Shown here: positions 1 to 64,000 of the stretch, one piece after another
How the letters are laid out: the number at the start of each line of letters is the position of its first letter
Position numbering within the stretch: the stretch's first letter is position 1
From: Clostridiaceae bacterium
GTDB lineage: Bacteria > Bacillota > Clostridia > Oscillospirales > QAMX01
Assembly (NCBI GenBank): GCA_018384365.1
Contig: JAHAYX010000017.1
Location: 1 to 64,000, forward strand
Direction of reading: 5' to 3'
DNA length: 64,000 nt
The notes under the pieces: model-generated
Database searches by the model: none
The model's input: only the letters and a program-made list of their open reading frames with translations
What the model was told of the DNA's origin: nothing
Position numbers and translations under genes: made by a program

Positions 1-1
1 G

Positions 2-979
2 GCGGCTGCCTTTCTGTTCCACCGGATGGGACATGAGGCCCTGGCGCTCTGGATGCATACCGGCGTGGGCGCGCCGGACCGCGCACGCGCGGGCGCCGAA
101 ACGCTCGGGCTGCCCTTTGCCGTGGCCGATATGCGCGAGGCCTTTGAGCGTGAGGTCTGCCAGCCGTTTATCCGCTCCTATCTGGCGGGGGAAACGCCGA
201 ATCCCTGCGTCATCTGCAATCCGCTTGTCAAATTCCGCGCACTGTTCGACTATGCCGAAGCAAACGGATGTGACTTCGTTGCAACCGGCCACTATGCACG
301 CGCCGCGGACGGTTTTCTTTACCGCGGCTGCGGCCCGCACGACCAGAGCTATATGCTCTATCGCCTGCCGCGCGAATGGGTGGCACGCTGCATTTTCCCG
401 CTCGGCTCCTTTGCGGCGAAGGAGGACGTCCGGGCGGTCGCGGGCGAACTGCTGCCGCCGGAAACAAGTCATGCCGCCGCCAGCATGGACATCTGCTTCA
501 TTCCGGACGGTGCGCACTGGCAGTACATCGAATCGCGCGGCATTCGTCCGCCGGACGGGGAATTCGTCGATGACAGCGGCCGGGTGCTCGGCACGCACCA
601 CGGCATCCACCGTTACACGGTGGGAATGCGCCGCCGGCTCGGCGTCGCAGCCGGAGAGCGGATGTATGTGCGAAAAATCGATCCTGCCGAAAACCGCATC
701 ACGCTTTCCCCCGCCCATGAACCGCGGAAAAGCCTCGTGGAAATCACGGCTGCGCACTGGTTTGCGCCGCCGGAACCCGGCCGTTCCTACGGTGCGCGCG
801 TCCGCCATTCCCGCCGCATGGGTGCGGCGGAGCTGCTCCCGGAGTCCGGCGGGCGAACGCTTCTGCGTGTGTCTCCGGAGTGCGGCGTTCCTGCCCCGGG
901 ACAGAGCGCCGTCCTGTATGAAGGCGAAAAAGTCCTGGGCGGAGGGTTCATTTCCCGCATATTCGACGAAAGTTTATAA
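2..979 (+). CDS. mnmA: tRNA-specific 2-thiouridylase MnmA, 5' end outside window
   Basis: MnmA makes the 2-thiouridine at U34 of Lys, Glu and Gln tRNAs, using ATP and sulfur from a cysteine desulfurase. The frame is open from base 2 and reads AAFLFHRMGHEALALW, which is the family sequence just after the missing N-terminal SGGVDSS ATP-pyrophosphatase loop. The ATG at 26 is therefore internal and the gene starts upstream of the window. The two catalytic cysteine contexts are visible (NPCVICN near residue 65 and DICFIPDG near 165), as is the GHYAR motif. The C-terminal beta-barrel is complete up to the TAA at 977-979. Nothing in the retained part looks broken. Only about the first 15-20 residues should be missing. 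Confidence 0.95.
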   Translation, partial: AAAFLFHRMGHEALALWMHTGVGAPDRARAGAETLGLPFAVADMREAFEREVCQPFIRSYLAGETPNPCVICNPLVKFRALFDYAEANGCDFVATGHYARAADGFLYRGCGPHDQSYMLYRLPREWVARCIFPLGSFAAKEDVRAVAGELLPPETSHAAASMDICFIPDGAHWQYIESRGIRPPDGEFVDDSGRVLGTHHGIHRYTVGMRRRLGVAAGERMYVRKIDPAENRITLSPAHEPRKSLVEITAAHWFAPPEPGRSYGARVRHSRRMGAAELLPESGGRTLLRVSPECGVPAPGQSAVLYEGEKVLGGGFISRIFDESL

Positions 980-986
980 AATATGC

Positions 987-1015
987 TTGAATTTACAGGC
1001 AATTCATGTTATATT
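987..1015 (+). promoter_or_regulatory. sigma-A promoter for the foldase-like lipoprotein
   Basis: TTGAAT (987-992) and TATATT (1010-1015) are separated by 17 bp. They lie just after mnmA and about 35 bp before the lipoprotein start. Confidence 0.6.
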
Positions 1016-1058
1016 TTGAGAACTGCAACCCATAAAAACAGAGGAAACGGTGATAGTC

Positions 1059-2030
1059 ATGAAAACAAAGAACCGAGTATTTGCGCTTCTGCTTGCAGTC
1101 GTGATTCTGATGTCTGTGCTTTCCGGCTGTGCTTCCAAACCGTACGTCATGGTCATTGACGGTATGAAAGTGCGGCAGGGCACGTTTGCCTATTATTACG
1201 GATACAGTTACGCGGCCTATTCCTCCTACGGAGACAGCACGGTGATGTATTACGCGCTGACGAATATGTGCCAGCACGTGGCGGTTTACCGCCTGTTTGA
1301 CCAGTACGGACTCAAACTGACTGAGGAAGACCGTCAGTCGGTTGAGGATGCCCGTGCAGCCAAAATCGAAAGTCTCGGCGGCCAGGCCGGTTATGCCGCT
1401 TTCCTCAAAACGATCGGGCTGACGGATAAGCTCTATCGTGAAATCCTGACCGTCGCGCCCATGTATAACCAGTTGAAGGACTACCTCTATGGCGAGGGCG
1501 GTTCGAAATATATGTCCGAGGAAGAGGTTCGCCAGGCCTACGCGGATTTGTACGTGCACGAAGTGCATATCTTCATTTCCACCGCCGATGTGGAAACCGT
1601 TGAAGATCAGGACGCACTCTATGCCAAGGCAGAAGAAGCCCATGCCCGCGCAATTGCCGGTGAAAACTTCACGGATCTGATTCTGGAATACGGCGACGAC
1701 GTTTACATGGTCGAGCATCCGGAGGACGGTTATTATCTGGCCCAGGGTGATTCCGGCAGCGATGTGATTGACGAGGCGCTTTTCAATCTGGAAATCGGGG
1801 AAATCAGCGATATCGTCACCGTGTCAAACGGTTTCTTCATTTACAAGCGTCTGCCGGTCGGAGAGGATTATCTCGATTCTGTCTTTGCCGACGGTGCCAT
1901 GTATGATTCCTATATCAGCACCGAACTGTCCTACTATATCATGGACGTCATGACCGACTACGACATTGAATATCTCACCGCATACTATGAGGTGGACTTC
2001 ACCACTGCCGCAGCCGCATTTGCATCGTAA
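1059..2030 (+). CDS. PrsA/SurA-like peptidyl-prolyl isomerase lipoprotein
   Basis: Probably an extracytoplasmic foldase anchored by lipid on the outer face of the membrane. The protein begins with a positively charged end (MKTKNR), a hydrophobic segment and a lipobox LSGC at about residue 25. The middle is helical, and the region around residues 165-270 resembles a parvulin (PpiC-type) domain: EVHIFI strand start, AIAGENFTDLILEYG, a GDSG turn, EALFNLEIGEISDIV and a final GFFIYKRL strand. The in-frame GTG at 1050 is only 2 nt from the GAGGAAA ribosome binding site (1041-1047). The ATG at 1059 is well spaced, so I use it. It has its own promoter and terminator. Substrate proteins are unknown. 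Confidence 0.8.
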   Translation: MKTKNRVFALLLAVVILMSVLSGCASKPYVMVIDGMKVRQGTFAYYYGYSYAAYSSYGDSTVMYYALTNMCQHVAVYRLFDQYGLKLTEEDRQSVEDARAAKIESLGGQAGYAAFLKTIGLTDKLYREILTVAPMYNQLKDYLYGEGGSKYMSEEEVRQAYADLYVHEVHIFISTADVETVEDQDALYAKAEEAHARAIAGENFTDLILEYGDDVYMVEHPEDGYYLAQGDSGSDVIDEALFNLEIGEISDIVTVSNGFFIYKRLPVGEDYLDSVFADGAMYDSYISTELSYYIMDVMTDYDIEYLTAYYEVDFTTAAAAFAS

Positions 2031-2048
2031 AAAGTAAAAAAGCACTCC

Positions 2049-2090
2049 GATTCCGCCAACGGTGCCGTTGGCGGAATCTTTCTGCGTTTT
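2049..2090 (+). terminator. intrinsic terminator after the foldase-like lipoprotein
   Basis: A perfect 12-bp stem (2049-2060 with 2067-2078, GATTCCGCCAAC arm) with a 6-nt loop is followed by a T-rich tract. Confidence 0.85.
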
Positions 2091-2121
2091 TCTCTGCGTA
2101 TTTTTCTCAGGAGGCGGTATT

Positions 2122-3015
2122 ATGTGGATACTGTTTGCGTTTGGTTCCGCGTTTTTTGCCGGAATCACTTCCATTCTTGCGAAAATCGGCATCCGGAAAA
2201 CGGATTCCAATCTGGCCACTGCACTGCGTACCGGCGTTGTGCTGGTTTTTTCCTGGATCATGGTTGCCATCGTCGGTTCTGCCGGGCAGATCACCGAAAT
2301 CAGCGGGAAATCCTATTGTTTCCTGGCGCTTTCCGGCCTGGCAACCGGTGCTTCCTGGCTCTGCTATTTCCGCGCGCTGCAGCTGGGCGACGTCAACCGC
2401 GTTGTCCCGGTGGATAAGTCCAGCATTATCCTGACGATTCTGCTCGCCATTCTCGTATTCGGCGAAACGGATGCGCTTGCCGTCAAACTCGCCGGCGTTC
2501 TGCTCATCGGCGCCGGCACCTTCCTGATGATTGAAAAGAAGCAAAGCTCCGGCAGCCAGACGCAAGGCCGCGGCTGGCTGTTGTATGCCATCCTGTCGGC
2601 CGTGTTTGCCGCGCTGACCTCCATTCTCGGAAAGCTCGGCGTGGAGAACGTGGAATCCAACCTCGCCACCGCGCTGCGCACCATTGTGGTGCTTGCCATG
2701 TCGTGGGTGATGGTTGCGGTCACAGGCCGCAAAAACGGCGGGGCAGGCTCAATTCCCGCGCGTATCCGCGCCATTCCGCAGCGTGAGCTGCTTTTCATCG
2801 CGCTTTCCGGTCTGGCAACCGGCGCTTCCTGGCTCTGCTATTACAAGGCGCTTCGCGACGGCCTTGCCAGCGTCGTCGTGCCGATCGACAAGCTGAGTAT
2901 TCTGGTAACCGTCGCGTTTTCCACCTTTGTGCTGCACGAAAAGCTCAGCGTCCGGGCTTTTGTGGGCCTGCTTCTCATCGTTGCGGGCACACTTGGAATG
3001 GTATTCTTCGTCTGA
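2122..3015 (+). CDS. EamA/DMT-family membrane transporter
   Basis: A 297-residue integral membrane protein of the drug/metabolite transporter superfamily, expected to have ten membrane helices. Two EamA repeats are plain: the segment around residues 5-50 (SILAKIGIRK, SNLATALRTG) is echoed at about 155-200 (SILGKLGVEN, SNLATALRTI), and LATGASWLCY occurs in both halves. ATG 2122 follows a strong CAGGAGG at 2109-2115. An in-frame start at 2062 would fall inside the preceding terminator hairpin and is rejected. Substrate cannot be told from sequence; amino acids, nucleosides or small metabolites are all possible for this family. No linked biosynthetic gene narrows it down. Confidence 0.85.
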   Translation: MWILFAFGSAFFAGITSILAKIGIRKTDSNLATALRTGVVLVFSWIMVAIVGSAGQITEISGKSYCFLALSGLATGASWLCYFRALQLGDVNRVVPVDKSSIILTILLAILVFGETDALAVKLAGVLLIGAGTFLMIEKKQSSGSQTQGRGWLLYAILSAVFAALTSILGKLGVENVESNLATALRTIVVLAMSWVMVAVTGRKNGGAGSIPARIRAIPQRELLFIALSGLATGASWLCYYKALRDGLASVVVPIDKLSILVTVAFSTFVLHEKLSVRAFVGLLLIVAGTLGMVFFV

Positions 3016-3105
3016 CACGCCTGCAAGTCTCATACCGTATCAAAAATAAAACGCGTCCCGGCGCCATCCGCGGCGGCTCCTCTTTTCTATGCGGTTTGCG
3101 CCTGT

Positions 3106-4092
3106 TTATTTCAGTTTCAGTGCGGGATGATCCTTTGCAAAGAGCGTATCCCAGTCGGCAACGAGCTTCGCAACTTCCAGGCCGATATCGCCGATTGCCT
3201 TGCGGTCCTCTGCGGAAAGCTCCCAACCGAACGCGCCCAGGTTCTCTTCTTCCTGTGCACGGGTCTTTGCACCGACAAGCGCCGCCGTGATGCCCGGCGT
3301 GTTCATCACCCAGTTGATGGCGGTCTGCACGGTCGTCTTGCCATACTTCGCGCCGATCTCGCCGATGCGCTCCGCCGCCTTCACGGCCACCGGGAACACC
3401 TCGTCGGAATACAGCGGGATGGTATTCTGACGCTGATCGCCCTCGTCCAGGATCTTACCGGCGGAGAAGCGTCCCGTCAGGATGCCCTGACCAATGGAGC
3501 TGTATGTCATAATGCCGATGTTGTTTTCTATGCAGTACGGCAGAATCTCGCGCTCGAGCTGATATCTCCAGAACAGGCTGTAACAGGGCTGAAGCACATC
3601 CACCTGCGCATACTGGCGCGCGCGCTTGATATGCTCAAGCGTATAGTTGGAAACGCCGATGGCACGAATCAAGCCGGCGTCCTTCAGCTTGTTCAGTTCG
3701 TCCATGTTTTCCGCAATATCCACATCCGGGCTCGGCCAGTGAACCAGGAAAATGTCCACATAGTCCATATCCAGACGCTTCAGGCACGCCTCAACGGTCT
3801 CGCGCGCTGTTTCGTGCGTCAGACGGCCCGCCACCTGCTTCGTTGAGATGACCAGCTTCTCGCGGTCATAGCCCTTCACAGCCTGGCCGATCAGTTCCTC
3901 GGAATGACCGTGGCCATAAAACACCGCGGAATCGACAAAGTTGATGCCGCCGTCCAGCGCGCAGCGGATCATATCCAGATAGGTCTCGTCCGGGAGCTTT
4001 TTGCCCCATTCCGCGCCGCCGCCAAGCGGCCAGCCGCCCAGCGCCATCGGCGTGACCTTCAAACCGGATTTGCCCAATTCTCTGTACTGCAT
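3106..4092 (-). CDS. aldo/keto reductase
   Basis: A 328-residue NADPH-dependent oxidoreductase of the AKR superfamily, a cytoplasmic TIM barrel reducing aldehydes or ketones. The catalytic tetrad is present: Asp54 and Tyr59 in FVDSAVFYG, Lys85 in VISTK, His118 in FLVHWP. IGVSNYT and the C-terminal cofactor-binding region (ALVGAKTRAQ) are also visible. The sequence resembles the L-galactose dehydrogenase/L-glyceraldehyde reductase-like branch, but the substrate is not determinable. ATG 4092 has an AGAGAGG ribosome binding site. The gene lies downstream of egsA and the methylase on the same strand, 229 bp away, and has a good promoter of its own, so it is probably a separate unit. Confidence 0.9.
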   Translation of the reverse strand: MQYRELGKSGLKVTPMALGGWPLGGGAEWGKKLPDETYLDMIRCALDGGINFVDSAVFYGHGHSEELIGQAVKGYDREKLVISTKQVAGRLTHETARETVEACLKRLDMDYVDIFLVHWPSPDVDIAENMDELNKLKDAGLIRAIGVSNYTLEHIKRARQYAQVDVLQPCYSLFWRYQLEREILPYCIENNIGIMTYSSIGQGILTGRFSAGKILDEGDQRQNTIPLYSDEVFPVAVKAAERIGEIGAKYGKTTVQTAINWVMNTPGITAALVGAKTRAQEEENLGAFGWELSAEDRKAIGDIGLEVAKLVADWDTLFAKDHPALKLK

Positions 4093-4215
4093 ATCGTTGC
4101 CTCTCTTTCCACCCTGAAATTATTTTCCTTGTTTTCGTCTGAATTTCGTTCTTTTTTGAACTTTTCCACACATATCTGCTGTCCGAAACGGTCTTTCAGC
4201 AGAAAGCCTGATACC

Positions 4216-4244
4216 AGTGTAACGCCTGCTGCGTCATTTGTCAA
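4216..4244 (-). promoter_or_regulatory. promoter of the aldo/keto reductase gene
   Basis: On the minus strand TTGACA (4239-4244) and TACACT (4216-4221) are separated by 17 bp, about 125 bp before the start codon. Confidence 0.55.
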
Positions 4245-4321
4245 ATTGAATATATCTGCATCTGTTTTTCCGACTTTTTTGTGTAGATTATTCAGCATCC
4301 GGGCAAGAATTCCCGCGGACA

Positions 4322-5449
4322 TTATTTCCCCGGGAAATACATATACAGGCTGCATTTGATCATGCCGTTATAAAGCCAGCGCTTGCGGTTTGCACGATGG
4401 CCGAAAAACTTTTCAAATTCCGGATCCGGCGTAATGACATATACGCTTTTCCCGTCCAGCGTACCCAGTGCGCGGCCCAGCCCGCGGTAGAGCGCGTGTG
4501 CCGTTTCCTGATCGCCCAGCCGTTCGCCATACGGCGGATTGGTCACCATCACGCCGCGCCAGGACGAAAGGTCCGACTTTGTCACATCGGCCACGGAGAA
4601 GCGGATCATATCGGCGACGCCCGCGCGTCGGGCATTGGCCTCCGCGCGGCGGATGCAGGCCGGGTCGATATCCCGCGCCTCGATCACGGCCGGGGACGGC
4701 ATTTCCCCGGCTTTTGCCTCCTCCCGCGCCCGATTCCAGACCGCACGATCCACGAACGGGAAGCCCTGCGCATCGAAGCGGCGGTTGATGCCGGGCGCGC
4801 GGCGGCGCGCCTTCAGCGCCGCTTCAATCGCGATCGTGCCGCTGCCGCACATGGGATCCAGAAAGTGCATATCACCGCGGAAACGCGAAAGATCCACCAT
4901 GGAGGCCGCCAGCGTCTCGCGGATGGGCGCCACACCGCCCTCTGTACGCCAGCCGCGCTTGTAAAGCGGCGCGCCGGTTGTGTCGATGAAGATGTCCGCG
5001 CGGTCGCGGATGATGGAAAACTGAATCTGTACCGCCGGACCGGACTCATCCAGCCACGTCACACGGCGTTTGGCCATCAGGCGCTCCGCGACCGCCTTTT
5101 TGATGATGCGCTGGCAGGCCGGGATGCTCGTCAGCTTCGAGCGCAGGCTGTATCCCTTCACAGGGAAGGCCGTGCCCGGCGCCAGATACTCTTCCCATGC
5201 TATCCGGCGCACGCCGTCAAACAATTTATCGAAATCATCGGCCGGAAAAGACCCCAGCCGGATCAGAATCCGCTCACAGTAGCGCGAATGGATATTCGCG
5301 CGGGCCAGCGTATCGTCGCCGCCCGTAAAATACACATGGCCGTCCTCACAGCGCACGTTTTCAAAGCCCAGACGGCGGAATTCTCCCGCCGCAATGCTTT
5401 CCACGCCGATCAGGCACGGCGCACAAAATTCATACGTTTTCAATCGCAC
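4322..5449 (-). CDS. THUMP-domain rRNA guanine-N2 methyltransferase (RlmL/YpsC-like)
   Basis: A 375-residue SAM-dependent methyltransferase of the group often annotated as N6-adenine-specific DNA methylase but acting on 23S rRNA guanine. An N-terminal THUMP/ferredoxin-like region (residues 1-160) is followed by the catalytic UPF0020 domain. Motif I is DPMCGSGTIAIEA near residue 200 and motif IV is NPPYGERLG near 305. The NPPY tetrapeptide marks exocyclic amine methylation. It starts with GTG and overlaps the egsA stop by 10 nt, so translation is probably coupled. Length matches the B. subtilis YpsC type (single methylase domain), not the long E. coli RlmKL fusion. Confidence 0.88.
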   Translation of the reverse strand: MRLKTYEFCAPCLIGVESIAAGEFRRLGFENVRCEDGHVYFTGGDDTLARANIHSRYCERILIRLGSFPADDFDKLFDGVRRIAWEEYLAPGTAFPVKGYSLRSKLTSIPACQRIIKKAVAERLMAKRRVTWLDESGPAVQIQFSIIRDRADIFIDTTGAPLYKRGWRTEGGVAPIRETLAASMVDLSRFRGDMHFLDPMCGSGTIAIEAALKARRRAPGINRRFDAQGFPFVDRAVWNRAREEAKAGEMPSPAVIEARDIDPACIRRAEANARRAGVADMIRFSVADVTKSDLSSWRGVMVTNPPYGERLGDQETAHALYRGLGRALGTLDGKSVYVITPDPEFEKFFGHRANRKRWLYNGMIKCSLYMYFPGK

Positions 5450-6618
5450 AGTTCCTTTACCACAGAATCGGTGTATTCCTCCAGTTTTCCCGCCGCAGCC
5501 ACGTGTTTCAGCATGGAGTACTGCGGACGCAGGTGCATGGCCTCGAGGATGGCACGGCGGAAAAGCTCCGTCGAAATGCCGATTTCCGCCGGACGCACCG
5601 GCGCGCCGACCTTACAAAGCAGCGCCCGCACGGCATCCGCGGACGGCGTTTCGATATCCGTCAGACCGTCGCGGCGCGCAAATTCATAAAAGCGCAGCAT
5701 GGCAAGTTCCGCCACGCCGACCGACGCGCCGTGCAGCGGGTAATCGCGGCCGTTCGCCACCGCGTCGATGTCGCAGTAATGAGCAATATGGTGTTCACAG
5801 CCGGACGCAGGGCGCGTAACGCCCGCCAGGCCCATGGCCATACCGGAGAGGATCAGCGCCTCGGTCAGATGCCCGACCGCCTCGGGATCCCGGTTCGCCA
5901 CACCCTCCGCAGAAGCCGCGCAGGTTTCCAGCGCACCGCGCATGAAGTCGGAAATCAGCGGGCAGCGGTACTCTCCGCGCTCGCGTTCGCCCAGCAGCCA
6001 GTCCGCCAGTGCCGTGTACTTTCCAAGCACATCGCCAAAGCCCGCCGCGATCATCTCACGCGGTGCACGGCTCATCACATCCGTATCGGCAAATATGGCG
6101 TCGGCATAGTGCGAATAAAAGCTCAGCTTCGTGCCGCGGCAGACAATGGGCGACGAGCTGCCTGCATAGCCGTCCATGGACGGTGCGGTGCAGACAATGA
6201 AATACGGCAGGCCCAGGCGGCCGCTGACCAGCCGTGTCATGTCGTTCAGCACGCCGGAACCCACGGCGATCAGCAGGCTGTAACCGGCTTTTTCATCCGA
6301 TGCCTCGAGGAACAGCCGCCCGACGGCAAACGCATCGGGGTGCAGATGCTGTTCCGGGAAAACATAGGCATCGGCCTCGAGTCCGGCATCCTTCAGCTGC
6401 TGCAGCACGCGCTCGCCCAGCACGGCAAACGTGTGCACATCGGCCGCCAGCAGGATGCGCCGCGGTGCATAAGCCGCAGCCGTTTCGGCGACGCGCGCCG
6501 ACGCGCCGGGTCCTACCGCCAACGTGCCGATTTTGATGCTGTGTTCATGCCCGCACGCGCAGGAAAAAGAAAGATCCGTCAGCTCGGAAAGCGGACGCTT
6601 TAGAATATCCAGGGTCAT
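5440..6618 (-). CDS. egsA: sn-glycerol-1-phosphate dehydrogenase (EgsA/AraM)
   Basis: A 392-residue NAD(P)H- and metal-dependent dehydrogenase of the glycerol dehydrogenase superfamily that reduces dihydroxyacetone phosphate to sn-glycerol-1-phosphate. Family motifs are visible: GSGVLNDMTR in the nucleotide-binding half, TAPSMDGYAG next to it, and metal ligands in the second half (Asp in AAGFGDVLGK, His in SGCEHHIAHY, His in YPLHGASVG). In B. subtilis this enzyme supplies G1P to PcrB for heptaprenylglyceryl phosphate lipid; no pcrB is in this window. It is first in an operon with the overlapping RNA methylase gene. The start has a GGAGAG-type ribosome binding site about 8 nt upstream. Confidence 0.9.
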   Translation of the reverse strand: MTLDILKRPLSELTDLSFSCACGHEHSIKIGTLAVGPGASARVAETAAAYAPRRILLAADVHTFAVLGERVLQQLKDAGLEADAYVFPEQHLHPDAFAVGRLFLEASDEKAGYSLLIAVGSGVLNDMTRLVSGRLGLPYFIVCTAPSMDGYAGSSSPIVCRGTKLSFYSHYADAIFADTDVMSRAPREMIAAGFGDVLGKYTALADWLLGERERGEYRCPLISDFMRGALETCAASAEGVANRDPEAVGHLTEALILSGMAMGLAGVTRPASGCEHHIAHYCDIDAVANGRDYPLHGASVGVAELAMLRFYEFARRDGLTDIETPSADAVRALLCKVGAPVRPAEIGISTELFRRAILEAMHLRPQYSMLKHVAAAGKLEEYTDSVVKELCD

Positions 6619-6664
6619 AGGAGGCTCTCCTTTGTTGTTTTGAGTTTAAAGTTTCCTTAATTTG

Positions 6665-6673
6665 ATTATATCA
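6665..6673 (-). promoter_or_regulatory. extended -10 promoter of egsA
   Basis: The minus strand carries TGATATAAT, an ideal extended -10, about 45 bp before egsA. No good -35 box is visible, as is usual for this promoter class. Confidence 0.6.
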
Positions 6674-6695
6674 CAAATTTATTCAGGAAAATAGT

Positions 6696-6724
6696 TTGAA
6701 AACGAAAAAAGAGTATGGTATCAT
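6696..6724 (+). promoter_or_regulatory. promoter of the P-type ATPase-like gene
   Basis: TTGAAA (6696-6701), a 17-bp spacer and TATCAT (6719-6724) preceded by TG form an extended -10 promoter. It is back to back with the egsA promoter. About 135 nt of leader with no evident structure follow before the start codon. Confidence 0.7.
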
Positions 6725-6868
6725 AAAAAGTAGTATGTCCTGCTGCGAAGATTTCCGCTTCTTTCCGGGATTTTTCCGCAGCTTTCCTGATTTTTACCCA
6801 AAATGCCGTGCTTTGACGGCAGACGATATTCCGACTCCTTATGATATCATGAATGGAGGATCCGTTTC

Positions 6869-9800
6869 ATGGCCTGGTATGAAAAAAGCATTGAAGAAAC
6901 CATCCGGGAATTAGACACCAATGCGGCCGCCGGCATCTCCCCGCTGGAGGCTTCCGGCCGCCGTACCAAATATGGCTCCAACGAGCCCGTAAAAAAGCCG
7001 GAACGCGTGATTGCGCCCGGCGGTACGGGCAGCATGATGCTGCCTTCGATTTTATTGCTTGCCGCGGCAGTTCTCTGCCTGCTTTCCAAGAGTTATGTGG
7101 CTTCTGCCGTACTGTTTGCCAGTGCGCTGGTCACGGCGCTGCTGAAAACATACTCGCTTGCCAAAATCCGGCGCGTGCTCTCCTCCATCGCGGCTGTAAC
7201 CGCGCCCATGACAACCGTTGTGCGCGAAGGGATCCCTGAAATCATGGAAACATCCCTGCTTGTCCCCGGCGACCTGGTGCAGCTGCGCGCGGGGGACATC
7301 ATCGGCGCCGATATGCGCCTGATCGAAAGCATCAACCTGGTCATGGACGAAAGCATCCTGCCGGGCGGCTTTATGGGTGCGCATAAGGATGCGCACGCCG
7401 TATCCGAGGCCGGTTCGGAGCTGTGTACGCACGCCAATATGTGCTATACCGGCACCGTGGTGCGTTCCGGCAGCGGACGTGCCATCGTCGTTGCAACCGG
7501 CGGGGACATCGCCGCGCCGTTTGCCGTACGTTCCCCGTATGAACACGAGCGCCGCAGCGCCTTAAACCGTACCATTGCCCGCCAGAACAAACGCGCCGCC
7601 GTCGTCGGCATCCTCTGCAGCGCCGTGATCCTGCTGTGCAGCCTGCTTGTCCAGTCCATGAGCATCGAACATCTGACCGGCACCATTCTTCTGGCTGTCA
7701 CGCTGGCCGTCACGGCCATTCCGGCAGGGCTGTGCATCACGGAAGCCGCGCTTTCCGCCGCCTCCATCCGCCGTCTTGCCCTGCAGGGCACCGTTGTGAA
7801 ATCCCTGGACGCCATGGACAGGCTCGCCTCGATCGACACCATCCTGGCGCAGAAAACGGGCGTGATCAGCTCCGATGAAATGACGGTTACCGCCGTCTGG
7901 ACAGGCGGCCATCTCATCGACGTACGCGGCCGCGGCTATGCGCCGGACGGACGCTTCCTGGACGCGGACGGACAGGATATCGACGTCAGCCGCAACCGCA
8001 GCCTGGCGCTGACGCTCATCGGCGGCACGCTCTGCGGCGATTCCGACATTGAAGAGGTTTCCGGACGCTGGGGATACCGGGGCGACCCGACGGAGGCCGC
8101 GCTGGTCACGTTGGCGGCCAAAGCCGGTCTGAACCGGTCGGAGGTACTCGCCATGTTCCCCCGTGTTGCCGAATTCCCGTTTGAACCCGAGCGCCGCCGT
8201 ATGACGACCGTGCACAAACGCGGACGCCAGGGGGTTGCCTACACAAAAGGCGCGCCGGATCTGATCATCGCGCGTTCCTCCTCCATCAATCTGGGCGGGA
8301 CCGCCTATATGCTGACCGACCGCACCAGAGAACAGCTGATGGAGGTTTCTCACCGGTTGGCCGAACAGGGCCTGCGTGTGATTGCCGTGGCTTACCGCGA
8401 ATTTTCCGAAATGCCTGCCCGCTTCGATGCGGATGAAATCGAGCAGGAGCTCGTTTTTGCCGGATTTTGCGGCATGGATAACCGCGCCACACCCGATTCC
8501 GTTTCCGCCTTTAACCTGTGTGCCGCAGCCGGCATCCGCACCGTGATCGTCACGGGCGACGATCCGGCGACAGCCGCCGACCTGGCGCTTTCCATGGGCA
8601 TTACCGGCGAGGTTTTGGAAGGCGGCAGCATTGACGCCATCCCGCTTGACGAACTCTGTGAAAAAATGCGCAAAACGCGCGTGTGCGCCGGAATCGCGCC
8701 CTCGGAAAAACACGCAATCGTCACGGCGCTGAAGCATAACGGTGCCACGGTCGCCGCCACGGGAACCCGCGCATCCGATGCACCCGCGCTGATGGCGGCG
8801 GATATTGGCGTTTCCATCGGTGCAAACGCGCCCGAACTCACCCGCGACAGTGCGGATATGGTTTTGGAGGACGCCGGTTATGCCGACGTGGTCCGTGCGG
8901 TGGAGGAAAGCCGCCGCAGGTTCACTGCACTGCGCTCCTACTGCGGATTTACGTTTATCTGCCTGATCGTTGAAATGCTGACCGTATTTGCCCTTCTGGT
9001 TTCCACGCCGCCGGTGCAGTTTTCCATTCTGCATCTTGCGTGGCTGAATATTTTCATGGCGCTGATCCCGGCCTTCGTCATTGCCAGCGAACCCGGGGAA
9101 CGCGACATCATGCGCCGCCCCCCGCGCGAGGCTTCGGCCCCGGCATACGGACGGCTCACCATCGTCTCCGCTTTCATTCAGGCCTTCCTGCCCACCGTTT
9201 TGATCGTCGCTTCGTATTTCATCGCGCACGGCCGCGCGGCGGCCGCAGGACTGACCGAAGCAGAGATGGAGGTTTCTGCGAAAACGGCCGTCTTTGTCAC
9301 GCTGACACTTTCCCTGCTTGCATTTGCCCATTCCTGCCGTTCCGAGCGGACCAGTCTGGTCCGGCTCGGTGCCTTTTCAAACCGTGCGCTGACAGCCGTA
9401 ACGCTGGGCGTTGCCGCTGTCCTCGTTGCCGCCGTTACCATTCCGGCGCTGCACGCCGTTTTTGATACGGCCGCGCTTGGCGTGACGGAGTGGATCGTGG
9501 CGCTTGGTATCGCGGTTCTGTCTCTTGTCTGGAGCGAGCTGTACAAAGGCCTTTTGCGTCCCATTCTGGCGCGCAGCATCCGCGAAAAGAACCCTGCGGA
9601 GCAGGCTGCGTCCGGCGGAAGCCTGACGCAGCGTCTCTTTGAAAAATTCGAGGGCGACGACCCGACGCAGGAGGAGGAACCCTCCCAGCGGGAAAAACGT
9701 GCCGCCAAAAAGGCCGCCCAGGCGGCAGAGGACGCCGAAACAGCAGAGGAAGCTGCCGAAGAAGAGCTTCCCGCCTTGCCATCAGGCGATGAACCGGAAA

Positions 9801-10147
9801 TCATCGAAGCGGACGACGCCGAACAGGCGGACGTACCGGCCGAAACCATACGTCTGCCCGGCGTACCGGACGGGCAGGATGCGGCGCCGGAGGAGATTCT
9901 TTCCGGTCTGCCGGATGAGCTGCGCCAATATGAGGATATTCTCGCCGATCTCCCGCCGGAGCTTTTAAAAGACGCGCTTCCCTTTGCCGCCGGAGACGGC
10001 GAGACGGCAGAGGCCGTGCAGGAGTTTTCCGAGGAAGCGCCTGAAGCGCCCGCGGAAGAAGCCGCTTCCGGAAGCACGGACGGCACAGAAGTACTGCCGG
10101 AAACCGCCGCGCCAACCGAAGAATCGGATGAATCGAAAGACGAATAA
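6869..10147 (+). CDS. P-type ATPase-like protein lacking all catalytic signatures (pseudo-pump), with acidic C-terminal tail
   Basis: The 1092-residue protein has the full fold of a P2-type (calcium pump-like) ATPase: cation ATPase N-domain, membrane pairs near residues 55-100 and 245-295, nucleotide-binding domain (GDPTEAAL 405-412, PFEPERRRM about 437-445, KGAPD 460-464), TGD at 562-564, and C-terminal membrane helices to about 900. The catalytic residues are gone. The phosphorylated Asp of DKTGT is Gln328 (AQKTGV), the actuator TGES is PGGF (165-168), the TGDGVND loop is TGTRASD (631-637), and PEGL of helix 4 is PAGL (285-288). The calcium-ligand Thr-Asp of helix 6 reads Met-Ala in WLNIFMALIPA. 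The frame is intact with normal codon use. A tail of about 185 residues rich in Glu, Ala and Pro follows. GGAGGA (6855-6860) precedes the ATG. It probably cannot pump ions; a binding or regulatory role is inference. Confidence 0.85.
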   Translation: MAWYEKSIEETIRELDTNAAAGISPLEASGRRTKYGSNEPVKKPERVIAPGGTGSMMLPSILLLAAAVLCLLSKSYVASAVLFASALVTALLKTYSLAKIRRVLSSIAAVTAPMTTVVREGIPEIMETSLLVPGDLVQLRAGDIIGADMRLIESINLVMDESILPGGFMGAHKDAHAVSEAGSELCTHANMCYTGTVVRSGSGRAIVVATGGDIAAPFAVRSPYEHERRSALNRTIARQNKRAAVVGILCSAVILLCSLLVQSMSIEHLTGTILLAVTLAVTAIPAGLCITEAALSAASIRRLALQGTVVKSLDAMDRLASIDTILAQKTGVISSDEMTVTAVWTGGHLIDVRGRGYAPDGRFLDADGQDIDVSRNRSLALTLIGGTLCGDSDIEEVSGRWGYRGDPTEAALVTLAAKAGLNRSEVLAMFPRVAEFPFEPERRRMTTVHKRGRQGVAYTKGAPDLIIARSSSINLGGTAYMLTDRTREQLMEVSHRLAEQGLRVIAVAYREFSEMPARFDADEIEQELVFAGFCGMDNRATPDSVSAFNLCAAAGIRTVIVTGDDPATAADLALSMGITGEVLEGGSIDAIPLDELCEKMRKTRVCAGIAPSEKHAIVTALKHNGATVAATGTRASDAPALMAADIGVSIGANAPELTRDSADMVLEDAGYADVVRAVEESRRRFTALRSYCGFTFICLIVEMLTVFALLVSTPPVQFSILHLAWLNIFMALIPAFVIASEPGERDIMRRPPREASAPAYGRLTIVSAFIQAFLPTVLIVASYFIAHGRAAAAGLTEAEMEVSAKTAVFVTLTLSLLAFAHSCRSERTSLVRLGAFSNRALTAVTLGVAAVLVAAVTIPALHAVFDTAALGVTEWIVALGIAVLSLVWSELYKGLLRPILARSIREKNPAEQAASGGSLTQRLFEKFEGDDPTQEEEPSQREKRAAKKAAQAAEDAETAEEAAEEELPALPSGDEPEIIEADDAEQADVPAETIRLPGVPDGQDAAPEEILSGLPDELRQYEDILADLPPELLKDALPFAAGDGETAEAVQEFSEEAPEAPAEEAASGSTDGTEVLPETAAPTEESDESKDE

Positions 10148-10159
10148 TCCTGTCTCAGA

Positions 10160-10198
10160 AAAAGGCTCCGCGTTTCCCAACGGAAAAGCGGGCCTTTT
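10160..10198 (+). terminator. terminator after the pseudo-ATPase gene
   Basis: A bulged hairpin pairs AAAAGGC, CCGC and TTTCC segments with GGAAA, GCGG and GCCTTTT. The descending arm ends in a short T-run. Confidence 0.55.
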
Positions 10199-10337
10199 CC
10201 CATTTCGTAAGACGCCCTGCCGCGCCGGATTTTTACCTGGGAAACAGCAGTATTTACAGTTATGGCATGGAAAAGTGTTGTTTTCTGTGTTATACTGGTT
10301 TTGCATCCATGCCGTTTACCCACAAAGGAGGGCGCTC

Positions 10338-10895
10338 ATGCGAAAATTTCTGCTTCTTACTGCCGTGCCGGTCTTTCTGCTTCTTTTCTCAGCCTGTACC
10401 TATCTACCGGCAGGCTCCGATGCCGCGCCTTTCTCCTTTGAAGAGCTTGCGCACGTGTTTGCCTTGACGGAATCGAAAATTTTTGATACTTACGGCGTAC
10501 CGGACGAAGAAAAAACCTCCGATTTCCAGGGCGTTCCCGCGAACGAGTTTCACTATGGCAAAAACATTTTCTGCGCGGAGGGCGCCAGCGAATATGTCTA
10601 TTATGTCCGCCTGTATGACGAAACGCTTGCAGCGCCGCGCGGTATCACGTCGGGCATGAAGCTGCAGGATCTGGTTCCCCTGTTTGCCTCCACGGGCGAC
10701 GACACGCTGTATACCGGTCCGGACGGCGAGCGTTACCGTCTTTTATACGGCACTTACGAAAGCGGCGGCGACTATGGCGTGCTGTTTTACGAGGGACGCA
10801 CGCCCGTCCTCGCGGAGTATTCGAGCGAGGGCTGCATCTTCGCCTGCGGCATCAAAAACGAAAAAGTGGAATACTTCGAATTTTTTGTGGAATAG
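10338..10895 (+). CDS. small lipoprotein of unknown function
   Basis: A 185-residue predicted lipoprotein. It has a short charged N-terminus (MRKF), a hydrophobic core and the lipobox LFSAC at about residues 15-19. The rest reads as a compact beta-rich domain (ASEYVYYVRLYDE, GERYRLLYGTYES, GDYGVLFYEGRTP), somewhat reminiscent of the BLIP/SmpA type, but I do not recognise a family. ATG 10338 follows AAAGGAGG at 10324-10331; longer upstream reading is shadow coding. A TATACT box at 10291-10296, with TGGAAA 17 bp upstream, may be its promoter. The SDR gene begins 15 nt downstream and is probably co-transcribed. Confidence 0.75.
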   Translation: MRKFLLLTAVPVFLLLFSACTYLPAGSDAAPFSFEELAHVFALTESKIFDTYGVPDEEKTSDFQGVPANEFHYGKNIFCAEGASEYVYYVRLYDETLAAPRGITSGMKLQDLVPLFASTGDDTLYTGPDGERYRLLYGTYESGGDYGVLFYEGRTPVLAEYSSEGCIFACGIKNEKVEYFEFFVE

Positions 10896-10910
10896 AGGAG
10901 CGCAGTCAGT

Positions 10911-11669
10911 ATGAAAATCGGCATTCTTACAGGAGCATCCTCCGGGCTTGGTGCAGAATTTGCGTACCGGGCGAAGGACTGCGCCGGAGGGCTTGACGAA
11001 CTGTGGCTTATCGCACGCCGCACGGAGAAACTCCACGCGGTGGAGCAAAAAATCAGCGGCTGCCGTGTGCGCTGTCTTTCGCTTGATCTGGCAGACCCTG
11101 CAAGCTTTGAAACATACCGGCTGCTGCTGGAAGTGGAGCGTCCGGACGTCCGTCTGCTTGTGGACTGCGCGGGGCTTGGCTTTCTGGGCAATTTTGAAGA
11201 CATTTCCGCGCAGAACAATGCCGCCATGTGCGATGTCAATATCCGCGCGCTGACGGTCCTCACGGCGTTGACGATTCCCTATATGACGCGCGGCAGCGGC
11301 ATCATTCTCGTCAGTTCCATCGCCTCGTTTGCACCCACGCCTCGTATGACCGTTTATTCCTCCACCAAAGCCTACGTCTCCAGCCTGGCAAAGGGCCTGC
11401 GCGCCGAGCTTGCGCCGCGTGGCATCCACGTTTTGGCGGTCAATCCCTGCCCGATGAATACGGAGTTTTTGGAAATCGGTAAAATCACGGGCAACAGCCG
11501 TGCTTTCGCGCGCCTGCCGCGCTGTAATCCGGCACAGGTGGCGGAAGGCTCCCTGCGCCGCTGTGAAAAGGGCCGCGGCCAGTACACGCCGCTCCTCTTT
11601 TTCAAGTTTTACCGGGTGCTCTGCAAACTCCTGCCGCACAATTTCATCATGCACTTTTCCAAAGTATAA
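10911..11669 (+). CDS. short-chain dehydrogenase/reductase (DltE-like)
   Basis: A 252-residue classical SDR oxidoreductase with a Rossmann fold. The glycine-rich cofactor motif TGASSGLG is at residues 7-14, the Asn-Ala-Gly equivalent reads DCAGLG near 85-90, and the catalytic Ser (135/136), Tyr149 and Lys153 (YSSTK) are in place. Basic residues after the second strand (ARRTEK) favour NADP(H). The substrate is unknown. It follows the lipoprotein gene by 15 nt, with a GAGGAGC ribosome binding site. Confidence 0.85.
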   Translation: MKIGILTGASSGLGAEFAYRAKDCAGGLDELWLIARRTEKLHAVEQKISGCRVRCLSLDLADPASFETYRLLLEVERPDVRLLVDCAGLGFLGNFEDISAQNNAAMCDVNIRALTVLTALTIPYMTRGSGIILVSSIASFAPTPRMTVYSSTKAYVSSLAKGLRAELAPRGIHVLAVNPCPMNTEFLEIGKITGNSRAFARLPRCNPAQVAEGSLRRCEKGRGQYTPLLFFKFYRVLCKLLPHNFIMHFSKV

Positions 11670-11753
11670 CCCCCGGCTTTCCCTTTCCTGCATCCTGTCC
11701 GGTCGGATGTTCCGTCCATCCGAATAAGGCAATAAGAAGGAGATTCATCACAG

Positions 11754-12878
11754 GTGAAAAGAAATTTTCTGATATGGTTCAAAGACAGACTGGAGAAAGA
11801 ACATCAGCAGATGGCAAACAGCCGCGGCGAGATTGATTCGGACAATTCCCGTTCACTGCACATGAGCGTCTCCATTTTCCTGGGGCTTATGATCCTGATG
11901 CTGCTGATCAGCTTCACACGGGCGAGCTTCAGGCCCTACCAGCCGCTTTATTTGGCTGCGTTTCTGTTGACTCTGCTGCTGCATTTTCTTTCCCGCTGCC
12001 GGATTTCCCACCGGCGCATCCTGGCCAGCTTTTATATGCTCTGCGCCATCGTTTTTGCTTTCGCGGATTGTCTGAGCGTCGTCTTCGCGCAAAATCAGAT
12101 GTCATCCAGCATCATTGCCTTTTTTCTGCTGGCCCCACTGCTTCTGATTGATAAGTTCTGGCGCATCAATCTGGTAATGCTGTGCTTTTATCTCGCATTC
12201 GTCTTTTCAGTCTTACTTTTTAAACCCACGGTGCTTGCCCTGTACGATGCCGTGAATGTCGGCGCCTTCTTCTTGGTTGGCATCATCGTCGGCGAGTATC
12301 TGAAAGGTATCAAACTTTCCAATATTGAAAGCCGCCGCCTTCTGACCATTCAAAGCTACACGGACGAGTTGACGGGCCTGTATAACCGCCGAAAGCTGTA
12401 TGAGGATATGGCCGAGAGTAATCTCTCCGACGCCGCTTCGCCGGTTACAGGCGTTATCATGATCGATCTGGACTTCTTCAAGCAGTATAACGACAGTTAT
12501 GGCCATCAGCAGGGTGACGTCTGCCTGGAACTCCTGGGCAAAGCCTTTCTGGCCATTCACGATAAACTGCATCTTCGTATCTACCGTTACGGCGGCGAGG
12601 AATTCCTTGCTTTGTATTACGGAGACCCCTCCCGCCTGCGCAAAACGGCGGAATCCCTTCAGCAGGCAGCCGCAGAACTGCATATCCCGTTTTCCGCGTC
12701 GCCTTTTACAGTCGTCACGATCAGCGTGGGCTTTGCCGCCGCGAACCAGCAGACTGCGGCCTGTGAAGAACTGATCCGAAAAGCGGACGAGGCACTTTAC
12801 CGTGCCAAAGACGTCGGGCGCAACACCCTGTGCGGTGATGAAGGTTCCGCAGTGCAGAATACCCTCCCGCATTTATAA
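11754..12878 (+). CDS. membrane-bound GGDEF diguanylate cyclase
   Basis: A 374-residue protein with about six membrane helices (roughly residues 38-182) followed by a cytoplasmic GGDEF domain (about 200-365) that should make cyclic di-GMP from two GTP. The signature is GGEEF at 280-284, with DELTGLYNRR at the domain start and DLDFFKQYND as the metal-binding segment, so it should be active. There is no RxxD allosteric inhibition site at the expected place (KLHL instead). Start is GTG 11754 with AGAAGGAGA at 11735-11743. The sensor half is not a recognised MASE type. No EAL or PilZ gene is nearby. Confidence 0.88.
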   Translation: MKRNFLIWFKDRLEKEHQQMANSRGEIDSDNSRSLHMSVSIFLGLMILMLLISFTRASFRPYQPLYLAAFLLTLLLHFLSRCRISHRRILASFYMLCAIVFAFADCLSVVFAQNQMSSSIIAFFLLAPLLLIDKFWRINLVMLCFYLAFVFSVLLFKPTVLALYDAVNVGAFFLVGIIVGEYLKGIKLSNIESRRLLTIQSYTDELTGLYNRRKLYEDMAESNLSDAASPVTGVIMIDLDFFKQYNDSYGHQQGDVCLELLGKAFLAIHDKLHLRIYRYGGEEFLALYYGDPSRLRKTAESLQQAAAELHIPFSASPFTVVTISVGFAAANQQTAACEELIRKADEALYRAKDVGRNTLCGDEGSAVQNTLPHL

Positions 12879-12886
12879 TTATAGAA

Positions 12887-12929
12887 AACACCCCTCATGG
12901 TGCGGATTTTCTGCACTGTGAGGGGTGTT
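12887..12929. terminator. bidirectional terminator between GGDEF and MerR genes
   Basis: Arms AACACCCCTCA (12887-12897) and TGAGGGGTGTT (12919-12929) pair perfectly, with an inner GTGC/GCAC stem. The two genes converge here. Confidence 0.75.
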
Positions 12930-12950
12930 CCTTCAGAAACGGGGAGATCG

Positions 12951-13913
12951 TTATTTCAGTTTTACCGGGATGAGTAAATCAAGCTGAGCAAAATGCACAT
13001 TCCGGGCATTTTCCGGTGCAACATTCTGTAAGGTGCCCGGTGCGTTTAAATGCTCTTCCAGCGAGCCGCCCATTCCCAACGGCTCACGTTCTTCATAGCA
13101 GCACACGTCATTGTGGTTCACCCAGTTCCAGAAATACCACCATTCCTCAAAATCGCCCATTTTGATGCAGTGCGCGGCATAAAGTCCGCCCGGCATCTGC
13201 TTTTTGACAAGCGGCGCAGGAACCTCCATATCGTCCGGGATCGTGACCCAATATTCATAGCCATGGAAATCGCTTTCCGGCGTCGGGTTCGGATTGTTAA
13301 AACCGAACAGGCGGTAATCCGGCTTGCGTTCAAACAGGCGCTCGCTCAGAATGAAACGGTTGATCGCCTCGCCCGCCTCGTTCTCGGGCTCCGGGTCGAG
13401 GCTGTGGCTTGAGGCCACAGTTGCAGGCGGGATATAAATAATCCGGGTATTGTCAAATCGGCTCAGCGTCTGATTCGCACGGTTTAATTCATCCATTGTG
13501 GTTTCTCCCTTAAAATTGATTTCCGGAAGGGCAGGCAGCATCGGAAGCTGCGCCAGCGCCTCAGTCAGAGTCACACGGCTGTGCAGCCGCCGCAGCAGCA
13601 CAATCAGCGCCCGGCGCACCACATCGATCGCCCTGCGTTCCGCGTCCAGCTGTGCCAGCGTTTCTTCCAGCGCCTGCACAGTGCACCTGCCTTCTTCATC
13701 GTGCAGAATCTCCGCAATCCGGCGCAGCGGAATGCGTAGGCTGCGCAGAAGCAGAATCCGGCGCAGAGCAGTCACGGCTTCCTCGTCATAGACCCGGTAC
13801 TTATATTCCTCCTGCCGCATGCTTTGCAGAAGGCCGAGCTCTTCATAGTACCGCAGGGTTCTGGTGGAAACGTCATATCGGCGCGAAACCTGGCTGATCG
13901 TCATGTAATCCAT
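12951..13913 (-). CDS. MerR-family regulator with GyrI-like effector domain
   Basis: A 320-residue transcription activator. The winged helix occupies residues 1-70 (ISQVSRRYDVSTRTLRYYEELGLL is the MerR signature), a dimerisation coiled coil follows to about 120, and the C-terminal half (about 150-320) resembles a BmrR/GyrI-type effector-binding domain, rich in aromatic residues (EEWWYFWNWV). This suggests sensing of a hydrophobic or aromatic ligand. Its promoter has the 19-bp spacer typical of MerR-activated promoters, so autoregulation is likely. ATG 13913 follows AAGGAGA. No effector gene is downstream on the same strand, since the GGDEF gene converges on it. Confidence 0.85.
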   Translation of the reverse strand: MDYMTISQVSRRYDVSTRTLRYYEELGLLQSMRQEEYKYRVYDEEAVTALRRILLLRSLRIPLRRIAEILHDEEGRCTVQALEETLAQLDAERRAIDVVRRALIVLLRRLHSRVTLTEALAQLPMLPALPEINFKGETTMDELNRANQTLSRFDNTRIIYIPPATVASSHSLDPEPENEAGEAINRFILSERLFERKPDYRLFGFNNPNPTPESDFHGYEYWVTIPDDMEVPAPLVKKQMPGGLYAAHCIKMGDFEEWWYFWNWVNHNDVCCYEEREPLGMGGSLEEHLNAPGTLQNVAPENARNVHFAQLDLLIPVKLK

Positions 13914-13937
13914 CGGTCCATCTCCTTCCGTATTATC

Positions 13938-13968
13938 ACTATAGAGGATGACGCGGCGTCAAAGTCAA
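13938..13968 (-). promoter_or_regulatory. MerR-type promoter with 19-bp spacer and palindromic operator
   Basis: On the minus strand TTGACT (13963-13968) and TATAGT (13938-13943) are 19 bp apart. The spacer holds the perfect palindrome TGACGC-C-GCGTCA (13949-13961). This is the geometry of promoters that MerR proteins activate by DNA distortion. Confidence 0.8.
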
Positions 13969-14036
13969 GAGCTTTTTTCCATCATATCAAAAAAATTTGT
14001 AAGGTCAAGAAAAAATCCCGGAAGCAGAGCGGAATC

Positions 14037-14065
14037 TTGAAAAAAGTAGGGATTCGTGCTATAAT
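14037..14065 (+). promoter_or_regulatory. promoter of miaB-mutS-rsmI
   Basis: TTGAAA (14037-14042), a 17-bp spacer and TATAAT (14060-14065), 27 bp before miaB. Confidence 0.8.
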
Positions 14066-14091
14066 ATGATATTATCTTTTTAGGAGCTTTC

Positions 14092-15534
14092 ATGGAAAAG
14101 AGAGATGTTTTCGTCCCGCGCGAGGCATTGGAGCGTCAGGAAGGGTTCATGGCGCGTGTTGCGCGGATCAATGATTTATATCGGGCCGAAACCGGCCGCC
14201 AGCGCACCGCTTTTGTCGATTGCTATGGTTGTCAGCAGAACGAGGCCGACGCGGAGCGTATGCGCGGCATGCTTGTGCAGATGGGCTATGCCATGGCACC
14301 GGATGAGCGCGAAGCAGACGCCGTGGTCATCAACACCTGCGCCGTGCGCGAGCATGCGGAAATGCGTGTGCTCGGCAATGTCGGCGCACTGTCGCACTAC
14401 AAAAAAGCGCGCCCGGACATGATTATCGCCGTCGGCGGCTGTATGCCGCAGCAGGAGAGTATGTCCAACAAATTAAAGCGCAGCTTCCCTTATGTCGATA
14501 TCGTGTTCGGTACGCATGCCCTGTGGCGTCTGCCGGAGATGTTCTATACAAAACTGGTCGAAAACCACCGCGTTTTCGACATTGAAAATGAGGATGGCCA
14601 CATTGCGGAGGGCCTTCCTGTCCTGCGCAAGGACAACATCCGCGGCTGGGTCAGCATCATGTATGGCTGCAACAACTTCTGTTCCTACTGCATCGTCCCG
14701 TATGTGCGCGGCCGCGAACGCAGCCGCCGTCCGGAGGAGGTGCTGGCGGAGGTTCGTGCACTGATCGATGCCGGCTGCCGCGAAATCAACCTGCTGGGAC
14801 AGAACGTCAACTCCTACGGACGCGATTCCGGCTTTGACTGCGATTTTTCCGACCTGCTGGCCGCCGTCTGCGAGCTTCCGGGCGATTTTATCGTGCGGTT
14901 CATGACCAGTCACCCGAAGGACGCGACGCATAAGCTGATCGACACCATTGCCTCCCATGAGAAGGCCGCACCCCAGCTCCATCTGCCGGTCCAGTCCGGC
15001 TCCGACCGGATCTTAAAGCTCATGAACCGGCACTATACGGTGGAAAACTACCTTTCCCTGATTGCGTATGCACGCAAAAAGATCCCGCACATCGCCTTTA
15101 CAAGCGATATCATCGTAGGCTTCCCCGGCGAAACCGAGGAAGATTTCCTCGGCACGCTCGAGCTGGTGAAAAAGGTGCGCTATCACTCGCTTTTCACGTT
15201 CCAGTTCTCGCCGCGCAAGGGTACGCCTGCGGCGGAAATGCCGGACGATACACCGCACGAAGTCGTGCAGGAGCGCTTCGAGCGTCTGCTTGAGGTGCAG
15301 AACGCCATCAGCCAGGAGCTGCACGAGGAATATGTCGGCAAAACCGTGCGGGTGCTCGCCGAGGGCGAAAGCCGTATTGCGGACTATCCCATTTCCGCGC
15401 GCTCGGACGGCGGCCGCCCGGTTTATCTGAAATCCGGCCACGGCGTCGTCGGGCAGTTCGTGACCGCGCGCGTCGACCGGTGCAGTCCGTGGGCGCTGTA
15501 CGCAACGGACGTGGGAGGTGAGCGCGATGCCTGA
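14092..15534 (+). CDS. miaB: tRNA-2-methylthio-N6-dimethylallyladenosine synthase MiaB
   Basis: A 480-residue radical-SAM methylthiotransferase that adds 2-methylthio to i6A37 of tRNA. The N-terminal UPF0004 domain supplies three cluster cysteines (Cys44 or 47, Cys83, Cys117). The radical SAM motif CNNFCSYC gives Cys193, 197 and 200, followed by IVPYVRGRERSR and LLGQNVNSY. A TRAM domain lies at about 405-470. The start has a TAGGAGC ribosome binding site. It is the first gene of a unit with mutS and rsmI, and the last codons overlap the mutS start. Confidence 0.96.
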   Translation: MEKRDVFVPREALERQEGFMARVARINDLYRAETGRQRTAFVDCYGCQQNEADAERMRGMLVQMGYAMAPDEREADAVVINTCAVREHAEMRVLGNVGALSHYKKARPDMIIAVGGCMPQQESMSNKLKRSFPYVDIVFGTHALWRLPEMFYTKLVENHRVFDIENEDGHIAEGLPVLRKDNIRGWVSIMYGCNNFCSYCIVPYVRGRERSRRPEEVLAEVRALIDAGCREINLLGQNVNSYGRDSGFDCDFSDLLAAVCELPGDFIVRFMTSHPKDATHKLIDTIASHEKAAPQLHLPVQSGSDRILKLMNRHYTVENYLSLIAYARKKIPHIAFTSDIIVGFPGETEEDFLGTLELVKKVRYHSLFTFQFSPRKGTPAAEMPDDTPHEVVQERFERLLEVQNAISQELHEEYVGKTVRVLAEGESRIADYPISARSDGGRPVYLKSGHGVVGQFVTARVDRCSPWALYATDVGGERDA

Positions 15535-18112
15535 GGCCGTAACTCCCATGATGCGGCAATACTTTGAAATCAAAAATCAACACAAGGATAAAATCCTGTT
15601 TTACCGTCTCGGCGACTTTTACGAGATGTTTTTCGACGATGCGCTGGTCGCCTCGCGCGTGCTCGACCTCACCCTGACCGGTAAAAACGTCGGCACGCCG
15701 GAGCGTGCGCCCATGTGCGGCGTCCCGTTCCACAGCTACGAGGCCTATGTCGCGCGTCTGATCGCGCGGGGCTACAAAGTTGCCATCTGCGAGCAGACGG
15801 AAGACCCGGCAAAGGCAAAAGGTCTGGTCTCCCGCGAGGTGGTGCGCGTCATCACGCCGGGCACGCTCACCGAATCCTCCATGCTGCGCGAGGACACCAA
15901 CAATTTCATCTGCGCCATTTACCGGGACTCCACCGGTACCGGCCTGTCCTTCTGCGACATTTCAACCGGTGAATCCTATTCCGCAGCCATTCCCTCCGGC
16001 AGCGCAGAGCTGGAAACCGTCATCAATGAGTGCGGCCGCTATGCACCGCGCGAAGCCGTGCTGTCCGACGCCGCCTGGTCCGAGAAAAACCTCGTGGATT
16101 TTCTGGAAAAGCGGCTTTCCTGCGCCGTGGAACAGGGCGGCGAGTGGCGCTTTACAGAAGAGCAGTCCCGCAAAACCGTTTCGGATCGTTTCCCGGATGC
16201 AGAAAACGTGCTCGCAAACGCCTGCATCTGCCGTGCCATGGGCGGGCTCCTCTCCTATCTCTTTGAAACGCAAAAAACCGCGTTGGAACAGTTAAAAGCG
16301 CCGGAGATCTATGAACCGGACCTTTATATGACACTTGATCACACGGCGCGCACCAATCTGGAACTTTTTGAAACCCTGCGCACGCACGAAAAGCAAGGCT
16401 CGCTCCTCTGGGTGCTCGACCACACGTCCACATCCATGGGCGCACGGCTTCTGCGCCGCCGTCTGGAGCAGCCTCTTTTGAATCCCGCGGCCATACGCCG
16501 CCGCCTAAACGCCGTTGCGGCACTACATGACGATGCAGTGGCCCTTTCCGAATGTGAAAACGCCCTGCGCGGCGTTTCCGACCTGGAGCGGCTCATCAGC
16601 CGTGTGGTCTGCGGCACCGCCAATGCACGCGACCTGCGCGCGCTGGCGGCAACGGCCTCCCGCCTGCCCGCCCTGCGCGGCATCGTGTCGGCGCTGCCCG
16701 GCGAATCCATGCGGGAGATTACCGCCGGCATTGAAGAACTGGCCGATCTGCGGGAGTTGATTGACTCTACCCTGGCGGACGACGTGCCGGTTGCTCTCAC
16801 AGAGGGGAAGCTGATCCGTGCCGGATACAGCGAGGAACTGGATGCCCTGCGCGGCGACGCGACCGACGGCCGCGACGTGATCGCAACCATTCAGAACCGG
16901 GAGCGGGAGCGCACCGGCATCAAAAACCTGAAAGTCGGCTACAATAAAGTGTTCGGCTATTATATCGAGGTCACGCCGTCCTACCAGCATCTGGTTCCGG
17001 ACGATTACATACGCCGTCAGACGCTGACTACCGCCGAGCGCTATGTCACGGAAGAGCTCAAGCAGCTCGAAGGGCGCGTTTTAGGCGCGCAGGACCGTGC
17101 GAACAACCTGGAATATGAGATTTTCTGCAAGCTGCGCGAGCGTGTGGCGGCGGAAGCCCCGCGCGTACGCCGCACGGCCTCAGCCGTTGCAGCGCTTGAT
17201 GTCACTGCCTCGCTGGCGCGTGTGGCGGTCGATAACGGTTATGTCATGCCGGAGGTCGACCTCTCCGATGCCCTGGACATCACGGACGGCCGCCATCCGG
17301 TTGTGGAGCAGTATGCGGCGGGGTTCGTACCGAACGACACGCATCTCGACTGCGGCGACCACATGGCCGCGCTGATCACCGGCCCGAATATGGCCGGAAA
17401 ATCCACCTATATGCGGCAAACCGCCATTATTGCGCTGATGGCGCAGATCGGCAGCTTTGTCCCGGCAAAATCCGCCCGCATCGGCGTATGCGACCGGATT
17501 TTCACGCGCATCGGCGCATCGGACGATCTGTCCGGCGGCCAATCCACCTTTATGGTGGAAATGAGCGAGGTCGCGGACATTCTCGCGGGCGCGACAAAAA
17601 AGAGCCTGATCATCCTGGACGAGATCGGGCGCGGCACCTCCACCTATGACGGCATGAGCATTGCCCGCGCCGTGCTGGAGCACGTCGTCCGGAACATCGG
17701 CGCCAGAACCATGTTTGCCACGCACTATCACGAACTGACCGAACTTGCGGACAAGCTGCGCGGCGTGGTGAATATGTCCACTGCCGTGCGCAAGCGCGGC
17801 GACGAAATCACCTTCCTGCACCGCATCATTGCGGGCGGCGCGGACGATTCCTACGGCATCGAGGTGGCAAAGCTCGCCGGGGTGCCGGACGAGGTCATCC
17901 GCCGCGCCAAACAGATCCTGAAATCGCTTGAGCGCGGCGAAGAAGTGAAGATCCGCGGCGCCGCAAAGCCGCGCGAACAGGCCAGTCTGGCCGATCTCGG
18001 CGCATTTGAGATTGTCGAACGCATCCGCGGCACGGATCTTGACTCCCTGACGCCCGTTGCCGCGCTGAACCTGTTATATGAACTGAAAATCATGGCGGAA
18101 CGCCTGCCGTAA
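15527..18112 (+). CDS. mutS: DNA mismatch repair protein MutS
   Basis: An 861-residue mismatch-recognition ATPase. The mismatch-wedge motif FYEMF is near residue 31. The clamp and lever regions follow, then the ABC-type ATPase with Walker A GPNMAGKST at about 618-626, the signature DDLSGGQSTF near 670 and Walker B LIILDEIGRGTS. GGGAGGTG (15512-15519) fits the ATG at 15527 rather than the in-frame GTG at 15518. The start overlaps miaB by 8 nt. mutL is not in this window, although mutS-mutL adjacency is common. Length is normal for MutS1. Confidence 0.97.
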   Translation: MPEAVTPMMRQYFEIKNQHKDKILFYRLGDFYEMFFDDALVASRVLDLTLTGKNVGTPERAPMCGVPFHSYEAYVARLIARGYKVAICEQTEDPAKAKGLVSREVVRVITPGTLTESSMLREDTNNFICAIYRDSTGTGLSFCDISTGESYSAAIPSGSAELETVINECGRYAPREAVLSDAAWSEKNLVDFLEKRLSCAVEQGGEWRFTEEQSRKTVSDRFPDAENVLANACICRAMGGLLSYLFETQKTALEQLKAPEIYEPDLYMTLDHTARTNLELFETLRTHEKQGSLLWVLDHTSTSMGARLLRRRLEQPLLNPAAIRRRLNAVAALHDDAVALSECENALRGVSDLERLISRVVCGTANARDLRALAATASRLPALRGIVSALPGESMREITAGIEELADLRELIDSTLADDVPVALTEGKLIRAGYSEELDALRGDATDGRDVIATIQNRERERTGIKNLKVGYNKVFGYYIEVTPSYQHLVPDDYIRRQTLTTAERYVTEELKQLEGRVLGAQDRANNLEYEIFCKLRERVAAEAPRVRRTASAVAALDVTASLARVAVDNGYVMPEVDLSDALDITDGRHPVVEQYAAGFVPNDTHLDCGDHMAALITGPNMAGKSTYMRQTAIIALMAQIGSFVPAKSARIGVCDRIFTRIGASDDLSGGQSTFMVEMSEVADILAGATKKSLIILDEIGRGTSTYDGMSIARAVLEHVVRNIGARTMFATHYHELTELADKLRGVVNMSTAVRKRGDEITFLHRIIAGGADDSYGIEVAKLAGVPDEVIRRAKQILKSLERGEEVKIRGAAKPREQASLADLGAFEIVERIRGTDLDSLTPVAALNLLYELKIMAERLP

Positions 18113-18127
18113 CGCCGGAGGATGCTT

Positions 18128-18961
18128 ATGTCCGGAACCTTATACATCGTTTCTACGCCCATCGGCAACCTGGGCGACATCACGGCGCGTGCGCTTGACA
18201 CGCTGCGCGCCTGTGACTTTGTCGCGGCGGAGGATACGCGCGTTGCCATGCGGCTTCTCTCCCATTTTGGCATTTCCAAGCCGCTCGTGAGCTATTACGA
18301 GCACAACCGCCGCGAACGCGGCGAGGAAGTTGTGCGCCGCATCCTGAGCGGCGAGGACTGTGCGCTCACAACAGACGCCGGAACACCGGTTGTCTCTGAC
18401 CCCGGCGGGATGCTGGTGGCCCAGTGCCGCGAAGCGGGCATCCCCGTTTTCACGATTCCCGGCCCCTGTGCGCTCGTTTCGGCGTTTTCGCTTGCCGGAC
18501 TTGAGAGCACGCGCTTCACTTTTGAGGGCTTTCTCTCCGTCAACCGGAAAAACCGCCGCGAACATCTCGACTCCCTGCGCACGGAGCGCCGCCCCATGAT
18601 CTTCTACGAGGCGCCGCACAAGCTGCTCGCAACGCTGGAGGATTTTGCAGAGGTATTCGGCCCGGAGCGCGGCCTGCTCGTCGCGCGTGAACTGACCAAA
18701 ACGCACGAAGAGAGCTTCCGCACCACCCTTGCCGATGCGCTTGCGCGCTATCGGGAAACGCCGCCGCGCGGCGAGTTCGTGCTGGTGGTCGACGGCGCCC
18801 CGGATGCACCGCCTGCGGATGCAGCAGACGCCTTCGCGGCAGCGCTGGAAGCTGCACGGGAGAAAGTGGCGGAGGGCGCTTCCGTGCGCGACGCGGCACG
18901 CTATGCCGCCGAAGCCTACGGCGTAGCGCGAAATGCCGTTTATGAGGCGCTGCGGCGCTGA
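18128..18961 (+). CDS. rsmI: 16S rRNA (cytidine-1402 2'-O)-methyltransferase RsmI
   Basis: A 277-residue tetrapyrrole-methylase-fold enzyme that 2'-O-methylates C1402 of 16S rRNA. Signatures are LYIVSTPIGNLGDIT at the N-terminus, AAEDTR, TDAGTPVVSDPG (SAM-binding loop) and FEGFL. GGAGG at 18117-18121 touches the ATG at 18122, so the ATG at 18128, 6 nt downstream, is the better start. It follows mutS by 15 nt in the same unit. Confidence 0.94.
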   Translation: MSGTLYIVSTPIGNLGDITARALDTLRACDFVAAEDTRVAMRLLSHFGISKPLVSYYEHNRRERGEEVVRRILSGEDCALTTDAGTPVVSDPGGMLVAQCREAGIPVFTIPGPCALVSAFSLAGLESTRFTFEGFLSVNRKNRREHLDSLRTERRPMIFYEAPHKLLATLEDFAEVFGPERGLLVARELTKTHEESFRTTLADALARYRETPPRGEFVLVVDGAPDAPPADAADAFAAALEAAREKVAEGASVRDAARYAAEAYGVARNAVYEALRR

Positions 18962-18972
18962 AATCTGCTGAC

Positions 18973-18995
18973 AAAGCGCGGATTTTCCGCGCTTT
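18973..18995 (+). terminator. hairpin after rsmI, weak terminator
   Basis: A perfect 10-bp GC-rich stem (AAAGCGCGGA arm) with a TTT loop but no T-run, so termination is uncertain. Confidence 0.4.
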
Positions 18996-19035
18996 CCATA
19001 TGATTTGCATTACAAAGAAAGGAAGCATCAAAAAA

Positions 19036-20952
19036 ATGGACGAAAACAAACGCTTTGAATCAGGCGATATTTCGATCTCGGCAGAAAATATGCTGCCGAT
19101 CATCAAAAAATGGCTGTATTCGGAAAAAGATATCTTTATCCGCGAACTGGTGTCAAACTGCTCGGACGCCATTTCCAAACACGCGCGCCTTGTCTCCCTT
19201 TCGGAGGCGCCCGCCGACGAAACGCCTTACCGCATCACCGTGCGCTGCGACGCCTCCGCCGGCACGCTCTCCTTTGAGGATAACGGCATCGGCATGACCG
19301 CCGATGAAGTGCGCAAGTACATCAACCAGGTTGCCTTCTCCGGTGCAAAGGACTTCCTGGAGAAGTACAAGGACTCCTCGGAGGACGCGCAGATCATCGG
19401 ACACTTTGGCCTAGGCTTCTATTCCGCCTTCATGGCGGCGAAGCGTGTGACGATCGATACGCTTTCCTGGCAGGAGGGCGCGGAAGCCGTCACCTGGGCG
19501 AGCGAGGGCGGTTCCTCCTACACGCTGGATCATTCCGACCGCACCACGCGCGGCACCTGCGTCACGCTGGAGCTGGACGACGATTCGAAAGAATACACCG
19601 ACCGCTGGGCCGTGCGCGACGTGCTCATGAAGTATTTCCGCTTCCTGCCCACCCCGATCTACCTGGAGGACGCGGGAACAGAGCTTACGACCGAAGAAAA
19701 GCCCATCAATGACACGCCGCCGCTGTGGGAAAAGAACCCCTCCGACTGCACGGACGAAGAATACCGCGAGTTTTATCACCGCGTCTTTCTGGATCCTGCC
19801 GACCCGCTCTTCTGGGTGCATCTCAACATCGACTACCCGTTCCGTTTGAAGGGAATCCTCTACTTCCCAAAGCTGAAAAACGAATTTGAGTCCGTCGAGG
19901 GCCAGGTTAAGCTCTATTGTTCGCGCGTTTTCGTGGCAGACAACATCAAGGAGGTCATTCCGGAGTACCTGCTGCTTCTGAAAGGCTGCATCGACTGCCC
20001 CGATCTGCCGCTGAACGTCTCCCGCAGCTTCCTGCAGAACGACGGCACCGTGACCCGTCTTTCCCAGCATATCACCCGCAAAGTGGCCGACCGTCTGCTC
20101 TCCCTCTTCAAGACCGACCGCGACCGCTATAACGAATGTTGGGATGATATCAACCCCTTCGTCAAATATGCCTGCCTGCGCGACGAGAAATTTTATGAGC
20201 GTGTGAAGCCCGCATTGATCTTCAAGCTGCTCGACGGTACCTATAAGACTGTGGACGAGTATCTGGCCGTACCGGAGGATGCAAACGCGGACGGCGAGCA
20301 CTGTGACTGCGGCCACGACCATGACGAGACCTGTGACTGTGGCCACGACCACGACGAAAACGCCGCGCCGCGCAAGATTGTCTATTATGCAACGGATGAA
20401 AACGTGCAGGCGCAGTACATTGCCATGTTCCGCGCAAACGGCATCGAAGCAGTGCTGCTGCAGCATGTGCTGGACAACCACTTCATCACCTTCCTGGAGA
20501 CCAAAAACCCCGGCGTGAAGTTCCGCCGTATTGACTCCGATCTCAGCGAGCTGGAAAACACCGCGGAAACGGCTGTGGACGCCGCAGCGGTGGAGGGCCT
20601 GTTCGCAGGCCACGCAGGCGTTAAGACGGTGAAAACCTCCCACCTGGCCGCAGGCGGTGCACCGGCCGTGCTGGTGCTCTCCGAGGAGAGCCGCCGTATG
20701 CAGGAGATGGCAAGAATGTTCGGCGGCATGGATAACATCGAAGCCATGTTCCCGGAGGAGCGCACGCTGGTGCTCAACAGCGCGCATCCGCTTTATGCCA
20801 AGCTGGCATCCCTTTCCGGAACCGATCCGGACCGCGCAAAGCTGCTTGCGGAGCACATCTATGACCTCGCCCGCATCGCGCAGCAGCCGCTTGCCGCCGC
20901 CGACATGACAGCTTTCCTGGAGCGCAGCGCAAAAATCATGGAATTGGTGTAA
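19036..20952 (+). CDS. htpG: molecular chaperone HtpG (Hsp90) with Cys/His/Asp-rich insert
   Basis: A 638-residue Hsp90-family ATPase chaperone. The GHKL nucleotide-binding domain is at 1-220 (IRELVSNCSDA, EDNGIGM, GHFGLGFYSAFM), followed by the middle domain (NVSRSFLQND is the catalytic-loop region) and the C-terminal dimerisation domain. An unusual stretch at residues 416-442 (bases 20281-20361) has two near-identical copies of CDCGHDHDE, preceded by another His. It contains four Cys, five His and many Asp/Glu, a likely metal-binding element. It sits at the middle/C-terminal domain junction, where loops tolerate insertion. ATG 19036 with AAAGGAAG 11 nt upstream is chosen over an in-frame ATG at 19000. 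A terminator follows. Confidence 0.93.
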   Translation: MDENKRFESGDISISAENMLPIIKKWLYSEKDIFIRELVSNCSDAISKHARLVSLSEAPADETPYRITVRCDASAGTLSFEDNGIGMTADEVRKYINQVAFSGAKDFLEKYKDSSEDAQIIGHFGLGFYSAFMAAKRVTIDTLSWQEGAEAVTWASEGGSSYTLDHSDRTTRGTCVTLELDDDSKEYTDRWAVRDVLMKYFRFLPTPIYLEDAGTELTTEEKPINDTPPLWEKNPSDCTDEEYREFYHRVFLDPADPLFWVHLNIDYPFRLKGILYFPKLKNEFESVEGQVKLYCSRVFVADNIKEVIPEYLLLLKGCIDCPDLPLNVSRSFLQNDGTVTRLSQHITRKVADRLLSLFKTDRDRYNECWDDINPFVKYACLRDEKFYERVKPALIFKLLDGTYKTVDEYLAVPEDANADGEHCDCGHDHDETCDCGHDHDENAAPRKIVYYATDENVQAQYIAMFRANGIEAVLLQHVLDNHFITFLETKNPGVKFRRIDSDLSELENTAETAVDAAAVEGLFAGHAGVKTVKTSHLAAGGAPAVLVLSEESRRMQEMARMFGGMDNIEAMFPEERTLVLNSAHPLYAKLASLSGTDPDRAKLLAEHIYDLARIAQQPLAAADMTAFLERSAKIMELV

Positions 20953-20996
20953 GCCGCGCGTTCTCCGGAAGCCGGACGGCTCCCCGATTGATACAA

Positions 20997-21036
20997 GAAA
21001 AGCACCCTCTGCACAGTTTTCAGAGGGTGCTTTTTT
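20997..21036. terminator. bidirectional terminator between htpG and the mini-OadB gene
   Basis: An 11-bp stem AGCACCCTCTG / CAGAGGGTGCT (21001-21011, 21021-21031) is flanked by A- and T-runs. Confidence 0.85.
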
Positions 21037-21051
21037 CATGCCAGGCAGCTG

Positions 21052-21294
21052 TCAAACGTTTTCGCCATCCTTCACTGCATACTCTCGTCCTGCGCGCCGG
21101 CGGCGGATTCCCGCCAGCCGGGCAACAGCGATCAAAGCCGCCGCTGCAAACGAAGCGCCCACCAGAAACCGGCACATTCCGCGCGACACATACGGTGCGG
21201 TCCGGTTTTTCGTCACATACACTGCCGTTGGTCCGTCCGCGCCGCCAATGATGCCGATCATCGCCGCATTCCCGTTCTTTTTCACATTTACCAT
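21052..21294 (-). CDS. mini-OadB: small membrane protein with the GGADGPT motif of Na+-decarboxylase beta subunits
   Basis: An 80-residue protein. Residues 12-28 (MIGIIGGADGPTAVYVT) match the signature loop of the beta subunit of sodium-translocating decarboxylases (OadB/GcdB/MmdB), where GGADGPT forms part of the ion path. The rest of that roughly 400-residue protein is absent. One further hydrophobic segment (about 42-60, FLVGASFAAAALIAVARL) and a basic tail follow. The start ATGGTAA overlaps the stop of the upstream SDR gene by 7 nt, so translation is coupled and the gene is likely real. GGAGA lies about 10 nt upstream. No alpha or gamma decarboxylase subunit is nearby. Function unknown. 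Confidence 0.65.
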   Translation of the reverse strand: MVNVKKNGNAAMIGIIGGADGPTAVYVTKNRTAPYVSRGMCRFLVGASFAAAALIAVARLAGIRRRRAGREYAVKDGENV

Positions 21295-22052
21295 TCCAGT
21301 TTCTCTCCGTTATAGCGGAAATAGATGTCTCCGTCCACATCGCGGCGCTCGCGGATCATCCTGTAAATACCGCGTGCGGAATCGGCGCATTCCACAGCCG
21401 CTTCCGAACGATAGGTGCCCGTGATAATGAAGGATTTCATGTACCCCGGCTCAATATTGAACACGCGTACGCCATGCGGCGCAAGTGAACGCTGCAAAAA
21501 CTTCGATTGCAGGTTCACTGCCGTTTTGGACATACAGTAACCATACAGAAAATCGCGCTCCACCGTGGGGGTCTGGATCGATCCTGCTTCCGACGAAATA
21601 TTCACCAGTGTGCGGTCGCCCTCGCCCTTCAGAAGGAGATGGACAAAGCGGTTCGTCACGCGCATCGGTCCCAGCGTGTTTACATTGTAAAGCCGCAGCA
21701 GCGCATCGCTGTGCATCGGGTCAAAAATGGTTCCGTCGCCCGTTGGCGAGTCTCGCTTTTCGGGGTCGGACTCCACTACCGTGGAAGCCATAATCCCTGC
21801 AATGTTTGCAATCAGATTCAGGCTGTCCGTCATACCGGACACGGTGGCCAGCGCTCTGTCAACGGATTCATCAGAGGAAACGTCGAGCGGCGTGATATGA
21901 AGTCTGTCCGGAAATTCCTGTGCAAGCGCCGCCAGGCCGGTTTCACCCTGCATATACTGACCGGCAAAGACCTCCCAGCCTTCCCGCAGCAGCAAATCCG
22001 TAAATGCAAGGCCCAAACCACGGTCTGTACCGGTAACCAATGCCTTTTCCAT
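21288..22052 (-). CDS. short-chain dehydrogenase/reductase
   Basis: A 254-residue SDR. The cofactor motif is TGTDRGLG (residues 7-14), NIAG is at 83-86, the catalytic Ser is at 153/154, and the active-site Tyr172 and Lys176 (YCMSK) are present. EPGYMKS near 205 is the usual post-catalytic loop. The substrate is not identifiable. It is transcribed from its own promoter (22084-22112) divergently from pdxA and is translationally coupled to the mini-OadB gene. AGGAGA precedes the ATG. Confidence 0.85.
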   Translation of the reverse strand: MEKALVTGTDRGLGLAFTDLLLREGWEVFAGQYMQGETGLAALAQEFPDRLHITPLDVSSDESVDRALATVSGMTDSLNLIANIAGIMASTVVESDPEKRDSPTGDGTIFDPMHSDALLRLYNVNTLGPMRVTNRFVHLLLKGEGDRTLVNISSEAGSIQTPTVERDFLYGYCMSKTAVNLQSKFLQRSLAPHGVRVFNIEPGYMKSFIITGTYRSEAAVECADSARGIYRMIRERRDVDGDIYFRYNGEKLEW

Positions 22053-22083
22053 ATGATTCTCTCCTTTATCTCAAGATATTTTG

Positions 22084-22112
22084 ATTCTATCACGCATTTT
22101 TTACCGCGTCAA
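22084..22112 (-). promoter_or_regulatory. promoter of the SDR/mini-OadB unit
   Basis: Minus-strand TTGACG (22107-22112) and TAGAAT (22084-22089) have a 17-bp spacer. The -35 box lies in the inverted repeat CCGCGT-CA-ACGCGG (22104-22117), a possible operator shared with the divergent pdxA promoter. Confidence 0.65.
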
Positions 22113-22122
22113 CGCGGCAGAA

Positions 22123-22151
22123 TTGAAATACCGGGACAGGTACGGTATAAT
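22123..22151 (+). promoter_or_regulatory. promoter of the pdxA/acid kinase pair
   Basis: TTGAAA (22123-22128), 17 bp, TATAAT (22146-22151), 28 bp before the pdxA start. Confidence 0.8.
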
Positions 22152-22178
22152 GAAGCGAAGAGAAAAAGGAGGCACATC

Positions 22179-23216
22179 ATGAAACCCACCATTGCCATTA
22201 CGATGGGCGACCCCGCCGGCATCGGCGCAGAGGTCACCGTTCGCGCGCTGGCGCACAGCGCACTGTATCAGATCTGCACGCCGGTGGTCATCGGCTCGGC
22301 AGAGGCGCTTGTGGACGCAAACCGCTTTACGGGATGCCGTTTGTCGCTCCACGAAATCCAAACGCCCGACCAGGCCGCTGGCACACCCGGCATGCTTGAC
22401 TATATTGACCCCGCGCCGCTGGCGCCGGGCAGCTATGTACCCGGCAAAGTCAGCGCCGCCTGCGGCGACGCCGCATTTTCCTATGTCACGCGCGGCATTT
22501 CGCTGGCCAAATCCGGCGATGTGGCCGCCGTCGTGACCGGGCCGATCAACAAAGAAGCGCTCAATCTCGCCGGGCATCACTTCGATGGGCACACGGAGAT
22601 TTTTGCGCGCTATACCGATACCACAAACTATGCCATGCTGCTGGCCTCCGGAAATCTGCGCGTCATCCACGTGACAACACACGTCTCACTGCGTCAGGCG
22701 TGCGATCTGGTGCGCACGCCGCGCGTATTGGACACCATCCGTCTGGCAAAACGTGCTCTGCGCGAGCTTGGCATTGCAAACGGCCGCATCGCCGTGGCCG
22801 GGCTGAATCCCCATTCGTCCGACAACGGACTGTTTGGCGACGAGGAAGCACGGGAGATCCTCCCGGCCATCGAAGCCGCGCGCGCCGAGGGGCTTGACGT
22901 AACCGGCCCGGTTCCCCCGGACAGTGTGTTTGTCCGCGCATTGGGCGGCGAATTTGACATTGTGGTCGCTATGTACCACGATCAGGGCCATATTCCGCTG
23001 AAACTCGCCGGTTTCCGCCTGGATCCCGTCACCGGCAAATACAACTCCATGAGCGGCATCAACACCACCATCGGTCTGCCCATTATCCGCACATCCGTCG
23101 ATCACGGCACAGCCTTCGACCGGGCCGGACTCGGCACGGCAAACGAAGGCAGCATGATCGAAGCCATAGAAGTCGCTGTGCAAATGGCAAACGCGAAAGG
23201 CAGCGGCATATGCTGA
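22179..23216 (+). CDS. pdxA: PdxA-family dehydrogenase, probably four-carbon acid phosphate type (PdxA2)
   Basis: A 345-residue NAD- and divalent-metal-dependent oxidative decarboxylase of the PdxA family. The family start TIAITMGDPAGIGAEV is seen, then VTGPINKEA near 118, a metal-ligand His in GHTEIFA, and MYHDQGHIPLK plus NTTIGLPIIRTSVDHGTA in the C-terminal half. The classical role is 4-hydroxythreonine-4-phosphate oxidation in vitamin B6 synthesis. Here it overlaps a four-carbon acid sugar kinase gene by 7 nt, and that pairing is known for PdxA2 proteins that oxidise 4-phospho-threonate or -erythronate. I infer the catabolic role. ATG 22179 follows AAAAGGAGG. Confidence 0.88.
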   Translation: MKPTIAITMGDPAGIGAEVTVRALAHSALYQICTPVVIGSAEALVDANRFTGCRLSLHEIQTPDQAAGTPGMLDYIDPAPLAPGSYVPGKVSAACGDAAFSYVTRGISLAKSGDVAAVVTGPINKEALNLAGHHFDGHTEIFARYTDTTNYAMLLASGNLRVIHVTTHVSLRQACDLVRTPRVLDTIRLAKRALRELGIANGRIAVAGLNPHSSDNGLFGDEEAREILPAIEAARAEGLDVTGPVPPDSVFVRALGGEFDIVVAMYHDQGHIPLKLAGFRLDPVTGKYNSMSGINTTIGLPIIRTSVDHGTAFDRAGLGTANEGSMIEAIEVAVQMANAKGSGIC

Positions 23217-24364
23217 CGCTCGCCGTTTTGGCCGATGATCTGACCGGCGCACTGGATACCGGCGTGCAGTTCGCCGCGTCCGGCGTGAAAACGGCTCTCA
23301 CAATCGGGCTTACGCCGCCGGAGGACTGCACGGTTTCCATCTGCGACCTGGAAACGCGCCACGTCACTCCCGCGGAGGCTTTCACCCGCACACAGCACGG
23401 CGTACGGCACGCCATGGCGTGCGGCGCGCGGTATCTGTATGTAAAAACGGACTCCGGACTGCGCGGAAATATCGGCGCGGCGCTTTCGGCACTTTCCGCG
23501 TCCGGCGGACGCGTACTGTTCGCGCCCTCTTACCCGGAAAACTGGCGCATTACGGCAGGCGGTGTGCACTATATAGACGGGGTACCGGTCAGTCAAAGTC
23601 TGTTTGGCCGCGACGCACGCAATCCCGTGCGGCATGACCGCGTGGCGGAGATTCTGCGGGAAACGGCAGAGCTTTCCATTCATGAGCTGCACGCCGGCGA
23701 AGCCATTCCGGATGCACAGGGCATCCTCGTCGCGGATGCGCAGACGGACGCCGACCTCGCTGGCTGGGCGCAGACAGCTTTGGCGTCCGGAATATGCTGC
23801 TTCGCCGGATGCGCCGGCTTTGCAAAGCAGTTGCAGGCCGCTTTGCAGCTGCCGCGCGGTGCTGTAAAACCGCCGTCCGATAAACGTCCGTTCCTTGTCG
23901 TGTGCGGCAGCATCAGCCCGGTCTCGCTTGCACAGCTTGCGCAGGCGCAGGCAGAAGGGATCCCCTGCTTCCGGCTGCGGGAAGTGGAAAAGTCCGGAGT
24001 TTCCGCCGTTTTTCAGGCGCTGCGGCAGTCCGGCTGTGCCATTGCCGCGTCCGCGTTTGGGGAAGAGGATATCCGGGCAAACAGCAGCAGCGCACCCGCG
24101 GACATTGCCTCCCGCCTTGGCGAAATCGTGCGTTTGGCCGCGGAAAGCGGCGAATTCGGCCTGTATCTCATCGGCGGCGACACGCTGATGGCCGCCGTGC
24201 GCGCGCTGGGAGACTGCACCATCCTGCCCTCCTTTGAGCTTGCAAGCGGCGTTGTTCTCTGTTCGCTGATCCAACAGGACGCAGAACGTCCGCTGATCAC
24301 CAAATCCGGCAGTTTCGGCGGCCGGGATGCCATTACGGCCGTCCTGCGGCAGTTTGCCGGCTGA
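23210..24364 (+). CDS. four-carbon acid sugar kinase family protein (DUF1537)
   Basis: A 384-residue kinase of the DUF1537 family (OtnK/DtnK type), expected to phosphorylate D-threonate, D-erythronate or a related sugar acid for the upstream PdxA-like dehydrogenase. N-terminal motif LADDLTGALDTGVQF is followed by KTDSGLRGN (about 79-87), FAPSYPENWRITAGGVHY, and the C-terminal nucleotide-binding segment LIGGDTLMAAV. Its start overlaps pdxA by 7 nt, so the two are coupled. No aldolase or epimerase of this pathway lies in the window. Exact substrate uncertain. Confidence 0.85.
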   Translation: MLTLAVLADDLTGALDTGVQFAASGVKTALTIGLTPPEDCTVSICDLETRHVTPAEAFTRTQHGVRHAMACGARYLYVKTDSGLRGNIGAALSALSASGGRVLFAPSYPENWRITAGGVHYIDGVPVSQSLFGRDARNPVRHDRVAEILRETAELSIHELHAGEAIPDAQGILVADAQTDADLAGWAQTALASGICCFAGCAGFAKQLQAALQLPRGAVKPPSDKRPFLVVCGSISPVSLAQLAQAQAEGIPCFRLREVEKSGVSAVFQALRQSGCAIAASAFGEEDIRANSSSAPADIASRLGEIVRLAAESGEFGLYLIGGDTLMAAVRALGDCTILPSFELASGVVLCSLIQQDAERPLITKSGSFGGRDAITAVLRQFAG

Positions 24365-24430
24365 TTCCATCTGCCGAAACGTCCGGCCCCCGCAAAGTGC
24401 GTTTTCTGCCGTCCGCCTTCCTTGATGACA

Positions 24431-24474
24431 AAAAAACACCCCGCCTGCCGTTTTCCGGCAAGCGGGGTGTTTTT
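24431..24474. terminator. terminator between the acid kinase and rubrerythrin genes
   Basis: A long GC-rich stem (ACACCCCGC paired with GCGGGGTGT, inner TGCCG/CGGCA) is flanked by A-run and T-run. It serves both convergent genes. Confidence 0.85.
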
Positions 24475-24485
24475 CTCTTTGCAGC

Positions 24486-25025
24486 TTAATAATTTTCAGC
24501 CTTTACCTGGAAATATGCCTGCGGATGTGCGCAAACCGGGCAAACCTCCGGCGCCTTCTTGCCAACCACAATGTGGCCGCAGTTGGAGCACTGCCAGATC
24601 ATGTCGCCTTCCTTGGAGAATACGAGGCCGTTTTCCACGTTGGCCAGCAGCTTACGGTAACGCTCCTCATGTTCCTTCTCAATCTTGCCCACTTCCTCAA
24701 ACAGGACAGCAATCTTGTCAAAGCCTTCTTCGCGGGCTTCCTTGGCAAAACCAGCGTACATATCCGTCCACTCATAGTTCTCGCCATCGGCTGCATCTGC
24801 AAGGTTTTCCGCCGTTCCCGGAACAGAACCGCCATGCAGCAGCTTGAACCACAGCTTTGCATGCTCTTTTTCGTTTGCAGCAGTCTCTTCAAAGATGCTT
24901 GCAATCTGCACATAACCATCTTTTTTGGCCTGGGATGCATAGTACGTATACTTATTTCTCGCCTGCGATTCACCGGCAAATGCCGCCATCAGATTGGCCT
25001 CGGTCTTGGATCCTTTGAGTTCCAT
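24486..25025 (-). CDS. rbr: rubrerythrin
   Basis: A 179-residue peroxide-reducing di-iron protein that protects anaerobes. The ferritin-like four-helix domain carries Glu/His iron ligands ([34 protein letters not shown]). The C-terminal rubredoxin-like domain has CSNCGH and CPVCAH iron-binding pairs. AAGGAG sits 7 nt before the ATG at 25025, so the longer in-frame start at 25046 is rejected. It is 27 nt downstream of the Fur/PerR-type regulator gene and probably in its operon. Confidence 0.95.
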
Positions 25026-25052
25026 AATTATTCTCCTTTTCGTCATAAGTAT

Positions 25053-25430
25053 TTATCGGTATGTCCGTTCTATTTCCCGGCATTGCGGGCAAATATAACG
25101 AATACTGAGGTCATAAGATTCCACCGGTACGCCGGCGCGCATCTCGATCTGCTGCCGGATCCCGTCCAGTTCCACATCCGCCACATGACCGCAGCGCAGA
25201 CAGATCATGTGATGATGCGGTGCAAGCATGCGGTCAAAGCGGTCCGGCTCGTTTGCAATCACCACGCGGCGGATTTCACCGGCCTCGGCCATCAGGCCCA
25301 GATTCCGGTATACCGTTCCCATCGCAATGGACGGCAGATGCCGCTTTGCCTCCAGATATATCTGCTCCGCCGTCAAATGCCGGTCGGATCTCTGGATAAT
25401 ATCAAAAATCAGCTGTCGTTGCCTTGTCAT
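25053..25430 (-). CDS. perR: Fur-family regulator, probably PerR
   Basis: A 125-residue metal-dependent repressor. The winged helix is at residues 1-75 (LTAEQIYLEAKRHLPSIAMGTVYRNL). A metal-binding HHH (about 92-94) comes next, followed by the structural zinc cysteines CLRC and CPQC. The partner gene rubrerythrin indicates peroxide sensing (PerR) rather than iron uptake control (Fur). The promoter region has an AT-rich dyad at the -10 region that resembles a Per box, suggesting autoregulation. The ribosome binding site is weak (GGTGAT). Confidence 0.88.
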   Translation of the reverse strand: MTRQRQLIFDIIQRSDRHLTAEQIYLEAKRHLPSIAMGTVYRNLGLMAEAGEIRRVVIANEPDRFDRMLAPHHHMICLRCGHVADVELDGIRQQIEMRAGVPVESYDLSIRYICPQCREIERTYR

Positions 25431-25462
25431 GGAATCACCATGTAAAATTAAGAATAGTTCCT

Positions 25463-25497
25463 GTTATTATAGTAACACTGCTTTCCCAACCTGTCAA
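25463..25497 (-). promoter_or_regulatory. promoter and Per-box-like dyad of perR-rbr
   Basis: Minus strand: TTGACA (25492-25497), a -10 region at 25466-25474 (TACTAT at 17 bp or TATAAT at 20 bp), and the imperfect palindrome GTTACTATAATAAC (25463-25476) covering it. A PerR dimer bound there would block initiation. Confidence 0.5.
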
Positions 25498-25549
25498 GAG
25501 CTTTTTGCCGGCGGTTCGGTTTTTCTTTCCGGCGGCGCGTTTCCGCCGC

Positions 25550-25581
25550 AAAAATCCCCGGACAGCCTTGATGTCCGGGGA
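25550..25581 (-). terminator. terminator after bofA
   Basis: A 10-bp stem TCCCCGGACA / TGTCCGGGGA with a 7-nt loop, followed on the minus strand by TTTTT. Confidence 0.85.
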
Positions 25582-25593
25582 AACCACGTACAT

Positions 25594-25860
25594 TTATACC
25601 GCAAAAAGCCATCTAAGAAGCAGCAGCAGGATCAGCCCCGGAATACCAAAGGTTCCGACGACAACTGCATTGACCACATTGATGCCGAGCGAAATACCTA
25701 TGTACGACCCGAGCCAGTTGACAAGGAACAGGCCCACAAATCCAAGCACGGTATTGAGCAGAAGCTTGAAAATCCACTTAACCGGCAGTGTAAAAATTCG
25801 CATGACAATCAGCACGGCAATGCCGATTGCCACATATAGCACTATTTTTTCCATCGTCAT
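25594..25860 (-). CDS. bofA: pro-sigma-K processing inhibitor BofA family protein
   Basis: An 88-residue membrane protein with two or three hydrophobic helices. The C-terminal stretch (LLNTVLGFVGLF, GINVVNAVVVGTFGIPG) is the BofA signature. In Bacillus, BofA holds the SpoIVFB protease inactive in the outer forespore membrane during sporulation. It starts 3 nt after the DUF2508 gene, matching the Bacillus order yaaL-bofA. recR, the usual third member, is absent here. ATG 25860 or 25854 could be used. Confidence 0.88.
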   Translation of the reverse strand: MTMEKIVLYVAIGIAVLIVMRIFTLPVKWIFKLLLNTVLGFVGLFLVNWLGSYIGISLGINVVNAVVVGTFGIPGLILLLLLRWLFAV

Positions 25861-25863
25861 TCC

Positions 25864-26088
25864 TCATTGAAACAATTTTGCTCCCGTGCAGCCGTTTTGC
25901 CGCGCAAGATCAAAAAGATAGGCCTGTTTCGCCTGTAAATATTTCAGTTCATAGGCGGTTGCTTCCAGCAGAAGCGGATTCAGGCAGACATCCAGTGCCT
26001 CGCGTGCCGATACAATGGCGGCCTGCACGCGATAGAGTTCTTCCGCCAGGGCTGCGCCGCTTTCGTCCTTTCGTTTCATATCGCTCAC
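25864..26088 (-). CDS. DUF2508 (YaaL-like) protein
   Basis: A 74-residue helical protein upstream of bofA. The pattern EELYRVQAAIVSAREALDVC followed by a tyrosine-rich second helix (AYELKYLQAKQAYLFDLA) is typical of the YaaL/DUF2508 family, whose function is unknown. AAGGTGAG precedes the start. A short hairpin CAGGATA-TGCT-TATCCTG lies just upstream at 26101-26118 and may be regulatory. Confidence 0.8.
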   Translation of the reverse strand: MSDMKRKDESGAALAEELYRVQAAIVSAREALDVCLNPLLLEATAYELKYLQAKQAYLFDLARQNGCTGAKLFQ

Positions 26089-26207
26089 CTTTTTTTAATA
26101 CAGGATATGCTTATCCTGCCCGAAACATTCCAGGCTTATACACCGCACGAAATTTTTGCATTTTTCGACGGATGATATTGCCTGTTATCAATTCGGCTTC
26201 AGCGCTT

Positions 26208-26214
26208 CATACTA
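26208..26214 (+). promoter_or_regulatory. possible sigma-G/F -10 element before spoVAC
   Basis: CATACTA fits the forespore sigma -10 pattern CATnnTA, 29 bp before spoVAC. No convincing -35 partner is seen, so this is tentative. Confidence 0.3.
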
Positions 26215-26242
26215 TTTCCGTGAAGATTTGAGGTGATCGTAT

Positions 26243-26683
26243 ATGGCAATCGACAGAAAAAACTATGATTCCTATGTGAACGAAAAGTCGCCGAACTCCC
26301 CAATGGTCCGGGACCTGGTCTGGGCATTTGTGATCGGCGGCGCAATCTGTACGCTTGGGCAGGGCCTCACCGCGCTCTGGAAGCTCGCCGGTCTTGCCTC
26401 GCTTGATGCAGGCGCGGCAACCAGCGCAACGCTGATTTTCCTCGGCGCACTTCTGACCGGTCTGAACGTCTATGACAACATTGCAAAATTTGCGGGCGCA
26501 GGCACCATCGTGCCAATCACAGGCTTTGCAAATGCCATTGTCTCTGCCGCCCTGGAATTCAAAAGCGAGGGGTTTATACTCGGCATGGCCGCAAAGATGT
26601 TCACCATCGCCGGTCCGGTTCTTGTGTTCGGCATTTCCGGCAGCGTGATTTACGGCCTGATTCTGGTCTTATTCGGAGGGTAA
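26243..26683 (+). CDS. spoVAC: stage V sporulation protein AC
   Basis: A 146-residue inner spore membrane protein of the SpoVA channel, which moves dipicolinic acid into the spore and out at germination. About four membrane helices are seen, with the conserved segments FVIGGAICTLGQ, LTGLNVYDNIAKFAGAGTIVPITGFAN and SEGFILGMAAKMF. The start has GAGGTGAT. spoVAD follows after 1 nt. spoVAE and other spoVA genes are missing. Confidence 0.95.
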   Translation: MAIDRKNYDSYVNEKSPNSPMVRDLVWAFVIGGAICTLGQGLTALWKLAGLASLDAGAATSATLIFLGALLTGLNVYDNIAKFAGAGTIVPITGFANAIVSAALEFKSEGFILGMAAKMFTIAGPVLVFGISGSVIYGLILVLFGG

Positions 26684-26684
26684 C

Positions 26685-27374
26685 ATGGAAACAAAACGTA
26701 TGGGCGAGCGCACCATCACCTTTTCCGCGCCGCCTGCCATGATCGGCTTTGCCTCCGTGGCGGGCAAAAAAGAGGGCGAAGGCCCGCTCGGCAATTCCTT
26801 TGATTACGTGGCGCAGGATACCACAATGAGCGAAAAAAGCTGGGAAAAAGCCGAAAGCCGGATGCAGCGCGAAGCGCTCGACCGCGCCGTTGTCAAGGCA
26901 AAAATCAGCCCCGCCGACCTCCGGTATATTTTCGCCGGCGACCTGATCAACCAGTGCATTGTTTCCGCCTACGGCATCCGCGGCATGGAAAGCCCGTTCA
27001 TCGGGCTTTACGGCGCCTGTTCCACCATGGCGGAGAGCCTGATGCTTGCGGCCATGGCCGTTGACGGCGAATTTGCGCAATATGCCGCCGCCGTGACCTC
27101 CTCCCACTTTGCCGCGGCAGAGCGGCAATACCGCTTCCCGCTGGAATATGGCGGCCAACGTCCGCCCACGGCACAATGGACCGTGACGGGCGCGGGCGCC
27201 GTCGTGCTCGCGGCGGAAGGCCAGGGGCCCTATGTCACACGTGCCTGCGCCGGGAAAATCGTGGATTACGGCATTTCGGACGCCAACAATATGGGGGCTG
27301 CAATGGCACCTGCCATGTCTTTATTTGCACAACCTCATCCCACGCGCCTGCAAAGCCGCGGTACGTCGCTTTGA
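26685..27374 (+). CDS. spoVAD: stage V sporulation protein AD, C-terminally truncated
   Basis: SpoVAD is a thiolase-fold soluble subunit of the SpoVA channel that binds dipicolinic acid and is usually about 335-340 residues. This frame gives only 229. Residues 1 to about 213 match well (FAGDLINQC, GLYGACSTMAESL, TAQWTVTGAGAVVL, DANNMGAAMAPA). The frame then runs into unrelated sequence and stops. The other two frames downstream do not hold the missing 120 or so residues, so this is a deletion rather than a simple frameshift. spoVAE, normally next, is also absent and mutY begins 105 nt later. Probably non-functional, unless a second copy exists or the junction is an assembly error. Confidence 0.85.
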   Translation: METKRMGERTITFSAPPAMIGFASVAGKKEGEGPLGNSFDYVAQDTTMSEKSWEKAESRMQREALDRAVVKAKISPADLRYIFAGDLINQCIVSAYGIRGMESPFIGLYGACSTMAESLMLAAMAVDGEFAQYAAAVTSSHFAAAERQYRFPLEYGGQRPPTAQWTVTGAGAVVLAAEGQGPYVTRACAGKIVDYGISDANNMGAAMAPAMSLFAQPHPTRLQSRGTSL

Positions 27375-27420
27375 AGGTATTATACTGTCCGGCGTGCCGC
27401 TTGTCAAACCGCCGCCGGTC

Positions 27421-27450
27421 TTGCCTGGACCGGAGGCAGTATGCTACAAT
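27421..27450 (+). promoter_or_regulatory. promoter of mutY
   Basis: TTGCCT (27421-27426), 18 bp, TGCTACAAT extended -10 (TACAAT 27445-27450). Confidence 0.6.
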
Positions 27451-27479
27451 AGACGTATCTTTTCTCCGGAGGCGTCAAA

Positions 27480-28532
27480 TTGGACGATTTACTTTCAAAA
27501 ATTCCCGTACCGCTGCTTGCCTGGTACGATCAAAATGCCCGTGTGCTTCCCTGGCGCGAAAATCCCGAGCCCTACCGCGTCTGGGTCTCGGAGGTCATGC
27601 TGCAGCAGACCCGCGTGGAGGCGGTCAAGCCCTATTTTGAACGGTTTCTTGCGGAGCTTCCCACAATCGCAGCGCTGGCCGCGGCTCCCGAGGCGCAAAT
27701 CCTGAAGCTCTGGCAGGGACTGGGCTACTATAACCGCGTGCGGAACCTGCAAAAGGGCGCACGCGAGGTGCTGGCGCGCTTCGGCGGCGTCCTTCCGGCG
27801 GATTTTGACGCGCTGCTCACCATCCCCGGCATCGGACGGTACACGGCAGGCGCCATCGCCTCCATTGCCTACAGCCTGCCCGTCCCGGCCGTAGACGGCA
27901 ACGTTTTGCGGGTCGTTTCCCGCCTGCAAAACCGCACCGACAATATGCAGGAGCCCCGCGTCCGGCGTGAAGTGGAAACGGCGCTTGCCGCCGTCCTGCC
28001 GCAGGGCCGCGCAGGCGACTTCAATCAGTCGCTCATGGAGCTTGGCGCCACGGTCTGCATGCCAAACGGCGCGCCGCACTGCGCGTGCTGCCCGCTGGCC
28101 GGGCTGTGCCGTGCACACGCATTGGGCGTGGAGCAGTCCCGCCCGGTACGTCCCGAAAAGAAGCCGCGCCGCACGGAAGAACGCACGGTTTTCCTGCTCA
28201 CCTGCGGCAAACGCATTGCTCTGCGCCGCCGTCCCGACCGGGGCCTGCTTGCGGGGCTTTGGGAGCTGCCCGCCGTCATCGGACGGCTGGACGCCGATGG
28301 CGCCATGCAGGCTCCCGCGCAGTGGGGGCTCTGTGTTCCTTCCCTGACGCCGCTTTCGGAGGCACAGCACATCTTCACGCACCTCACCTGGCACATGACG
28401 GCCTGGGCAGGCGAGGCCGAGACAGAATCTCCCGCGTTCATCTGGGCAAATGCGGAAGAATTGGCGCATGACTACACACTGCCCTCCGCCTTTAAGGCCT
28501 ATTTTGCCGAAATTGCGCTCCGTCTTGCCTGA
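27480..28532 (+). CDS. mutY: A/G-specific adenine glycosylase MutY
   Basis: A 350-residue base-excision repair enzyme removing adenine opposite 8-oxoguanine. Catalytic Glu is in SEVMLQQTR (about residue 38). The helix-hairpin-helix is LTIPGIGRYTAGAIASIA and the catalytic Asp is in VPAVDGNVLRV. The [4Fe-4S] cysteines read C-x7-C-x2-C-x5-C, one residue longer than the E. coli first spacer. A C-terminal NUDIX-like domain (about 230-345) recognises 8-oxoG. Start is TTG at 27480, 7 nt after CCGGAGG. It has its own promoter and terminator. Confidence 0.95.
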   Translation: MDDLLSKIPVPLLAWYDQNARVLPWRENPEPYRVWVSEVMLQQTRVEAVKPYFERFLAELPTIAALAAAPEAQILKLWQGLGYYNRVRNLQKGAREVLARFGGVLPADFDALLTIPGIGRYTAGAIASIAYSLPVPAVDGNVLRVVSRLQNRTDNMQEPRVRREVETALAAVLPQGRAGDFNQSLMELGATVCMPNGAPHCACCPLAGLCRAHALGVEQSRPVRPEKKPRRTEERTVFLLTCGKRIALRRRPDRGLLAGLWELPAVIGRLDADGAMQAPAQWGLCVPSLTPLSEAQHIFTHLTWHMTAWAGEAETESPAFIWANAEELAHDYTLPSAFKAYFAEIALRLA

Positions 28533-28570
28533 GCGCAGTCCGTTTTGCCGCGCAGAACCCAAAAAGCAAA

Positions 28571-28606
28571 AAAGAGGCAGATCCCTTCGGATCTGCCTCT
28601 TTTCTA
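28571..28606. terminator. terminator between mutY and the GH51 gene
   Basis: A 14-bp stem AAAGAGGCAGATCC / GGATCTGCCTCTTT with a CTTC loop, A- and T-flanked on both sides. Confidence 0.9.
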
Positions 28607-28634
28607 TTCACTTCAGCGAAAGGATCACTCTGCG

Positions 28635-31100
28635 TTACGCTTTCTTTTTCAGGCGCAGGATGTTGATCGAATAGGCCGGCGCCTCGTATACGAAGTTTCT
28701 GGCCGCACCCGTCAGCGCGCAGGTGACATCGTGGACGTTTTCGGGCTTCTCGAAGCTGTTTTCCGCGTTCGGCTCGCCCGTCAGCAGCAGCACTTCGTAG
28801 TCGCTCTCCACGTCGCAATCCAGAGAAATCTCAACATGGTCAACCTCGCCCGCCATATTGACGGTTTTGATAATGACCTCGTTCTCATCATCGCAGACAA
28901 CCGATGCAAACGCATTGAAATGCGGCTTTTCGGCGCGCTGGACGAGTTCGCCATTGATGTAAAGCTCCATGTGCGTCTCGGTCGTCACATAGCGGAAGGA
29001 GTTGAATTCGCCCATCTTCAGGGAAACCTGCTTCGGCTCCACCAGATCCGTAGGCTTCGGGAAATGGAACTCCGTCAGTGTGCTGACGCCGTCCTGGATA
29101 TTCCAGCGGAACGGACGCACGATCTTGGCATTCCACTCACGCGGCGGATGGGTCTCGTCGTTTTTGTAAACCTCGTCCGGCATACGGGAGGTGTAAAGGC
29201 CCAGCGAGATATCGCGGCCTTCCTCGGCAAATACTTCGATCTCAAAGGTACCCATCTTCACTTCCTCGTTGTCGCCGAGAACGATCAGGGAACGATCAAT
29301 CGGGCTGTGGATAACGGCGCACTCCGCCTTCTGCATTTCATCCGGCTCCACGGTGATATAGGAATCGCCGTCCTGCTTTACATAGCCGATGATATTATGC
29401 ACCGGTTCAACTGGCTCGCCATTCCAGCGTGCATTTTTGAAGCGCATACCGTACGTGCCGATCAGCGAAGGCATACCCTTCATCGGACGGTACAGAACCG
29501 GGGATTCCTCCTCGGAATACACGACATTGCTGCCGCGTGCCGCGCCGAACAGTTTCCAGGCGTAATACGTCGGGATGACATAGCTCTGGAGGTTGTTGAA
29601 GATCAGCAGGTTCGGATACCAGGAGTAATAGTTGACATTTTCCAGCAGCGGTGCATAGGAGGCCAGCTTGACGACATCCTGATTGCGCTCCATGCCGACC
29701 ATGAACATACCTTCGCCCAGTGCGGCGTAAAGCTGTCCGACCGCGCCGCGCAGGACAGCGAATTCGCCCAGGAACACGCCGGGGCCATTGCGGTCGTAGC
29801 TGTCATACATATGGATATTTTCCGCGAAATACTCGGCGGTTGCATAGTAATGCTCATCCACGATATCGGCGGGCAGCCCGTGCTTTTCCACATGCGTATT
29901 CGCAACGAACTTCATCCAGGGGTAGCGCTCGCGGATGGCGTTATAGCAGAGCATATAGCGCTCTTCATAGCCGGGACCGTGGTTTTCGTTGCCGATTTCC
30001 ACATAGTTCATACGGAAGGGTTCCGGATGGCCGGCTTCTGCACGCAGGCGGCCCATGGGGCTGTCCGCCGGACCGACCGCATACTCAATCGCGTCGAGCG
30101 TATCCTGAATCATTTCCTGCAGATCATCGCCCTCGAAGTACACTTCGCAGCGCGCCTGGCAGGTCATGCCGCAGTTGAACACATAAAGCGGCTCCATACC
30201 CAGATCCTCGCAGAGCTGGAGGTACTCATGGAAGCCGATGCCGTTATAGGTACGGTAATGCCACATCAGCAGATGGCCGGGACGCTCCCAGACCGGACCG
30301 ATCACGTTATGGAAACGCATGGCGGTATCCGGCGTAATGCCTTCCACGATGCAGCCGCCCGGGAAGCGCAGGAACGTGGGATGCATATCGCGCAGTTTTT
30401 CCACGATATCACGGCGCAGGCCGTGTCCGTTGAAGGTATCTGCAGGCATCAGGGAGATAAAGCCAAGCTTCACGTCGCCGCCTTCCTCTGTGGAAAGCAC
30501 CAGACGCGCATCAGAGGTCGTAACGCCGGAAACCAGCACCGCATCATAGCGGATATAGCCGTTTCCGCGCACCAGGAAAGTCACTTCGCTGACGGTTTTT
30601 CCGTCCGCCTCAACGGCGACCTTCAAATGAACCGGCTTGTCGCTCTTGGCGAACATATAGAAGTTATATGCCTTGCCCGTTTCCTGTGGAACGCCGGTGT
30701 AACCGATATTCCAAACGCGTCCGCCGGGGGCAAAATGCATGGCAAGCGCCGCACCGCGGCGATCATTCAGCGTATCTTCCGTATCCAGCGAAATTTCCGC
30801 GCCATCCGCATACCACGCGGGGATCGGCGTGTATTCGATGTTGTTCACGCGGATCCAGCGGTCCAGGCCCTCGCCATGGTTGAACTGGTCGCGCCAGCCG
30901 GAAGGCGTCACCACAACGCGTCCGTCCTCTTCCAAAACGCAGCCCTTCGGCGGGATGGAATCCTCAAACGTGCGGTTTCTCAGCAGTTCCGGATAGATAC
31001 CGCCGTCACCTGCGCGGCTGATATCCTCAAAAAAGATACCGTAAAGATTCGGTTCTGTGGGCATCAGTTTTTTTTCTGTCTGAATCCTGATTTTACTCAT
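28635..31100 (-). CDS. alpha-L-arabinofuranosidase, GH51 (long form)
   Basis: An 821-residue retaining arabinofuranosidase that releases L-arabinose side chains from arabinoxylan or arabinan oligomers. The N-terminal region (YGIFFEDIS, DGGIYPELLRNR) and a carbohydrate-binding-like beta domain (about 70-215) precede the catalytic barrel. The acid/base is Glu372 in EIGNENHG and the nucleophile Glu446 in FLGEFAV. FLRFPGGCIVEG near 245 is typical of long GH51 enzymes. A C-terminal beta domain closes the protein. There is no signal peptide, so the enzyme is cytoplasmic and acts on imported oligosaccharides. It is divergent from an AraC regulator, its likely controller. AAAGGAGAG precedes the ATG. 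Confidence 0.92.
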   Translation of the reverse strand: MSKIRIQTEKKLMPTEPNLYGIFFEDISRAGDGGIYPELLRNRTFEDSIPPKGCVLEEDGRVVVTPSGWRDQFNHGEGLDRWIRVNNIEYTPIPAWYADGAEISLDTEDTLNDRRGAALAMHFAPGGRVWNIGYTGVPQETGKAYNFYMFAKSDKPVHLKVAVEADGKTVSEVTFLVRGNGYIRYDAVLVSGVTTSDARLVLSTEEGGDVKLGFISLMPADTFNGHGLRRDIVEKLRDMHPTFLRFPGGCIVEGITPDTAMRFHNVIGPVWERPGHLLMWHYRTYNGIGFHEYLQLCEDLGMEPLYVFNCGMTCQARCEVYFEGDDLQEMIQDTLDAIEYAVGPADSPMGRLRAEAGHPEPFRMNYVEIGNENHGPGYEERYMLCYNAIRERYPWMKFVANTHVEKHGLPADIVDEHYYATAEYFAENIHMYDSYDRNGPGVFLGEFAVLRGAVGQLYAALGEGMFMVGMERNQDVVKLASYAPLLENVNYYSWYPNLLIFNNLQSYVIPTYYAWKLFGAARGSNVVYSEEESPVLYRPMKGMPSLIGTYGMRFKNARWNGEPVEPVHNIIGYVKQDGDSYITVEPDEMQKAECAVIHSPIDRSLIVLGDNEEVKMGTFEIEVFAEEGRDISLGLYTSRMPDEVYKNDETHPPREWNAKIVRPFRWNIQDGVSTLTEFHFPKPTDLVEPKQVSLKMGEFNSFRYVTTETHMELYINGELVQRAEKPHFNAFASVVCDDENEVIIKTVNMAGEVDHVEISLDCDVESDYEVLLLTGEPNAENSFEKPENVHDVTCALTGAARNFVYEAPAYSINILRLKKKA

Positions 31101-31138
31101 TTTGTCTCTCCTTTCCGAACAAGCAGGACTTTGCTTTT

Positions 31139-31167
31139 ATTATACGGTTGATGCGGTAAGAATTCAA
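31139..31167 (-). promoter_or_regulatory. promoter of the GH51 gene
   Basis: Minus strand TTGAAT (31162-31167), 17 bp, TATAAT (31139-31144). The rest of the 372-bp intergenic region to the AraC gene is AT-rich and holds only the opposite promoter and the regulator's long leader. Confidence 0.75.
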
Positions 31168-31260
31168 TTGTTTTATTGAAATCCAACAGTTTTTGCAGTC
31201 AAATTGACCAAATTTTCAAAAGACCCGCCAAATCTGACCGGAAGCAGTGAATATTGGGTA

Positions 31261-31289
31261 TTTACAACCCGGCACTTCTGGTATATAAT
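31261..31289 (+). promoter_or_regulatory. promoter of the AraC-family regulator
   Basis: TTTACA (31261-31266), 17 bp, TATAAT (31284-31289), leaving a 5' leader of about 180 nt. Confidence 0.7.
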
Positions 31290-31472
31290 ATCAACTCATA
31301 TGATACCTAATTATTTTATGGCATAACCTCACATGCCGAAAAGCATGCCGGTTTGCCGTTTCCTCATATCTTCTCATTTTTCCTTTTTATTCAAAAACAG
31401 GAGGCCGCTATCCGCAGCTGCGCAGTTTTCTGCACCCTGGCGTTTCAGGGTTTCTCCCGGGAGGACAATTTT

Positions 31473-32396
31473 ATGTACAAATTTGGATATCGAGATCGTT
31501 TTTCTTTCTTTGCTGATGATTATTATGATAAGCCCACTGCATATACCGACAATCCTTTCCCCTTTCAAAACAGTTCTTCCCGACTCAGGGAACGCTGCCG
31601 CCTGATTATTGCGCACGGCATCATTTATAATCTGCAGGGCCGGTTTGACATCCGCTGCGAAGGCTCTCACTATATCCTGAATCCCGGCGATATGTTCATT
31701 GTCCGGGAATCGGAGGGGCACACCGTCGTCCCGCTTGATTATCCGAGCGAATGTTTCGATTCTTCCTTCAGCCTGCATTATTTCCGTATTCCGGACCCGG
31801 AGTTCCGTCTGTATAAGCCCTTCACGGAGCGCCCGCTCGGCGTCGGAAACGTCATTGCGGCCAAGCATCTGAACCACGAGCTGATCCGCTCCGCGTGTTA
31901 TCACATTGCAAGTACAACGGATGTGTATATGCGCCGCATCTCCGTCATGGGAATGTTGGAGGTTGTGCTGTCCGAGATTGTCCGGGCACATAAGCCGGAG
32001 AACTATGTCGAGCCATACGAACGTGACCCGCTCACCGTGGAGATTCTCGACTACATTAACACGCATTTGAACAGCGACGAGCTCGATCCGGACGCCCTTG
32101 CTGCGCATTTTTACGTTTCCCGTTCACAGCTTAACCGCATGATCAAGGGCGGAACAGGCTTTACACTTTGGAATTATATCACCTGCAAGCGGCTCAGCCG
32201 CGCCTATTACCTGATCCAGGCCGGCGTCAGCAACAAAGACGCCGCGCATATGTCCGGTTTCCAGGATTACTCCACCTTCTATAAGGCTTATATCCGCGTC
32301 AAAGGCTTCTCTCCGAAGGATGACCGGCCCAGCGAATCCTTTGACCCGCTTCTGACGAATTTCTACCAGCTGGATGAATCGGCGAATCTGTTTTAA
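31473..32396 (+). CDS. AraC-family transcriptional regulator
   Basis: A 307-residue regulator with an N-terminal cupin-like sugar-binding domain (about 40-130; YNLQGRFDIRCEGSHYILNPGDMFIV) and a C-terminal double helix-turn-helix (about 195-295; DPDALAAHFYVSRSQLNRMIKGGTG then SGFQDYSTFYKAYIRVKGFSPKD). It is divergent from a GH51 arabinofuranosidase gene and close to the sugar-binding lipoprotein gene, so it probably activates arabinoxylan utilisation. ATG 31473 follows GGGAGGA; the longer upstream frame lacks a ribosome binding site. Confidence 0.88.
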   Translation: MYKFGYRDRFSFFADDYYDKPTAYTDNPFPFQNSSSRLRERCRLIIAHGIIYNLQGRFDIRCEGSHYILNPGDMFIVRESEGHTVVPLDYPSECFDSSFSLHYFRIPDPEFRLYKPFTERPLGVGNVIAAKHLNHELIRSACYHIASTTDVYMRRISVMGMLEVVLSEIVRAHKPENYVEPYERDPLTVEILDYINTHLNSDELDPDALAAHFYVSRSQLNRMIKGGTGFTLWNYITCKRLSRAYYLIQAGVSNKDAAHMSGFQDYSTFYKAYIRVKGFSPKDDRPSESFDPLLTNFYQLDESANLF

Positions 32397-32422
32397 TGCC
32401 GTCCGGCGAACACAAAAGAGAG

Positions 32423-32456
32423 ATCCAGGCAACCTGTCCGGCTGTCTGGATTTTTT
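32423..32456 (+). terminator. terminator after the AraC gene
   Basis: ATCCAG and CTGGAT arms enclose a partly paired loop, followed by TTTTTT. Confidence 0.6.
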
Positions 32457-32484
32457 ATACGACATACCGCCGCTTTCCTGCAAA

Positions 32485-32541
32485 AGTCCCCGGAAGGAGT
32501 TCCTACCGGGGACTTTCCCGCGCCGGAAAAATCCCGGCGCG
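32485..32541. other. two consecutive GC-rich hairpins
   Basis: Perfect stems AGTCCCCGG/CCGGGGACT (32485-32514) and CGCGCCGG/CCGGCGCG (32519-32541) lie between the AraC and lipoprotein terminators. They lack T-runs; role unknown. Confidence 0.5.
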
Positions 32542-32597
32542 TCTATGAAAACGCCCGTGCGGCGAATCATGCTGTCCTTTGCCGCTTTCGGGGGATG

Positions 32598-32633
32598 AAA
32601 AAGCAGGCGGTGCTGCTGCACAGCGCCGCCTGC
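32598..32633 (-). terminator. terminator after the sugar-binding lipoprotein gene
   Basis: Stem GCAGGCGG/CCGCCTGC, followed on the minus strand by TTTTT. Confidence 0.75.
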
Positions 32634-32643
32634 CTCAATGTGA

Positions 32644-34524
32644 TTACTCTACGATTTCGATTGCATCAAAGCCCATGGAGACCAGGAAGCGGTTATAACG
32701 CGCCTGCATGACATTGTAGAACTCCTGGAGGCCAAGGTTGTCATATGCATACTGGAGCTGCTCGTCAATCTGATCAATGCTGGAAGCACCGGTGATTGCG
32801 TTGGTGGTCATCTCGAGCAGATAGGTCTCGAGGTCCGTCTTATAAGTGGAAATAACGGTTGCTTCTTCAGTGGTCGGCAGCGTGACGAAGGAGTAAACGA
32901 TCGTCGGGTTGAAGTTCTCCTGGCCAAACTCGGACAGGATATGCAGGAACTTCACAGACGGTGCATCGTCATTCCAGTTGTTGTCCTTCATCCAATCCTC
33001 ACGGGTGGTGAACTGCTCCGTGTAGGTTTCGTTGTTGGCAATTGCCTCGTCAACGTTTGCATATTCATAGCACTGGATGCCCCAGACGTTATCAATGTGC
33101 ACGCCGGGGAGACCGGAGGTGTTCAGATACTGTGTACGGGCTGCGCCGTATTCGTCCTGATCGTCGGACAGCACATACGTCGTGATGGTTTCGCCGTCCT
33201 CGTTCCAGTCATAAGCCACGCCTTCAATACCATGCTCAAAGACCATGGCGAACTGCTGGCTGTGCGTGAAATCGACAAAGCGGGCTGCCGCTTCCAGATC
33301 CACATTCGCGTTGAAGGTGATACCGGCGCCGCCGGCCACGCACTCCTGCGCGATGAAACGCGGGGTAATGCCATCCACAGCCTGAATAATCGGCATCGGC
33401 TCATAGTCCGCATCCGGATCGCCGGTTTCGGTACGCCACAGGTAATCCTGCATCATTGTGTAAGCGGAAACATAGTCACCGCCGCAGTACGTGGAGTAGC
33501 CCCAAGTGGAACCACCGTCGTTGTTGTAAAGGACCTTGTCGTTATACAGGCCATTCATATAGGTCAGCCACGGCTTGTAGCCTTCCATCATATGCGGGAA
33601 CTCGATCACGCCGGTACCGGGGTTCTCTTTCCACACGCCGTTCGGCAGGCCGAACCACTGTGCAACACCCTGATAGCAGTTGATCGTACCGATATGGGCG
33701 GTGTAACGCTCATCGGCTGCGCCATTGCCGTTCACGTCCTCGGTCTGCATCGTAACGAGTGCATCGCGGAACTCTTCAATGGTCTGCGGCATGGCAAGGC
33801 CCAGCTTATCCAGCCAGTCCTGACGGATATTGACGCCGTAGGCGCCGTGCACCTGAATGGCAACACGCTGTGTCATGGTGGAGTTGGAGAGGTTCAGGGA
33901 TTTTGCGGTGTTGTTGCCGATCTTGATGTAATACCAGTTGCCGTCCTCAGACATCGCCCAGGCTTTCAGATAATCCAGCGGGCCGCCGGGGGCAAACAGC
34001 TCTGCAGCGGAGTTGGAATATGCCAGCACATCGTCCATCGGAGCGAACTTGCCCTGGTTGATCATTTCCACAACGGTGTCATCCGGAAGAGCAAAGCTGC
34101 CCTGAGAGAAGAAGGAGTCCGGAAGTGTATTGCCGGCGATAAGGCCGTTCAGCGTCGTCAGGTAAGCATCCTCATCCGCAACGCTCCAGTCAACCTTGAT
34201 GTTGAACTCTTCTTCGGCAATGCGCATGAACTCTTTCCAGGTGGCAAAGTCCTTTGCCTCATTCATGGTGTATTCCCACTGGTGGGAATCACAGCCAAAC
34301 CAGGTGATGGTTTTCATGTCCGTTTCGACAGGAGCATCGCCGTCGTCCGTCTTACCGTCGTCCGTCTTGCCGTCGTCGGTCGTGGTCTTGTCGTCCGTTT
34401 TGCCTTGGTCGCTTGAGGTGCTGCCCTGATCGGCCGTCTTGCTTTCATTGTTCGCGCAGGCGCTGAACAACGCAACAAGCATCAGAAGGGAAAGCAGCAG
34501 TGCGAGGAGCTTTTTCATCTTCAT
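32644..34524 (-). CDS. ABC transporter substrate-binding lipoprotein (family 1, LplA-like)
   Basis: A 626-residue secreted lipoprotein. The signal peptide MKMKKLLALLL has lipobox LFSAC (Cys about 23), followed by a low-complexity linker with repeated TDDGK units (about 42-65). The extracellular solute-binding domain starts at about 70 (ITWFGCDSHQWEY) and ends with a helical C-terminus. Large binding proteins of this kind, such as B. subtilis LplA and YtcQ, bind oligosaccharides. No permease or ATPase gene is adjacent, so the membrane partner must be elsewhere. It lies between the two GH51 genes and probably captures arabinoxylan-derived oligosaccharides. AAGGAGG precedes the ATG. Transcription starts at a consensus promoter followed by a perfect palindrome. 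Confidence 0.88.
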   Translation of the reverse strand: MKMKKLLALLLSLLMLVALFSACANNESKTADQGSTSSDQGKTDDKTTTDDGKTDDGKTDDGDAPVETDMKTITWFGCDSHQWEYTMNEAKDFATWKEFMRIAEEEFNIKVDWSVADEDAYLTTLNGLIAGNTLPDSFFSQGSFALPDDTVVEMINQGKFAPMDDVLAYSNSAAELFAPGGPLDYLKAWAMSEDGNWYYIKIGNNTAKSLNLSNSTMTQRVAIQVHGAYGVNIRQDWLDKLGLAMPQTIEEFRDALVTMQTEDVNGNGAADERYTAHIGTINCYQGVAQWFGLPNGVWKENPGTGVIEFPHMMEGYKPWLTYMNGLYNDKVLYNNDGGSTWGYSTYCGGDYVSAYTMMQDYLWRTETGDPDADYEPMPIIQAVDGITPRFIAQECVAGGAGITFNANVDLEAAARFVDFTHSQQFAMVFEHGIEGVAYDWNEDGETITTYVLSDDQDEYGAARTQYLNTSGLPGVHIDNVWGIQCYEYANVDEAIANNETYTEQFTTREDWMKDNNWNDDAPSVKFLHILSEFGQENFNPTIVYSFVTLPTTEEATVISTYKTDLETYLLEMTTNAITGASSIDQIDEQLQYAYDNLGLQEFYNVMQARYNRFLVSMGFDAIEIVE

Positions 34525-34569
34525 CTTTTTTCCTCCTTGTCAAATTACACGGGCGTGTCTACTGATGTA

Positions 34570-34591
34570 AAATCCTGTATATACAGGATTT
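34570..34591. promoter_or_regulatory. 22-bp perfect palindrome at the lipoprotein transcription start
   Basis: Arms AAATCCTGTAT and ATACAGGATTT meet without a spacer. The element begins about 2 nt after the predicted start of transcription of the lipoprotein gene. It is suited to binding a dimeric repressor, or to forming a 5' mRNA hairpin. Confidence 0.7.
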
Positions 34592-34599
34592 ACGGTCTC

Positions 34600-34628
34600 A
34601 TCATACTAAAACAAAATGGAATTGTCAA
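34600..34628 (-). promoter_or_regulatory. promoter of the sugar-binding lipoprotein gene
   Basis: Minus strand TTGACA (34623-34628), 17 bp, TATGAT (34600-34605). The AT-rich DNA from 34629 to 34950 shows no convincing gene; it contains a TTGCA-N10-TGCAA dyad at 34677-34696. Confidence 0.8.
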
Positions 34629-34954
34629 CAACTTATGAATAAGGTTCAATCATTATGGCATTTCATAAAAGGTCTCTTGCAAATTATATCATGCAATTTC
34701 AACAGGCGAATCGTTTCTCTTTTCAGCAAAACATCCATTTTTTCAGGAAAAGTTTCCCTCTGGCTCGTCATATTTTCAATGTTTTTGCGCCCTAATCATA
34801 AAAAGCTTGATTTTTTCCGCATTTTCTACAGATCGGTCGGTGTAGTGCTTGCCGTCCCCCCAATTCTTTGTATAAACTGCACATATTTTACAGAAAAGCC
34901 TTTGCGTAGGTATGAATACTCTCTCTCAGTCTGAACATTTTGCCAATATTTCTG

Positions 34955-34990
34955 TCCGGCCTTGTACGCATAGGGCCGGAATGATATAAT
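34955..34990 (+). promoter_or_regulatory. promoter of the second GH51 gene, with inverted repeat
   Basis: TTGTAC (34962-34967), 17 bp, TGATATAAT extended -10 (TATAAT 34985-34990). TCCGGCC (34955-34961) and GGCCGGA (34974-34980) flank the -35 box and may be an operator. Confidence 0.7.
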
Positions 34991-35022
34991 TTGGCCATCA
35001 ATAACAACATGGAGGTGGCCTC

Positions 35023-36621
35023 ATGCCCAAGAAAGCCAAAGTAGTGGTTCATCCCGCCTATGAAATCGGTGAAATTGATCCCCGGCTGTATTCCGCATTC
35101 CTGGAGCCGATCGGCAACATGGTCAACGGCAGCATGTATAATCCCAAGCATCCGACAGCGGACGAAAAAGGCCTGCGTCACGACTTCATCGACGCCCTGA
35201 AAGCGACCGATCTGCCGGCAGTCCGTCTGCCCGGCGGCAACTTTGTTTCCGGCTGGCAGTGGAAGGACTCCATTGGTCCGAAGGACAAGCGCAAGGCTCA
35301 TCTGGATCTCGCCTGGCATCAGTACATTGACAATCAGGTCGGCCATGACGAATATCTGCAGTGGGCAGAGCTGATCGGCAAGGAAGCGCTTTATACCATC
35401 AATCTCGGCACCGGCGGCATTCAGGACGCCGTGGACATCGTGGAATACACGAACCATAAGGATGGCACCTACTGGTCCGATCTGCGCGCAGAGTACGGCC
35501 ACAAGGATCCTTATAACGTCAAAACCTGGTACATCGGCAACGAGCCGGACGGTTACTGGCAGATCGGTTCCTGGGAAAAGGATCCGGCAGGCTACGGTAA
35601 CCTGACAAACGAGGTTTCCAAGCTCATGAAGTGGACCGATCCGCGCATTGAAACCATTGCGGCGGTTTCCTGCTCGCCGAATATGCTGCACTATCCGGAT
35701 TGGGATCTGGAAGTGATGAAGCAGTGCTATCACACCGTCGATTACATTTCCATGCACCATTATCAGTCGGTGCTGCAGGGCGATCTGCCGACCTTCCTCG
35801 GCGTTTCCCGCTATTTTGAAGATTACATCAACACTGAAATTGCCATGTGTGACTATGTTGCGGCCAAGCTGAAATCTCCGAAGAAGATGATGCTTTCCTT
35901 CGACGAATACGGCACCATGATGCGTCCCGCCGGAAAGCTGCACTATGGCCGCGGCGAGTATCTGCATTATATGACTCACTATGTCTTTGACCCGACCCGC
36001 GAGCACGTCCGCCACGATCCCGACAAGATGGGCGCACGTCCGCCGCGCGGCAGCGATATGCTGGATGCGCTGTCCAATGCCTCCACGCTGATGGCCTTCC
36101 TCCGTCATGCCGACCGCGTGAAGATCGGCTGCATGACCGGTGGTCTCGGCGTTCTGGCCTCCACCGACCGCGATCATGTCTGGGCAACCGCCTCCGCTTA
36201 TCCGTACACCCAGCTCATGCGCTATGGCCGCGGCACTTCCCTGCGCACCAGCGTGGACTGCGATACCTACGACATTCCGAGCTACATCGTGGATGACACA
36301 AACGAGTATTATGAGCAGGAGGGCGTCGATTTCATCGATACCGCCGCTGCATACGACAAAGCCTCCGGCGAAGTCAACGTTTTCGTCATCAACCGCAACT
36401 GGGAAGCTTCCAACGATGTCGAGCTGGATCTCTCCGGCTTTGAGGGACTCTCCTTCCTCGAGCACATCGAGATGTACACCGACGATCTGACCAAGGCCAA
36501 CACCTGGGAGACCCCGGATGCCATTCACCCGGTTGTGAATGCAGACGCAAAATTCGAGGGCGGCAAGCTTTCCGCCAATGTAAAGCCCATGTCCTGGAAC
36601 ATTTTCCGCTTCCAGAAATAA
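35023..36621 (+). CDS. alpha-L-arabinofuranosidase, GH51 (short form)
   Basis: A 532-residue arabinofuranosidase with the catalytic barrel and a C-terminal beta domain. The acid/base is Glu174 in YIGNEPDG, the nucleophile is Glu295 in LSFDEYG, and VRLPGGNFVSGWQWKDSIG near 67-85 is the GH51 substrate-loop signature. There is no signal peptide, so it is intracellular. It differs clearly from the long GH51 at 28635-31100, suggesting different linkage preference (for example singly versus doubly substituted xylose). GGAGGTGG precedes the ATG. Confidence 0.94.
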   Translation: MPKKAKVVVHPAYEIGEIDPRLYSAFLEPIGNMVNGSMYNPKHPTADEKGLRHDFIDALKATDLPAVRLPGGNFVSGWQWKDSIGPKDKRKAHLDLAWHQYIDNQVGHDEYLQWAELIGKEALYTINLGTGGIQDAVDIVEYTNHKDGTYWSDLRAEYGHKDPYNVKTWYIGNEPDGYWQIGSWEKDPAGYGNLTNEVSKLMKWTDPRIETIAAVSCSPNMLHYPDWDLEVMKQCYHTVDYISMHHYQSVLQGDLPTFLGVSRYFEDYINTEIAMCDYVAAKLKSPKKMMLSFDEYGTMMRPAGKLHYGRGEYLHYMTHYVFDPTREHVRHDPDKMGARPPRGSDMLDALSNASTLMAFLRHADRVKIGCMTGGLGVLASTDRDHVWATASAYPYTQLMRYGRGTSLRTSVDCDTYDIPSYIVDDTNEYYEQEGVDFIDTAAAYDKASGEVNVFVINRNWEASNDVELDLSGFEGLSFLEHIEMYTDDLTKANTWETPDAIHPVVNADAKFEGGKLSANVKPMSWNIFRFQK

Positions 36622-36650
36622 AGACGCCGCGCAAACACCCTGCAAGGCAA

Positions 36651-36688
36651 AAAAGTGTCCCGGAAACTTTCGTTTCCGGGACACTTTT
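36651..36688. terminator. bidirectional terminator between GH51 and thiT
   Basis: A 16-bp stem AAAAGTGTCCCGGAAA / TTTCCGGGACACTTTT with a CTTTCG loop. Confidence 0.9.
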
Positions 36689-36706
36689 GATTTTCTTTTT
36701 GATTTG

Positions 36707-37288
36707 TTACGCTTTTTTCAGGTCTTCGCCGCGGAAATAGCGGCCCAGCGGCTTATACAGGATCACAGCCGCAATGGTAGTGATGATGATTTCCGGTACC
36801 ATGTAGGAAGCGTTGTACGCAATGGACCAGATCGGTGCAGCCCAACCAAGCTCATTCGGGAACATGGCTTCCCAGATGATCCAGCCGGAGATGAAGTGGC
36901 AAGCCAGACGGCCCAGCAGCACAACAACCGTACCGACAGCGATGGAAGCATAGCGGTTTTTGATCACGCCGTTGAAGCAGTCGGCGAAGCCGATCACGCC
37001 AAAAGCAATGATGTAGTCAAACAGGATGATGCCGATGGCCTGCCAGACGTTCTGCGCATACTGCACATTGGAGAAACCGAGAATCATCTGGATAACGGCA
37101 TAAACGAGCGAAGAAAACACGCCCCACTTGGTGCCGTAACGGTGGGACAGGATCACGAGAGGCAGCATGCTGCAGATCGTGATGCCGCCGCCGTATACCC
37201 ACGGGCCGGAGAACGTGAACAGGCTCAGCACGGTGCCGAGCGCGATCATAATAGCGCTTTCAACCAGGCGCTTCGTATTGAAGGACAT
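36707..37288 (-). CDS. thiT: thiamine ECF transporter substrate-binding subunit ThiT
   Basis: A 193-residue integral membrane S component with about six helices. It binds thiamine and works with the shared EcfA/A'/T energy module, which is not in this window. Thiamine-pocket motifs of ThiT are visible: YGGGITICSMLPL near residue 32, HFISGWIIWE near 135, and AYNASYMVPE near 160. ATG 37288 has a GAGGAGGG ribosome binding site located just after a leader terminator. The longer frame to 37387 runs into the riboswitch and is not coding. Expression should fall when thiamine pyrophosphate is abundant. Confidence 0.92.
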   Translation of the reverse strand: MSFNTKRLVESAIMIALGTVLSLFTFSGPWVYGGGITICSMLPLVILSHRYGTKWGVFSSLVYAVIQMILGFSNVQYAQNVWQAIGIILFDYIIAFGVIGFADCFNGVIKNRYASIAVGTVVVLLGRLACHFISGWIIWEAMFPNELGWAAPIWSIAYNASYMVPEIIITTIAAVILYKPLGRYFRGEDLKKA

Positions 37289-37303
37289 AAAAGAACCCTC
37301 CTC

Positions 37304-37339
37304 AAAAAAAGTACCGCACTCTGAAATACCAGTGCGGTA
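37304..37339 (-). terminator. riboswitch expression-platform terminator before thiT
   Basis: Stem TACCGCACT/AGTGCGGTA (minus-strand order), then TTTTTTT at 37304-37310, between the TPP aptamer and the thiT ribosome binding site. Confidence 0.85.
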
Positions 37340-37388
37340 AGTGTTTCTTTGAGAAGAGCTTTTCAAAAGCCCGGTTAACGTCATCAAA

Positions 37389-37480
37389 ACAATCTCCCTA
37401 CGTTGGCATTACCCAAATCAGGTGTTAAGGGACAGGAAAAATTTTCGCATCTCAGCCGACATTCCGGCGCCCCCGATTAT
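37389..37480 (-). promoter_or_regulatory. TPP (THI element) riboswitch
   Basis: The minus strand carries the conserved thi-box blocks in order: GGGGGCGCC, GGCTGAGATG, CCCTTAACACCTGAT, GGGTAATGCCAACGTAGGGA. AATC and GATT close helix P1 (37475-37478 with 37390-37393). The aptamer is followed by an intrinsic terminator, so ligand binding should attenuate thiT transcription. Confidence 0.95.
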
Positions 37481-37501
37481 TCAGTTTACGGTCCATCGTG
37501 T

Positions 37502-37530
37502 ATTATAGCACCGGCTTTTTCGGCTGTCAA
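37502..37530 (-). promoter_or_regulatory. promoter of the thiT riboswitch transcript
   Basis: A perfect consensus on the minus strand: TTGACA (37525-37530), 17 bp, TATAAT (37502-37507). Confidence 0.9.
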
Positions 37531-37552
37531 GCGCTCGCCATAGAGTATTCCA

Positions 37553-37597
37553 TTTTCCTATTCTAAAAATACCAATTTCCTATTCTAAAAATACCAA
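37553..37597. repeat. two tandem 22-bp repeats
   Basis: A 21-bp identical core (begins TTTCCTATTCT, ends AAATACCA) occurs at 37554-37574 and 37576-37596, period 22. Each copy holds a TATT-N5-AATA dyad. They lie upstream of the thiT promoter and downstream of the DUF3788 gene. Confidence 0.7.
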
Positions 37598-37655
37598 AGG
37601 AAAGACAGCCTCAACCGTATGCGCGTAAAAAAACGTGTTTCTCGGATCATCGTTT

Positions 37656-38075
37656 TTACAGACGTGCAGCAACCAGTTTAAGCGCATCGGTCAGACCCTC
37701 CTCCGAGACAATCCGATAGTGCAGCCAGCCGCCATCGCCGCAGGGGTACTTCTGATCACATGCCTCGCGTCCATACGCGGACAGGTCCGCATAAACCGAC
37801 TCAATCTGACTGTTTGACAGATGGATCATCAAGTTCACTGCATCCTTCTCTGCAAAAATATCACAGATGTGCTTCTTTTTTCGTTCGTGCTTGACGCCCC
37901 AGCCATACTTTTTCCCATATGGGAAGCGAATGCGGAGTTGTGTTTCGTACTCGTCCGAAAGTTGCCTGTTCAGCACCCGAAAAAAGAGTTCTGCCGTGCC
38001 GCAGTAGACGGCCATTTCGTCAAAACAGGGCTCTGCTGTGCGATTCAGCATGCGTTCGTACACAATACCCACCAT
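37656..38075 (-). CDS. DUF3788-like protein
   Basis: About 139 residues from the ATG at 38075. The core (FPYGKKYGWGVKHERKKKHICDIF then VNLMIHL and GGWLHYRIVSEEGLTDALKLV) resembles DUF3788 proteins, small cytoplasmic proteins of unknown function. The start is uncertain: the frame is open to 38156, the family usually begins near VYERML (GTG at 38063), and a GAGG sequence overlaps this region. No partner gene is evident; rluD lies upstream on the same strand. Confidence 0.6.
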   Translation of the reverse strand: MVGIVYERMLNRTAEPCFDEMAVYCGTAELFFRVLNRQLSDEYETQLRIRFPYGKKYGWGVKHERKKKHICDIFAEKDAVNLMIHLSNSQIESVYADLSAYGREACDQKYPCGDGGWLHYRIVSEEGLTDALKLVAARL

Positions 38076-38152
38076 CCTCAAAAATCGGTATATGGACCGG
38101 CCAAGCAGACGCGGCGCAGTGAAAACTATACCGTGCCTTAGCCACGTTCCGC

Positions 38153-39070
38153 TCACTTTGTCCTGTCAAGCCGTGTCAAAAGCGTTTTGAAATAGTCAGG
38201 CAATTCTGTCTGAAACGTCATCCTCTCGCCCGTACGGGGGTGGATGAAACTCAGTTCCCTTGCGTGGAGGCATTGGCCGTTCAGGCCAAAGGGGTCGCGC
38301 CGCGCGCCATAAACCGTATCGCCCGCTACGGGATGCCCGATTGACGCCATATGCACGCGGATCTGGTGCGTGCGGCCGGTTTCCAGCCGGCATTCCACCA
38401 GGCTGTACCCCGTAAAATGCTCCAGCACCCGGTAATGCGTCACGGCAGGCTTGCCGCCGCGCGACGTCACCGCCATACGTTTTCGTTCGCGTGGGTCCCG
38501 CCCGATAGGTGCGTTGACCGTCCCCGTTTCCGGCTTCGGCGTGCCCGTGACAACAGCGCAGTAAACGCGGTACATCGTGTGATCCGCCAGCTGCGCCGCC
38601 AGGCCCTGATGCGCTTCGTCGTTTTTCGCCGCAACAAGCAATCCGGAGGTGTCTCGGTCGATGCGGTGCACAATGCCGGGGCGCAGAACGCCGTTAATCC
38701 CGGAAAGGCTGTCTCCGCAGTGGTGCAGCAGCGCGTTGACGAGCGTGCCGTCGGCGTGGCCCGCGGCAGGATGCACCACCATACCCTGCGGCTTGTTGAT
38801 GACAATCAGGTCGTCATCCTCATATACAATGTCCAGCGGGATGTCCTGCGCTTCCGCCCGGTCAGGCTCCGGTTCCGGCAGTTCCACGGTAAAGCAGTCG
38901 CCGGGCAGGACCTTTGCATTTTTCGCAAGGGCCGCACCGCCGCGCGTGATGGCTCCCGCCGCGAGCAGCTTCTGCACGCCGCTGCGTGTTTGACCCTCCA
39001 GCAGTTCGGCTAAAACGGCATCCACGCGGCGTCCCGCGTCCTCCGGACGCGCAGCGCACTCAATCCGCAT
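38153..39070 (-). CDS. rluD: RluD-like 23S rRNA pseudouridine synthase (RluA family)
   Basis: A 305-residue pseudouridine synthase. An N-terminal S4 RNA-binding domain (about 15-75; RRVDAVLAELL, TRSGVQKLLAAGAI) is followed by the catalytic domain with HRIDRDTSGLL (catalytic Asp in the second D context) and the conserved KPQGMVVHPAAGH and LETGRTHQIRVHM motifs. In Firmicutes the neighbour of lspA is typically this enzyme (YlyB). Start ATG 39070 overlaps the lspA stop by 11 nt; the longer open frame is antisense shadow upstream. Exact rRNA target not provable here. Confidence 0.92.
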   Translation of the reverse strand: MRIECAARPEDAGRRVDAVLAELLEGQTRSGVQKLLAAGAITRGGAALAKNAKVLPGDCFTVELPEPEPDRAEAQDIPLDIVYEDDDLIVINKPQGMVVHPAAGHADGTLVNALLHHCGDSLSGINGVLRPGIVHRIDRDTSGLLVAAKNDEAHQGLAAQLADHTMYRVYCAVVTGTPKPETGTVNAPIGRDPRERKRMAVTSRGGKPAVTHYRVLEHFTGYSLVECRLETGRTHQIRVHMASIGHPVAGDTVYGARRDPFGLNGQCLHARELSFIHPRTGERMTFQTELPDYFKTLLTRLDRTK

Positions 39071-39581
39071 GGCTGTCTCCGTCCCCGTCGCCGGATTTCC
39101 GCTCTTTACGGTCCTGCAAAGCCGTTTGCAGCACAAAAAGGCCGAACAGCACGCCGCCGACCGTGATAAACACGTCCGCCACGTTGAAAATCGGGAAATT
39201 GATGAGACGGAAATCGAAAAGATCGACAACCCGTCCGCCGGCGCGGAAAGCACGGTCCAGGAAATTGCCGATCGCGCCGCCCAGCACAAAATAAACGCCG
39301 CAGCGTCCCAGTTTTGTATTCACCCAGCCTTTTTTCAGCACCACCAGGATCAGTGCCAGCGCCAGCACCGTCACCAGCAGCAGAATCACGCGGCGTCCGG
39401 CCAGCATACTCCACGCCGCGCCGTTATTGGTGGCAAAATTCAGGTAGAAAACGTTTGGAATCACTTCGATTTCGCCGCCGGGCAGCAAAAAGGACACCGC
39501 CCAGTATTTCGTCAGCTGATCCAGCAGGACAATCAAAACAACCGTCAGAAACGGCAGATATTTGCGGAAACGATTTTGCAT
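39060..39581 (-). CDS. lspA: lipoprotein signal peptidase LspA
   Basis: A 173-residue membrane aspartyl protease that removes signal peptides from prolipoproteins such as those encoded at 1059, 10338 and 32644. Four helices are visible. The catalytic aspartates are in GGAIGNFLDR (about 108-117) and NVADVFITVG (about 138-147), and LLDQLTKYW marks the N-terminal helix. It is coupled to rluD. AAGGAGA precedes the ATG. Confidence 0.95.
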   Translation of the reverse strand: MQNRFRKYLPFLTVVLIVLLDQLTKYWAVSFLLPGGEIEVIPNVFYLNFATNNGAAWSMLAGRRVILLLVTVLALALILVVLKKGWVNTKLGRCGVYFVLGGAIGNFLDRAFRAGGRVVDLFDFRLINFPIFNVADVFITVGGVLFGLFVLQTALQDRKERKSGDGDGDSHAD

Positions 39582-39643
39582 TTCAAATCTCCTTACCGGC
39601 GCAGATTTTACGGGATTTTTCCCTGTTTGGCCGGCCTGGTGTT

Positions 39644-39672
39644 ATTATATCGGAAATGCCGCCATAAGACAA
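39644..39672 (-). promoter_or_regulatory. promoter of lspA-rluD
   Basis: Minus strand TTGTCT (39667-39672), 17 bp, TATAAT (39644-39649). Confidence 0.75.
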
Positions 39673-39716
39673 GTATTTCCCAGTCGATGGATGGCAGCAA
39701 AATTTGAAATTTCCAC

Positions 39717-39745
39717 TTGACAAATGAAAATTCGTCTGCTATACT
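39717..39745 (+). promoter_or_regulatory. promoter of the tRNA-Thr/tRNA-Tyr unit
   Basis: TTGACA (39717-39722), 17 bp, TATACT (39740-39745), 27 bp before tRNA-Thr. Confidence 0.85.
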
Positions 39746-39771
39746 ATGTAAGCGCTGATTCGAGAGCCTGT

Positions 39772-39847
39772 GCTGGTGTAGCTCAGCTGGTAGAGCAGCT
39801 GATTTGTAATCAGCAGGTCGGGGGTTCGAATCCGTCCACCAGCTCCA
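39772..39847 (+). tRNA. tRNA-Thr (anticodon TGT), CCA encoded
   Basis: A cloverleaf can be drawn: acceptor GCTGGTG/CACCAGC, D arm GCTC..GAGC, anticodon stem GCTGA/TCAGC with loop TTTGTAA, and T arm with GGTTCGAATC. The discriminator T is followed by encoded CCA (39845-39847). Confidence 0.95.
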
Positions 39848-39856
39848 ATCGAATAT

Positions 39857-39941
39857 GGGAGGATTCCCGAGTGGCCAAAGGGGGCAGACTGTAAATCTGT
39901 TGCTACCAGCTTCGGTGGTTCGAATCCACCTCCTCCCACCA
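39857..39941 (+). tRNA. tRNA-Tyr (anticodon GTA), CCA encoded
   Basis: Acceptor GGGAGGA/TCCTCCC, anticodon stem CAGA/TCTG with the GTA anticodon in CTGTAAA, a long class II variable arm (TGCTACCAGCTTC region) and GGTTCGAATCC in the T arm. CCA at 39939-39941. Confidence 0.95.
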
Positions 39942-39942
39942 T

Positions 39943-39980
39943 GAGTCGTGATCAAAAAATGATCGCGACTCTTTTTTCTT
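39943..39980 (+). terminator. terminator after the tRNA pair
   Basis: Stem GAGTCGTGATCA / TGATCGCGACTC (one wobble), then TTTTTT. Confidence 0.9.
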
Positions 39981-40104
39981 GTTTTCCAGAGGTTGACGGG
40001 CTTTTCTGCTGTCCTTCCCAACTTATCATCTGCAAAAACATAGACAAAGATGAAAAGGCCGTTTGGTACGGATGGTCAGATCCATACATAGAAAACGACC
40101 TTTT

Positions 40105-40260
40105 TTATCTCAGCCGAGTTGCCGACTGTTTTTCTTCCTCATCCTCACAATTTTCCTCAAAGGCAAAAACCGCCTCCTCTGTCCTGCCAAACACTCCGGC
40201 TATATCCATGGCAGGTTTGCGTGAGGGATTGTATTTTCCATTTTCACTTACCTCAGATAA
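40105..40260 (-). pseudogene. remnant of an XRE-family regulator
   Basis: On the minus strand, ENGKYNPSRKPAMDIAGVFG followed by TEEAVFAFEEN matches the C-terminal half of small XRE regulators (ENGKYNPSLxLAFxIAxxFG type). The N-terminal helix-turn-helix cannot be found in any frame upstream, and key residues differ. This AT-richer 527-bp stretch (39939-40465) otherwise shows only the tRNA terminator and the GH39 promoter. Probably a decayed gene. Confidence 0.5.
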
Positions 40261-40407
40261 TGCAAAACCGCTGCAGTTTCTATCCTGTACGATGAATCGG
40301 CTTTTTTTATTTCCGTTTCCGCCGCGGCGGTCAGCAGTTTCGCCGCCGTTCCGGAAAACTTCCGGCTTTGAATACTTATGAATTTCATGGTAAAATCCGC
40401 GCCGGTA

Positions 40408-40416
40408 TGCTATACT
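40408..40416 (+). promoter_or_regulatory. extended -10 promoter of the GH39 gene
   Basis: TGCTATACT (TATACT 40411-40416), about 50 bp before the start codon; no clear -35. Confidence 0.5.
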
Positions 40417-40465
40417 GTGCTCAGGAACCCCACCTGTACATGACTCGATCGAAGGAGAGTGTCCC

Positions 40466-41944
40466 ATGCGGAATATCACAGCTGATCTTTACAATGAGCG
40501 CGGGCCGCACGACCGCTTTGCCACATTCTGCGTAGGCGCCGGACGCGCAAACGAAGCGCTGCGCCGGGATTTTACCGAGCATCTGAAAACCGCCGTCGAG
40601 CGCTGCGGTTTCCGGTATCTGCGTTTCCACGGCCTTTTTCATGACGACATGGCCGTTTACCGGGAAGATGAAAACGGACGGCCCATCTATAACTGGCAGT
40701 ATATCGACACGGTGTTTGACACCATGCTTTCTCTGGGCATCCGGCCTTTTGTCGAGCTGTCCTTCACGCCGCGCGAAATGGCATCCGGAGAGAAAACCAT
40801 CTTCTGGTGGCGTGGAAATGTCACGCCGCCCGCCGATCACGCCAAATGGGGCGCGCTGATTGCCGCCTTTGTGCAGCACTGTGTGGACCGCTACGGCCAC
40901 GATGAGGTGGTACGCTGGTTTTTCGAGGTCTGGAACGAGCCGGACTATCCGGCATTCTTTGAAGGGGATATCCACGACTATTTCAAAATGTATGACGCTG
41001 CGGCGCAGGCTGTCAAGTCCGTCAGTCCGGTGCTGCGTGTCGGCGGACCGGCCACCTCCTCGAACCGTTGGATTCCCGAAATGATTGCGCACTGCGTGGA
41101 AAACGAAATTCCGCTCGACTTTATCTCCACACATACCTACGGTGTGGAAGGTGCGCTGGATGAGTTCGGCCGCGATCTGCACCGTCTGATTGACGACCCG
41201 GACACCATCGTAAACGATGTCCGCCGGGCGCGCCGCCAGATCCTTGACAGTGCAATGCCGCATCTGCCGCTGTATTACACCGAATGGAGTGCTTCCTATT
41301 CCAGCCGCGACAACGTGCACGATTCGTATATCTCCGCGCCGTATATCCTGTACAATCTCAAGCGGATTGAGGGCAGCGTGGATGCCATGTCCTATTGGAC
41401 CTTTACGGACGTCTTTGAAGAAGGCGGCCCCGGCCCCACGCCGTTCCATGGCGGTTTCGGCATGATCAACCTGCAGGGCCTGAAAAAGCCCTCTTTCTAT
41501 GCCTTTGAGTTCTATCACGCGCTCGGATCCCGCGAGCTGGCCTGCGATGACCCGGACGCCTGGGTCTGTCATGACGGAGACGACGTCCAGCTGCTCTTCT
41601 GGGATTATCACAAGCCCGACCAGGGTGATGTCCCGAACGAGCTGTACTTCACGCGTGACCTGCCGCCGCAGTCCCGCGAGGAAGTTTCGCTTACGGTCGA
41701 GGGACTGACGCCCGGCGCCTATCTGCGCACGGTGCGCCGGGTCGGCTACGGCGAAGCGGACGTTTATGGTGCCTATCTGGAACTGGGATGTCCCGAAAAC
41801 CTCACGCGTGAGCAGACGGCGGCTTTGGCGCTGTGTTCGCGCTGTGCTCCGGTGAGCGACATTCTCACAATCGACGGCACTTTCTCGCAGGAGCTGACGC
41901 TGGCGGAAAACGAAGTCTGCCTTGTGGAGCTGAAAAAGCTGTGA
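40466..41944 (+). CDS. GH39 beta-xylosidase
   Basis: A 492-residue retaining glycosidase that removes xylose from xylo-oligosaccharides. The barrel shows the acid/base Glu158 in FEVWNEPDY and the nucleophile Glu273 in YYTEWSASYSSRD. RFHGLFHDDMAVY (about 53-65), SYWTFTDVFEE and FHGGFGMIN are typical GH39 segments. A C-terminal beta-sandwich follows. No signal peptide, so cytoplasmic. It complements the two arabinofuranosidases: arabinose removal exposes xylo-oligomers. Own promoter and terminator; GAAGGAGAG ribosome binding site. Confidence 0.93.
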   Translation: MRNITADLYNERGPHDRFATFCVGAGRANEALRRDFTEHLKTAVERCGFRYLRFHGLFHDDMAVYREDENGRPIYNWQYIDTVFDTMLSLGIRPFVELSFTPREMASGEKTIFWWRGNVTPPADHAKWGALIAAFVQHCVDRYGHDEVVRWFFEVWNEPDYPAFFEGDIHDYFKMYDAAAQAVKSVSPVLRVGGPATSSNRWIPEMIAHCVENEIPLDFISTHTYGVEGALDEFGRDLHRLIDDPDTIVNDVRRARRQILDSAMPHLPLYYTEWSASYSSRDNVHDSYISAPYILYNLKRIEGSVDAMSYWTFTDVFEEGGPGPTPFHGGFGMINLQGLKKPSFYAFEFYHALGSRELACDDPDAWVCHDGDDVQLLFWDYHKPDQGDVPNELYFTRDLPPQSREEVSLTVEGLTPGAYLRTVRRVGYGEADVYGAYLELGCPENLTREQTAALALCSRCAPVSDILTIDGTFSQELTLAENEVCLVELKKL

Positions 41945-41969
41945 TATGCAGCATTTTGTGAAAAAGAAA

Positions 41970-42008
41970 CGCGCAGTCGGGAAAAAATCCCCGGCTGCGC
42001 GCTTTTTT
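41970..42008. terminator. terminator between the GH39 gene and carA
   Basis: Stem CGCGCAG..CGGG / CCCGG..CTGCGCG around AAAAAAT, then TTTTTT on the plus strand. Confidence 0.8.
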
Positions 42009-42015
42009 ATGCCGT

Positions 42016-43074
42016 TTATTTGCTCATCATGTCAAGGAAACGATCAAACAGGAATGCCGTATCCTCCGGGCCCGGACGGGCCTCCGGATGGAACTGGACA
42101 GAGAACGCACGAAGCTCGGGATAATCAATACCCTCGCAGGTACCGTCGTTCACATTGGTAAAACGGAGAACGCCGCCCTGCGGCAGTGCATCCGGCAGCA
42201 CCGCGTAGCCGTGGTTCTGGCTTGTGATGTAGCACTTGCCCGTTTCCGTATCCCGCACGGGCTGGTTGCCGCCGCGGTGGCCGTATTTCAGCTTGCCGGT
42301 ACGTCCGCCCTGCGCCAGCGCCATCAGCTGGTGGCCCAGGCAGATGCCAAACACCGGCACGCGCCCCATCAGTTTCCGAAGTTCCGCAATTGCCGCACCG
42401 TTTTCTGCCGGATCGCCGGGGCCGTTTGACAGCATCACGCCGTCCGGTGCGTCGGCCAGAATGTCCGCCGCCGGCGTGTGGTACGGCACAGCCTTCACGG
42501 TGCAGCCGCGGGAGACGAGATCCTGTATAATGCCGCGTTTTGCGCCGTAATCCACCAGCGTGACGCGGAATTTCTCCCCGCCCTCCGCCGGATAGACGCG
42601 GCACGCGTCCGCGCTCACGCTTTCCACGGCATGCTCCACGCGGTAAGTGTGCAGGACATCCGTATTTTCCGGAACCTTCGCGCAGATCATGGCATTCATC
42701 ACGCCGCTTTCGCGGATGAGTTTCGTAATGTGCCGCGTATCAACGCCCGCAATGCCCACAACGCCCTGTTCCTTCAAAAACCGGTCAAGATCTTCTTCCG
42801 CGCGGAAATTCGACGGTGCGTCGCACCATTCGCGCATCACGCAACCACGCACGACACACGCGCCCTCGAAATCCGCCGGGATCATTCCATAATTGCCGAT
42901 GGTCGGAAACGTGAATAAGACGATTTGTCCGTAATAGCTCGGGTCGGTGAGCGTCTCGATATAGCCGCTCATGCCGGTATTGAACACCAGCTCGCCAACG
43001 GAATCCACCGGTGCGCCGAGCCTTGTGCCCTCGAACACGTCTCCATTTTCCAAAACAAGATAAGCTTTCTCCAT
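42016..43074 (-). CDS. carA: carbamoyl-phosphate synthase small subunit CarA
   Basis: A 352-residue glutaminase subunit that supplies ammonia to CarB for carbamoyl phosphate (pyrimidines, arginine). An N-terminal CPSase small-chain domain (FNTGMSGYIETLTDPSY) is followed by the class I glutamine amidotransferase with nucleophile Cys in FGICLGHQLMALA and the His-Glu pair in FSVQFHPEA. carB, normally adjacent, is not in the window: GH39 converges downstream. It lies 37 nt after the Amt-PII gene on the same strand, so it may be read from the nitrogen transcript. Confidence 0.95.
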   Translation of the reverse strand: MEKAYLVLENGDVFEGTRLGAPVDSVGELVFNTGMSGYIETLTDPSYYGQIVLFTFPTIGNYGMIPADFEGACVVRGCVMREWCDAPSNFRAEEDLDRFLKEQGVVGIAGVDTRHITKLIRESGVMNAMICAKVPENTDVLHTYRVEHAVESVSADACRVYPAEGGEKFRVTLVDYGAKRGIIQDLVSRGCTVKAVPYHTPAADILADAPDGVMLSNGPGDPAENGAAIAELRKLMGRVPVFGICLGHQLMALAQGGRTGKLKYGHRGGNQPVRDTETGKCYITSQNHGYAVLPDALPQGGVLRFTNVNDGTCEGIDYPELRAFSVQFHPEARPGPEDTAFLFDRFLDMMSK

Positions 43075-43111
43075 AGATACCCCTTCGTGTAGGAAATACC
43101 GTCAGGTGCGA

Positions 43112-44839
43112 TCAGTTTTCTCCCTGCAAGGCATCATAGCCTTCCTCGCCGGTTCTGACACGCACGACGTTTTCTACATTATACACGAAAATCTTGCCGT
43201 CGCCAATATTTCCTGTATAAAGAGCTTTCTTTGCCGCCTCAATGACCGTACGAACCGGTACCTTGCTGACAACGATCTCCACTTCCACCTTCGGCAGCAG
43301 ATTCGTTTCCACTGTAACGCCGCGGTACTTCTCCACGTGGCCCTTCTGTGCGCCGAAGCCCAGAACCTGCGTAACCGTCATGCCGGTGACACCGATCCTG
43401 TTCATGGCAGCCTTCAAAGCCTCAAACTTGCCCTGCTTGCAGATGATGTCGATCTTAGTCATCTTCACGCCGCCCGGAACGCTCGGCGTATCATTACCCT
43501 TCACTTCAACAGGCACAGCATATTCCTCCGGAACGGAACCCGTGATTTCGGCTGCTACTTCCACGCCGTCATACAGATGCTCGACAGACGGAGTGAAGTC
43601 CGCATAGGCGCTCGAGAGGCCATGCTCGGTAACGTCGAGGCCCAGGATTTCTTCTTCCGGCGTGACGCGCAGGCCGTTAAACTTCTTGACAAGCGCAAAG
43701 GTGATGATCATGCAGATCGTGGCATATGCCGCAACTGCCAAAACGCCCAGTGTCTGTACGCCAAGCTGCGTGAAGGAGCCTGTGTAGAACAGACCGGAGA
43801 GTCCGGCAGGAGCATCCGGGTTCGCCAGCAGGCCAACCGCGATGGTGCCCCAGATACCGTTGACACAGTGCACGCCGACAGCGCCGACCGGGTCGTCGAT
43901 ATGCAGCTTGAGATCCAGGAATTCAACTGCGACCACAACCAGGATGCCGGAAACAATGCCGATCACTGCAGCGCCGAGTGCGTCAACCGCCGCACAGCCG
44001 GCCGTAACGCCGACCAGGCCCGCCAGAGAGGCGTTCAGGCACATAGAAACATCCGGTTTGCCGTTTTTCACCCAGGTGAAGATCATACAAACAACGGTTG
44101 CAACCGCGGGCGCGATGGTGGTGGTCATAAAGATGGATGCAAGCGACGACGTATCCCATGCGGCGGCGCCGTTGAAGCCGTACCAGCCGAACCACAGGAT
44201 GAAGCATCCCAGTGCGCCGAGGGTAACGGAGTGACCGGGGATTGCGTGAACCTTCACGCTGCCGTCCGGGTTTTTCGTATACTTGCCGATACGCGGGCCA
44301 AGGAAGATTGCGCCGATCAGGGCCGCAATACCGCCGACCATGTGGATCGCGCAGGAGCCTGCGAAGTCATGGAAGCCCATCTGGGCAAGCCAACCGTTCG
44401 GGTTCCAGATCCAGCCGGCCTCGATCGGGTAAATCACCAGAGAAATCACGCCGGAATAAATGCAGTATGCGCTGAATTTCGTGCGTTCTGCCATGGCGCC
44501 GGAAACAATGGTCGCGGCCGTTGCGCAGAACACCAGGTTGAATACAAATGTGGATGCGCCGGTGAATCCCTCGCCGGTCGAGGTAATCATGGCTTTAAAC
44601 TGCGTAAAAATATCGAGATTCGGAATGCCGATCAGTCCAAATGCGTAATCTTCCGCCATCATCAGGCTGAAGCCCAACAGGCTGAACACGACGGTGCCGA
44701 TACAGAAGTCCATCAGGTTCTTCATAATGATGTTGCCCGCGTTCTTTGCACGAGTGAAGCCGGTCTCCACCATTGCAAAGCCGGCCTGCATGAAGAATAC
44801 CAATGCCGCGCCGATCAGATACCAAAATTCAATAGTCAT
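43112..44839 (-). CDS. amtB: ammonium transporter fused to a C-terminal PII signal domain
   Basis: A 575-residue fusion. Residues 1 to about 405 form the Amt channel: FFMQAGFAMVETGF, AGSCAIHMVGGIAAL (pore His), FGWYGFNGAA, and VGVHCVNGIWG (second pore His). A linker of about 50 residues follows. Residues 460-575 are a complete GlnB/GlnK-type PII domain (MTKIDIICKQGKFEALKAAM, VLGFGAQKGHVEKYRG). The T-loop lacks the tyrosine that is uridylylated in E. coli (VTVET in place of AEYMV), so regulation is probably by ATP/ADP/2-oxoglutarate only. Normally PII is a separate soluble protein that plugs Amt; here it is tethered. Start ATG 44839 follows TTGGAGG. It lies downstream of gltD. Confidence 0.92.
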   Translation of the reverse strand: MTIEFWYLIGAALVFFMQAGFAMVETGFTRAKNAGNIIMKNLMDFCIGTVVFSLLGFSLMMAEDYAFGLIGIPNLDIFTQFKAMITSTGEGFTGASTFVFNLVFCATAATIVSGAMAERTKFSAYCIYSGVISLVIYPIEAGWIWNPNGWLAQMGFHDFAGSCAIHMVGGIAALIGAIFLGPRIGKYTKNPDGSVKVHAIPGHSVTLGALGCFILWFGWYGFNGAAAWDTSSLASIFMTTTIAPAVATVVCMIFTWVKNGKPDVSMCLNASLAGLVGVTAGCAAVDALGAAVIGIVSGILVVVAVEFLDLKLHIDDPVGAVGVHCVNGIWGTIAVGLLANPDAPAGLSGLFYTGSFTQLGVQTLGVLAVAAYATICMIITFALVKKFNGLRVTPEEEILGLDVTEHGLSSAYADFTPSVEHLYDGVEVAAEITGSVPEEYAVPVEVKGNDTPSVPGGVKMTKIDIICKQGKFEALKAAMNRIGVTGMTVTQVLGFGAQKGHVEKYRGVTVETNLLPKVEVEIVVSKVPVRTVIEAAKKALYTGNIGDGKIFVYNVENVVRVRTGEEGYDALQGEN

Positions 44840-44886
44840 AACGTTTGCCTCCAATGTGTATAAAATTATCAGGAGAAATATGTATA

Positions 44887-44931
44887 TAAAAAAGGCAAAG
44901 GCGCCGTTTCCGGTCAGGCGCCTTTGCCTTT
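44887..44931 (-). terminator. terminator after gltD
   Basis: A 15-bp stem AAAGGCAAAGGCGCC / GGCGCCTTTGCCTTT with T-run on the minus strand. It separates gltBD from the Amt-PII gene, although read-through is possible. Confidence 0.85.
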
Positions 44932-44943
44932 GCTCACAGTTTT

Positions 44944-46431
44944 TTAATTCAGGTTTGTGTAACCCATCAGATATTCGTCCACCTCGCGTGCGGCCGCCCG
45001 GCCTTCCGCGATAGCCCACACGACCAGCGATTGCCCTCTGCGCATATCGCCCGCCGCAAAGACTTTATCCACACAGGTGCTGTATTGTCCGGCACAGGTT
45101 TTCACGTTGCTTCTGCCGTCGCGCTCCACATTGAACGCATCGGCCACGTAATCCTGCGGGCCCAGGAAGCCTGCGGCAATGAGCAGCAGCTCCACCGGGA
45201 GCACTTCCTCGCTGCCGGGAATCTCCACCATGTTCGTCCGGCCCGTTTCCGGATCGCGCACCGCGTCGAGCCGCACGGTTTTCACCGCCTTCAGCGCACC
45301 CCGATCATCTGCGATCAGTTCCTTCACCGTCGTTTGATAGACCCGCGGGTCGTGCCCGAACACCGCAATGGCTTCCTCCTGACCGTAATCGGTTTTCAGC
45401 ACCCGCGGCCATTCCGGCCAGGGGTTCGACGCCGTACGGGTCTCCGGGGGCTTCGGCATCATCTCCAGCTGCACGACAGAGGCACAGCCATGGCGGATTG
45501 CCGTTCCCACGCAGTCGTTTCCGGTGTCGCCGCCGCCAACAACTATAACATTCTTCCCTGCCGCCGAGATATAAGTGCCGTCCGCCAGCCCGGTTTCCAA
45601 AAGGCTCTTCGTCGTGGACTTTAAAAAGTCCACCGCGAAGTAAACGCCCGTGCTCTCGCGTCCGGGAACCTTCAGGTCGCGCGGATTCTTTGCGCCGCAG
45701 CACAGCACCACCGCGTCATAGTCCCGTAAGAGTTCCGCCGCCGAAACATCGCGTCCCACATCCGTGTTCGTCTCAAACCGGACGCCTTCGTCCGCCATGA
45801 GCTGCACGCGGCGCTCGACAACTTCCTTTTCGAGCTTCATATTGGGAATGCCATACATCAAAAGTCCGCCCGCGCGGTCGTCGCGTTCATACACGGTCAC
45901 CTCATGGCCACGGTGGTTCAGTTGATCCGCCGCCGCAAGCCCTGCGGGGCCGGAGCCGATCACCGCAACCCGTTTGCCGGTACGCACCGCCGGAGGTTCC
46001 GGCGTCATGCGTCCCGCGGCATAGGCCTCGTCGGCAATGGCAAGCTCGTTTTCGCGCACCGTGACGGGATCGCCATGCAGGCCGCAGGTACACGCCGCCT
46101 CACACAGCGCCGGGCAGACGCGCCCGGTGAATTCCGGGAAATTATTCGTCTTGCGAAGCCGATCAAAGGCGTGTCCCGGGTTTCCCAGATAGGTCATATC
46201 GTTCCACTCGGGAATCAGATTATGCAGCGGACAGCCTGTGAAGGCGCCGCCGATGGAAACGCCCGATTGGCAGAACGGCACGCCGCAGTCCATGCAGCGC
46301 GCGCCCTGTGCGCGGCGTTTTTCCGCCGTCAGGCGGGGATGAAACTCACGAAAATTCCGAATCCGCTCCAACGGGGCAGTGGAAGGGTTGGTTTGACGGT
46401 CATATTCCATGAAACCGGTTGCTTTTCCCAT
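44944..46431 (-). CDS. gltD: glutamate synthase small subunit GltD
   Basis: A 495-residue NADPH-oxidising flavoprotein that feeds electrons to GltB. N-terminal iron-sulfur cysteines (ARCMDCGVPFC, GCPLHN, CPALCEAACTCG) are followed by the FAD-binding VIGSGPAGLAAA (about 155) and the NADPH-binding VVGGGDTGNDC (about 295). The C-terminal segment VFAAGDMRRGQSLVVWAIAEGR is the second FAD contact. It starts 12 nt after gltB, and a terminator follows. Confidence 0.97.
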   Translation of the reverse strand: MGKATGFMEYDRQTNPSTAPLERIRNFREFHPRLTAEKRRAQGARCMDCGVPFCQSGVSIGGAFTGCPLHNLIPEWNDMTYLGNPGHAFDRLRKTNNFPEFTGRVCPALCEAACTCGLHGDPVTVRENELAIADEAYAAGRMTPEPPAVRTGKRVAVIGSGPAGLAAADQLNHRGHEVTVYERDDRAGGLLMYGIPNMKLEKEVVERRVQLMADEGVRFETNTDVGRDVSAAELLRDYDAVVLCCGAKNPRDLKVPGRESTGVYFAVDFLKSTTKSLLETGLADGTYISAAGKNVIVVGGGDTGNDCVGTAIRHGCASVVQLEMMPKPPETRTASNPWPEWPRVLKTDYGQEEAIAVFGHDPRVYQTTVKELIADDRGALKAVKTVRLDAVRDPETGRTNMVEIPGSEEVLPVELLLIAAGFLGPQDYVADAFNVERDGRSNVKTCAGQYSTCVDKVFAAGDMRRGQSLVVWAIAEGRAAAREVDEYLMGYTNLN

Positions 46432-46443
46432 GTTCTCCCCTCC

Positions 46444-49400
46444 TTAATTCGCTGCGTTTGCATAAAACGCATCCATTTCCGCCTGTTCGCGGGTCTCGCC
46501 GAGCTCTTCATAATGGGCAATGCCCTGTAACATACGCTGATAGTTCACCGGCATGATCTTTTTGAAGGACGGCAGATGTCCGTCAAAATCCGCCAGGATC
46601 CGCGCGGCTACCGCCGAACCGGTCGCCTGATAATGCTCCTCGATCAGCTCGCGCAGTTCGTCGATATCGCGGCTCTTTGTGACCAGTTCGATGGAAACCA
46701 GTTCCTTGTTCACACGGCGGTACAGGTCATGCCGTTCGTCCAGGACATAGGCCACGCCGCCGGACATACCGGCCGCAAAGTTTTTGCCCGTCGGACCCAG
46801 CACCACAACGCAGCCGCCGGTCATATACTCACAGCCGTGGTCGCCCACGCCCTCGCATACGGCGCTGGCGCCGGAATTTCTCACGCAGAAGCGTTCGCCC
46901 GCGACGCCGCGGATGAAAGCCTTGCCGCTCGTTGCACCGTAAAGCGCCACGTTGCCGATGATGATGTTCTCTTCCGCCGCAAACCGGCTGGCCTTCGGCG
47001 GATAAATAATCAGCTTGCCGCCGGACAGGCCCTTGCCGAAATAATCGTTGCTGTCGCCTTCCACCTCCAGCGTGAGCCCCTTCGGAATGAACGCGCCGAA
47101 GGATTGCCCGCCGCCGCCGGTGCATTTGATGGTGTAGGTGTCGTCCGGCAGAGAATTGCCGTGGAGTCTTGTGATCTCCGCACCGAAGATTGCGCCCAGC
47201 GTACGGTCGGTACTGGAAATATTCAGTTCCAGATGACCGGGCTTGCCGCGCTTGAGTTGTTTCTCCAGGTTTTTCAAAAGCACGCGTTCATCCACGGTCT
47301 GATCCAGGTGGAAGTCATACACGGCCTCCGGACGGAAGCGTTCCGCCGTCGTTCCGCATCCAGCCAGCACACGGGAGAGATCCACGCTTGCCGCGCGGTG
47401 TGTCACCATATGCTCCCGCACACGCAGCAGATCCGTGCGCCCGACCAGTTCGTCCACGGTGCGCACACCGAGGGACGCCATAATCTCACGGAGTTCCTCC
47501 GCGATGAACCGCATAAAGTTTTCCACATATTCCGGTTTTCCGCGGAAACGCTTCCGCAGCTCCGGATTTTGGGTGGCAATGCCCACCGGGCAGGTATCTT
47601 TATTGCACACGCGCATCATCACGCAGCCCATGGTGACAAGCGGTGCCGTTGCAAAGCCAAATTCCTCTGCGCCCAGCATACACGCAATGGCCACATCGCG
47701 GCCGGACATCAGTTTGCCGTCCGTTTCGATGCGCACACGGGAACGCAGACCGTTTTGCACGAGTGTTTGGTGCGTTTCGGAAAGCCCCAGCTCCCACGGA
47801 AGGCCCGCGTCGTGAATGGACGTACGCGGTGCGGCGCCGGTACCGCCGTCATAGCCGGAAATCAGGATCACCTGCGCGCCGGCCTTTGCCACGCCCGCCG
47901 CGATCGTACCGACGCCGGCTTCAGACACCAGCTTCACGGAGATCCGCGCACGGTTGTTGGCGTTTTTCAGGTCATAAATAAGCTGTGCAAGGTCCTCGAT
48001 CGAATAAATGTCGTGGTGCGGCGGCGGGGAGATCAACGCGACGCCCGGCGTCGAATGGCGGGTCTTTGCGATCCATGGATACACCTTTTTCCCCGGCAGA
48101 TGGCCGCCTTCGCCGGGCTTTGCGCCCTGTGCCATCTTGATTTGGATCTCATCGGCGCTGACCAGGTATTCGCTCGTCACGCCGAAGCGGCCGGACGCGA
48201 CCTGTTTGATCGCCGAGCCGCGCTCTGTGCCAAGGCGTTCCGGCATTTCGCCGCCCTCGCCGGAGTTCGAGCGTCCGCCCAAGCGGTTCATGGCAATCGC
48301 CATGCACTCATGTGCCTCCTGCGAAATGGAGCCATAGGACATCGCGCCGGTTTTGAAGCGTTTTACGATTTCGCAGACCGGTTCGACCTCCTCAATCGGG
48401 ATTGCGCTGTCCGGATTTCTCACAAAATCGAGCAGTCCGCGCAGCGTGTGCGGCTTCGTCTCGTCGTCCACCATCGCGGTGTATTGCTTGAATATGCCAT
48501 AATCGCCCGATTGCGCCGCACGCTGCAGCGTGACGATCGTGAGCGGATTATACATATGATCTTCTTTGTCCGGGCCGCTGCGAAGCTGATGCGCGCCCGT
48601 TGTATCCAATGTGGAGTCAATCCCCAGGCCCAGCGGGTCAAATGCGTGGGTGTGGCGCCAGTCAACGCCCTCGGCGATTTCCTCCAGTCCAATGCCGCCG
48701 ACGCGGCTGATGGTATTCGTGAAATACCGGTCGATCACATCGCTCCGGATACCGACCGCCTCGAAAATCTGCGCGCTTTGATAGGATTGAATCGTTGAAA
48801 TGCCCATCTTGGAGGCGATCTTCACAATGCCGTGCAGCACGGCGCTGTTATAATCGTCGATGGCTACGTGCAAGTCCTTATCCAGCAGCCCTTTTTCCAC
48901 AAGCTCGGCAATGCACTCCTGCGCCAGATACGGGTTCACAGCGCGTGCGCCATAGCCCAGCAGTGTTGCGAAGTGATGCACCGTGCGCGGCTCCGCGCTT
49001 TCGAGAATCACGGAAACCGCAGTACGTTTTTTCGTGCGCACCAGGTATTGCTCCAACGCCGAAACTGCCAGCAGCGACGGAATTGCCACATGGTTTTCGT
49101 CCACACCGCGATCCGACAGGATCAGGATGTTCGCGCCGTTGCGATATGCGCGGTCGCAGCGAACAAAGAGATGATCCAGCGCGCGGTCCAGCGGCGTATT
49201 TTTATAGTAAAGCAGGGATACCGTTTCCACTTTGAAGCCGGGCTTTTTCATGTCCCGGATCTTCATCAGGTCAACGCTTGTGAGGATGGGATTATGGATT
49301 TGCAGGACATTGCAGTTATCCGGCCGATCCTCTAAAAGATCGCCGTCATCGCCGATATACACGGTTGTATCCGTAACGACCTCCTCGCGGATTGCATCGA

Positions 49401-50982
49401 TCGGCGGGTTCGTGACCTGCGCAAACATTTGCTTGAAGTAGTTGAAAAGCGGTTGATGCTTTTCGGAAAGCACCGCCAGCGGAATATCCGCGCCCATGGA
49501 GGCAGTGGGTTCGCTGCCCGTCTGCGCCATCGGCAGGATCACGGATTTCACATCCTCGTAGGTATAGCCAAACGCCTTGTAGAGCTGATCGCGGCGCTTT
49601 TGGTCGTGCGTCTCCACGCGGCGGTTCGGAATCGGAAGGTCTTTTAAGTACACAAGCTCCTGATCCAGCCATTCGCCGTAGGGATGCTCCGTCGCATAAT
49701 GCTCCTTCAGTTCGTCATCGTCCACCATGGTCTGCCGCCCGGTGTCCACCAGCAGCATTTTACCCGGACGCAGGCGGGATTTTTTCACGATGTGCGCCGG
49801 ATCGATATCCAGCACACCCACTTCGGAGGAAAGGATCAGCGTGTCGTTATCCGTAATGTAATAGCGCGCCGGACGCAGGCCGTTGCGGTCCAGCACCGCG
49901 CCGACCACGTCGCCGTCGGAGAAGAGTACCGCTGCCGGACCGTCCCACGGCTCCATCATGGTCGCGTAGTAGTGATACATATCCCGCTTTGCACGCGACA
50001 TATCCGCGTCGCTTGCCCAGGGTTCCGGGATGGTGACCATCACGGCCTTCGGCAGTTCCATACCGCCGAACATCAAAAACTCCAGCGTGTTGTCCAGCAT
50101 GGCGGAGTCGGAACCGGACGTTTCCACAACCGGCAGGATCTTGTCCATATCGTCCGCCAGCAGCGGGCTGTACATGGTTTCCTCGCGCGCCAGCATACGG
50201 TCGATGTTGCCGCGGATGGTGTTGATCTCGCCGTTGTGCAGAATCAGGCGGTTCGGATGTGCGCGCTCCCAGCTGGGGTTTGTATTGGTTGAGAAACGGG
50301 AATGGACCAGTGCGATTGCCGTTTCATAAGTGCGGTTTTGCAGATCGAGGTAAAAGCGGCGCAGCTGATGCACAAGGAACATACCCTTATAGACGATGGT
50401 GCGGCTCGAAAGCGAGGGCACATAGGTATTGTCATTTGATTGCTCGAACACGCGGCGCACCACAAACAGCTTACGGTCAAATTCAAGCCCGCGCGCCACG
50501 CCCTCCGGGCGTTTGATAAAACATTGCATGATATAGGGCATACAATCCCGCGCCTTTTGGCCCAGGATATCCGGTTCCACGGGGACCTTGCGCCAGCCCA
50601 AGAACTCCATGCCCTCTTTTTCCGTGATGATTTCGAGCATTTTCATGGCCTGGTTGCGCTTTAAGACGTCCTGCGGGAAGAAGAACATTCCCACGCCATA
50701 GTCGCGCTCCTCACCGAGCGTAATCCCGGCTTCGCGTGCTGCCTGAGAGAAGAAACGGTGCGATATTTGAAGCAGGATGCCCACGCCGTCGCCGGTTTCG
50801 CCTGTGGCGTCGCGTCCCGCGCGGTGTTCCAGCTTTTCCACGATTTTCAGCGCGTCATCCACGGTCTGATATGATTTTTTGCCTTTGATATTCACGACCG
50901 CGCCGATGCCGCAGGCATCGTGCTCAAAGCGCTCGTCATAAAGGCCTCTGTTTCTGTTGTTCTCGCCGCTGACTTGTTTCAC
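46444..50982 (-). CDS. gltB: glutamate synthase large subunit GltB
   Basis: A 1512-residue enzyme converting glutamine plus 2-oxoglutarate into two glutamates. The class II amidotransferase nucleophile is Cys24 in EHDACGIGAVV, exposed after removal of a short propeptide. The central and FMN-binding synthase domains follow (SGYDGGTGAAPRTS), then the 3Fe-4S cysteines in CNKDTCPVGIATQNP. A C-terminal GXGXG beta-helix (GGKLIIYPP, GNVALYGATSG) ends the protein. The start is GTG 50982 after AGGAGG. It is in the glnA-ANTAR-gltB-gltD run. Confidence 0.97.
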   Translation of the reverse strand: MKQVSGENNRNRGLYDERFEHDACGIGAVVNIKGKKSYQTVDDALKIVEKLEHRAGRDATGETGDGVGILLQISHRFFSQAAREAGITLGEERDYGVGMFFFPQDVLKRNQAMKMLEIITEKEGMEFLGWRKVPVEPDILGQKARDCMPYIMQCFIKRPEGVARGLEFDRKLFVVRRVFEQSNDNTYVPSLSSRTIVYKGMFLVHQLRRFYLDLQNRTYETAIALVHSRFSTNTNPSWERAHPNRLILHNGEINTIRGNIDRMLAREETMYSPLLADDMDKILPVVETSGSDSAMLDNTLEFLMFGGMELPKAVMVTIPEPWASDADMSRAKRDMYHYYATMMEPWDGPAAVLFSDGDVVGAVLDRNGLRPARYYITDNDTLILSSEVGVLDIDPAHIVKKSRLRPGKMLLVDTGRQTMVDDDELKEHYATEHPYGEWLDQELVYLKDLPIPNRRVETHDQKRRDQLYKAFGYTYEDVKSVILPMAQTGSEPTASMGADIPLAVLSEKHQPLFNYFKQMFAQVTNPPIDAIREEVVTDTTVYIGDDGDLLEDRPDNCNVLQIHNPILTSVDLMKIRDMKKPGFKVETVSLLYYKNTPLDRALDHLFVRCDRAYRNGANILILSDRGVDENHVAIPSLLAVSALEQYLVRTKKRTAVSVILESAEPRTVHHFATLLGYGARAVNPYLAQECIAELVEKGLLDKDLHVAIDDYNSAVLHGIVKIASKMGISTIQSYQSAQIFEAVGIRSDVIDRYFTNTISRVGGIGLEEIAEGVDWRHTHAFDPLGLGIDSTLDTTGAHQLRSGPDKEDHMYNPLTIVTLQRAAQSGDYGIFKQYTAMVDDETKPHTLRGLLDFVRNPDSAIPIEEVEPVCEIVKRFKTGAMSYGSISQEAHECMAIAMNRLGGRSNSGEGGEMPERLGTERGSAIKQVASGRFGVTSEYLVSADEIQIKMAQGAKPGEGGHLPGKKVYPWIAKTRHSTPGVALISPPPHHDIYSIEDLAQLIYDLKNANNRARISVKLVSEAGVGTIAAGVAKAGAQVILISGYDGGTGAAPRTSIHDAGLPWELGLSETHQTLVQNGLRSRVRIETDGKLMSGRDVAIACMLGAEEFGFATAPLVTMGCVMMRVCNKDTCPVGIATQNPELRKRFRGKPEYVENFMRFIAEELREIMASLGVRTVDELVGRTDLLRVREHMVTHRAASVDLSRVLAGCGTTAERFRPEAVYDFHLDQTVDERVLLKNLEKQLKRGKPGHLELNISSTDRTLGAIFGAEITRLHGNSLPDDTYTIKCTGGGGQSFGAFIPKGLTLEVEGDSNDYFGKGLSGGKLIIYPPKASRFAAEENIIIGNVALYGATSGKAFIRGVAGERFCVRNSGASAVCEGVGDHGCEYMTGGCVVVLGPTGKNFAAGMSGGVAYVLDERHDLYRRVNKELVSIELVTKSRDIDELRELIEEHYQATGSAVAARILADFDGHLPSFKKIMPVNYQRMLQGIAHYEELGETREQAEMDAFYANAAN

Positions 50983-51031
50983 GGCGGCACCTCCTAACCG
51001 TAGACAAACTAAATGCGTTCCATTCCGCGCT

Positions 51032-51568
51032 TTATCCCAGCGCGTCAATTACCATTCTGGCTGCATCGACCATTTTCATGCCGGTATCCATGCTCTGGCG
51101 CTGGATCATACGATGCGCCTGTTCCTCCGTGATACGACTGTTTTCCACCAAAAGCTGCTTCGCCCGCCGGATAATGGCTTCCTCCTCCGGCGTCCGGCGC
51201 GGGATGGCCTTGCGCAGGCGGCGTTCCTCGATTTGCAACAGCATTTCAACGGAACCGCACAACATTCCGCCGTTCACCGGCGTCGGCAGCAGGAAAATTT
51301 CCTCGTTTTCACACATGGCAAGCTGCGCCGGCGATGCAATCAGCAGCATTTGTGCTTCATCCTCCAGATTGGCGGCCAGTTCAAAGGCCGTCATGTCCGA
51401 AAGCTTGAATCCGCAGACAACCACGCCGCCGCCCATCGTCTTAATAGAGCGGATCACCTCGCCGCCGCTTCGGCAGACGTATCTGACAGGTATATTTCCG
51501 GTGCTGAGCAGGTTTGCCGTTTGCGTCCGGTTTTTTTCGCTTTCAAATGCGATCACTACCCTGTTCAT
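51032..51568 (-). CDS. ANTAR-domain RNA-binding antiterminator
   Basis: A 178-residue response-regulator-like protein. Residues 1 to about 110 form a receiver-like domain without the usual phospho-acceptor acidic pocket (VVVCGFKLSD at the expected Asp). Residues about 112-175 form a three-helix ANTAR domain (EERRLRKAIPRRTPEEEAIIRRAKQLLVE, ITEEQAHRMIQRQSMDTGMKMVDAARMV), which binds paired hairpins in mRNA leaders and prevents termination. It lies between glnA and gltB, 28 nt after the glnA stop. ANTAR regulators of nitrogen genes are known, and the glnA leader carries a terminator, so glnA is its likely target. Confidence 0.88.
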   Translation of the reverse strand: MNRVVIAFESEKNRTQTANLLSTGNIPVRYVCRSGGEVIRSIKTMGGGVVVCGFKLSDMTAFELAANLEDEAQMLLIASPAQLAMCENEEIFLLPTPVNGGMLCGSVEMLLQIEERRLRKAIPRRTPEEEAIIRRAKQLLVENSRITEEQAHRMIQRQSMDTGMKMVDAARMVIDALG

Positions 51569-51596
51569 GCGGAACCAACCCTTTAATCAGTTTCAA

Positions 51597-52928
51597 TCAA
51601 TAGGCTATGATATATTTGCGGCATTCCCAGTCGGAAACCTGGGTGCGGTATTCGTCCCACTCTTTTTCCTTACCGGCAACATATTGTGTAAACACATGCT
51701 CGCCAAGCGTTTCGCGCATCAGCGGATCGGCCTTCAGGGCCTCCAGCGCTTCCGCCAGTGAACCCGGCAGACTTGCAATGCCGGCCGCGGCACGCGCCGC
51801 GTCATCCATGGCGAAAATGTTCTCCGTGATTTCATCCGGCGGCGTCAGGCCGCGCTCGATGCCGTCCAGGCCGGCCGCCAGACAGACGGCCAGAGCAAGA
51901 TAGGGGTTGCAGGAGGGATCCGGGCAGCGGAGCTCCACACGGGTGCTTTGTCCGCGTGCTGCCGGAATCCGGATGAGCGCGCTGCGGTTTGACGCAGACC
52001 ACGCAAGGTAACACGGTGCCTCATAACCCGGCACCAGACGTTTATACGAGTTGACAAGCGGGTTGGTGATCGCCGTCATGCCTCTGACATGGGCCAGCAG
52101 TCCGGCGATGAAGCTGTATGCCTCTTTGGAAAGGCCGCGCGCATCGGATGGATCGTAAAACACGTTCTTGCCGTTTTGGAACAACGACATATTCGTGTGC
52201 ATACCGGAGCCATTCACGCCGAAAATCGGCTTCGGCATGAAGGTGGCATGCAGGCCGTTCTTCTGCGCCAGCGTTTTGACCGCCAATTTAAAGGTCATGA
52301 TGTTATCGGCAGCCGGCAGTGCCTCGTCATATTTGAAGTCAATTTCATGCTGTCCGGCAGCAACCTCGTGGTGGGATGCCTCAATTTCAAAGCCCATGGC
52401 CTCCAGCGCCAGACAGATCTCACGGCGGGTTCCCTCACCGTGGTCAAGCGGCCCCAGGTCGAAATATCCGGCCTCATCGTTCGTTTGCGTGGTGGGTTTT
52501 CCCTCGCTGTCCGTCTGGAACAGGAAGAATTCACACTCCGGGCCGACATTGAAGGAATAGCCCATGTCCGCCGCCTTTTTCAGCACGCGCTGCAGCACGC
52601 CGCGCGGATCGCCGACGAAGGGGGTGCCGTCCGGGTTGTACACGTCGCAGATAAAGCGGGCAACCTTGCCGTATTGCGGACGCCAGGGAAGCACCTGGAA
52701 GCTGGAAAGATCCGGATAAAGATACTGATCGGACTCCTGAATGCGGACAAAGCCTTCTATGGAACTGCCGTCTATCATAATTTGGTTGTTGACAGCCTTT
52801 TCAATCTGCGATTTCGTGATCGCCACGTTTTTCAGCTGTCCGAATATGTCGGTAAACTGCATTCTGATGAATTCGATATCCTGTTCCTTCACCAGACGTA
52901 TGATATCTTCCTTTGAATATTTCGCCAT
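51597..52928 (-). CDS. glnA: glutamine synthetase, type I-alpha
   Basis: A 443-residue ATP-dependent ligase making glutamine from glutamate and ammonia; forms dodecamers. [17 protein letters not shown] holds the substrate loop and the Firmicutes feedback-inhibition Arg. GPECEFFLF and [12 protein letters not shown] carry metal ligands, [10 protein letters not shown] is the glutamate/ATP region, and [17 protein letters not shown] the C-terminal active-site loop. No adenylylation-type tyrosine insertion is seen, consistent with GSI-alpha. First gene of the nitrogen block, with a leader containing an intrinsic terminator. Confidence 0.97.
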
Positions 52929-52967
52929 ATGTCCCGCTCCCTTCGGTCGTCCAAGTCGTTACAAACG

Positions 52968-53016
52968 AAAAAAGAGCAAAGCGAACCCGGGTTTTCCGGA
53001 GAACACATTTGCTCTT
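52968..53016 (-). terminator. leader terminator (attenuator) upstream of glnA
   Basis: On the minus strand, AAGAGCAAA (53008-53016) pairs with TTTGCTCTT (52972-52980) followed by TTTTTT. An inner CCGG-AAAAC-CCGG hairpin lies in the loop. It falls within the transcript, between promoter and start codon. The alternative hairpin GAGCA-AATGTG-TTCTC (52999-53014) overlaps the 5' arm and has a six-base loop with A1 and G4, as ANTAR targets do. Confidence 0.75.
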
Positions 53017-53028
53017 CTTCATGCGAGT

Positions 53029-53058
53029 ATTATAAACATGCTCCCGCGCATTTGTCAA
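53029..53058 (-). promoter_or_regulatory. promoter of the glnA operon
   Basis: Minus strand TTGACA (53053-53058), 18 bp, TATAAT (53029-53034). Transcription should start near 53022, about 95 nt before glnA. Confidence 0.85.
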
Positions 53059-53347
53059 CAAAAAAATGCAGGAAGTGCGCAGTTTTGTTGCAGTTACCAA
53101 ATCCACTTTCAAGACCTGCCGGAGTTTTATGCAGATTCTTGAAAGCCGCCCGTCCGGTTTTCCTGCCGGCGCGTATATTCCTGTTTTTTCCGGTTTTTCT
53201 GTCGGGTTTGCAGGAATCCTGTCCCCCACTTCTCCATTTTTCTGCGGATTTCTGCTGTTTGAAACAGCCGCCGCACAGGAAACCAAAGGCAGGGTTTCCT
53301 TTCGCCGGCAGTCTTTCTCATTCTTCAGATTTCTTTCCGAAAACGGC

Positions 53348-53376
53348 TTTACTTTTCGCTTTTTATGGTGTATTGT
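53348..53376 (+). promoter_or_regulatory. possible promoter of the MFS gene
   Basis: TTTACT (53348-53353), 17 bp, TATTGT (53371-53376). The remaining DNA from 53059 to 53576 shows no gene I can support. Confidence 0.4.
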
Positions 53377-53576
53377 AGTCAAAAGACACTTCTGTTCCGT
53401 CTGCCGCCGCACAGTGAAGTTCCGACCGGAAACACCGGGAAACCCGCTTCGTGCCGTTTGCAGACATCCGGCCCGGCTTTTTGCTTGTTTTGTCACAAAA
53501 CGCACCGGGAACACAGCCTGAAACCACAAATTCTGATACAGAACATCTGACTATGGGTATCCAGGAGGACGCAGTC

Positions 53577-54986
53577 TTGAAACTTCGTAAAATCAGATTC
53601 CATTCGCCCTTTGCCTCGCTTTACGCAGAGGCACAGCTGCTTCCCGATATCCGGCGAAGCCTGCTGTTTCTTCTTTTCAGCAACATTTTCGGCAATATGC
53701 ACGTGATCATCTGCGGCAGCGGCACCACCTCCATGATTCAGCTGTCCAATTTCCTCGGTGCAGGTGATTTCGAGTATGGTCTGATCACCGGCATCCCGCT
53801 TGCCGCCGCATTTTTGCAGATCCCGTTTTCCAGCATCGTCAACCGGACGCAGAAACGCAGGAAGTATCTGCTGACCTTCGGTCTTTTCTCCCGAACTCTG
53901 TGGCTGCTCTTCGGTCTGGTCCCCTTCTTTGTCCCCGCCGATCCGGATTGGCTCCGCCTCTGGACCGTAATTTTCCTGCTGGGCATTTCCTCCTGCTGCG
54001 GCTCCTTCATCAATGTCTGCTGGATGCCGTGGATGGCCGATCTGATGCCCATGCGCATCCGCGGCCGCTGGATTTCCCGCCGTGACTGCATCAACTCCAT
54101 CTTCGGCGTGATTCTGGGCCTGATTGTCGCGCAGATTCTTGACACCGTCGCCGGCCCCATTAAATATACCATCGTCTTTTTAATGGGCGGCACCTTCGGC
54201 GTGATTGATATGCTGTGCTATATCTTTATCAAAGAGGTCTATTCCACGCCGCCGATCAAAATGAACGTGATTCAGTCCATGAAGCGCGTCATTCACAACA
54301 AACCGTTCGTCCGCTTCACGGTTTTCTGGGCTGCCTGGTGCTTCACCGCCAACATGAGCGGTATGTATATCTCGCGCTATGCCATGAATGAAATGGGCAT
54401 GAGCAACATGAACGTCACGATTTACGGCACCATCACCGCGCTGCTCATCACCGTTTTCGTCATTTCTCACTGGGGCAAGCTGCTCGACCGCTACGGCTGC
54501 AAGCCGGTTATGCTGGTTTCCGGCGCGGTAGCCGCGCTGACGCAGGGCTTCTTCCTCTTCATGCACTACGGCGATCTCTGGCAGATGTTCTTACATAACT
54601 TCATCGGCGCAGCCTTCTGGAGCGCCTCGAACCTCGCCGCCACCAATATGCAGCTCTCCTATTCCCCGGACGAAGGCCGTCCGTCCTATCTGGCGTTCTT
54701 CTCCTGCGTCACGTCGCTGTGCGGCGCTTTCGCCGGTATCCTGGTCGGCGGCGCGGCACTCGACTGGATGCAATCCATCGGCATTTCCGGCAACACGGGC
54801 TTCGACCGCTATAAAATCCTGATTTCCGTGGCGATCACACTGCGTTTCCTGGTTGTTTTCACGCTCGTCCCGAAGATGGACAACGACCGCGACGCCACCA
54901 CGCGCGACATGCTGCGCGATTTCTGGCGCTGGATCTCCTCTTTCCCGCGCCGCCTGCGCCGCACCTTTGCAAGGCGCGGATATTGA
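53577..54986 (+). CDS. MFS transporter
   Basis: A 469-residue major facilitator superfamily permease with about twelve membrane helices between a charged N-terminus (LKLRKIRFHSPF) and a basic C-terminal tail (RRLRRTFARR). The loop between helices 2 and 3 reads NRTQKRRKYLLTFGLFSR, and the cytoplasmic ADLMPMRIRGRWISRRD segment follows helix 5. AGGAGG at 53562-53567 is 9 nt before the TTG at 53577, a better start than the ATG at 53553 that lacks a ribosome binding site. Substrate unknown. No linked catabolic gene. Confidence 0.82.
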   Translation: MKLRKIRFHSPFASLYAEAQLLPDIRRSLLFLLFSNIFGNMHVIICGSGTTSMIQLSNFLGAGDFEYGLITGIPLAAAFLQIPFSSIVNRTQKRRKYLLTFGLFSRTLWLLFGLVPFFVPADPDWLRLWTVIFLLGISSCCGSFINVCWMPWMADLMPMRIRGRWISRRDCINSIFGVILGLIVAQILDTVAGPIKYTIVFLMGGTFGVIDMLCYIFIKEVYSTPPIKMNVIQSMKRVIHNKPFVRFTVFWAAWCFTANMSGMYISRYAMNEMGMSNMNVTIYGTITALLITVFVISHWGKLLDRYGCKPVMLVSGAVAALTQGFFLFMHYGDLWQMFLHNFIGAAFWSASNLAATNMQLSYSPDEGRPSYLAFFSCVTSLCGAFAGILVGGAALDWMQSIGISGNTGFDRYKILISVAITLRFLVVFTLVPKMDNDRDATTRDMLRDFWRWISSFPRRLRRTFARRGY

Positions 54987-55059
54987 TTCCTCCGGCAGAC
55001 CGTTTAACGCTCTTTGAGGCGGGCCTTGGCACATGATTTCCGAGGGCCGCCTTGTTTGA

Positions 55060-55122
55060 CGAAAAATTATTATTGTTTTTCGATAATTTTATCTTGACAT
55101 TCAATGTGCATCGTGCTATGAT
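55060..55122 (+). promoter_or_regulatory. promoter and AT-rich dyads of the DUF2975/XRE pair
   Basis: TTGACA (55094-55099), 17 bp, TATGAT (55117-55122). Just upstream, two interleaved inverted repeats, CGAAAAA/TTTTTCG (55060-55066, 55076-55082) and AAAATTAT/ATAATTTT (55063-55070, 55083-55090), may be operators for the XRE protein. Confidence 0.65.
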
Positions 55123-55154
55123 GATCTCACAATTCAAGGAAAAGAGGTTCTGCC

Positions 55155-55634
55155 ATGAAACAGAAACGACTTGCCCTGTGCCTGAAAGTCTGCACGGTGA
55201 TTATCGCGCTGGCCGCGGGGTTGATTTTGCTGGTCATCCTGCCGAACCAGGCTGCCTGGTGCCTGGAGGTCTGTCCGGAATACCAGTGGCTTACCATTCC
55301 CACCTATATCCTGGTCTGCGGCTCCTATCTGCCCTGTCTGGGAGCACTGGTCGCCTTTTACCGCATCTGCATGGAGATCGGCCGGGATAATTCCTTCTGC
55401 CGCGAAAATGTGCGCCGGCTGCTTTTCATTGCAGGCTGCGCCGTCACCGGCATCCTGCTCTGCGTGACGCAGGCCGTCCTGATGGCCGCCGCGCAGGCGC
55501 TGCATCCCGGTGTACTGCTGCTGTGCCTGTTGATCTGCCTGTTCGGCATCACGGTGGCCGCGGCCGCCGCCATTCTCTCGCATCTCGTGGAAAAAGCGTG
55601 CGATCTGCGGGAAGATCACGACCTGACGGTGTAA
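55155..55634 (+). CDS. DUF2975 membrane protein
   Basis: A 159-residue protein with four predicted membrane helices (about 10-30, 48-70, 88-112, 118-142). The arrangement and the NSFCRENVRRL segment between helices 2 and 3 match DUF2975 proteins, which are commonly encoded just before a small XRE regulator, as here (13 nt gap). The biochemical role is unknown; the pair may be a membrane sensor and DNA-binding output. AAAGAGG ribosome binding site. Confidence 0.82.
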   Translation: MKQKRLALCLKVCTVIIALAAGLILLVILPNQAAWCLEVCPEYQWLTIPTYILVCGSYLPCLGALVAFYRICMEIGRDNSFCRENVRRLLFIAGCAVTGILLCVTQAVLMAAAQALHPGVLLLCLLICLFGITVAAAAAILSHLVEKACDLREDHDLTV

Positions 55635-55647
55635 AGGAGGCGCAGGA

Positions 55648-55872
55648 ATGGCGATACGCATCAATTTAGATGTCATGCTTGCCCGACGAAAAATGAGCGT
55701 GACGGAGCTGTCAAACCGCGTGGGCATTACCATGGCGAATATCTCCATTTTGAAAAACGGACGGGCGCGCGCCATCCGTTTTGAAACACTGGAGCGTATC
55801 TGTCAGGTGCTGGACTGTCAGCCAGGCGATATTTTGGAATATACCCCTGATGAGGACGCGCCCGGTGATTGA
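55648..55872 (+). CDS. XRE-family (YozG-like) regulator
   Basis: A 74-residue helix-turn-helix protein: [56 protein letters not shown]. This is a complete HTH-26-type domain, the usual partner of DUF2975. AAAGGAGG precedes the ATG. Its stop codon lies in the loop of its own terminator hairpin. It probably controls its own operon through the dyads at 55060-55090. Confidence 0.88.
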
Positions 55873-55888
55873 TACCGGGCGCGTTTTT
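55856..55888 (+). terminator. terminator overlapping the XRE stop codon
   Basis: An 11-bp perfect stem ACGCGCCCGGT / ACCGGGCGCGT with loop GATTGAT, then TTTTT. The XRE stop TGA (55870-55872) is in the loop. Confidence 0.85.
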
Positions 55889-55898
55889 GTGGTATACT
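55869..55898 (+). promoter_or_regulatory. promoter of deoC-deoB-cdd
   Basis: TTGATA (55869-55874), 18 bp, TGGTATACT extended -10 (TATACT 55893-55898). The -35 box sits inside the preceding terminator loop. Confidence 0.65.
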
Positions 55899-55928
55899 GA
55901 AGCCATCAACAACAAACGAGGTAGTTTT

Positions 55929-56597
55929 ATGGAAGTGCGAGAAATACTCTCCCATGTAGATCACACACTGCTGGCCGTGGACGCCACGCGCAAGGATATT
56001 CGTGCGCTCTGCGACGACGCCATGCATTACCGTACAGCCAGCGTCTGTATCCCGGCGGCCTACGTGCGCTTCGCGCACGACTACTGCGCCGGGCGCATGG
56101 CCATCTGCACCGTCATCGGCTTCCCGAACGGCTACGCTACTTCTGCCGCAAAAGCCTTTGAGGCGCGCGACGCAGTGGAAAACGGCGCAGACGAAATTGA
56201 CATGGTCATCCATGTCGGCGCCGTGAAAAACGGCGATTGGGACGCCGTCGCGGCGGATATCCGTGCGGTGCGTGCCGCATGCGAAGGGAAGATATTAAAA
56301 GTTATCATCGAAACCTGCCTGCTTACGGACGAAGAAAAGATCCGTCTCTGCCATGTCGTCGGCGAATGCGGCGCGGACTATATCAAAACCTCCACCGGCT
56401 TCTCGCGCGGCGGCGCCACGTTTGACGACGTGCGGCTGATGGCCGCACACGTTCCGGCAGGACTCCGCATCAAGGCGGCGGGCGGCATCTCGTCGCTCGA
56501 GGACGCCGAACGCTTCCTCGCACTCGGCGCGGACCGGCTCGGCACCAGCCGCATCGTGAAAATTTTGAAAGGCCGTGACACGTCAAATGGCTATTAA
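55929..56597 (+). CDS. deoC: deoxyribose-phosphate aldolase DeoC
   Basis: A 222-residue class I aldolase that splits 2-deoxyribose-5-phosphate into acetaldehyde and glyceraldehyde-3-phosphate. DHTLL near the start, [16 protein letters not shown] and the Schiff-base segment YIKTSTGF (catalytic Lys) are visible, with IKAAGGI for phosphate binding. ATG 55929 follows CGAGGTAG. The next gene, deoB, makes its substrate and overlaps its end. Confidence 0.96.
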
Positions 56598-57774
56598 GCG
56601 CGTTTTTCTCCTTATTCTGGACAGTTTCGGCATCGGTGCGGCGCCGGATGCCGCCGATTTCGGCGATGCAGGCGCCAACACGCTGGCCTCCTGCAGCACT
56701 TCACCGGCGCTGTGCGTTCCGCATCTGCGCCGTCTGGGACTCGGCAATATCGCGGGCATGACCTGCCTTCCGCCGGAGGAACGGCCCGGCGGCGCCTTTG
56801 CGCGTCTGCGCGAGGAGTCGCGCGGAAAGGACACCACGGTCGGCCATTGGGAGCTTGCGGGTCTTGTCTCGCCGCGTCCCCTGCCGACCTACCCCGATGG
56901 CTTCCCGCCGGAGCTCATCCGCGAATTCGAGCGCCGCACCGGCCACGGCGTTTTATGCAACCGCACCTATTCCGGCACGCAGGTCATCGCGGACTACGGC
57001 CGCGAACAGATTGCGACCGGCAAGCTGATTGTTTACACCTCCGCCGACAGCGTGTTTCAAATTGCCGCACACGAAACCTACATCGGCCTTGACGAACTCT
57101 ACCGCTACTGCCGCATTGCGCGTGATCTGCTTCAGGGCGAACATGGCGTCGGCCGCGTGATTGCGCGGCCATATACCGGCGAATATCCGCATTTCACGCG
57201 TACGGCAAACCGTCACGACTTCTCGCTCGTCCCGCCCGGTCCCACCATGCCGCGCGTGCTTGCAGACGCGGGCTTTGACGTGATCGGCGTCGGCAAAATC
57301 CATGATATCTTCGCCGGGGACGGCATTACCGAAACGCATCCCATCACCTCCAACGACGACGGCATGGAACAAACGCTGGCACTTGCGGAAAAGGACTTCC
57401 GCGGCCTCTGTTTTGTCAATCTGGTCGATTTCGACAGCCGGTATGGCCACCGTCGTGACCGGGACGGCTATGCGGCGGCGCTGACCGCCTTTGACGGCGC
57501 GCTGGGCCGGCTGCTGCCGCGTCTGCGCACGGACGATCTGCTGCTGATCTCCGCCGATCACGGCTGTGACCCCGGCTTTACCGGCACGGACCATACGCGC
57601 GAATACGTGCCGCTGCTCGCGGCAGGCGCCGCAGTGCGTGTGGGCACAAATCTCGGCACGCGCGTTTTCTCCGATCTGGGCGCGACTGTTCTGGACATAT
57701 TCGGCGTGGCGGGGAACATTTCGGGCCGGAGCTTTGCCGCGGAAATCCTGCGCGGACAGCGGGATTCCCTTTGA
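56587..57774 (+). CDS. deoB: phosphopentomutase DeoB
   Basis: A 395-residue manganese-dependent mutase converting (deoxy)ribose-1-phosphate to the 5-phosphate. Alkaline-phosphatase-superfamily motifs: [13 protein letters not shown] (metal Asp), [10 protein letters not shown] (phosphorylated Thr), [10 protein letters not shown], and [10 protein letters not shown] near the C-terminus. ATG 56587 overlaps the deoC stop by 11 nt; a GTG at 56575 is an alternative. Works with DeoC and Cdd in deoxynucleoside salvage. Confidence 0.96.
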
Positions 57775-57786
57775 AAAGGAGCAGAT

Positions 57787-58197
57787 ATGGACGATAAAAC
57801 GTTATTTTCCCGCGCGCTTGAGGCGCGTACGCAGGCCTATGCGCCGTATTCGCACTTCACAGTCGGCGCGGCGCTGCTTTGTACCGACGGCACGGTTTAC
57901 ACCGGCTGCAACATCGAAAACGCGGCCTTTTCGCCGACGGTCTGCGCCGAGCGCGTTGCATTTTTCAAGGCCGTCTCGGAGGGGCGGCGCGAGTTTGCGG
58001 CCATCGCCATTGCGGGCGCGCAGGAAGGCGCCGCGCCGGACAGTCCCTGCGCACCGTGCGGTGTCTGCCGCCAGGTGATGGCGGAGTTTTGCCGTGCAGA
58101 CACGTTCCGCCTCCTGCTGGGCACCGCACCGGAGAACATCCGCGTGTATACACTGGCGCAGCTTCTGCCGCTCGCCTTCTCCGGGGAAATGCTGTAA
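57787..58197 (+). CDS. cdd: cytidine deaminase
   Basis: A 136-residue zinc enzyme that deaminates cytidine and deoxycytidine. The signature is GCNIENAAFSPTVCAERVA (Cys ligand and catalytic Glu), with the second zinc pair in PCAPCGVCRQ. It starts 12 nt after deoB, last in the salvage operon. AAAGGAG ribosome binding site. No nucleoside phosphorylase is in the operon, so that step is encoded elsewhere. Confidence 0.95.
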   Translation: MDDKTLFSRALEARTQAYAPYSHFTVGAALLCTDGTVYTGCNIENAAFSPTVCAERVAFFKAVSEGRREFAAIAIAGAQEGAAPDSPCAPCGVCRQVMAEFCRADTFRLLLGTAPENIRVYTLAQLLPLAFSGEML

Positions 58198-58395
58198 AAC
58201 GAATACCGGCCGCCTATTCGAGTTCATCGAGCAGGCGGTCGGTTTTTTGCGCTGTTCTTCTAAAAAACTGTCCGGCAGTTCAATCAGTATGCCGCTTCTG
58301 CATACGCCGCACGCATCCAGACGGACAACGGTCCCGGAACAACGCCCATCTTTCCAAAAAACACAGAATTTATTGCCGCACCAGACCTCATGCAT
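58198..58395 (-). CDS. possible small Cys-rich protein, 3' end unresolved
   Basis: From the ATG at 58395 the minus strand reads MHEVWCGNKFCVFWKDGRC, then DACGVCRSG and ELPDSFLEEQRKK. The spacing C-x4-C-x7-C-x9-C-x2-C and the overall look match small clostridial metal-binding-type proteins. AGGTGA precedes the start. No stop occurs where expected (about residue 60); the frame runs on through the cdd terminator and antisense to cdd, as far as 57802. The natural stop may be lost, or the gene decaying. It is divergent from the XRE gene at 58508, and the operators there lie between them. Confidence 0.4.
58205..58248 (+). terminator. terminator after cdd
   Basis: Stem ACCGGCCGCCT / AGGCGGTCGGT (one wobble) with an inner TCGA/TCGA pair, then TTTTTT. 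Confidence 0.8.
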
Positions 58396-58422
58396 ATATA
58401 TCACCTTCAATATTTCTACTCT

Positions 58423-58494
58423 TGACATTTACAAGATGTCATTTTTCTCTTAACTTGAACACAAAATAAAGAAAATGACAATAAGTAAATGTCA
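58423..58494. promoter_or_regulatory. two TGACA-N9-TGTCA operator-like dyads
   Basis: Identical 19-bp architectures lie at 58423-58441 and 58476-58494, 53 bp apart centre to centre (about five helical turns), between divergent genes. The second abuts the XRE ribosome binding site. Confidence 0.65.
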
Positions 58495-58507
58495 AAAGGG
58501 TGATAAC

Positions 58508-58756
58508 TTGTATAAGAATCGTGCGCAGGATGGGCGCTGCAACATATCCGGGCGGAAAATCGCGGCGCTTCGGAAATCCAGTAAACCAAAGATGTCACAG
58601 CGGGCGCTGGCCGATCAATTACAGTTGGCCGGTCTTGATCTTGATAAAAACGCGATTCAGAAAATGGAAAGTGGCGAGCGGTTTATCACGGATATCGAAC
58701 TCAAGGCAATTGCGGCGCTTTTCGGCGTGACAGCAGACGAACTTTTGAAAGAATAA
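58508..58756 (+). CDS. XRE-family regulator
   Basis: An 82-residue helix-turn-helix protein: ISGRKIAALRKSSKPKMSQRALADQLQLAGLDLDKNAIQKMESGERFITDIELKAIAALFGVTADELL covers the whole XRE domain (shown here across several helices). The start TTG at 58508 is chosen because AAAGGGTG sits just upstream; the ATG at 58475 falls inside the operator dyad and lacks a ribosome binding site. Likely autorepressor binding the two dyads. A 16-bp-stem terminator follows. No partner function can be assigned. Confidence 0.78.
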   Translation: MYKNRAQDGRCNISGRKIAALRKSSKPKMSQRALADQLQLAGLDLDKNAIQKMESGERFITDIELKAIAALFGVTADELLKE

Positions 58757-58769
58757 TCCAATTATCGCT

Positions 58770-58808
58770 AACGGTATATCGATATCAGCATATCGATATA
58801 CCGTTTTT
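58770..58808 (+). terminator. terminator after the XRE gene
   Basis: A perfect 16-bp stem (AACGGTATATCGATAT arm, 58770-58785 with 58790-58805), CAGC loop, then TTTTT. Confidence 0.9.
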
Positions 58809-58813
58809 ACATT

Positions 58814-58841
58814 TTGCAAAACCCGCATTTTGTGATATGAT
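58814..58841 (+). promoter_or_regulatory. promoter of the hydrogenase operon
   Basis: TTGCAA (58814-58819), 16 bp, TGATATGAT extended -10 (TATGAT 58836-58841). Confidence 0.65.
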
Positions 58842-58907
58842 ACATCCTGTAAAACCGACGGGAGTTCCGTCGGAAAATCCGGAAAAAGTTCGAGGAGGAT
58901 ATGAATT

Positions 58908-59147
58908 ATGAAACTGACTGTCTGCATCGGCAGCTCCTGCCATCTGAAAGGTTCCCGCCAGGTTGTTGAGACCCTGCAGCGTCTCATCGCAGAGCACGGC
59001 CTCGGTGACAAAGTGGAGCTGGGCGGCACCTTCTGCCTGGGCAAATGCCAGCAGGGCGTCTGCGCCACACTGGATGGCCGCGATTTTTCCCTCTCCCCTG
59101 AGACCACGGAAGAGTTCTTCAACACCGAAATTCTCTCCAAAGCATAA
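58908..59147 (+). CDS. [2Fe-2S] thioredoxin-like ferredoxin (NuoE/HydC-like domain)
   Basis: A 79-residue protein with the thioredoxin-like ferredoxin fold. Four cluster cysteines are seen: Cys6 and Cys11 (CIGSSC) and Cys43 and Cys47 (CLGKC). It should pass single electrons and is the first gene of the hydrogenase operon, so it probably connects the hydrogenases to another redox partner. CGAGGAGG precedes the ATG. Confidence 0.88.
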   Translation: MKLTVCIGSSCHLKGSRQVVETLQRLIAEHGLGDKVELGGTFCLGKCQQGVCATLDGRDFSLSPETTEEFFNTEILSKA

Positions 59148-59204
59148 ATTCAGGTACAATCTGTCTGATATCCAGGAAATAACGCGAAGCGAGGCGGTTT
59201 GTTG

Positions 59205-60881
59205 ATGGCTGAATTTTTGAGACTGAAAAAGTCCAACTGTAAGAACTGTTATAAATGTATCCGCAATTGCCCTGTCAAGTCGATCCGCTTTTCCGACGGA
59301 CAGGCCAATATTGCAAGTGACGAATGCATTCTCTGCGGCCAGTGCTTTGTGGTCTGCCCGCAGAACGCGAAAGAAATCGTCAGCGATGTAGAGCGCGTGA
59401 AAGCCATGCTGGCAGGGCCTGCGCCGGTTGTGGCAAGTATTGCACCGTCCTTCATTGCAAACTACGCGGGCGTCGGCATTGCCGGACTGGAAGCCGCGCT
59501 GAAAAAGCTGGGCTTTGCCGCCGCAGAGGAAACCGCACGCGGCGCCACGATGGTGAAAAAGGAGTACGAACGCCTCCTCGCGGAAGGCGGACGCGATATC
59601 CTCATCTCCTCGTGCTGCCACAGCATTAACCTGCTGATCCAGAAGTATTTCCCGGAAGAGCTGAAATACCTGGCAGACGTCCTTTCCCCCATGCAGGCGC
59701 ACTGCACGAATATCAAGCGCCGCATGCCGGGCGCAAAGACTGTGTTCATCGGTCCGTGCGTGGCGAAGAAGGATGAAGCGGCCTCCTATCCGGGCATCAC
59801 GGACGCCGTTCTGACCTTTGAGGAACTGACCGGCTGGCTGGCAGAATCCGGCATTGTCCTGGAGGCCAACTGCGACAAAACGCAGGAGAGCCGCGCGCGT
59901 CTTTTCCCGACAACGGGCGGTATCCTGAAAACCATGGTATGCGATCAGCCCGATTATACCTATCTTGCCATTGACGGCGTGGAAAACTGCATTGCCGCCC
60001 TGCGCGACATTGAAAACGGCGACCTGCACCACTGCTTCATCGAAATGTCCGCGTGCGTCGGCAGCTGTGTCGGCGGCCCGGTCATGGAAAAATATCACCG
60101 TTCGCCTGTGCGCGACTATAAATCCGTCGTGACCTATGCCGGCCCGGATGACTTCCGCGAAGAAATTCTGCCCGGCGGCGGCATGCGCAAGAATATGCCG
60201 TTCATCGGCCAGCGTCACGACATGCCCAGCGAGATTGAAATTGCCGCCATTCTGAAAAAGATGGGCAAAACGCGCCCCGAACAGGAGCTCAACTGCGGCA
60301 CCTGTGGCTATAACACCTGCCGCGAAAAGGCAATCGCCGTCTATCAGGGCAAAGCTGATCTGTCGATGTGCCTGCCGTTCCTGAAGGAAAAGGCGGAGAG
60401 CTTCTCCGATAATATCATCAATAATACGCCGAATGCCATCATCGTTTTGAATGAAGAGCTGGAGGTGCAGCAGATCAACCGCGCCGCGCTGGACATCATG
60501 CGGATCCGCAGCGCTGCGGACGTGCTGGGCGAAGGCGTCATCCGCATTCTCGACCCGAAGGACTTCCTGACGGTGAAAAACAGCGGCCGCAGCATCCGCG
60601 ACCGCCGCACCTATCTTGCAGAATACAAAACCTATGTGGATCAAAGCATTATTTATGACCGCGAGTACCACATCCTGATCTGCATCATGCGCGATGTCAC
60701 AAAGGAAGAGGACGAGCGCGAACGCAAGGAGACCATCAGCCGCCAGACCATTGAAACGGCTGACCGTGTGGTTGACAAGCAGATGCGCATTGTGCAGGAG
60801 ATTGCTTCCCTGCTCGGCGAAACCGCCGCGGAAACCAAAATTGCACTTTCTAAGCTGAAGGAGTCGATCGCAGATGAATGA
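59205..60881 (+). CDS. sensory-type [FeFe]-hydrogenase (HydS-like) with PAS domain
   Basis: A 558-residue protein. Two [4Fe-4S] ferredoxin motifs (Cys12/15/18/22 and 41/44/47/51) precede an H-cluster domain with degenerate signatures: ISSCCHS (C137, C138) for TSCCP, GPCVAKKDE (C185), and MSACVGSCVGG (C284, C288). A further Fe-S motif (C364, C367, C372, C389; CGTCGYNTC) and a PAS domain (about 403-510) with a helical C-terminus follow. This layout matches group C sensory hydrogenases, thought to sense H2 or redox state rather than turn over quickly. ATG 59205 follows GAGGCGG. Overlaps the phosphatase gene by 8 nt. Confidence 0.9.
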   Translation: MAEFLRLKKSNCKNCYKCIRNCPVKSIRFSDGQANIASDECILCGQCFVVCPQNAKEIVSDVERVKAMLAGPAPVVASIAPSFIANYAGVGIAGLEAALKKLGFAAAEETARGATMVKKEYERLLAEGGRDILISSCCHSINLLIQKYFPEELKYLADVLSPMQAHCTNIKRRMPGAKTVFIGPCVAKKDEAASYPGITDAVLTFEELTGWLAESGIVLEANCDKTQESRARLFPTTGGILKTMVCDQPDYTYLAIDGVENCIAALRDIENGDLHHCFIEMSACVGSCVGGPVMEKYHRSPVRDYKSVVTYAGPDDFREEILPGGGMRKNMPFIGQRHDMPSEIEIAAILKKMGKTRPEQELNCGTCGYNTCREKAIAVYQGKADLSMCLPFLKEKAESFSDNIINNTPNAIIVLNEELEVQQINRAALDIMRIRSAADVLGEGVIRILDPKDFLTVKNSGRSIRDRRTYLAEYKTYVDQSIIYDREYHILICIMRDVTKEEDERERKETISRQTIETADRVVDKQMRIVQEIASLLGETAAETKIALSKLKESIADE

Positions 60882-62046
60882 TCTTTGCACCGACATCGGT
60901 TACCGCAGCCTGAACCATGACGGCGAACAACTCTGCGGCGACCATATCGACATCGTAGAGCAGGACGACGATTCGATCGTTGTCGTTCTGGCCGACGGCC
61001 TTGGCAGCGGCGTCAAGGCGAGCATACTCTCCACGCTTACCTCCAAGATCATTTCCACCATGATGGCCGCCGGAATGAATATCGAGGACTGTGTTTCCAC
61101 CATTGCGGCGACTCTCCCCGTCTGTTCCGTGCGCGGTGTGGCGTATTCCACCTTTACGATCCTGCGTTTCGTGCAGAACCGCGAGGCGGAGATCATTCAG
61201 TACGACAACCCCCATGTTATTCTGCTGCGCGACGGCCAGAACTATGAATATCCCAAAACCGTGACGAATATCGGTGGCAAGGAAATCTATTCCTCCCGCA
61301 TCACACTGCGGGAAAACGACATTTTCATTGCCATGAGCGACGGCTGCATCCACGCGGGCGTTGGCATGAAGCTGAATTTCGGCTGGGAGCGCAAGGATAT
61401 CATCCATTTCATGGAGCCGTTTGCCAGTGTCGGTTTCACCGCGAAAACGCTGGACACCATTCTGCTCGATGAATGCAGCAAGCTGTACGGCGGCCATCCC
61501 GGCGACGACACAACGGCCTGCGTTGTGCGCATCCGCCGCCGCGAGCCGATGAATCTGCTGATCGGCCCGCCCTCCAACCCGGCTGACTGCTCGAAGATGA
61601 TGTCGCTCTTCTTCTCGAAGGAGGGCAAGCACATCGTCTGTGGCGGCACCACCTCCTCCATCGCGGCAGAATTCCTGCATAAGCCTCTCATGCCCACCGT
61701 AGACTATCCGGACCCGGAGGTTCCGCCGATTGCGCGGATCGAGGGGGTCGATCTGGTCACCGAGGGCGTGATCACCATCAATAAGGTCCTGAAATACGCA
61801 CAGGATTATCTGGCCGACAACCAGTCCTATGAGCAGTGGAGCTATAAAAAGGACGGCGCATCGCAGATTGCACGTCTGCTCTTTGAAGAAGCCACGGACA
61901 TCAATTTTTATGTTGGCCGCGCTGTCAACCCCGCACACCAGAACCCTAATCTTCCTATCAACTTTAATATTAAAATGCGGCTGGTCGATGAGCTTTCCAC
62001 CTGCCTGAAGCAGATGGGAAAACGGATTAAAGTCAGCTATTTTTAA
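60874..62046 (+). CDS. SpoIIE/PP2C-family serine phosphatase
   Basis: A 390-residue protein phosphatase. Manganese-binding motifs are visible: VVLADGLGSG near 37-47, ISNDGCIHA-like AMSDGCIHAG near 150 and GDDTTACVVRI near 210. The C-terminal half (about 225-390) is an extra domain I do not recognise. Its start overlaps the HydS-like gene, so the two are coupled; the PAS end of the sensor probably controls this phosphatase, as proposed for group C3 hydrogenase loci. Its target phosphoprotein is unknown; no anti-sigma antagonist gene is nearby. Confidence 0.88.
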   Translation: MNDLCTDIGYRSLNHDGEQLCGDHIDIVEQDDDSIVVVLADGLGSGVKASILSTLTSKIISTMMAAGMNIEDCVSTIAATLPVCSVRGVAYSTFTILRFVQNREAEIIQYDNPHVILLRDGQNYEYPKTVTNIGGKEIYSSRITLRENDIFIAMSDGCIHAGVGMKLNFGWERKDIIHFMEPFASVGFTAKTLDTILLDECSKLYGGHPGDDTTACVVRIRRREPMNLLIGPPSNPADCSKMMSLFFSKEGKHIVCGGTTSSIAAEFLHKPLMPTVDYPDPEVPPIARIEGVDLVTEGVITINKVLKYAQDYLADNQSYEQWSYKKDGASQIARLLFEEATDINFYVGRAVNPAHQNPNLPINFNIKMRLVDELSTCLKQMGKRIKVSYF

Positions 62047-62057
62047 GGAGCGGCATC

Positions 62058-63482
62058 ATGCGGAAGTTTGATACAAAGGTACAATACTTAAAATACAAGG
62101 TCCTGCGCGAGGTCGCGCGCTATGCCTGGAACGACACCCTGCTGGAGCACGTGATGGACATTCCGGGAATCATCGTTCCCGGCAAGGAACCGACTATGCG
62201 CTGCTGCGTTTACAAGGAGCGCGCCATCCTGGGCGAGCGCGTGAAGCTTGCCATGGGCGGCGACAAGTCCAACCCCAACGTCATCGAAGTGATCGACATT
62301 GCCTGCGATGAATGTCCGGTCGGCGGCTATGAGGTCACCGATGCCTGCCGCGGCTGTCTGGCACACCGCTGTGAGGACGTCTGCAAACGCGGTGCGATCA
62401 CCTTCGACCGCTATCAGAAAGCGCACATCGACAAGTCGAAGTGCGTGGAGTGCGGCCAGTGCGCCAAGGTTTGCCCGTACAGCGCCATTGCCAACCATAA
62501 GCGTCCCTGTGAAAACGCCTGCAAGGTCAAGGCTATCGCCATGAACAACGAAAAAGCCGCCAAGATCGACAACAGCAAGTGCATTTCCTGCGGCGCCTGT
62601 GTGTACCAGTGCCCGTTCGGCGCCATCAGCGACAAATCCTACATCATCAACGTCATCGACTTCCTGAAAAAGAGCAACAACAACGAGAATTACAAGGTGT
62701 ATGCGGTTGTCGCTCCCTCCATCTCGAGCCAGTTCACCTATGCAAAGCTCGGCCAGGTCATCACCGGCATTAAAAAGCTCGGTTTCTTCACCGTCGTTGA
62801 GGCTGCGCTGGGTGCAGACATGGTGGCGGACGCCGAAAGCGAGGAACTCGTGGAAAAAGGCTTCCTGACCAGCTCCTGCTGCCCGGCATTTGTGGATTAC
62901 ATCAAAAAGCAGTTCCCGGCCCTCGTCGATCATATTTCTCATAACCTTTCCCCGATGGCCGCTATTGCCAAGTATATCAAGGAAAGCGCACCCGGATCGA
63001 AGGTCATCTTCATCGGACCGTGTACCGCGAAGAAAATGGAGTTCCGTGACGAGCGCGTGCGTCCGTATATCGACTGCGTCATCACCTTCGAGGAATTGCA
63101 GGCGCTGTTCGACAGCCGCGACTTCGACCTCTCCACCTTTGAAGAGGATGTGCTGGACAACGCATCGTACTTTGGCCGCATTTTCGCCCGCAGCGGCGGT
63201 CTGGCAGACGCTGTACGCGAAGCGCTGAAGGAGCATGGCCGCGAGGACTTCGATTATCGTCCCGTTGCCTGCGACGGCATCGAGGCCTGCCGCGCCGCGC
63301 TGCTGAAGGCCAGCAAAAACGTTCTGCCCGGCAACTTTATCGAGGGTATGGCCTGCATGGGCGGCTGTATCGGCGGCGCCGGCTGTCTGACGCACGGCGA
63401 GAAAAACAAAGCCGAAGTGGACAAATACGGTATGGAGGCCATGGAAAAGACCATTGCCGACGCCATTGGAATTCTTCAGTAA
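62058..63482 (+). CDS. [FeFe]-hydrogenase, group B-like
   Basis: A 474-residue catalytic hydrogenase reducing protons or oxidising H2. A cysteine-rich N-terminal region (CDECP, CRGC, CEDVC) and two [4Fe-4S] motifs (CVECGQCAKVCP near 129-140, CISCGACVYQCP near 175-186) lead to the H-cluster domain. Its signatures are TSSCCPAF (271-278), GPCTAKKME (Cys322) and MACMGGCIGG (Cys433, Cys437). Unlike the sensor at 59205, all expected ligands and the TSxCCP context are present, so it should be active. AAGGAGC ribosome binding site; last gene of the operon. Maturases HydE/F/G are not in this window. Confidence 0.92.
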   Translation: MRKFDTKVQYLKYKVLREVARYAWNDTLLEHVMDIPGIIVPGKEPTMRCCVYKERAILGERVKLAMGGDKSNPNVIEVIDIACDECPVGGYEVTDACRGCLAHRCEDVCKRGAITFDRYQKAHIDKSKCVECGQCAKVCPYSAIANHKRPCENACKVKAIAMNNEKAAKIDNSKCISCGACVYQCPFGAISDKSYIINVIDFLKKSNNNENYKVYAVVAPSISSQFTYAKLGQVITGIKKLGFFTVVEAALGADMVADAESEELVEKGFLTSSCCPAFVDYIKKQFPALVDHISHNLSPMAAIAKYIKESAPGSKVIFIGPCTAKKMEFRDERVRPYIDCVITFEELQALFDSRDFDLSTFEEDVLDNASYFGRIFARSGGLADAVREALKEHGREDFDYRPVACDGIEACRAALLKASKNVLPGNFIEGMACMGGCIGGAGCLTHGEKNKAEVDKYGMEAMEKTIADAIGILQ

Positions 63483-63516
63483 TCCCCTGCTTTGCAAATC
63501 CCGGAGAAAAAGCAGC

Positions 63517-63549
63517 GCCGCCCGAAGGAAAACCTTCGGGCGGCATTTT
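63517..63549 (+). terminator. terminator of the hydrogenase operon
   Basis: Stem GCCGCCCGAAGG / CCTTCGGGCGGC with an AAAA loop, then ATTTT. Confidence 0.85.
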
Positions 63550-63584
63550 GTATGCGTCAAAGGAAGCGTTTAACTGCAAAAAAG

Positions 63585-63616
63585 GAAACAGCCCTCCGAT
63601 CAGGAGGGCTGTTTTC
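63585..63616. terminator. terminator, probably for the permease gene
   Basis: Stem AACAGCCCTCC / GGAGGGCTGTT with a five-base loop; a T-run follows 4 nt later on the minus strand. Confidence 0.65.
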
Positions 63617-63717
63617 ATATGCCGCCTGCCCTTGACAGGCAAACGGTTATTCTAAAACCTGCGCGCTCTTGCAGCCGGTATTCCAGCCGCCCGCGCGCAG
63701 GATTCAGACGGGGTTAC

Positions 63718-64000
63718 TCAGACCTTGAAGTTGACGGCAGTGTCGCCCTGGAGGTCATGACCGAACTCATAGTCCTTACCGGGCAGGACAGCGTTCAGGA
63801 TGATGCCAACGATGGAAGCAACAGCGAGACCGGAGAGAGAAACAACGCCGATCTGGATGTTGCCGCTGTACGTAACGCCGATTGCCAGAACGAGGATGAG
63901 CGCAGCAATGATGACGTTGCGGGTGTTGGTGAAGTCCACCTTGTTTTCAACTACGTTGCGGACACCAACCGCGGAAATCATACCGTACAGAACGAGGGAA
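63718..64000 (-). CDS. uracil/xanthine permease (NCS2 family), 5' end outside window
   Basis: The C-terminal 94 residues of a nucleobase:cation symporter. The frame stays open to the window edge (SLVLYGMISAVGVR before the internal ATG at 63981). GMISAVGVRNVVENKVDFTN matches the segment before the last helices of UraA/PyrP-type uracil permeases, followed by two hydrophobic helices (ALILVLAIGV; GLAVASIVGIILNAVLPG). With only this part visible, uracil versus xanthine specificity cannot be decided. Confidence 0.85.
   Translation of the reverse strand, partial: SLVLYGMISAVGVRNVVENKVDFTNTRNVIIAALILVLAIGVTYSGNIQIGVVSLSGLAVASIVGIILNAVLPGKDYEFGHDLQGDTAVNFKV

Follow-up and report, generated by a model that had tools for sequence, protein, structure and literature searches.

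A homologue of P2A-type ATPases without the phosphorylated aspartate, conserved in a clostridial genus as a probable selected pseudo-pump

A phosphorylated aspartate is the defining feature of P-type pumps, and to our knowledge true pseudoenzymes of this superfamily have hardly been described. Among unrelated proteins, several pseudokinases bind ATP without catalysis. We found no report of a bacterial pseudo-pump or inactive P-type ATPase in the open-access literature, with papers outside it possible, and a word search of a 2023 review of the superfamily gave no match for degenerate or inactive members, the lone 'pseudo' in it being part of a species name (PMC10654040). The closest described systems are found in eukaryotes. 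In ERMA/TMEM94, a protein of the eukaryotic ER, the GDGVND motif is degraded to GSSANL, TGES is absent and the nucleotide pocket is reported to be inaccessible; the aspartate (DKQGI) is retained and is required for Mg2+ uptake (PMC13322241). In GCbeta of Plasmodium falciparum, most signatures are gone from a P4-like domain (PMC6592433).

The window analysed here, a stretch of 64,000 nucleotides of contig JAHAYX010000017.1, carries on its plus strand a frame (6869..10147) that is open over 1092 codons and codes for a protein of 1092 residues, with orthologues in two other species of the same genus (G002 and G001). Pfam identifies Cation_ATPase_N, E1-E2_ATPase, Cation_ATPase, Hydrolase and Cation_ATPase_C in this order, all above their gathering cut-offs, which is the P2-type arrangement that the preliminary description had read from the open frame and corresponds to a full P2A (SPCA/LMCA-type) architecture. 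The protein also matches the NCBIfam equivalog TIGR01522 (PMR1-type Ca-pump), at 370.7 bits and below its cut-off of 798.3, and is similar over its whole length to Listeria LMCA1 (6zhf, E 1e-91) and human SPCA1 (E 1e-86) in phmmer searches. By descent it belongs to the P-type ATPase superfamily, having the A, P, N and membrane domains arranged in the P-type manner, and phylogeny indicates a P2A origin, as it falls in a clade (support 99/98) that includes an intact P2A pump (G010). The AF2 model has a pLDDT of about 90 in the N and P domains; in a Foldseek comparison with the PDB (E 8e-57) it matches SPCA1 in the E1-Ca-AMPPCP state best. TM scores to the SPCA1 E1-Ca-AMPPCP and CaE1-ATP states are 0.85-0.87, and 0.62-0.64 to E2P, against 0.79-0.81 and 0.67-0.73, respectively, for the model of an intact-pump control. 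The predicted structure is more E1-ATP-like than that of the control (TM 0.87 against 0.81 for CaE1-ATP, and 0.64 against 0.73 for E2P), which is a weak hint, the two differing by degree only.

To locate lost and kept motifs, we aligned the protein with 41 ordinary pumps from its own order or class, in which the reference sites are invariant; the SERCA numbers given here were assigned by us from the SERCA sequence. Coordinates are on the plus strand unless indicated. The phosphorylated Asp (D351), found in 41/41 pumps, is replaced by Gln328 in all three species of the genus, DKTG becoming QKTG (residues 328-331; 7850..7861). In the A domain, TGES gives way to PGGF (165-168; 7361..7372), with P165 and G167 at the sites of T181 and E183; this motif is identical in the three species, while TGES/TGE is invariant in the pumps. 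The TGDGVND loop reads TGTRASD (631-637; 8759..8779), again in all three, with Thr633 for the Mg2+-site D703, Arg634 for G704 and Ser636 for N706. Losses extend to the cation site. In M4, PEGL is replaced by PAGL (285-288; 7721..7732), the ligand Glu309 being A286 in the window protein and Ser in G001 and G002 (PSS for PEG). In the M5 region (699-702; 8963..8974), N768 is replaced by Leu699, and Glu702 is kept in the window protein and lost in G001. In the M6 region (727-731; 9047..9061), the nearly invariant T799/D800 are Met730/Ala731. Of E309, N768, N796 and D800, the residues that characterize the cation site of P2A Ca2+-ATPases, the window protein thus retains N796 only (N727, in M6), which is Gly in G001.

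The replacements noticed beforehand (Gln328, PGGF, TGTRASD, PAGL and the Met-Ala of M6) are all confirmed by comparison with the 41 pumps. That every catalytic signature is replaced is a slight overstatement with regard to the P domain, where K329 and T330 (K352, T353), G331, T562-G563-D564 (T625-G626-D627; the TGD motif at 8552..8560), K614 (K684) and D637 (D707) are kept. Among the hallmarks of an active P-type enzyme, the Asp of DKTG and TGE(S) are missing, and only the last Asp of the GDGxND loop is left. Judging from the sequence, no aspartyl phosphate can be made at the usual position, and the protein lacks the classical cation site.

The N domain presents a different picture. All five degenerate proteins of the clade retain E409, F438, K460 and G461 (SERCA E442, F487, K515 and G516). 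The adenine-site loop PFEPERRRM (437-445; 8177..8203) contains F438, invariant in pumps and clade members, and R443, an Arg at the K492 site in 5/5 degenerate proteins, and KGAPD (460-464; 8246..8260) retains the nucleotide-contact Lys. The alignment consequently agrees with the early observation that these contacts and TGD are preserved, with R443 replacing K492. The nucleotide-contact residues are under constraint, though R560, a pump-invariant site and a nucleotide contact in SERCA, is Thr541 in the window protein.

Both other species of the genus that we examined possess an orthologue, with 75% (G002) and 59% (G001) identity, an open frame, and the motifs AQKTG, PGGF and TGTRASD. Over the three new motifs, 25/26 positions agree among the three species, against a background of 57%; 0.16% of random placements reach this level of agreement. 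All three species have lost 51 of the 142 pump-invariant positions, and at 31 of the 51 they share a single new residue. The dN/dS of the core is 0.10 in the comparison with G002 and 0.22 in that with G001; neighbour genes have 0.04-0.12 (Nei-Gojobori; rough values, dS being at least 1.4 and near saturation). A gene evolving neutrally would be expected to take about 57 nonsense hits along a single lineage (0.7 substitutions per site, half the observed dS), and none is seen. Relaxed selection, stops and frameshifts, the marks of a pseudogene, are absent, the frames being open in three species, and we looked in both congeners for orthologues with DKTGT/TGES or for frameshifts and found neither. 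The gene product is very probably a selected pseudo-pump, and the shared motifs, open frames and dN/dS of about 0.1-0.2 sustain the initial view that it does not result from recent decay. Chance or mistranslation is ruled out by the orthologues with the same motifs. All genomes involved are apparently metagenome assemblies, and three independent assemblies agree.

We then compared how constraint is distributed among domains, by dividing the divergence of each domain by that of the whole protein, and used as reference 263 pump pairs, which share sequences and are not independent. The N (nucleotide-binding) domain (residues 346-530; 7904..8458) is unusually conserved: its relative divergence is 1.40±0.13 in pumps (range 1.07-2.12; 1.30-1.93 in 17 non-overlapping pairs), and 0.99, 0.71 and 0.72 among the three pseudo-pumps, below all 263 pump pairs. 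The same shift is observed between two partly degenerate relatives, G009 and G006 (0.75). Conversely, M1-M2 reach 2.06, 1.72 and 1.61 in the pseudo-pumps and 1.70 in the G009-G006 pair, against a pump maximum of 1.54, and M5-M6 reach 1.72 and 1.71 when the other two proteins are each compared with G001, against a pump maximum of 1.32; with 0.61, these two helices are not relaxed between the window protein and G002. The P domain has values of 0.71-0.77 in the pseudo-pumps and 0.80 in the G009-G006 pair, for a pump maximum of 0.74. Measured against pumps, no other large domain is as constrained as the N domain, and the sequences indicate that constraint has moved to it from the ion-path helices (M1-M2, and M5-M6 in comparisons with G001).

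The clade consists of six members, five degenerate proteins from three genera and the intact pump of G010. In a tree of 20 proteins, whose long branches carry some risk of misplacement, the six-member clade is supported by 99/98 and the grouping of the five degenerate proteins by 99/97. Two of these are only partly degenerate: the G009 protein keeps the Asp but in the context DMAG, with TGAR and VSD, and the G006 protein keeps DKTG, with TGDQ, TGDSVSD and no cation site. Clade members are present in 6 of the 21 genomes of the host family; the rest of the 394 genomes of the order yielded only ordinary pumps, as did the loci read in a class-level search of 391 genomes. Among named records, a contig scan gave a single close one, CALWBW010000007.1, namely the G002 contig itself, and a scan of viral contigs found no relative; a mobile or viral origin was rejected on the latter ground.

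The gene has changed surroundings within the clade. It is preceded by proB-proA in G010, G009 and G006, while in the window's genus proBA lies elsewhere, with a proC-like gene behind it in the window genome (G000) and in G002. A function in proline synthesis was dropped as a candidate since proBA is unlinked in this genus. The divergent neighbour in the window (5440..6618, minus strand), which we take from sequence recognition to be glycerol-1-phosphate-dehydrogenase-like, has 78-89% identical orthologues beside the pseudo-pump in G002 and G001, giving conserved synteny in 3/3 species. A promoter-like element, TTGAAA-17-TATCAT (6696..6724), lies 145 bases before the start codon, with 10/12 consensus matches and a TG preceding the -10; the block around it is the same, base for base, in G002. 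We found no conserved operon partner within the genus, and an Rfam search around the gene for an RNA leader gave no RNA family match. The simplest order of losses would lead from a tail-bearing pump beside proBA to the loss of the cation site and TGE, followed, in the window's genus, by relocation and the loss of the Asp and the Mg2+ loop. A long stem (2.05 changes per site) leads to this genus, within which the branches are short, a pattern that we read as a burst followed by constraint.

The C-terminal acidic tail (residues 906-1092; 9584..10144) is mostly predicted to be disordered, with pLDDT below 50 for most of 966-1092. It contains a DPTQ motif (931-934; 9659..9670) that is invariant in 6/6 clade members and occurs in no other locus examined; outside the DPTQ region, conservation is poor (46% and 39% identity), and no tandem repeats of note were found in the tail. 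The preliminary description had seen in this tail a new output module. Its novelty must be abandoned, because the acidic tail and DPTQ are common to all six clade members: being shared with the intact G010 pump and the two partly degenerate relatives, the tail is ancestral and predates the loss of catalysis. A phospho-Thr/FHA docking role was discarded, FHA domains being present in all six genomes and too common to count.

We propose that the protein is a pseudoenzyme of the P2A (SPCA/LMCA-like) branch that would bind nucleotide without turnover and act as a membrane-anchored, nucleotide-responsive switch and not as a pump, a reading that we hold to be evenly poised between right and wrong. 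In Na,K-ATPase and SERCA, removal of the carboxylate at the phosphorylated Asp is known to raise the affinity for ATP, and an Arg in place of a metal has been proposed for some pseudokinases. The mutants SERCA D351N and Na,K-ATPase D369N, which cannot be phosphorylated, are described as E1-trapped (PMC13322241). In the proposed switch, ATP (or ADP) would be bound between the N and P domains and, as no aspartyl phosphate would be formed, the head would be set by nucleotide occupancy in a static, E1-ATP-like arrangement, closed or open. Now that the Asp carboxylate is lost and Arg634 has been acquired in the former Mg2+ loop, nucleotide binding might be Mg2+-poor, and this Arg, fixed in three species, could by analogy stand in for the metal. 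A partner would read the state of the head, either from the head directly or through the cytoplasmic tail. The nucleotide-responsive sensor suggested at the outset may have been right in direction, to which N-domain constraint and the kept contacts point, and in direction only. More tentatively, and with doubt prevailing, the whole lineage may represent a membrane-bound ATP sensor that arose by stepwise loss (intact in G010, partial in G009 and G006, complete in the window's genus), with a tighter N domain, Arg634 taking the place of Mg2+, and the DPTQ tail relaying the signal. The lost R560, the unrelaxed M5-M6 between the window protein and G002 and the lack of a conserved operon partner in the genus run counter to a switch; in addition, the high constraint on the N domain could instead reflect a protein-binding surface.

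A scaffold in which A, N and P domains would form a folded platform holding partners at the membrane, ATP being irrelevant, is possible but on the whole unlikely. It would fit the better conservation of the head domains with respect to the membrane part (73% identity between the window protein and G001, versus 46-51% in M1-2, M5-6 and M7-10, and 68% in M3-4), the loss of R560 and of Mg2+-site residues, and the invariant DPTQ of the tail. However, a pure scaffold would not require that the contacts E442, F487, K515 and G516 be kept in 5/5 degenerate proteins, and no partner gene is linked. Improbable is a non-canonical transporter that would move its substrate passively or by another mechanism, as claimed for ERMA/TMEM94: the membrane domain is complete, and ERMA, a P-type fold with altered motifs, is reported to transport (PMC13322241), but ERMA needs the catalytic Asp that is absent here (its D427N mutant is dead), the cation ligands of M4, M5 and M6 are lost with substitutes that vary between species, and the relaxed M1-M2 are the reverse of what transport needs. 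It is quite improbable that the protein regulates an active P2A pump of its own cell or pairs with it in a dominant-negative manner: the window genome does have an intact P2A pump (G000:C63, L002), yet no other full-length P2A pump was found in G001 and G002 (93% and 94% complete), where the pseudo-pump is nonetheless kept, and P2A pumps are usually considered to function as monomers. Slow decay of a pseudogene, suggested by the loss of all turnover-relevant catalytic residues, is extremely improbable given open frames in three species, dN/dS of about 0.1-0.2 and new motifs identical across species.

The putative switch shares with SPCA/PMR1-type and LMCA1 P2A Ca2+-ATPases (TIGR01522; PDB 7yai, 8iwr, 6zhf) homology over the whole length, domain order, fold and N-domain nucleotide contacts, but differs from them by the absence of the phosphorylatable Asp, TGE, the Mg2+-site Asp and a complete cation site, and by the addition of the DPTQ tail. 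It resembles ERMA/TMEM94 in having a P-type fold that has lost TGES and GDGVND; however, ERMA keeps the Asp and has an occluded pocket, whereas the window protein has lost the Asp and keeps the nucleotide contacts, and so does not conform to the ERMA type. GCbeta differs in being P4-type, eukaryotic and fused to a guanylate cyclase, while the window protein has neither a cyclase nor a known output domain. With pseudokinases and other ATP-binding pseudoenzymes the likeness lies in the loss of metal and catalytic residues, the retention of a nucleotide clamp and selection on conformation, although the fold of pseudokinases is unrelated, and nucleotide binding, shown for several of them, is inferred for the window protein. 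Neither ERMA/TMEM94 nor GCbeta is prokaryotic, and neither is a free-standing protein in which the Asp is lost and the nucleotide clamp retained. Here, the members found in one bacterial family range from an intact pump through two intermediates to a clade in which conversion is complete, so that the order of losses can be read in the sequences, and they include a pump fold without pumping whose function is open to test; the exchange of constraint between ion path and nucleotide domain can be measured and used to recognize further pseudo-pumps.

The lipoprotein-like gene found downstream of the pseudo-pump gene in the window (10338-10895, forward strand) has a counterpart at 74% identity in the congener G002, and is not a fixed partner of the pseudo-pump, because no such gene is present beside the orthologue of the congener G001. 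The frame of this last orthologue (L043:7698-11543) could also begin 82 residues before the conserved MAW start. Its tail of ~300 residues, with many E/P repeats, is far longer than that of the window protein. The window's own genome also encodes an intact P2A pump (L002, G000:C63:20518-23148), of which we found no full-length counterpart in the two congeners examined (G001 and G002). Elsewhere, the window carries a TPP riboswitch (37378-37484, reverse strand; 71.4 bits, exceeding the Rfam gathering score) and an adjacent pair of tRNA genes (39772-39938, forward strand).

Two P2A relatives from other genera of the family are partly degenerate and represent evolutionary intermediates: that of G009 (L046:2638-5499) retains the phosphorylated Asp and presents DMAG and TGAR, while that of G006 (L047:8364-11396) retains DKTG, with TGDQ and TGDSVSD, and lacks the cation site. 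Both may be half-dead pumps that have a function of their own.

In three genera of the family, proB-proA lies directly 5' of the tail-bearing P2A relative (L045, G010:C68; L046, G009:C72; L047, G006:C76), with gaps of ~12-40 bases. This short-gap position behind proB-proA suggests an operon in which an ion pump, or a protein resembling one, is tied to proline synthesis.
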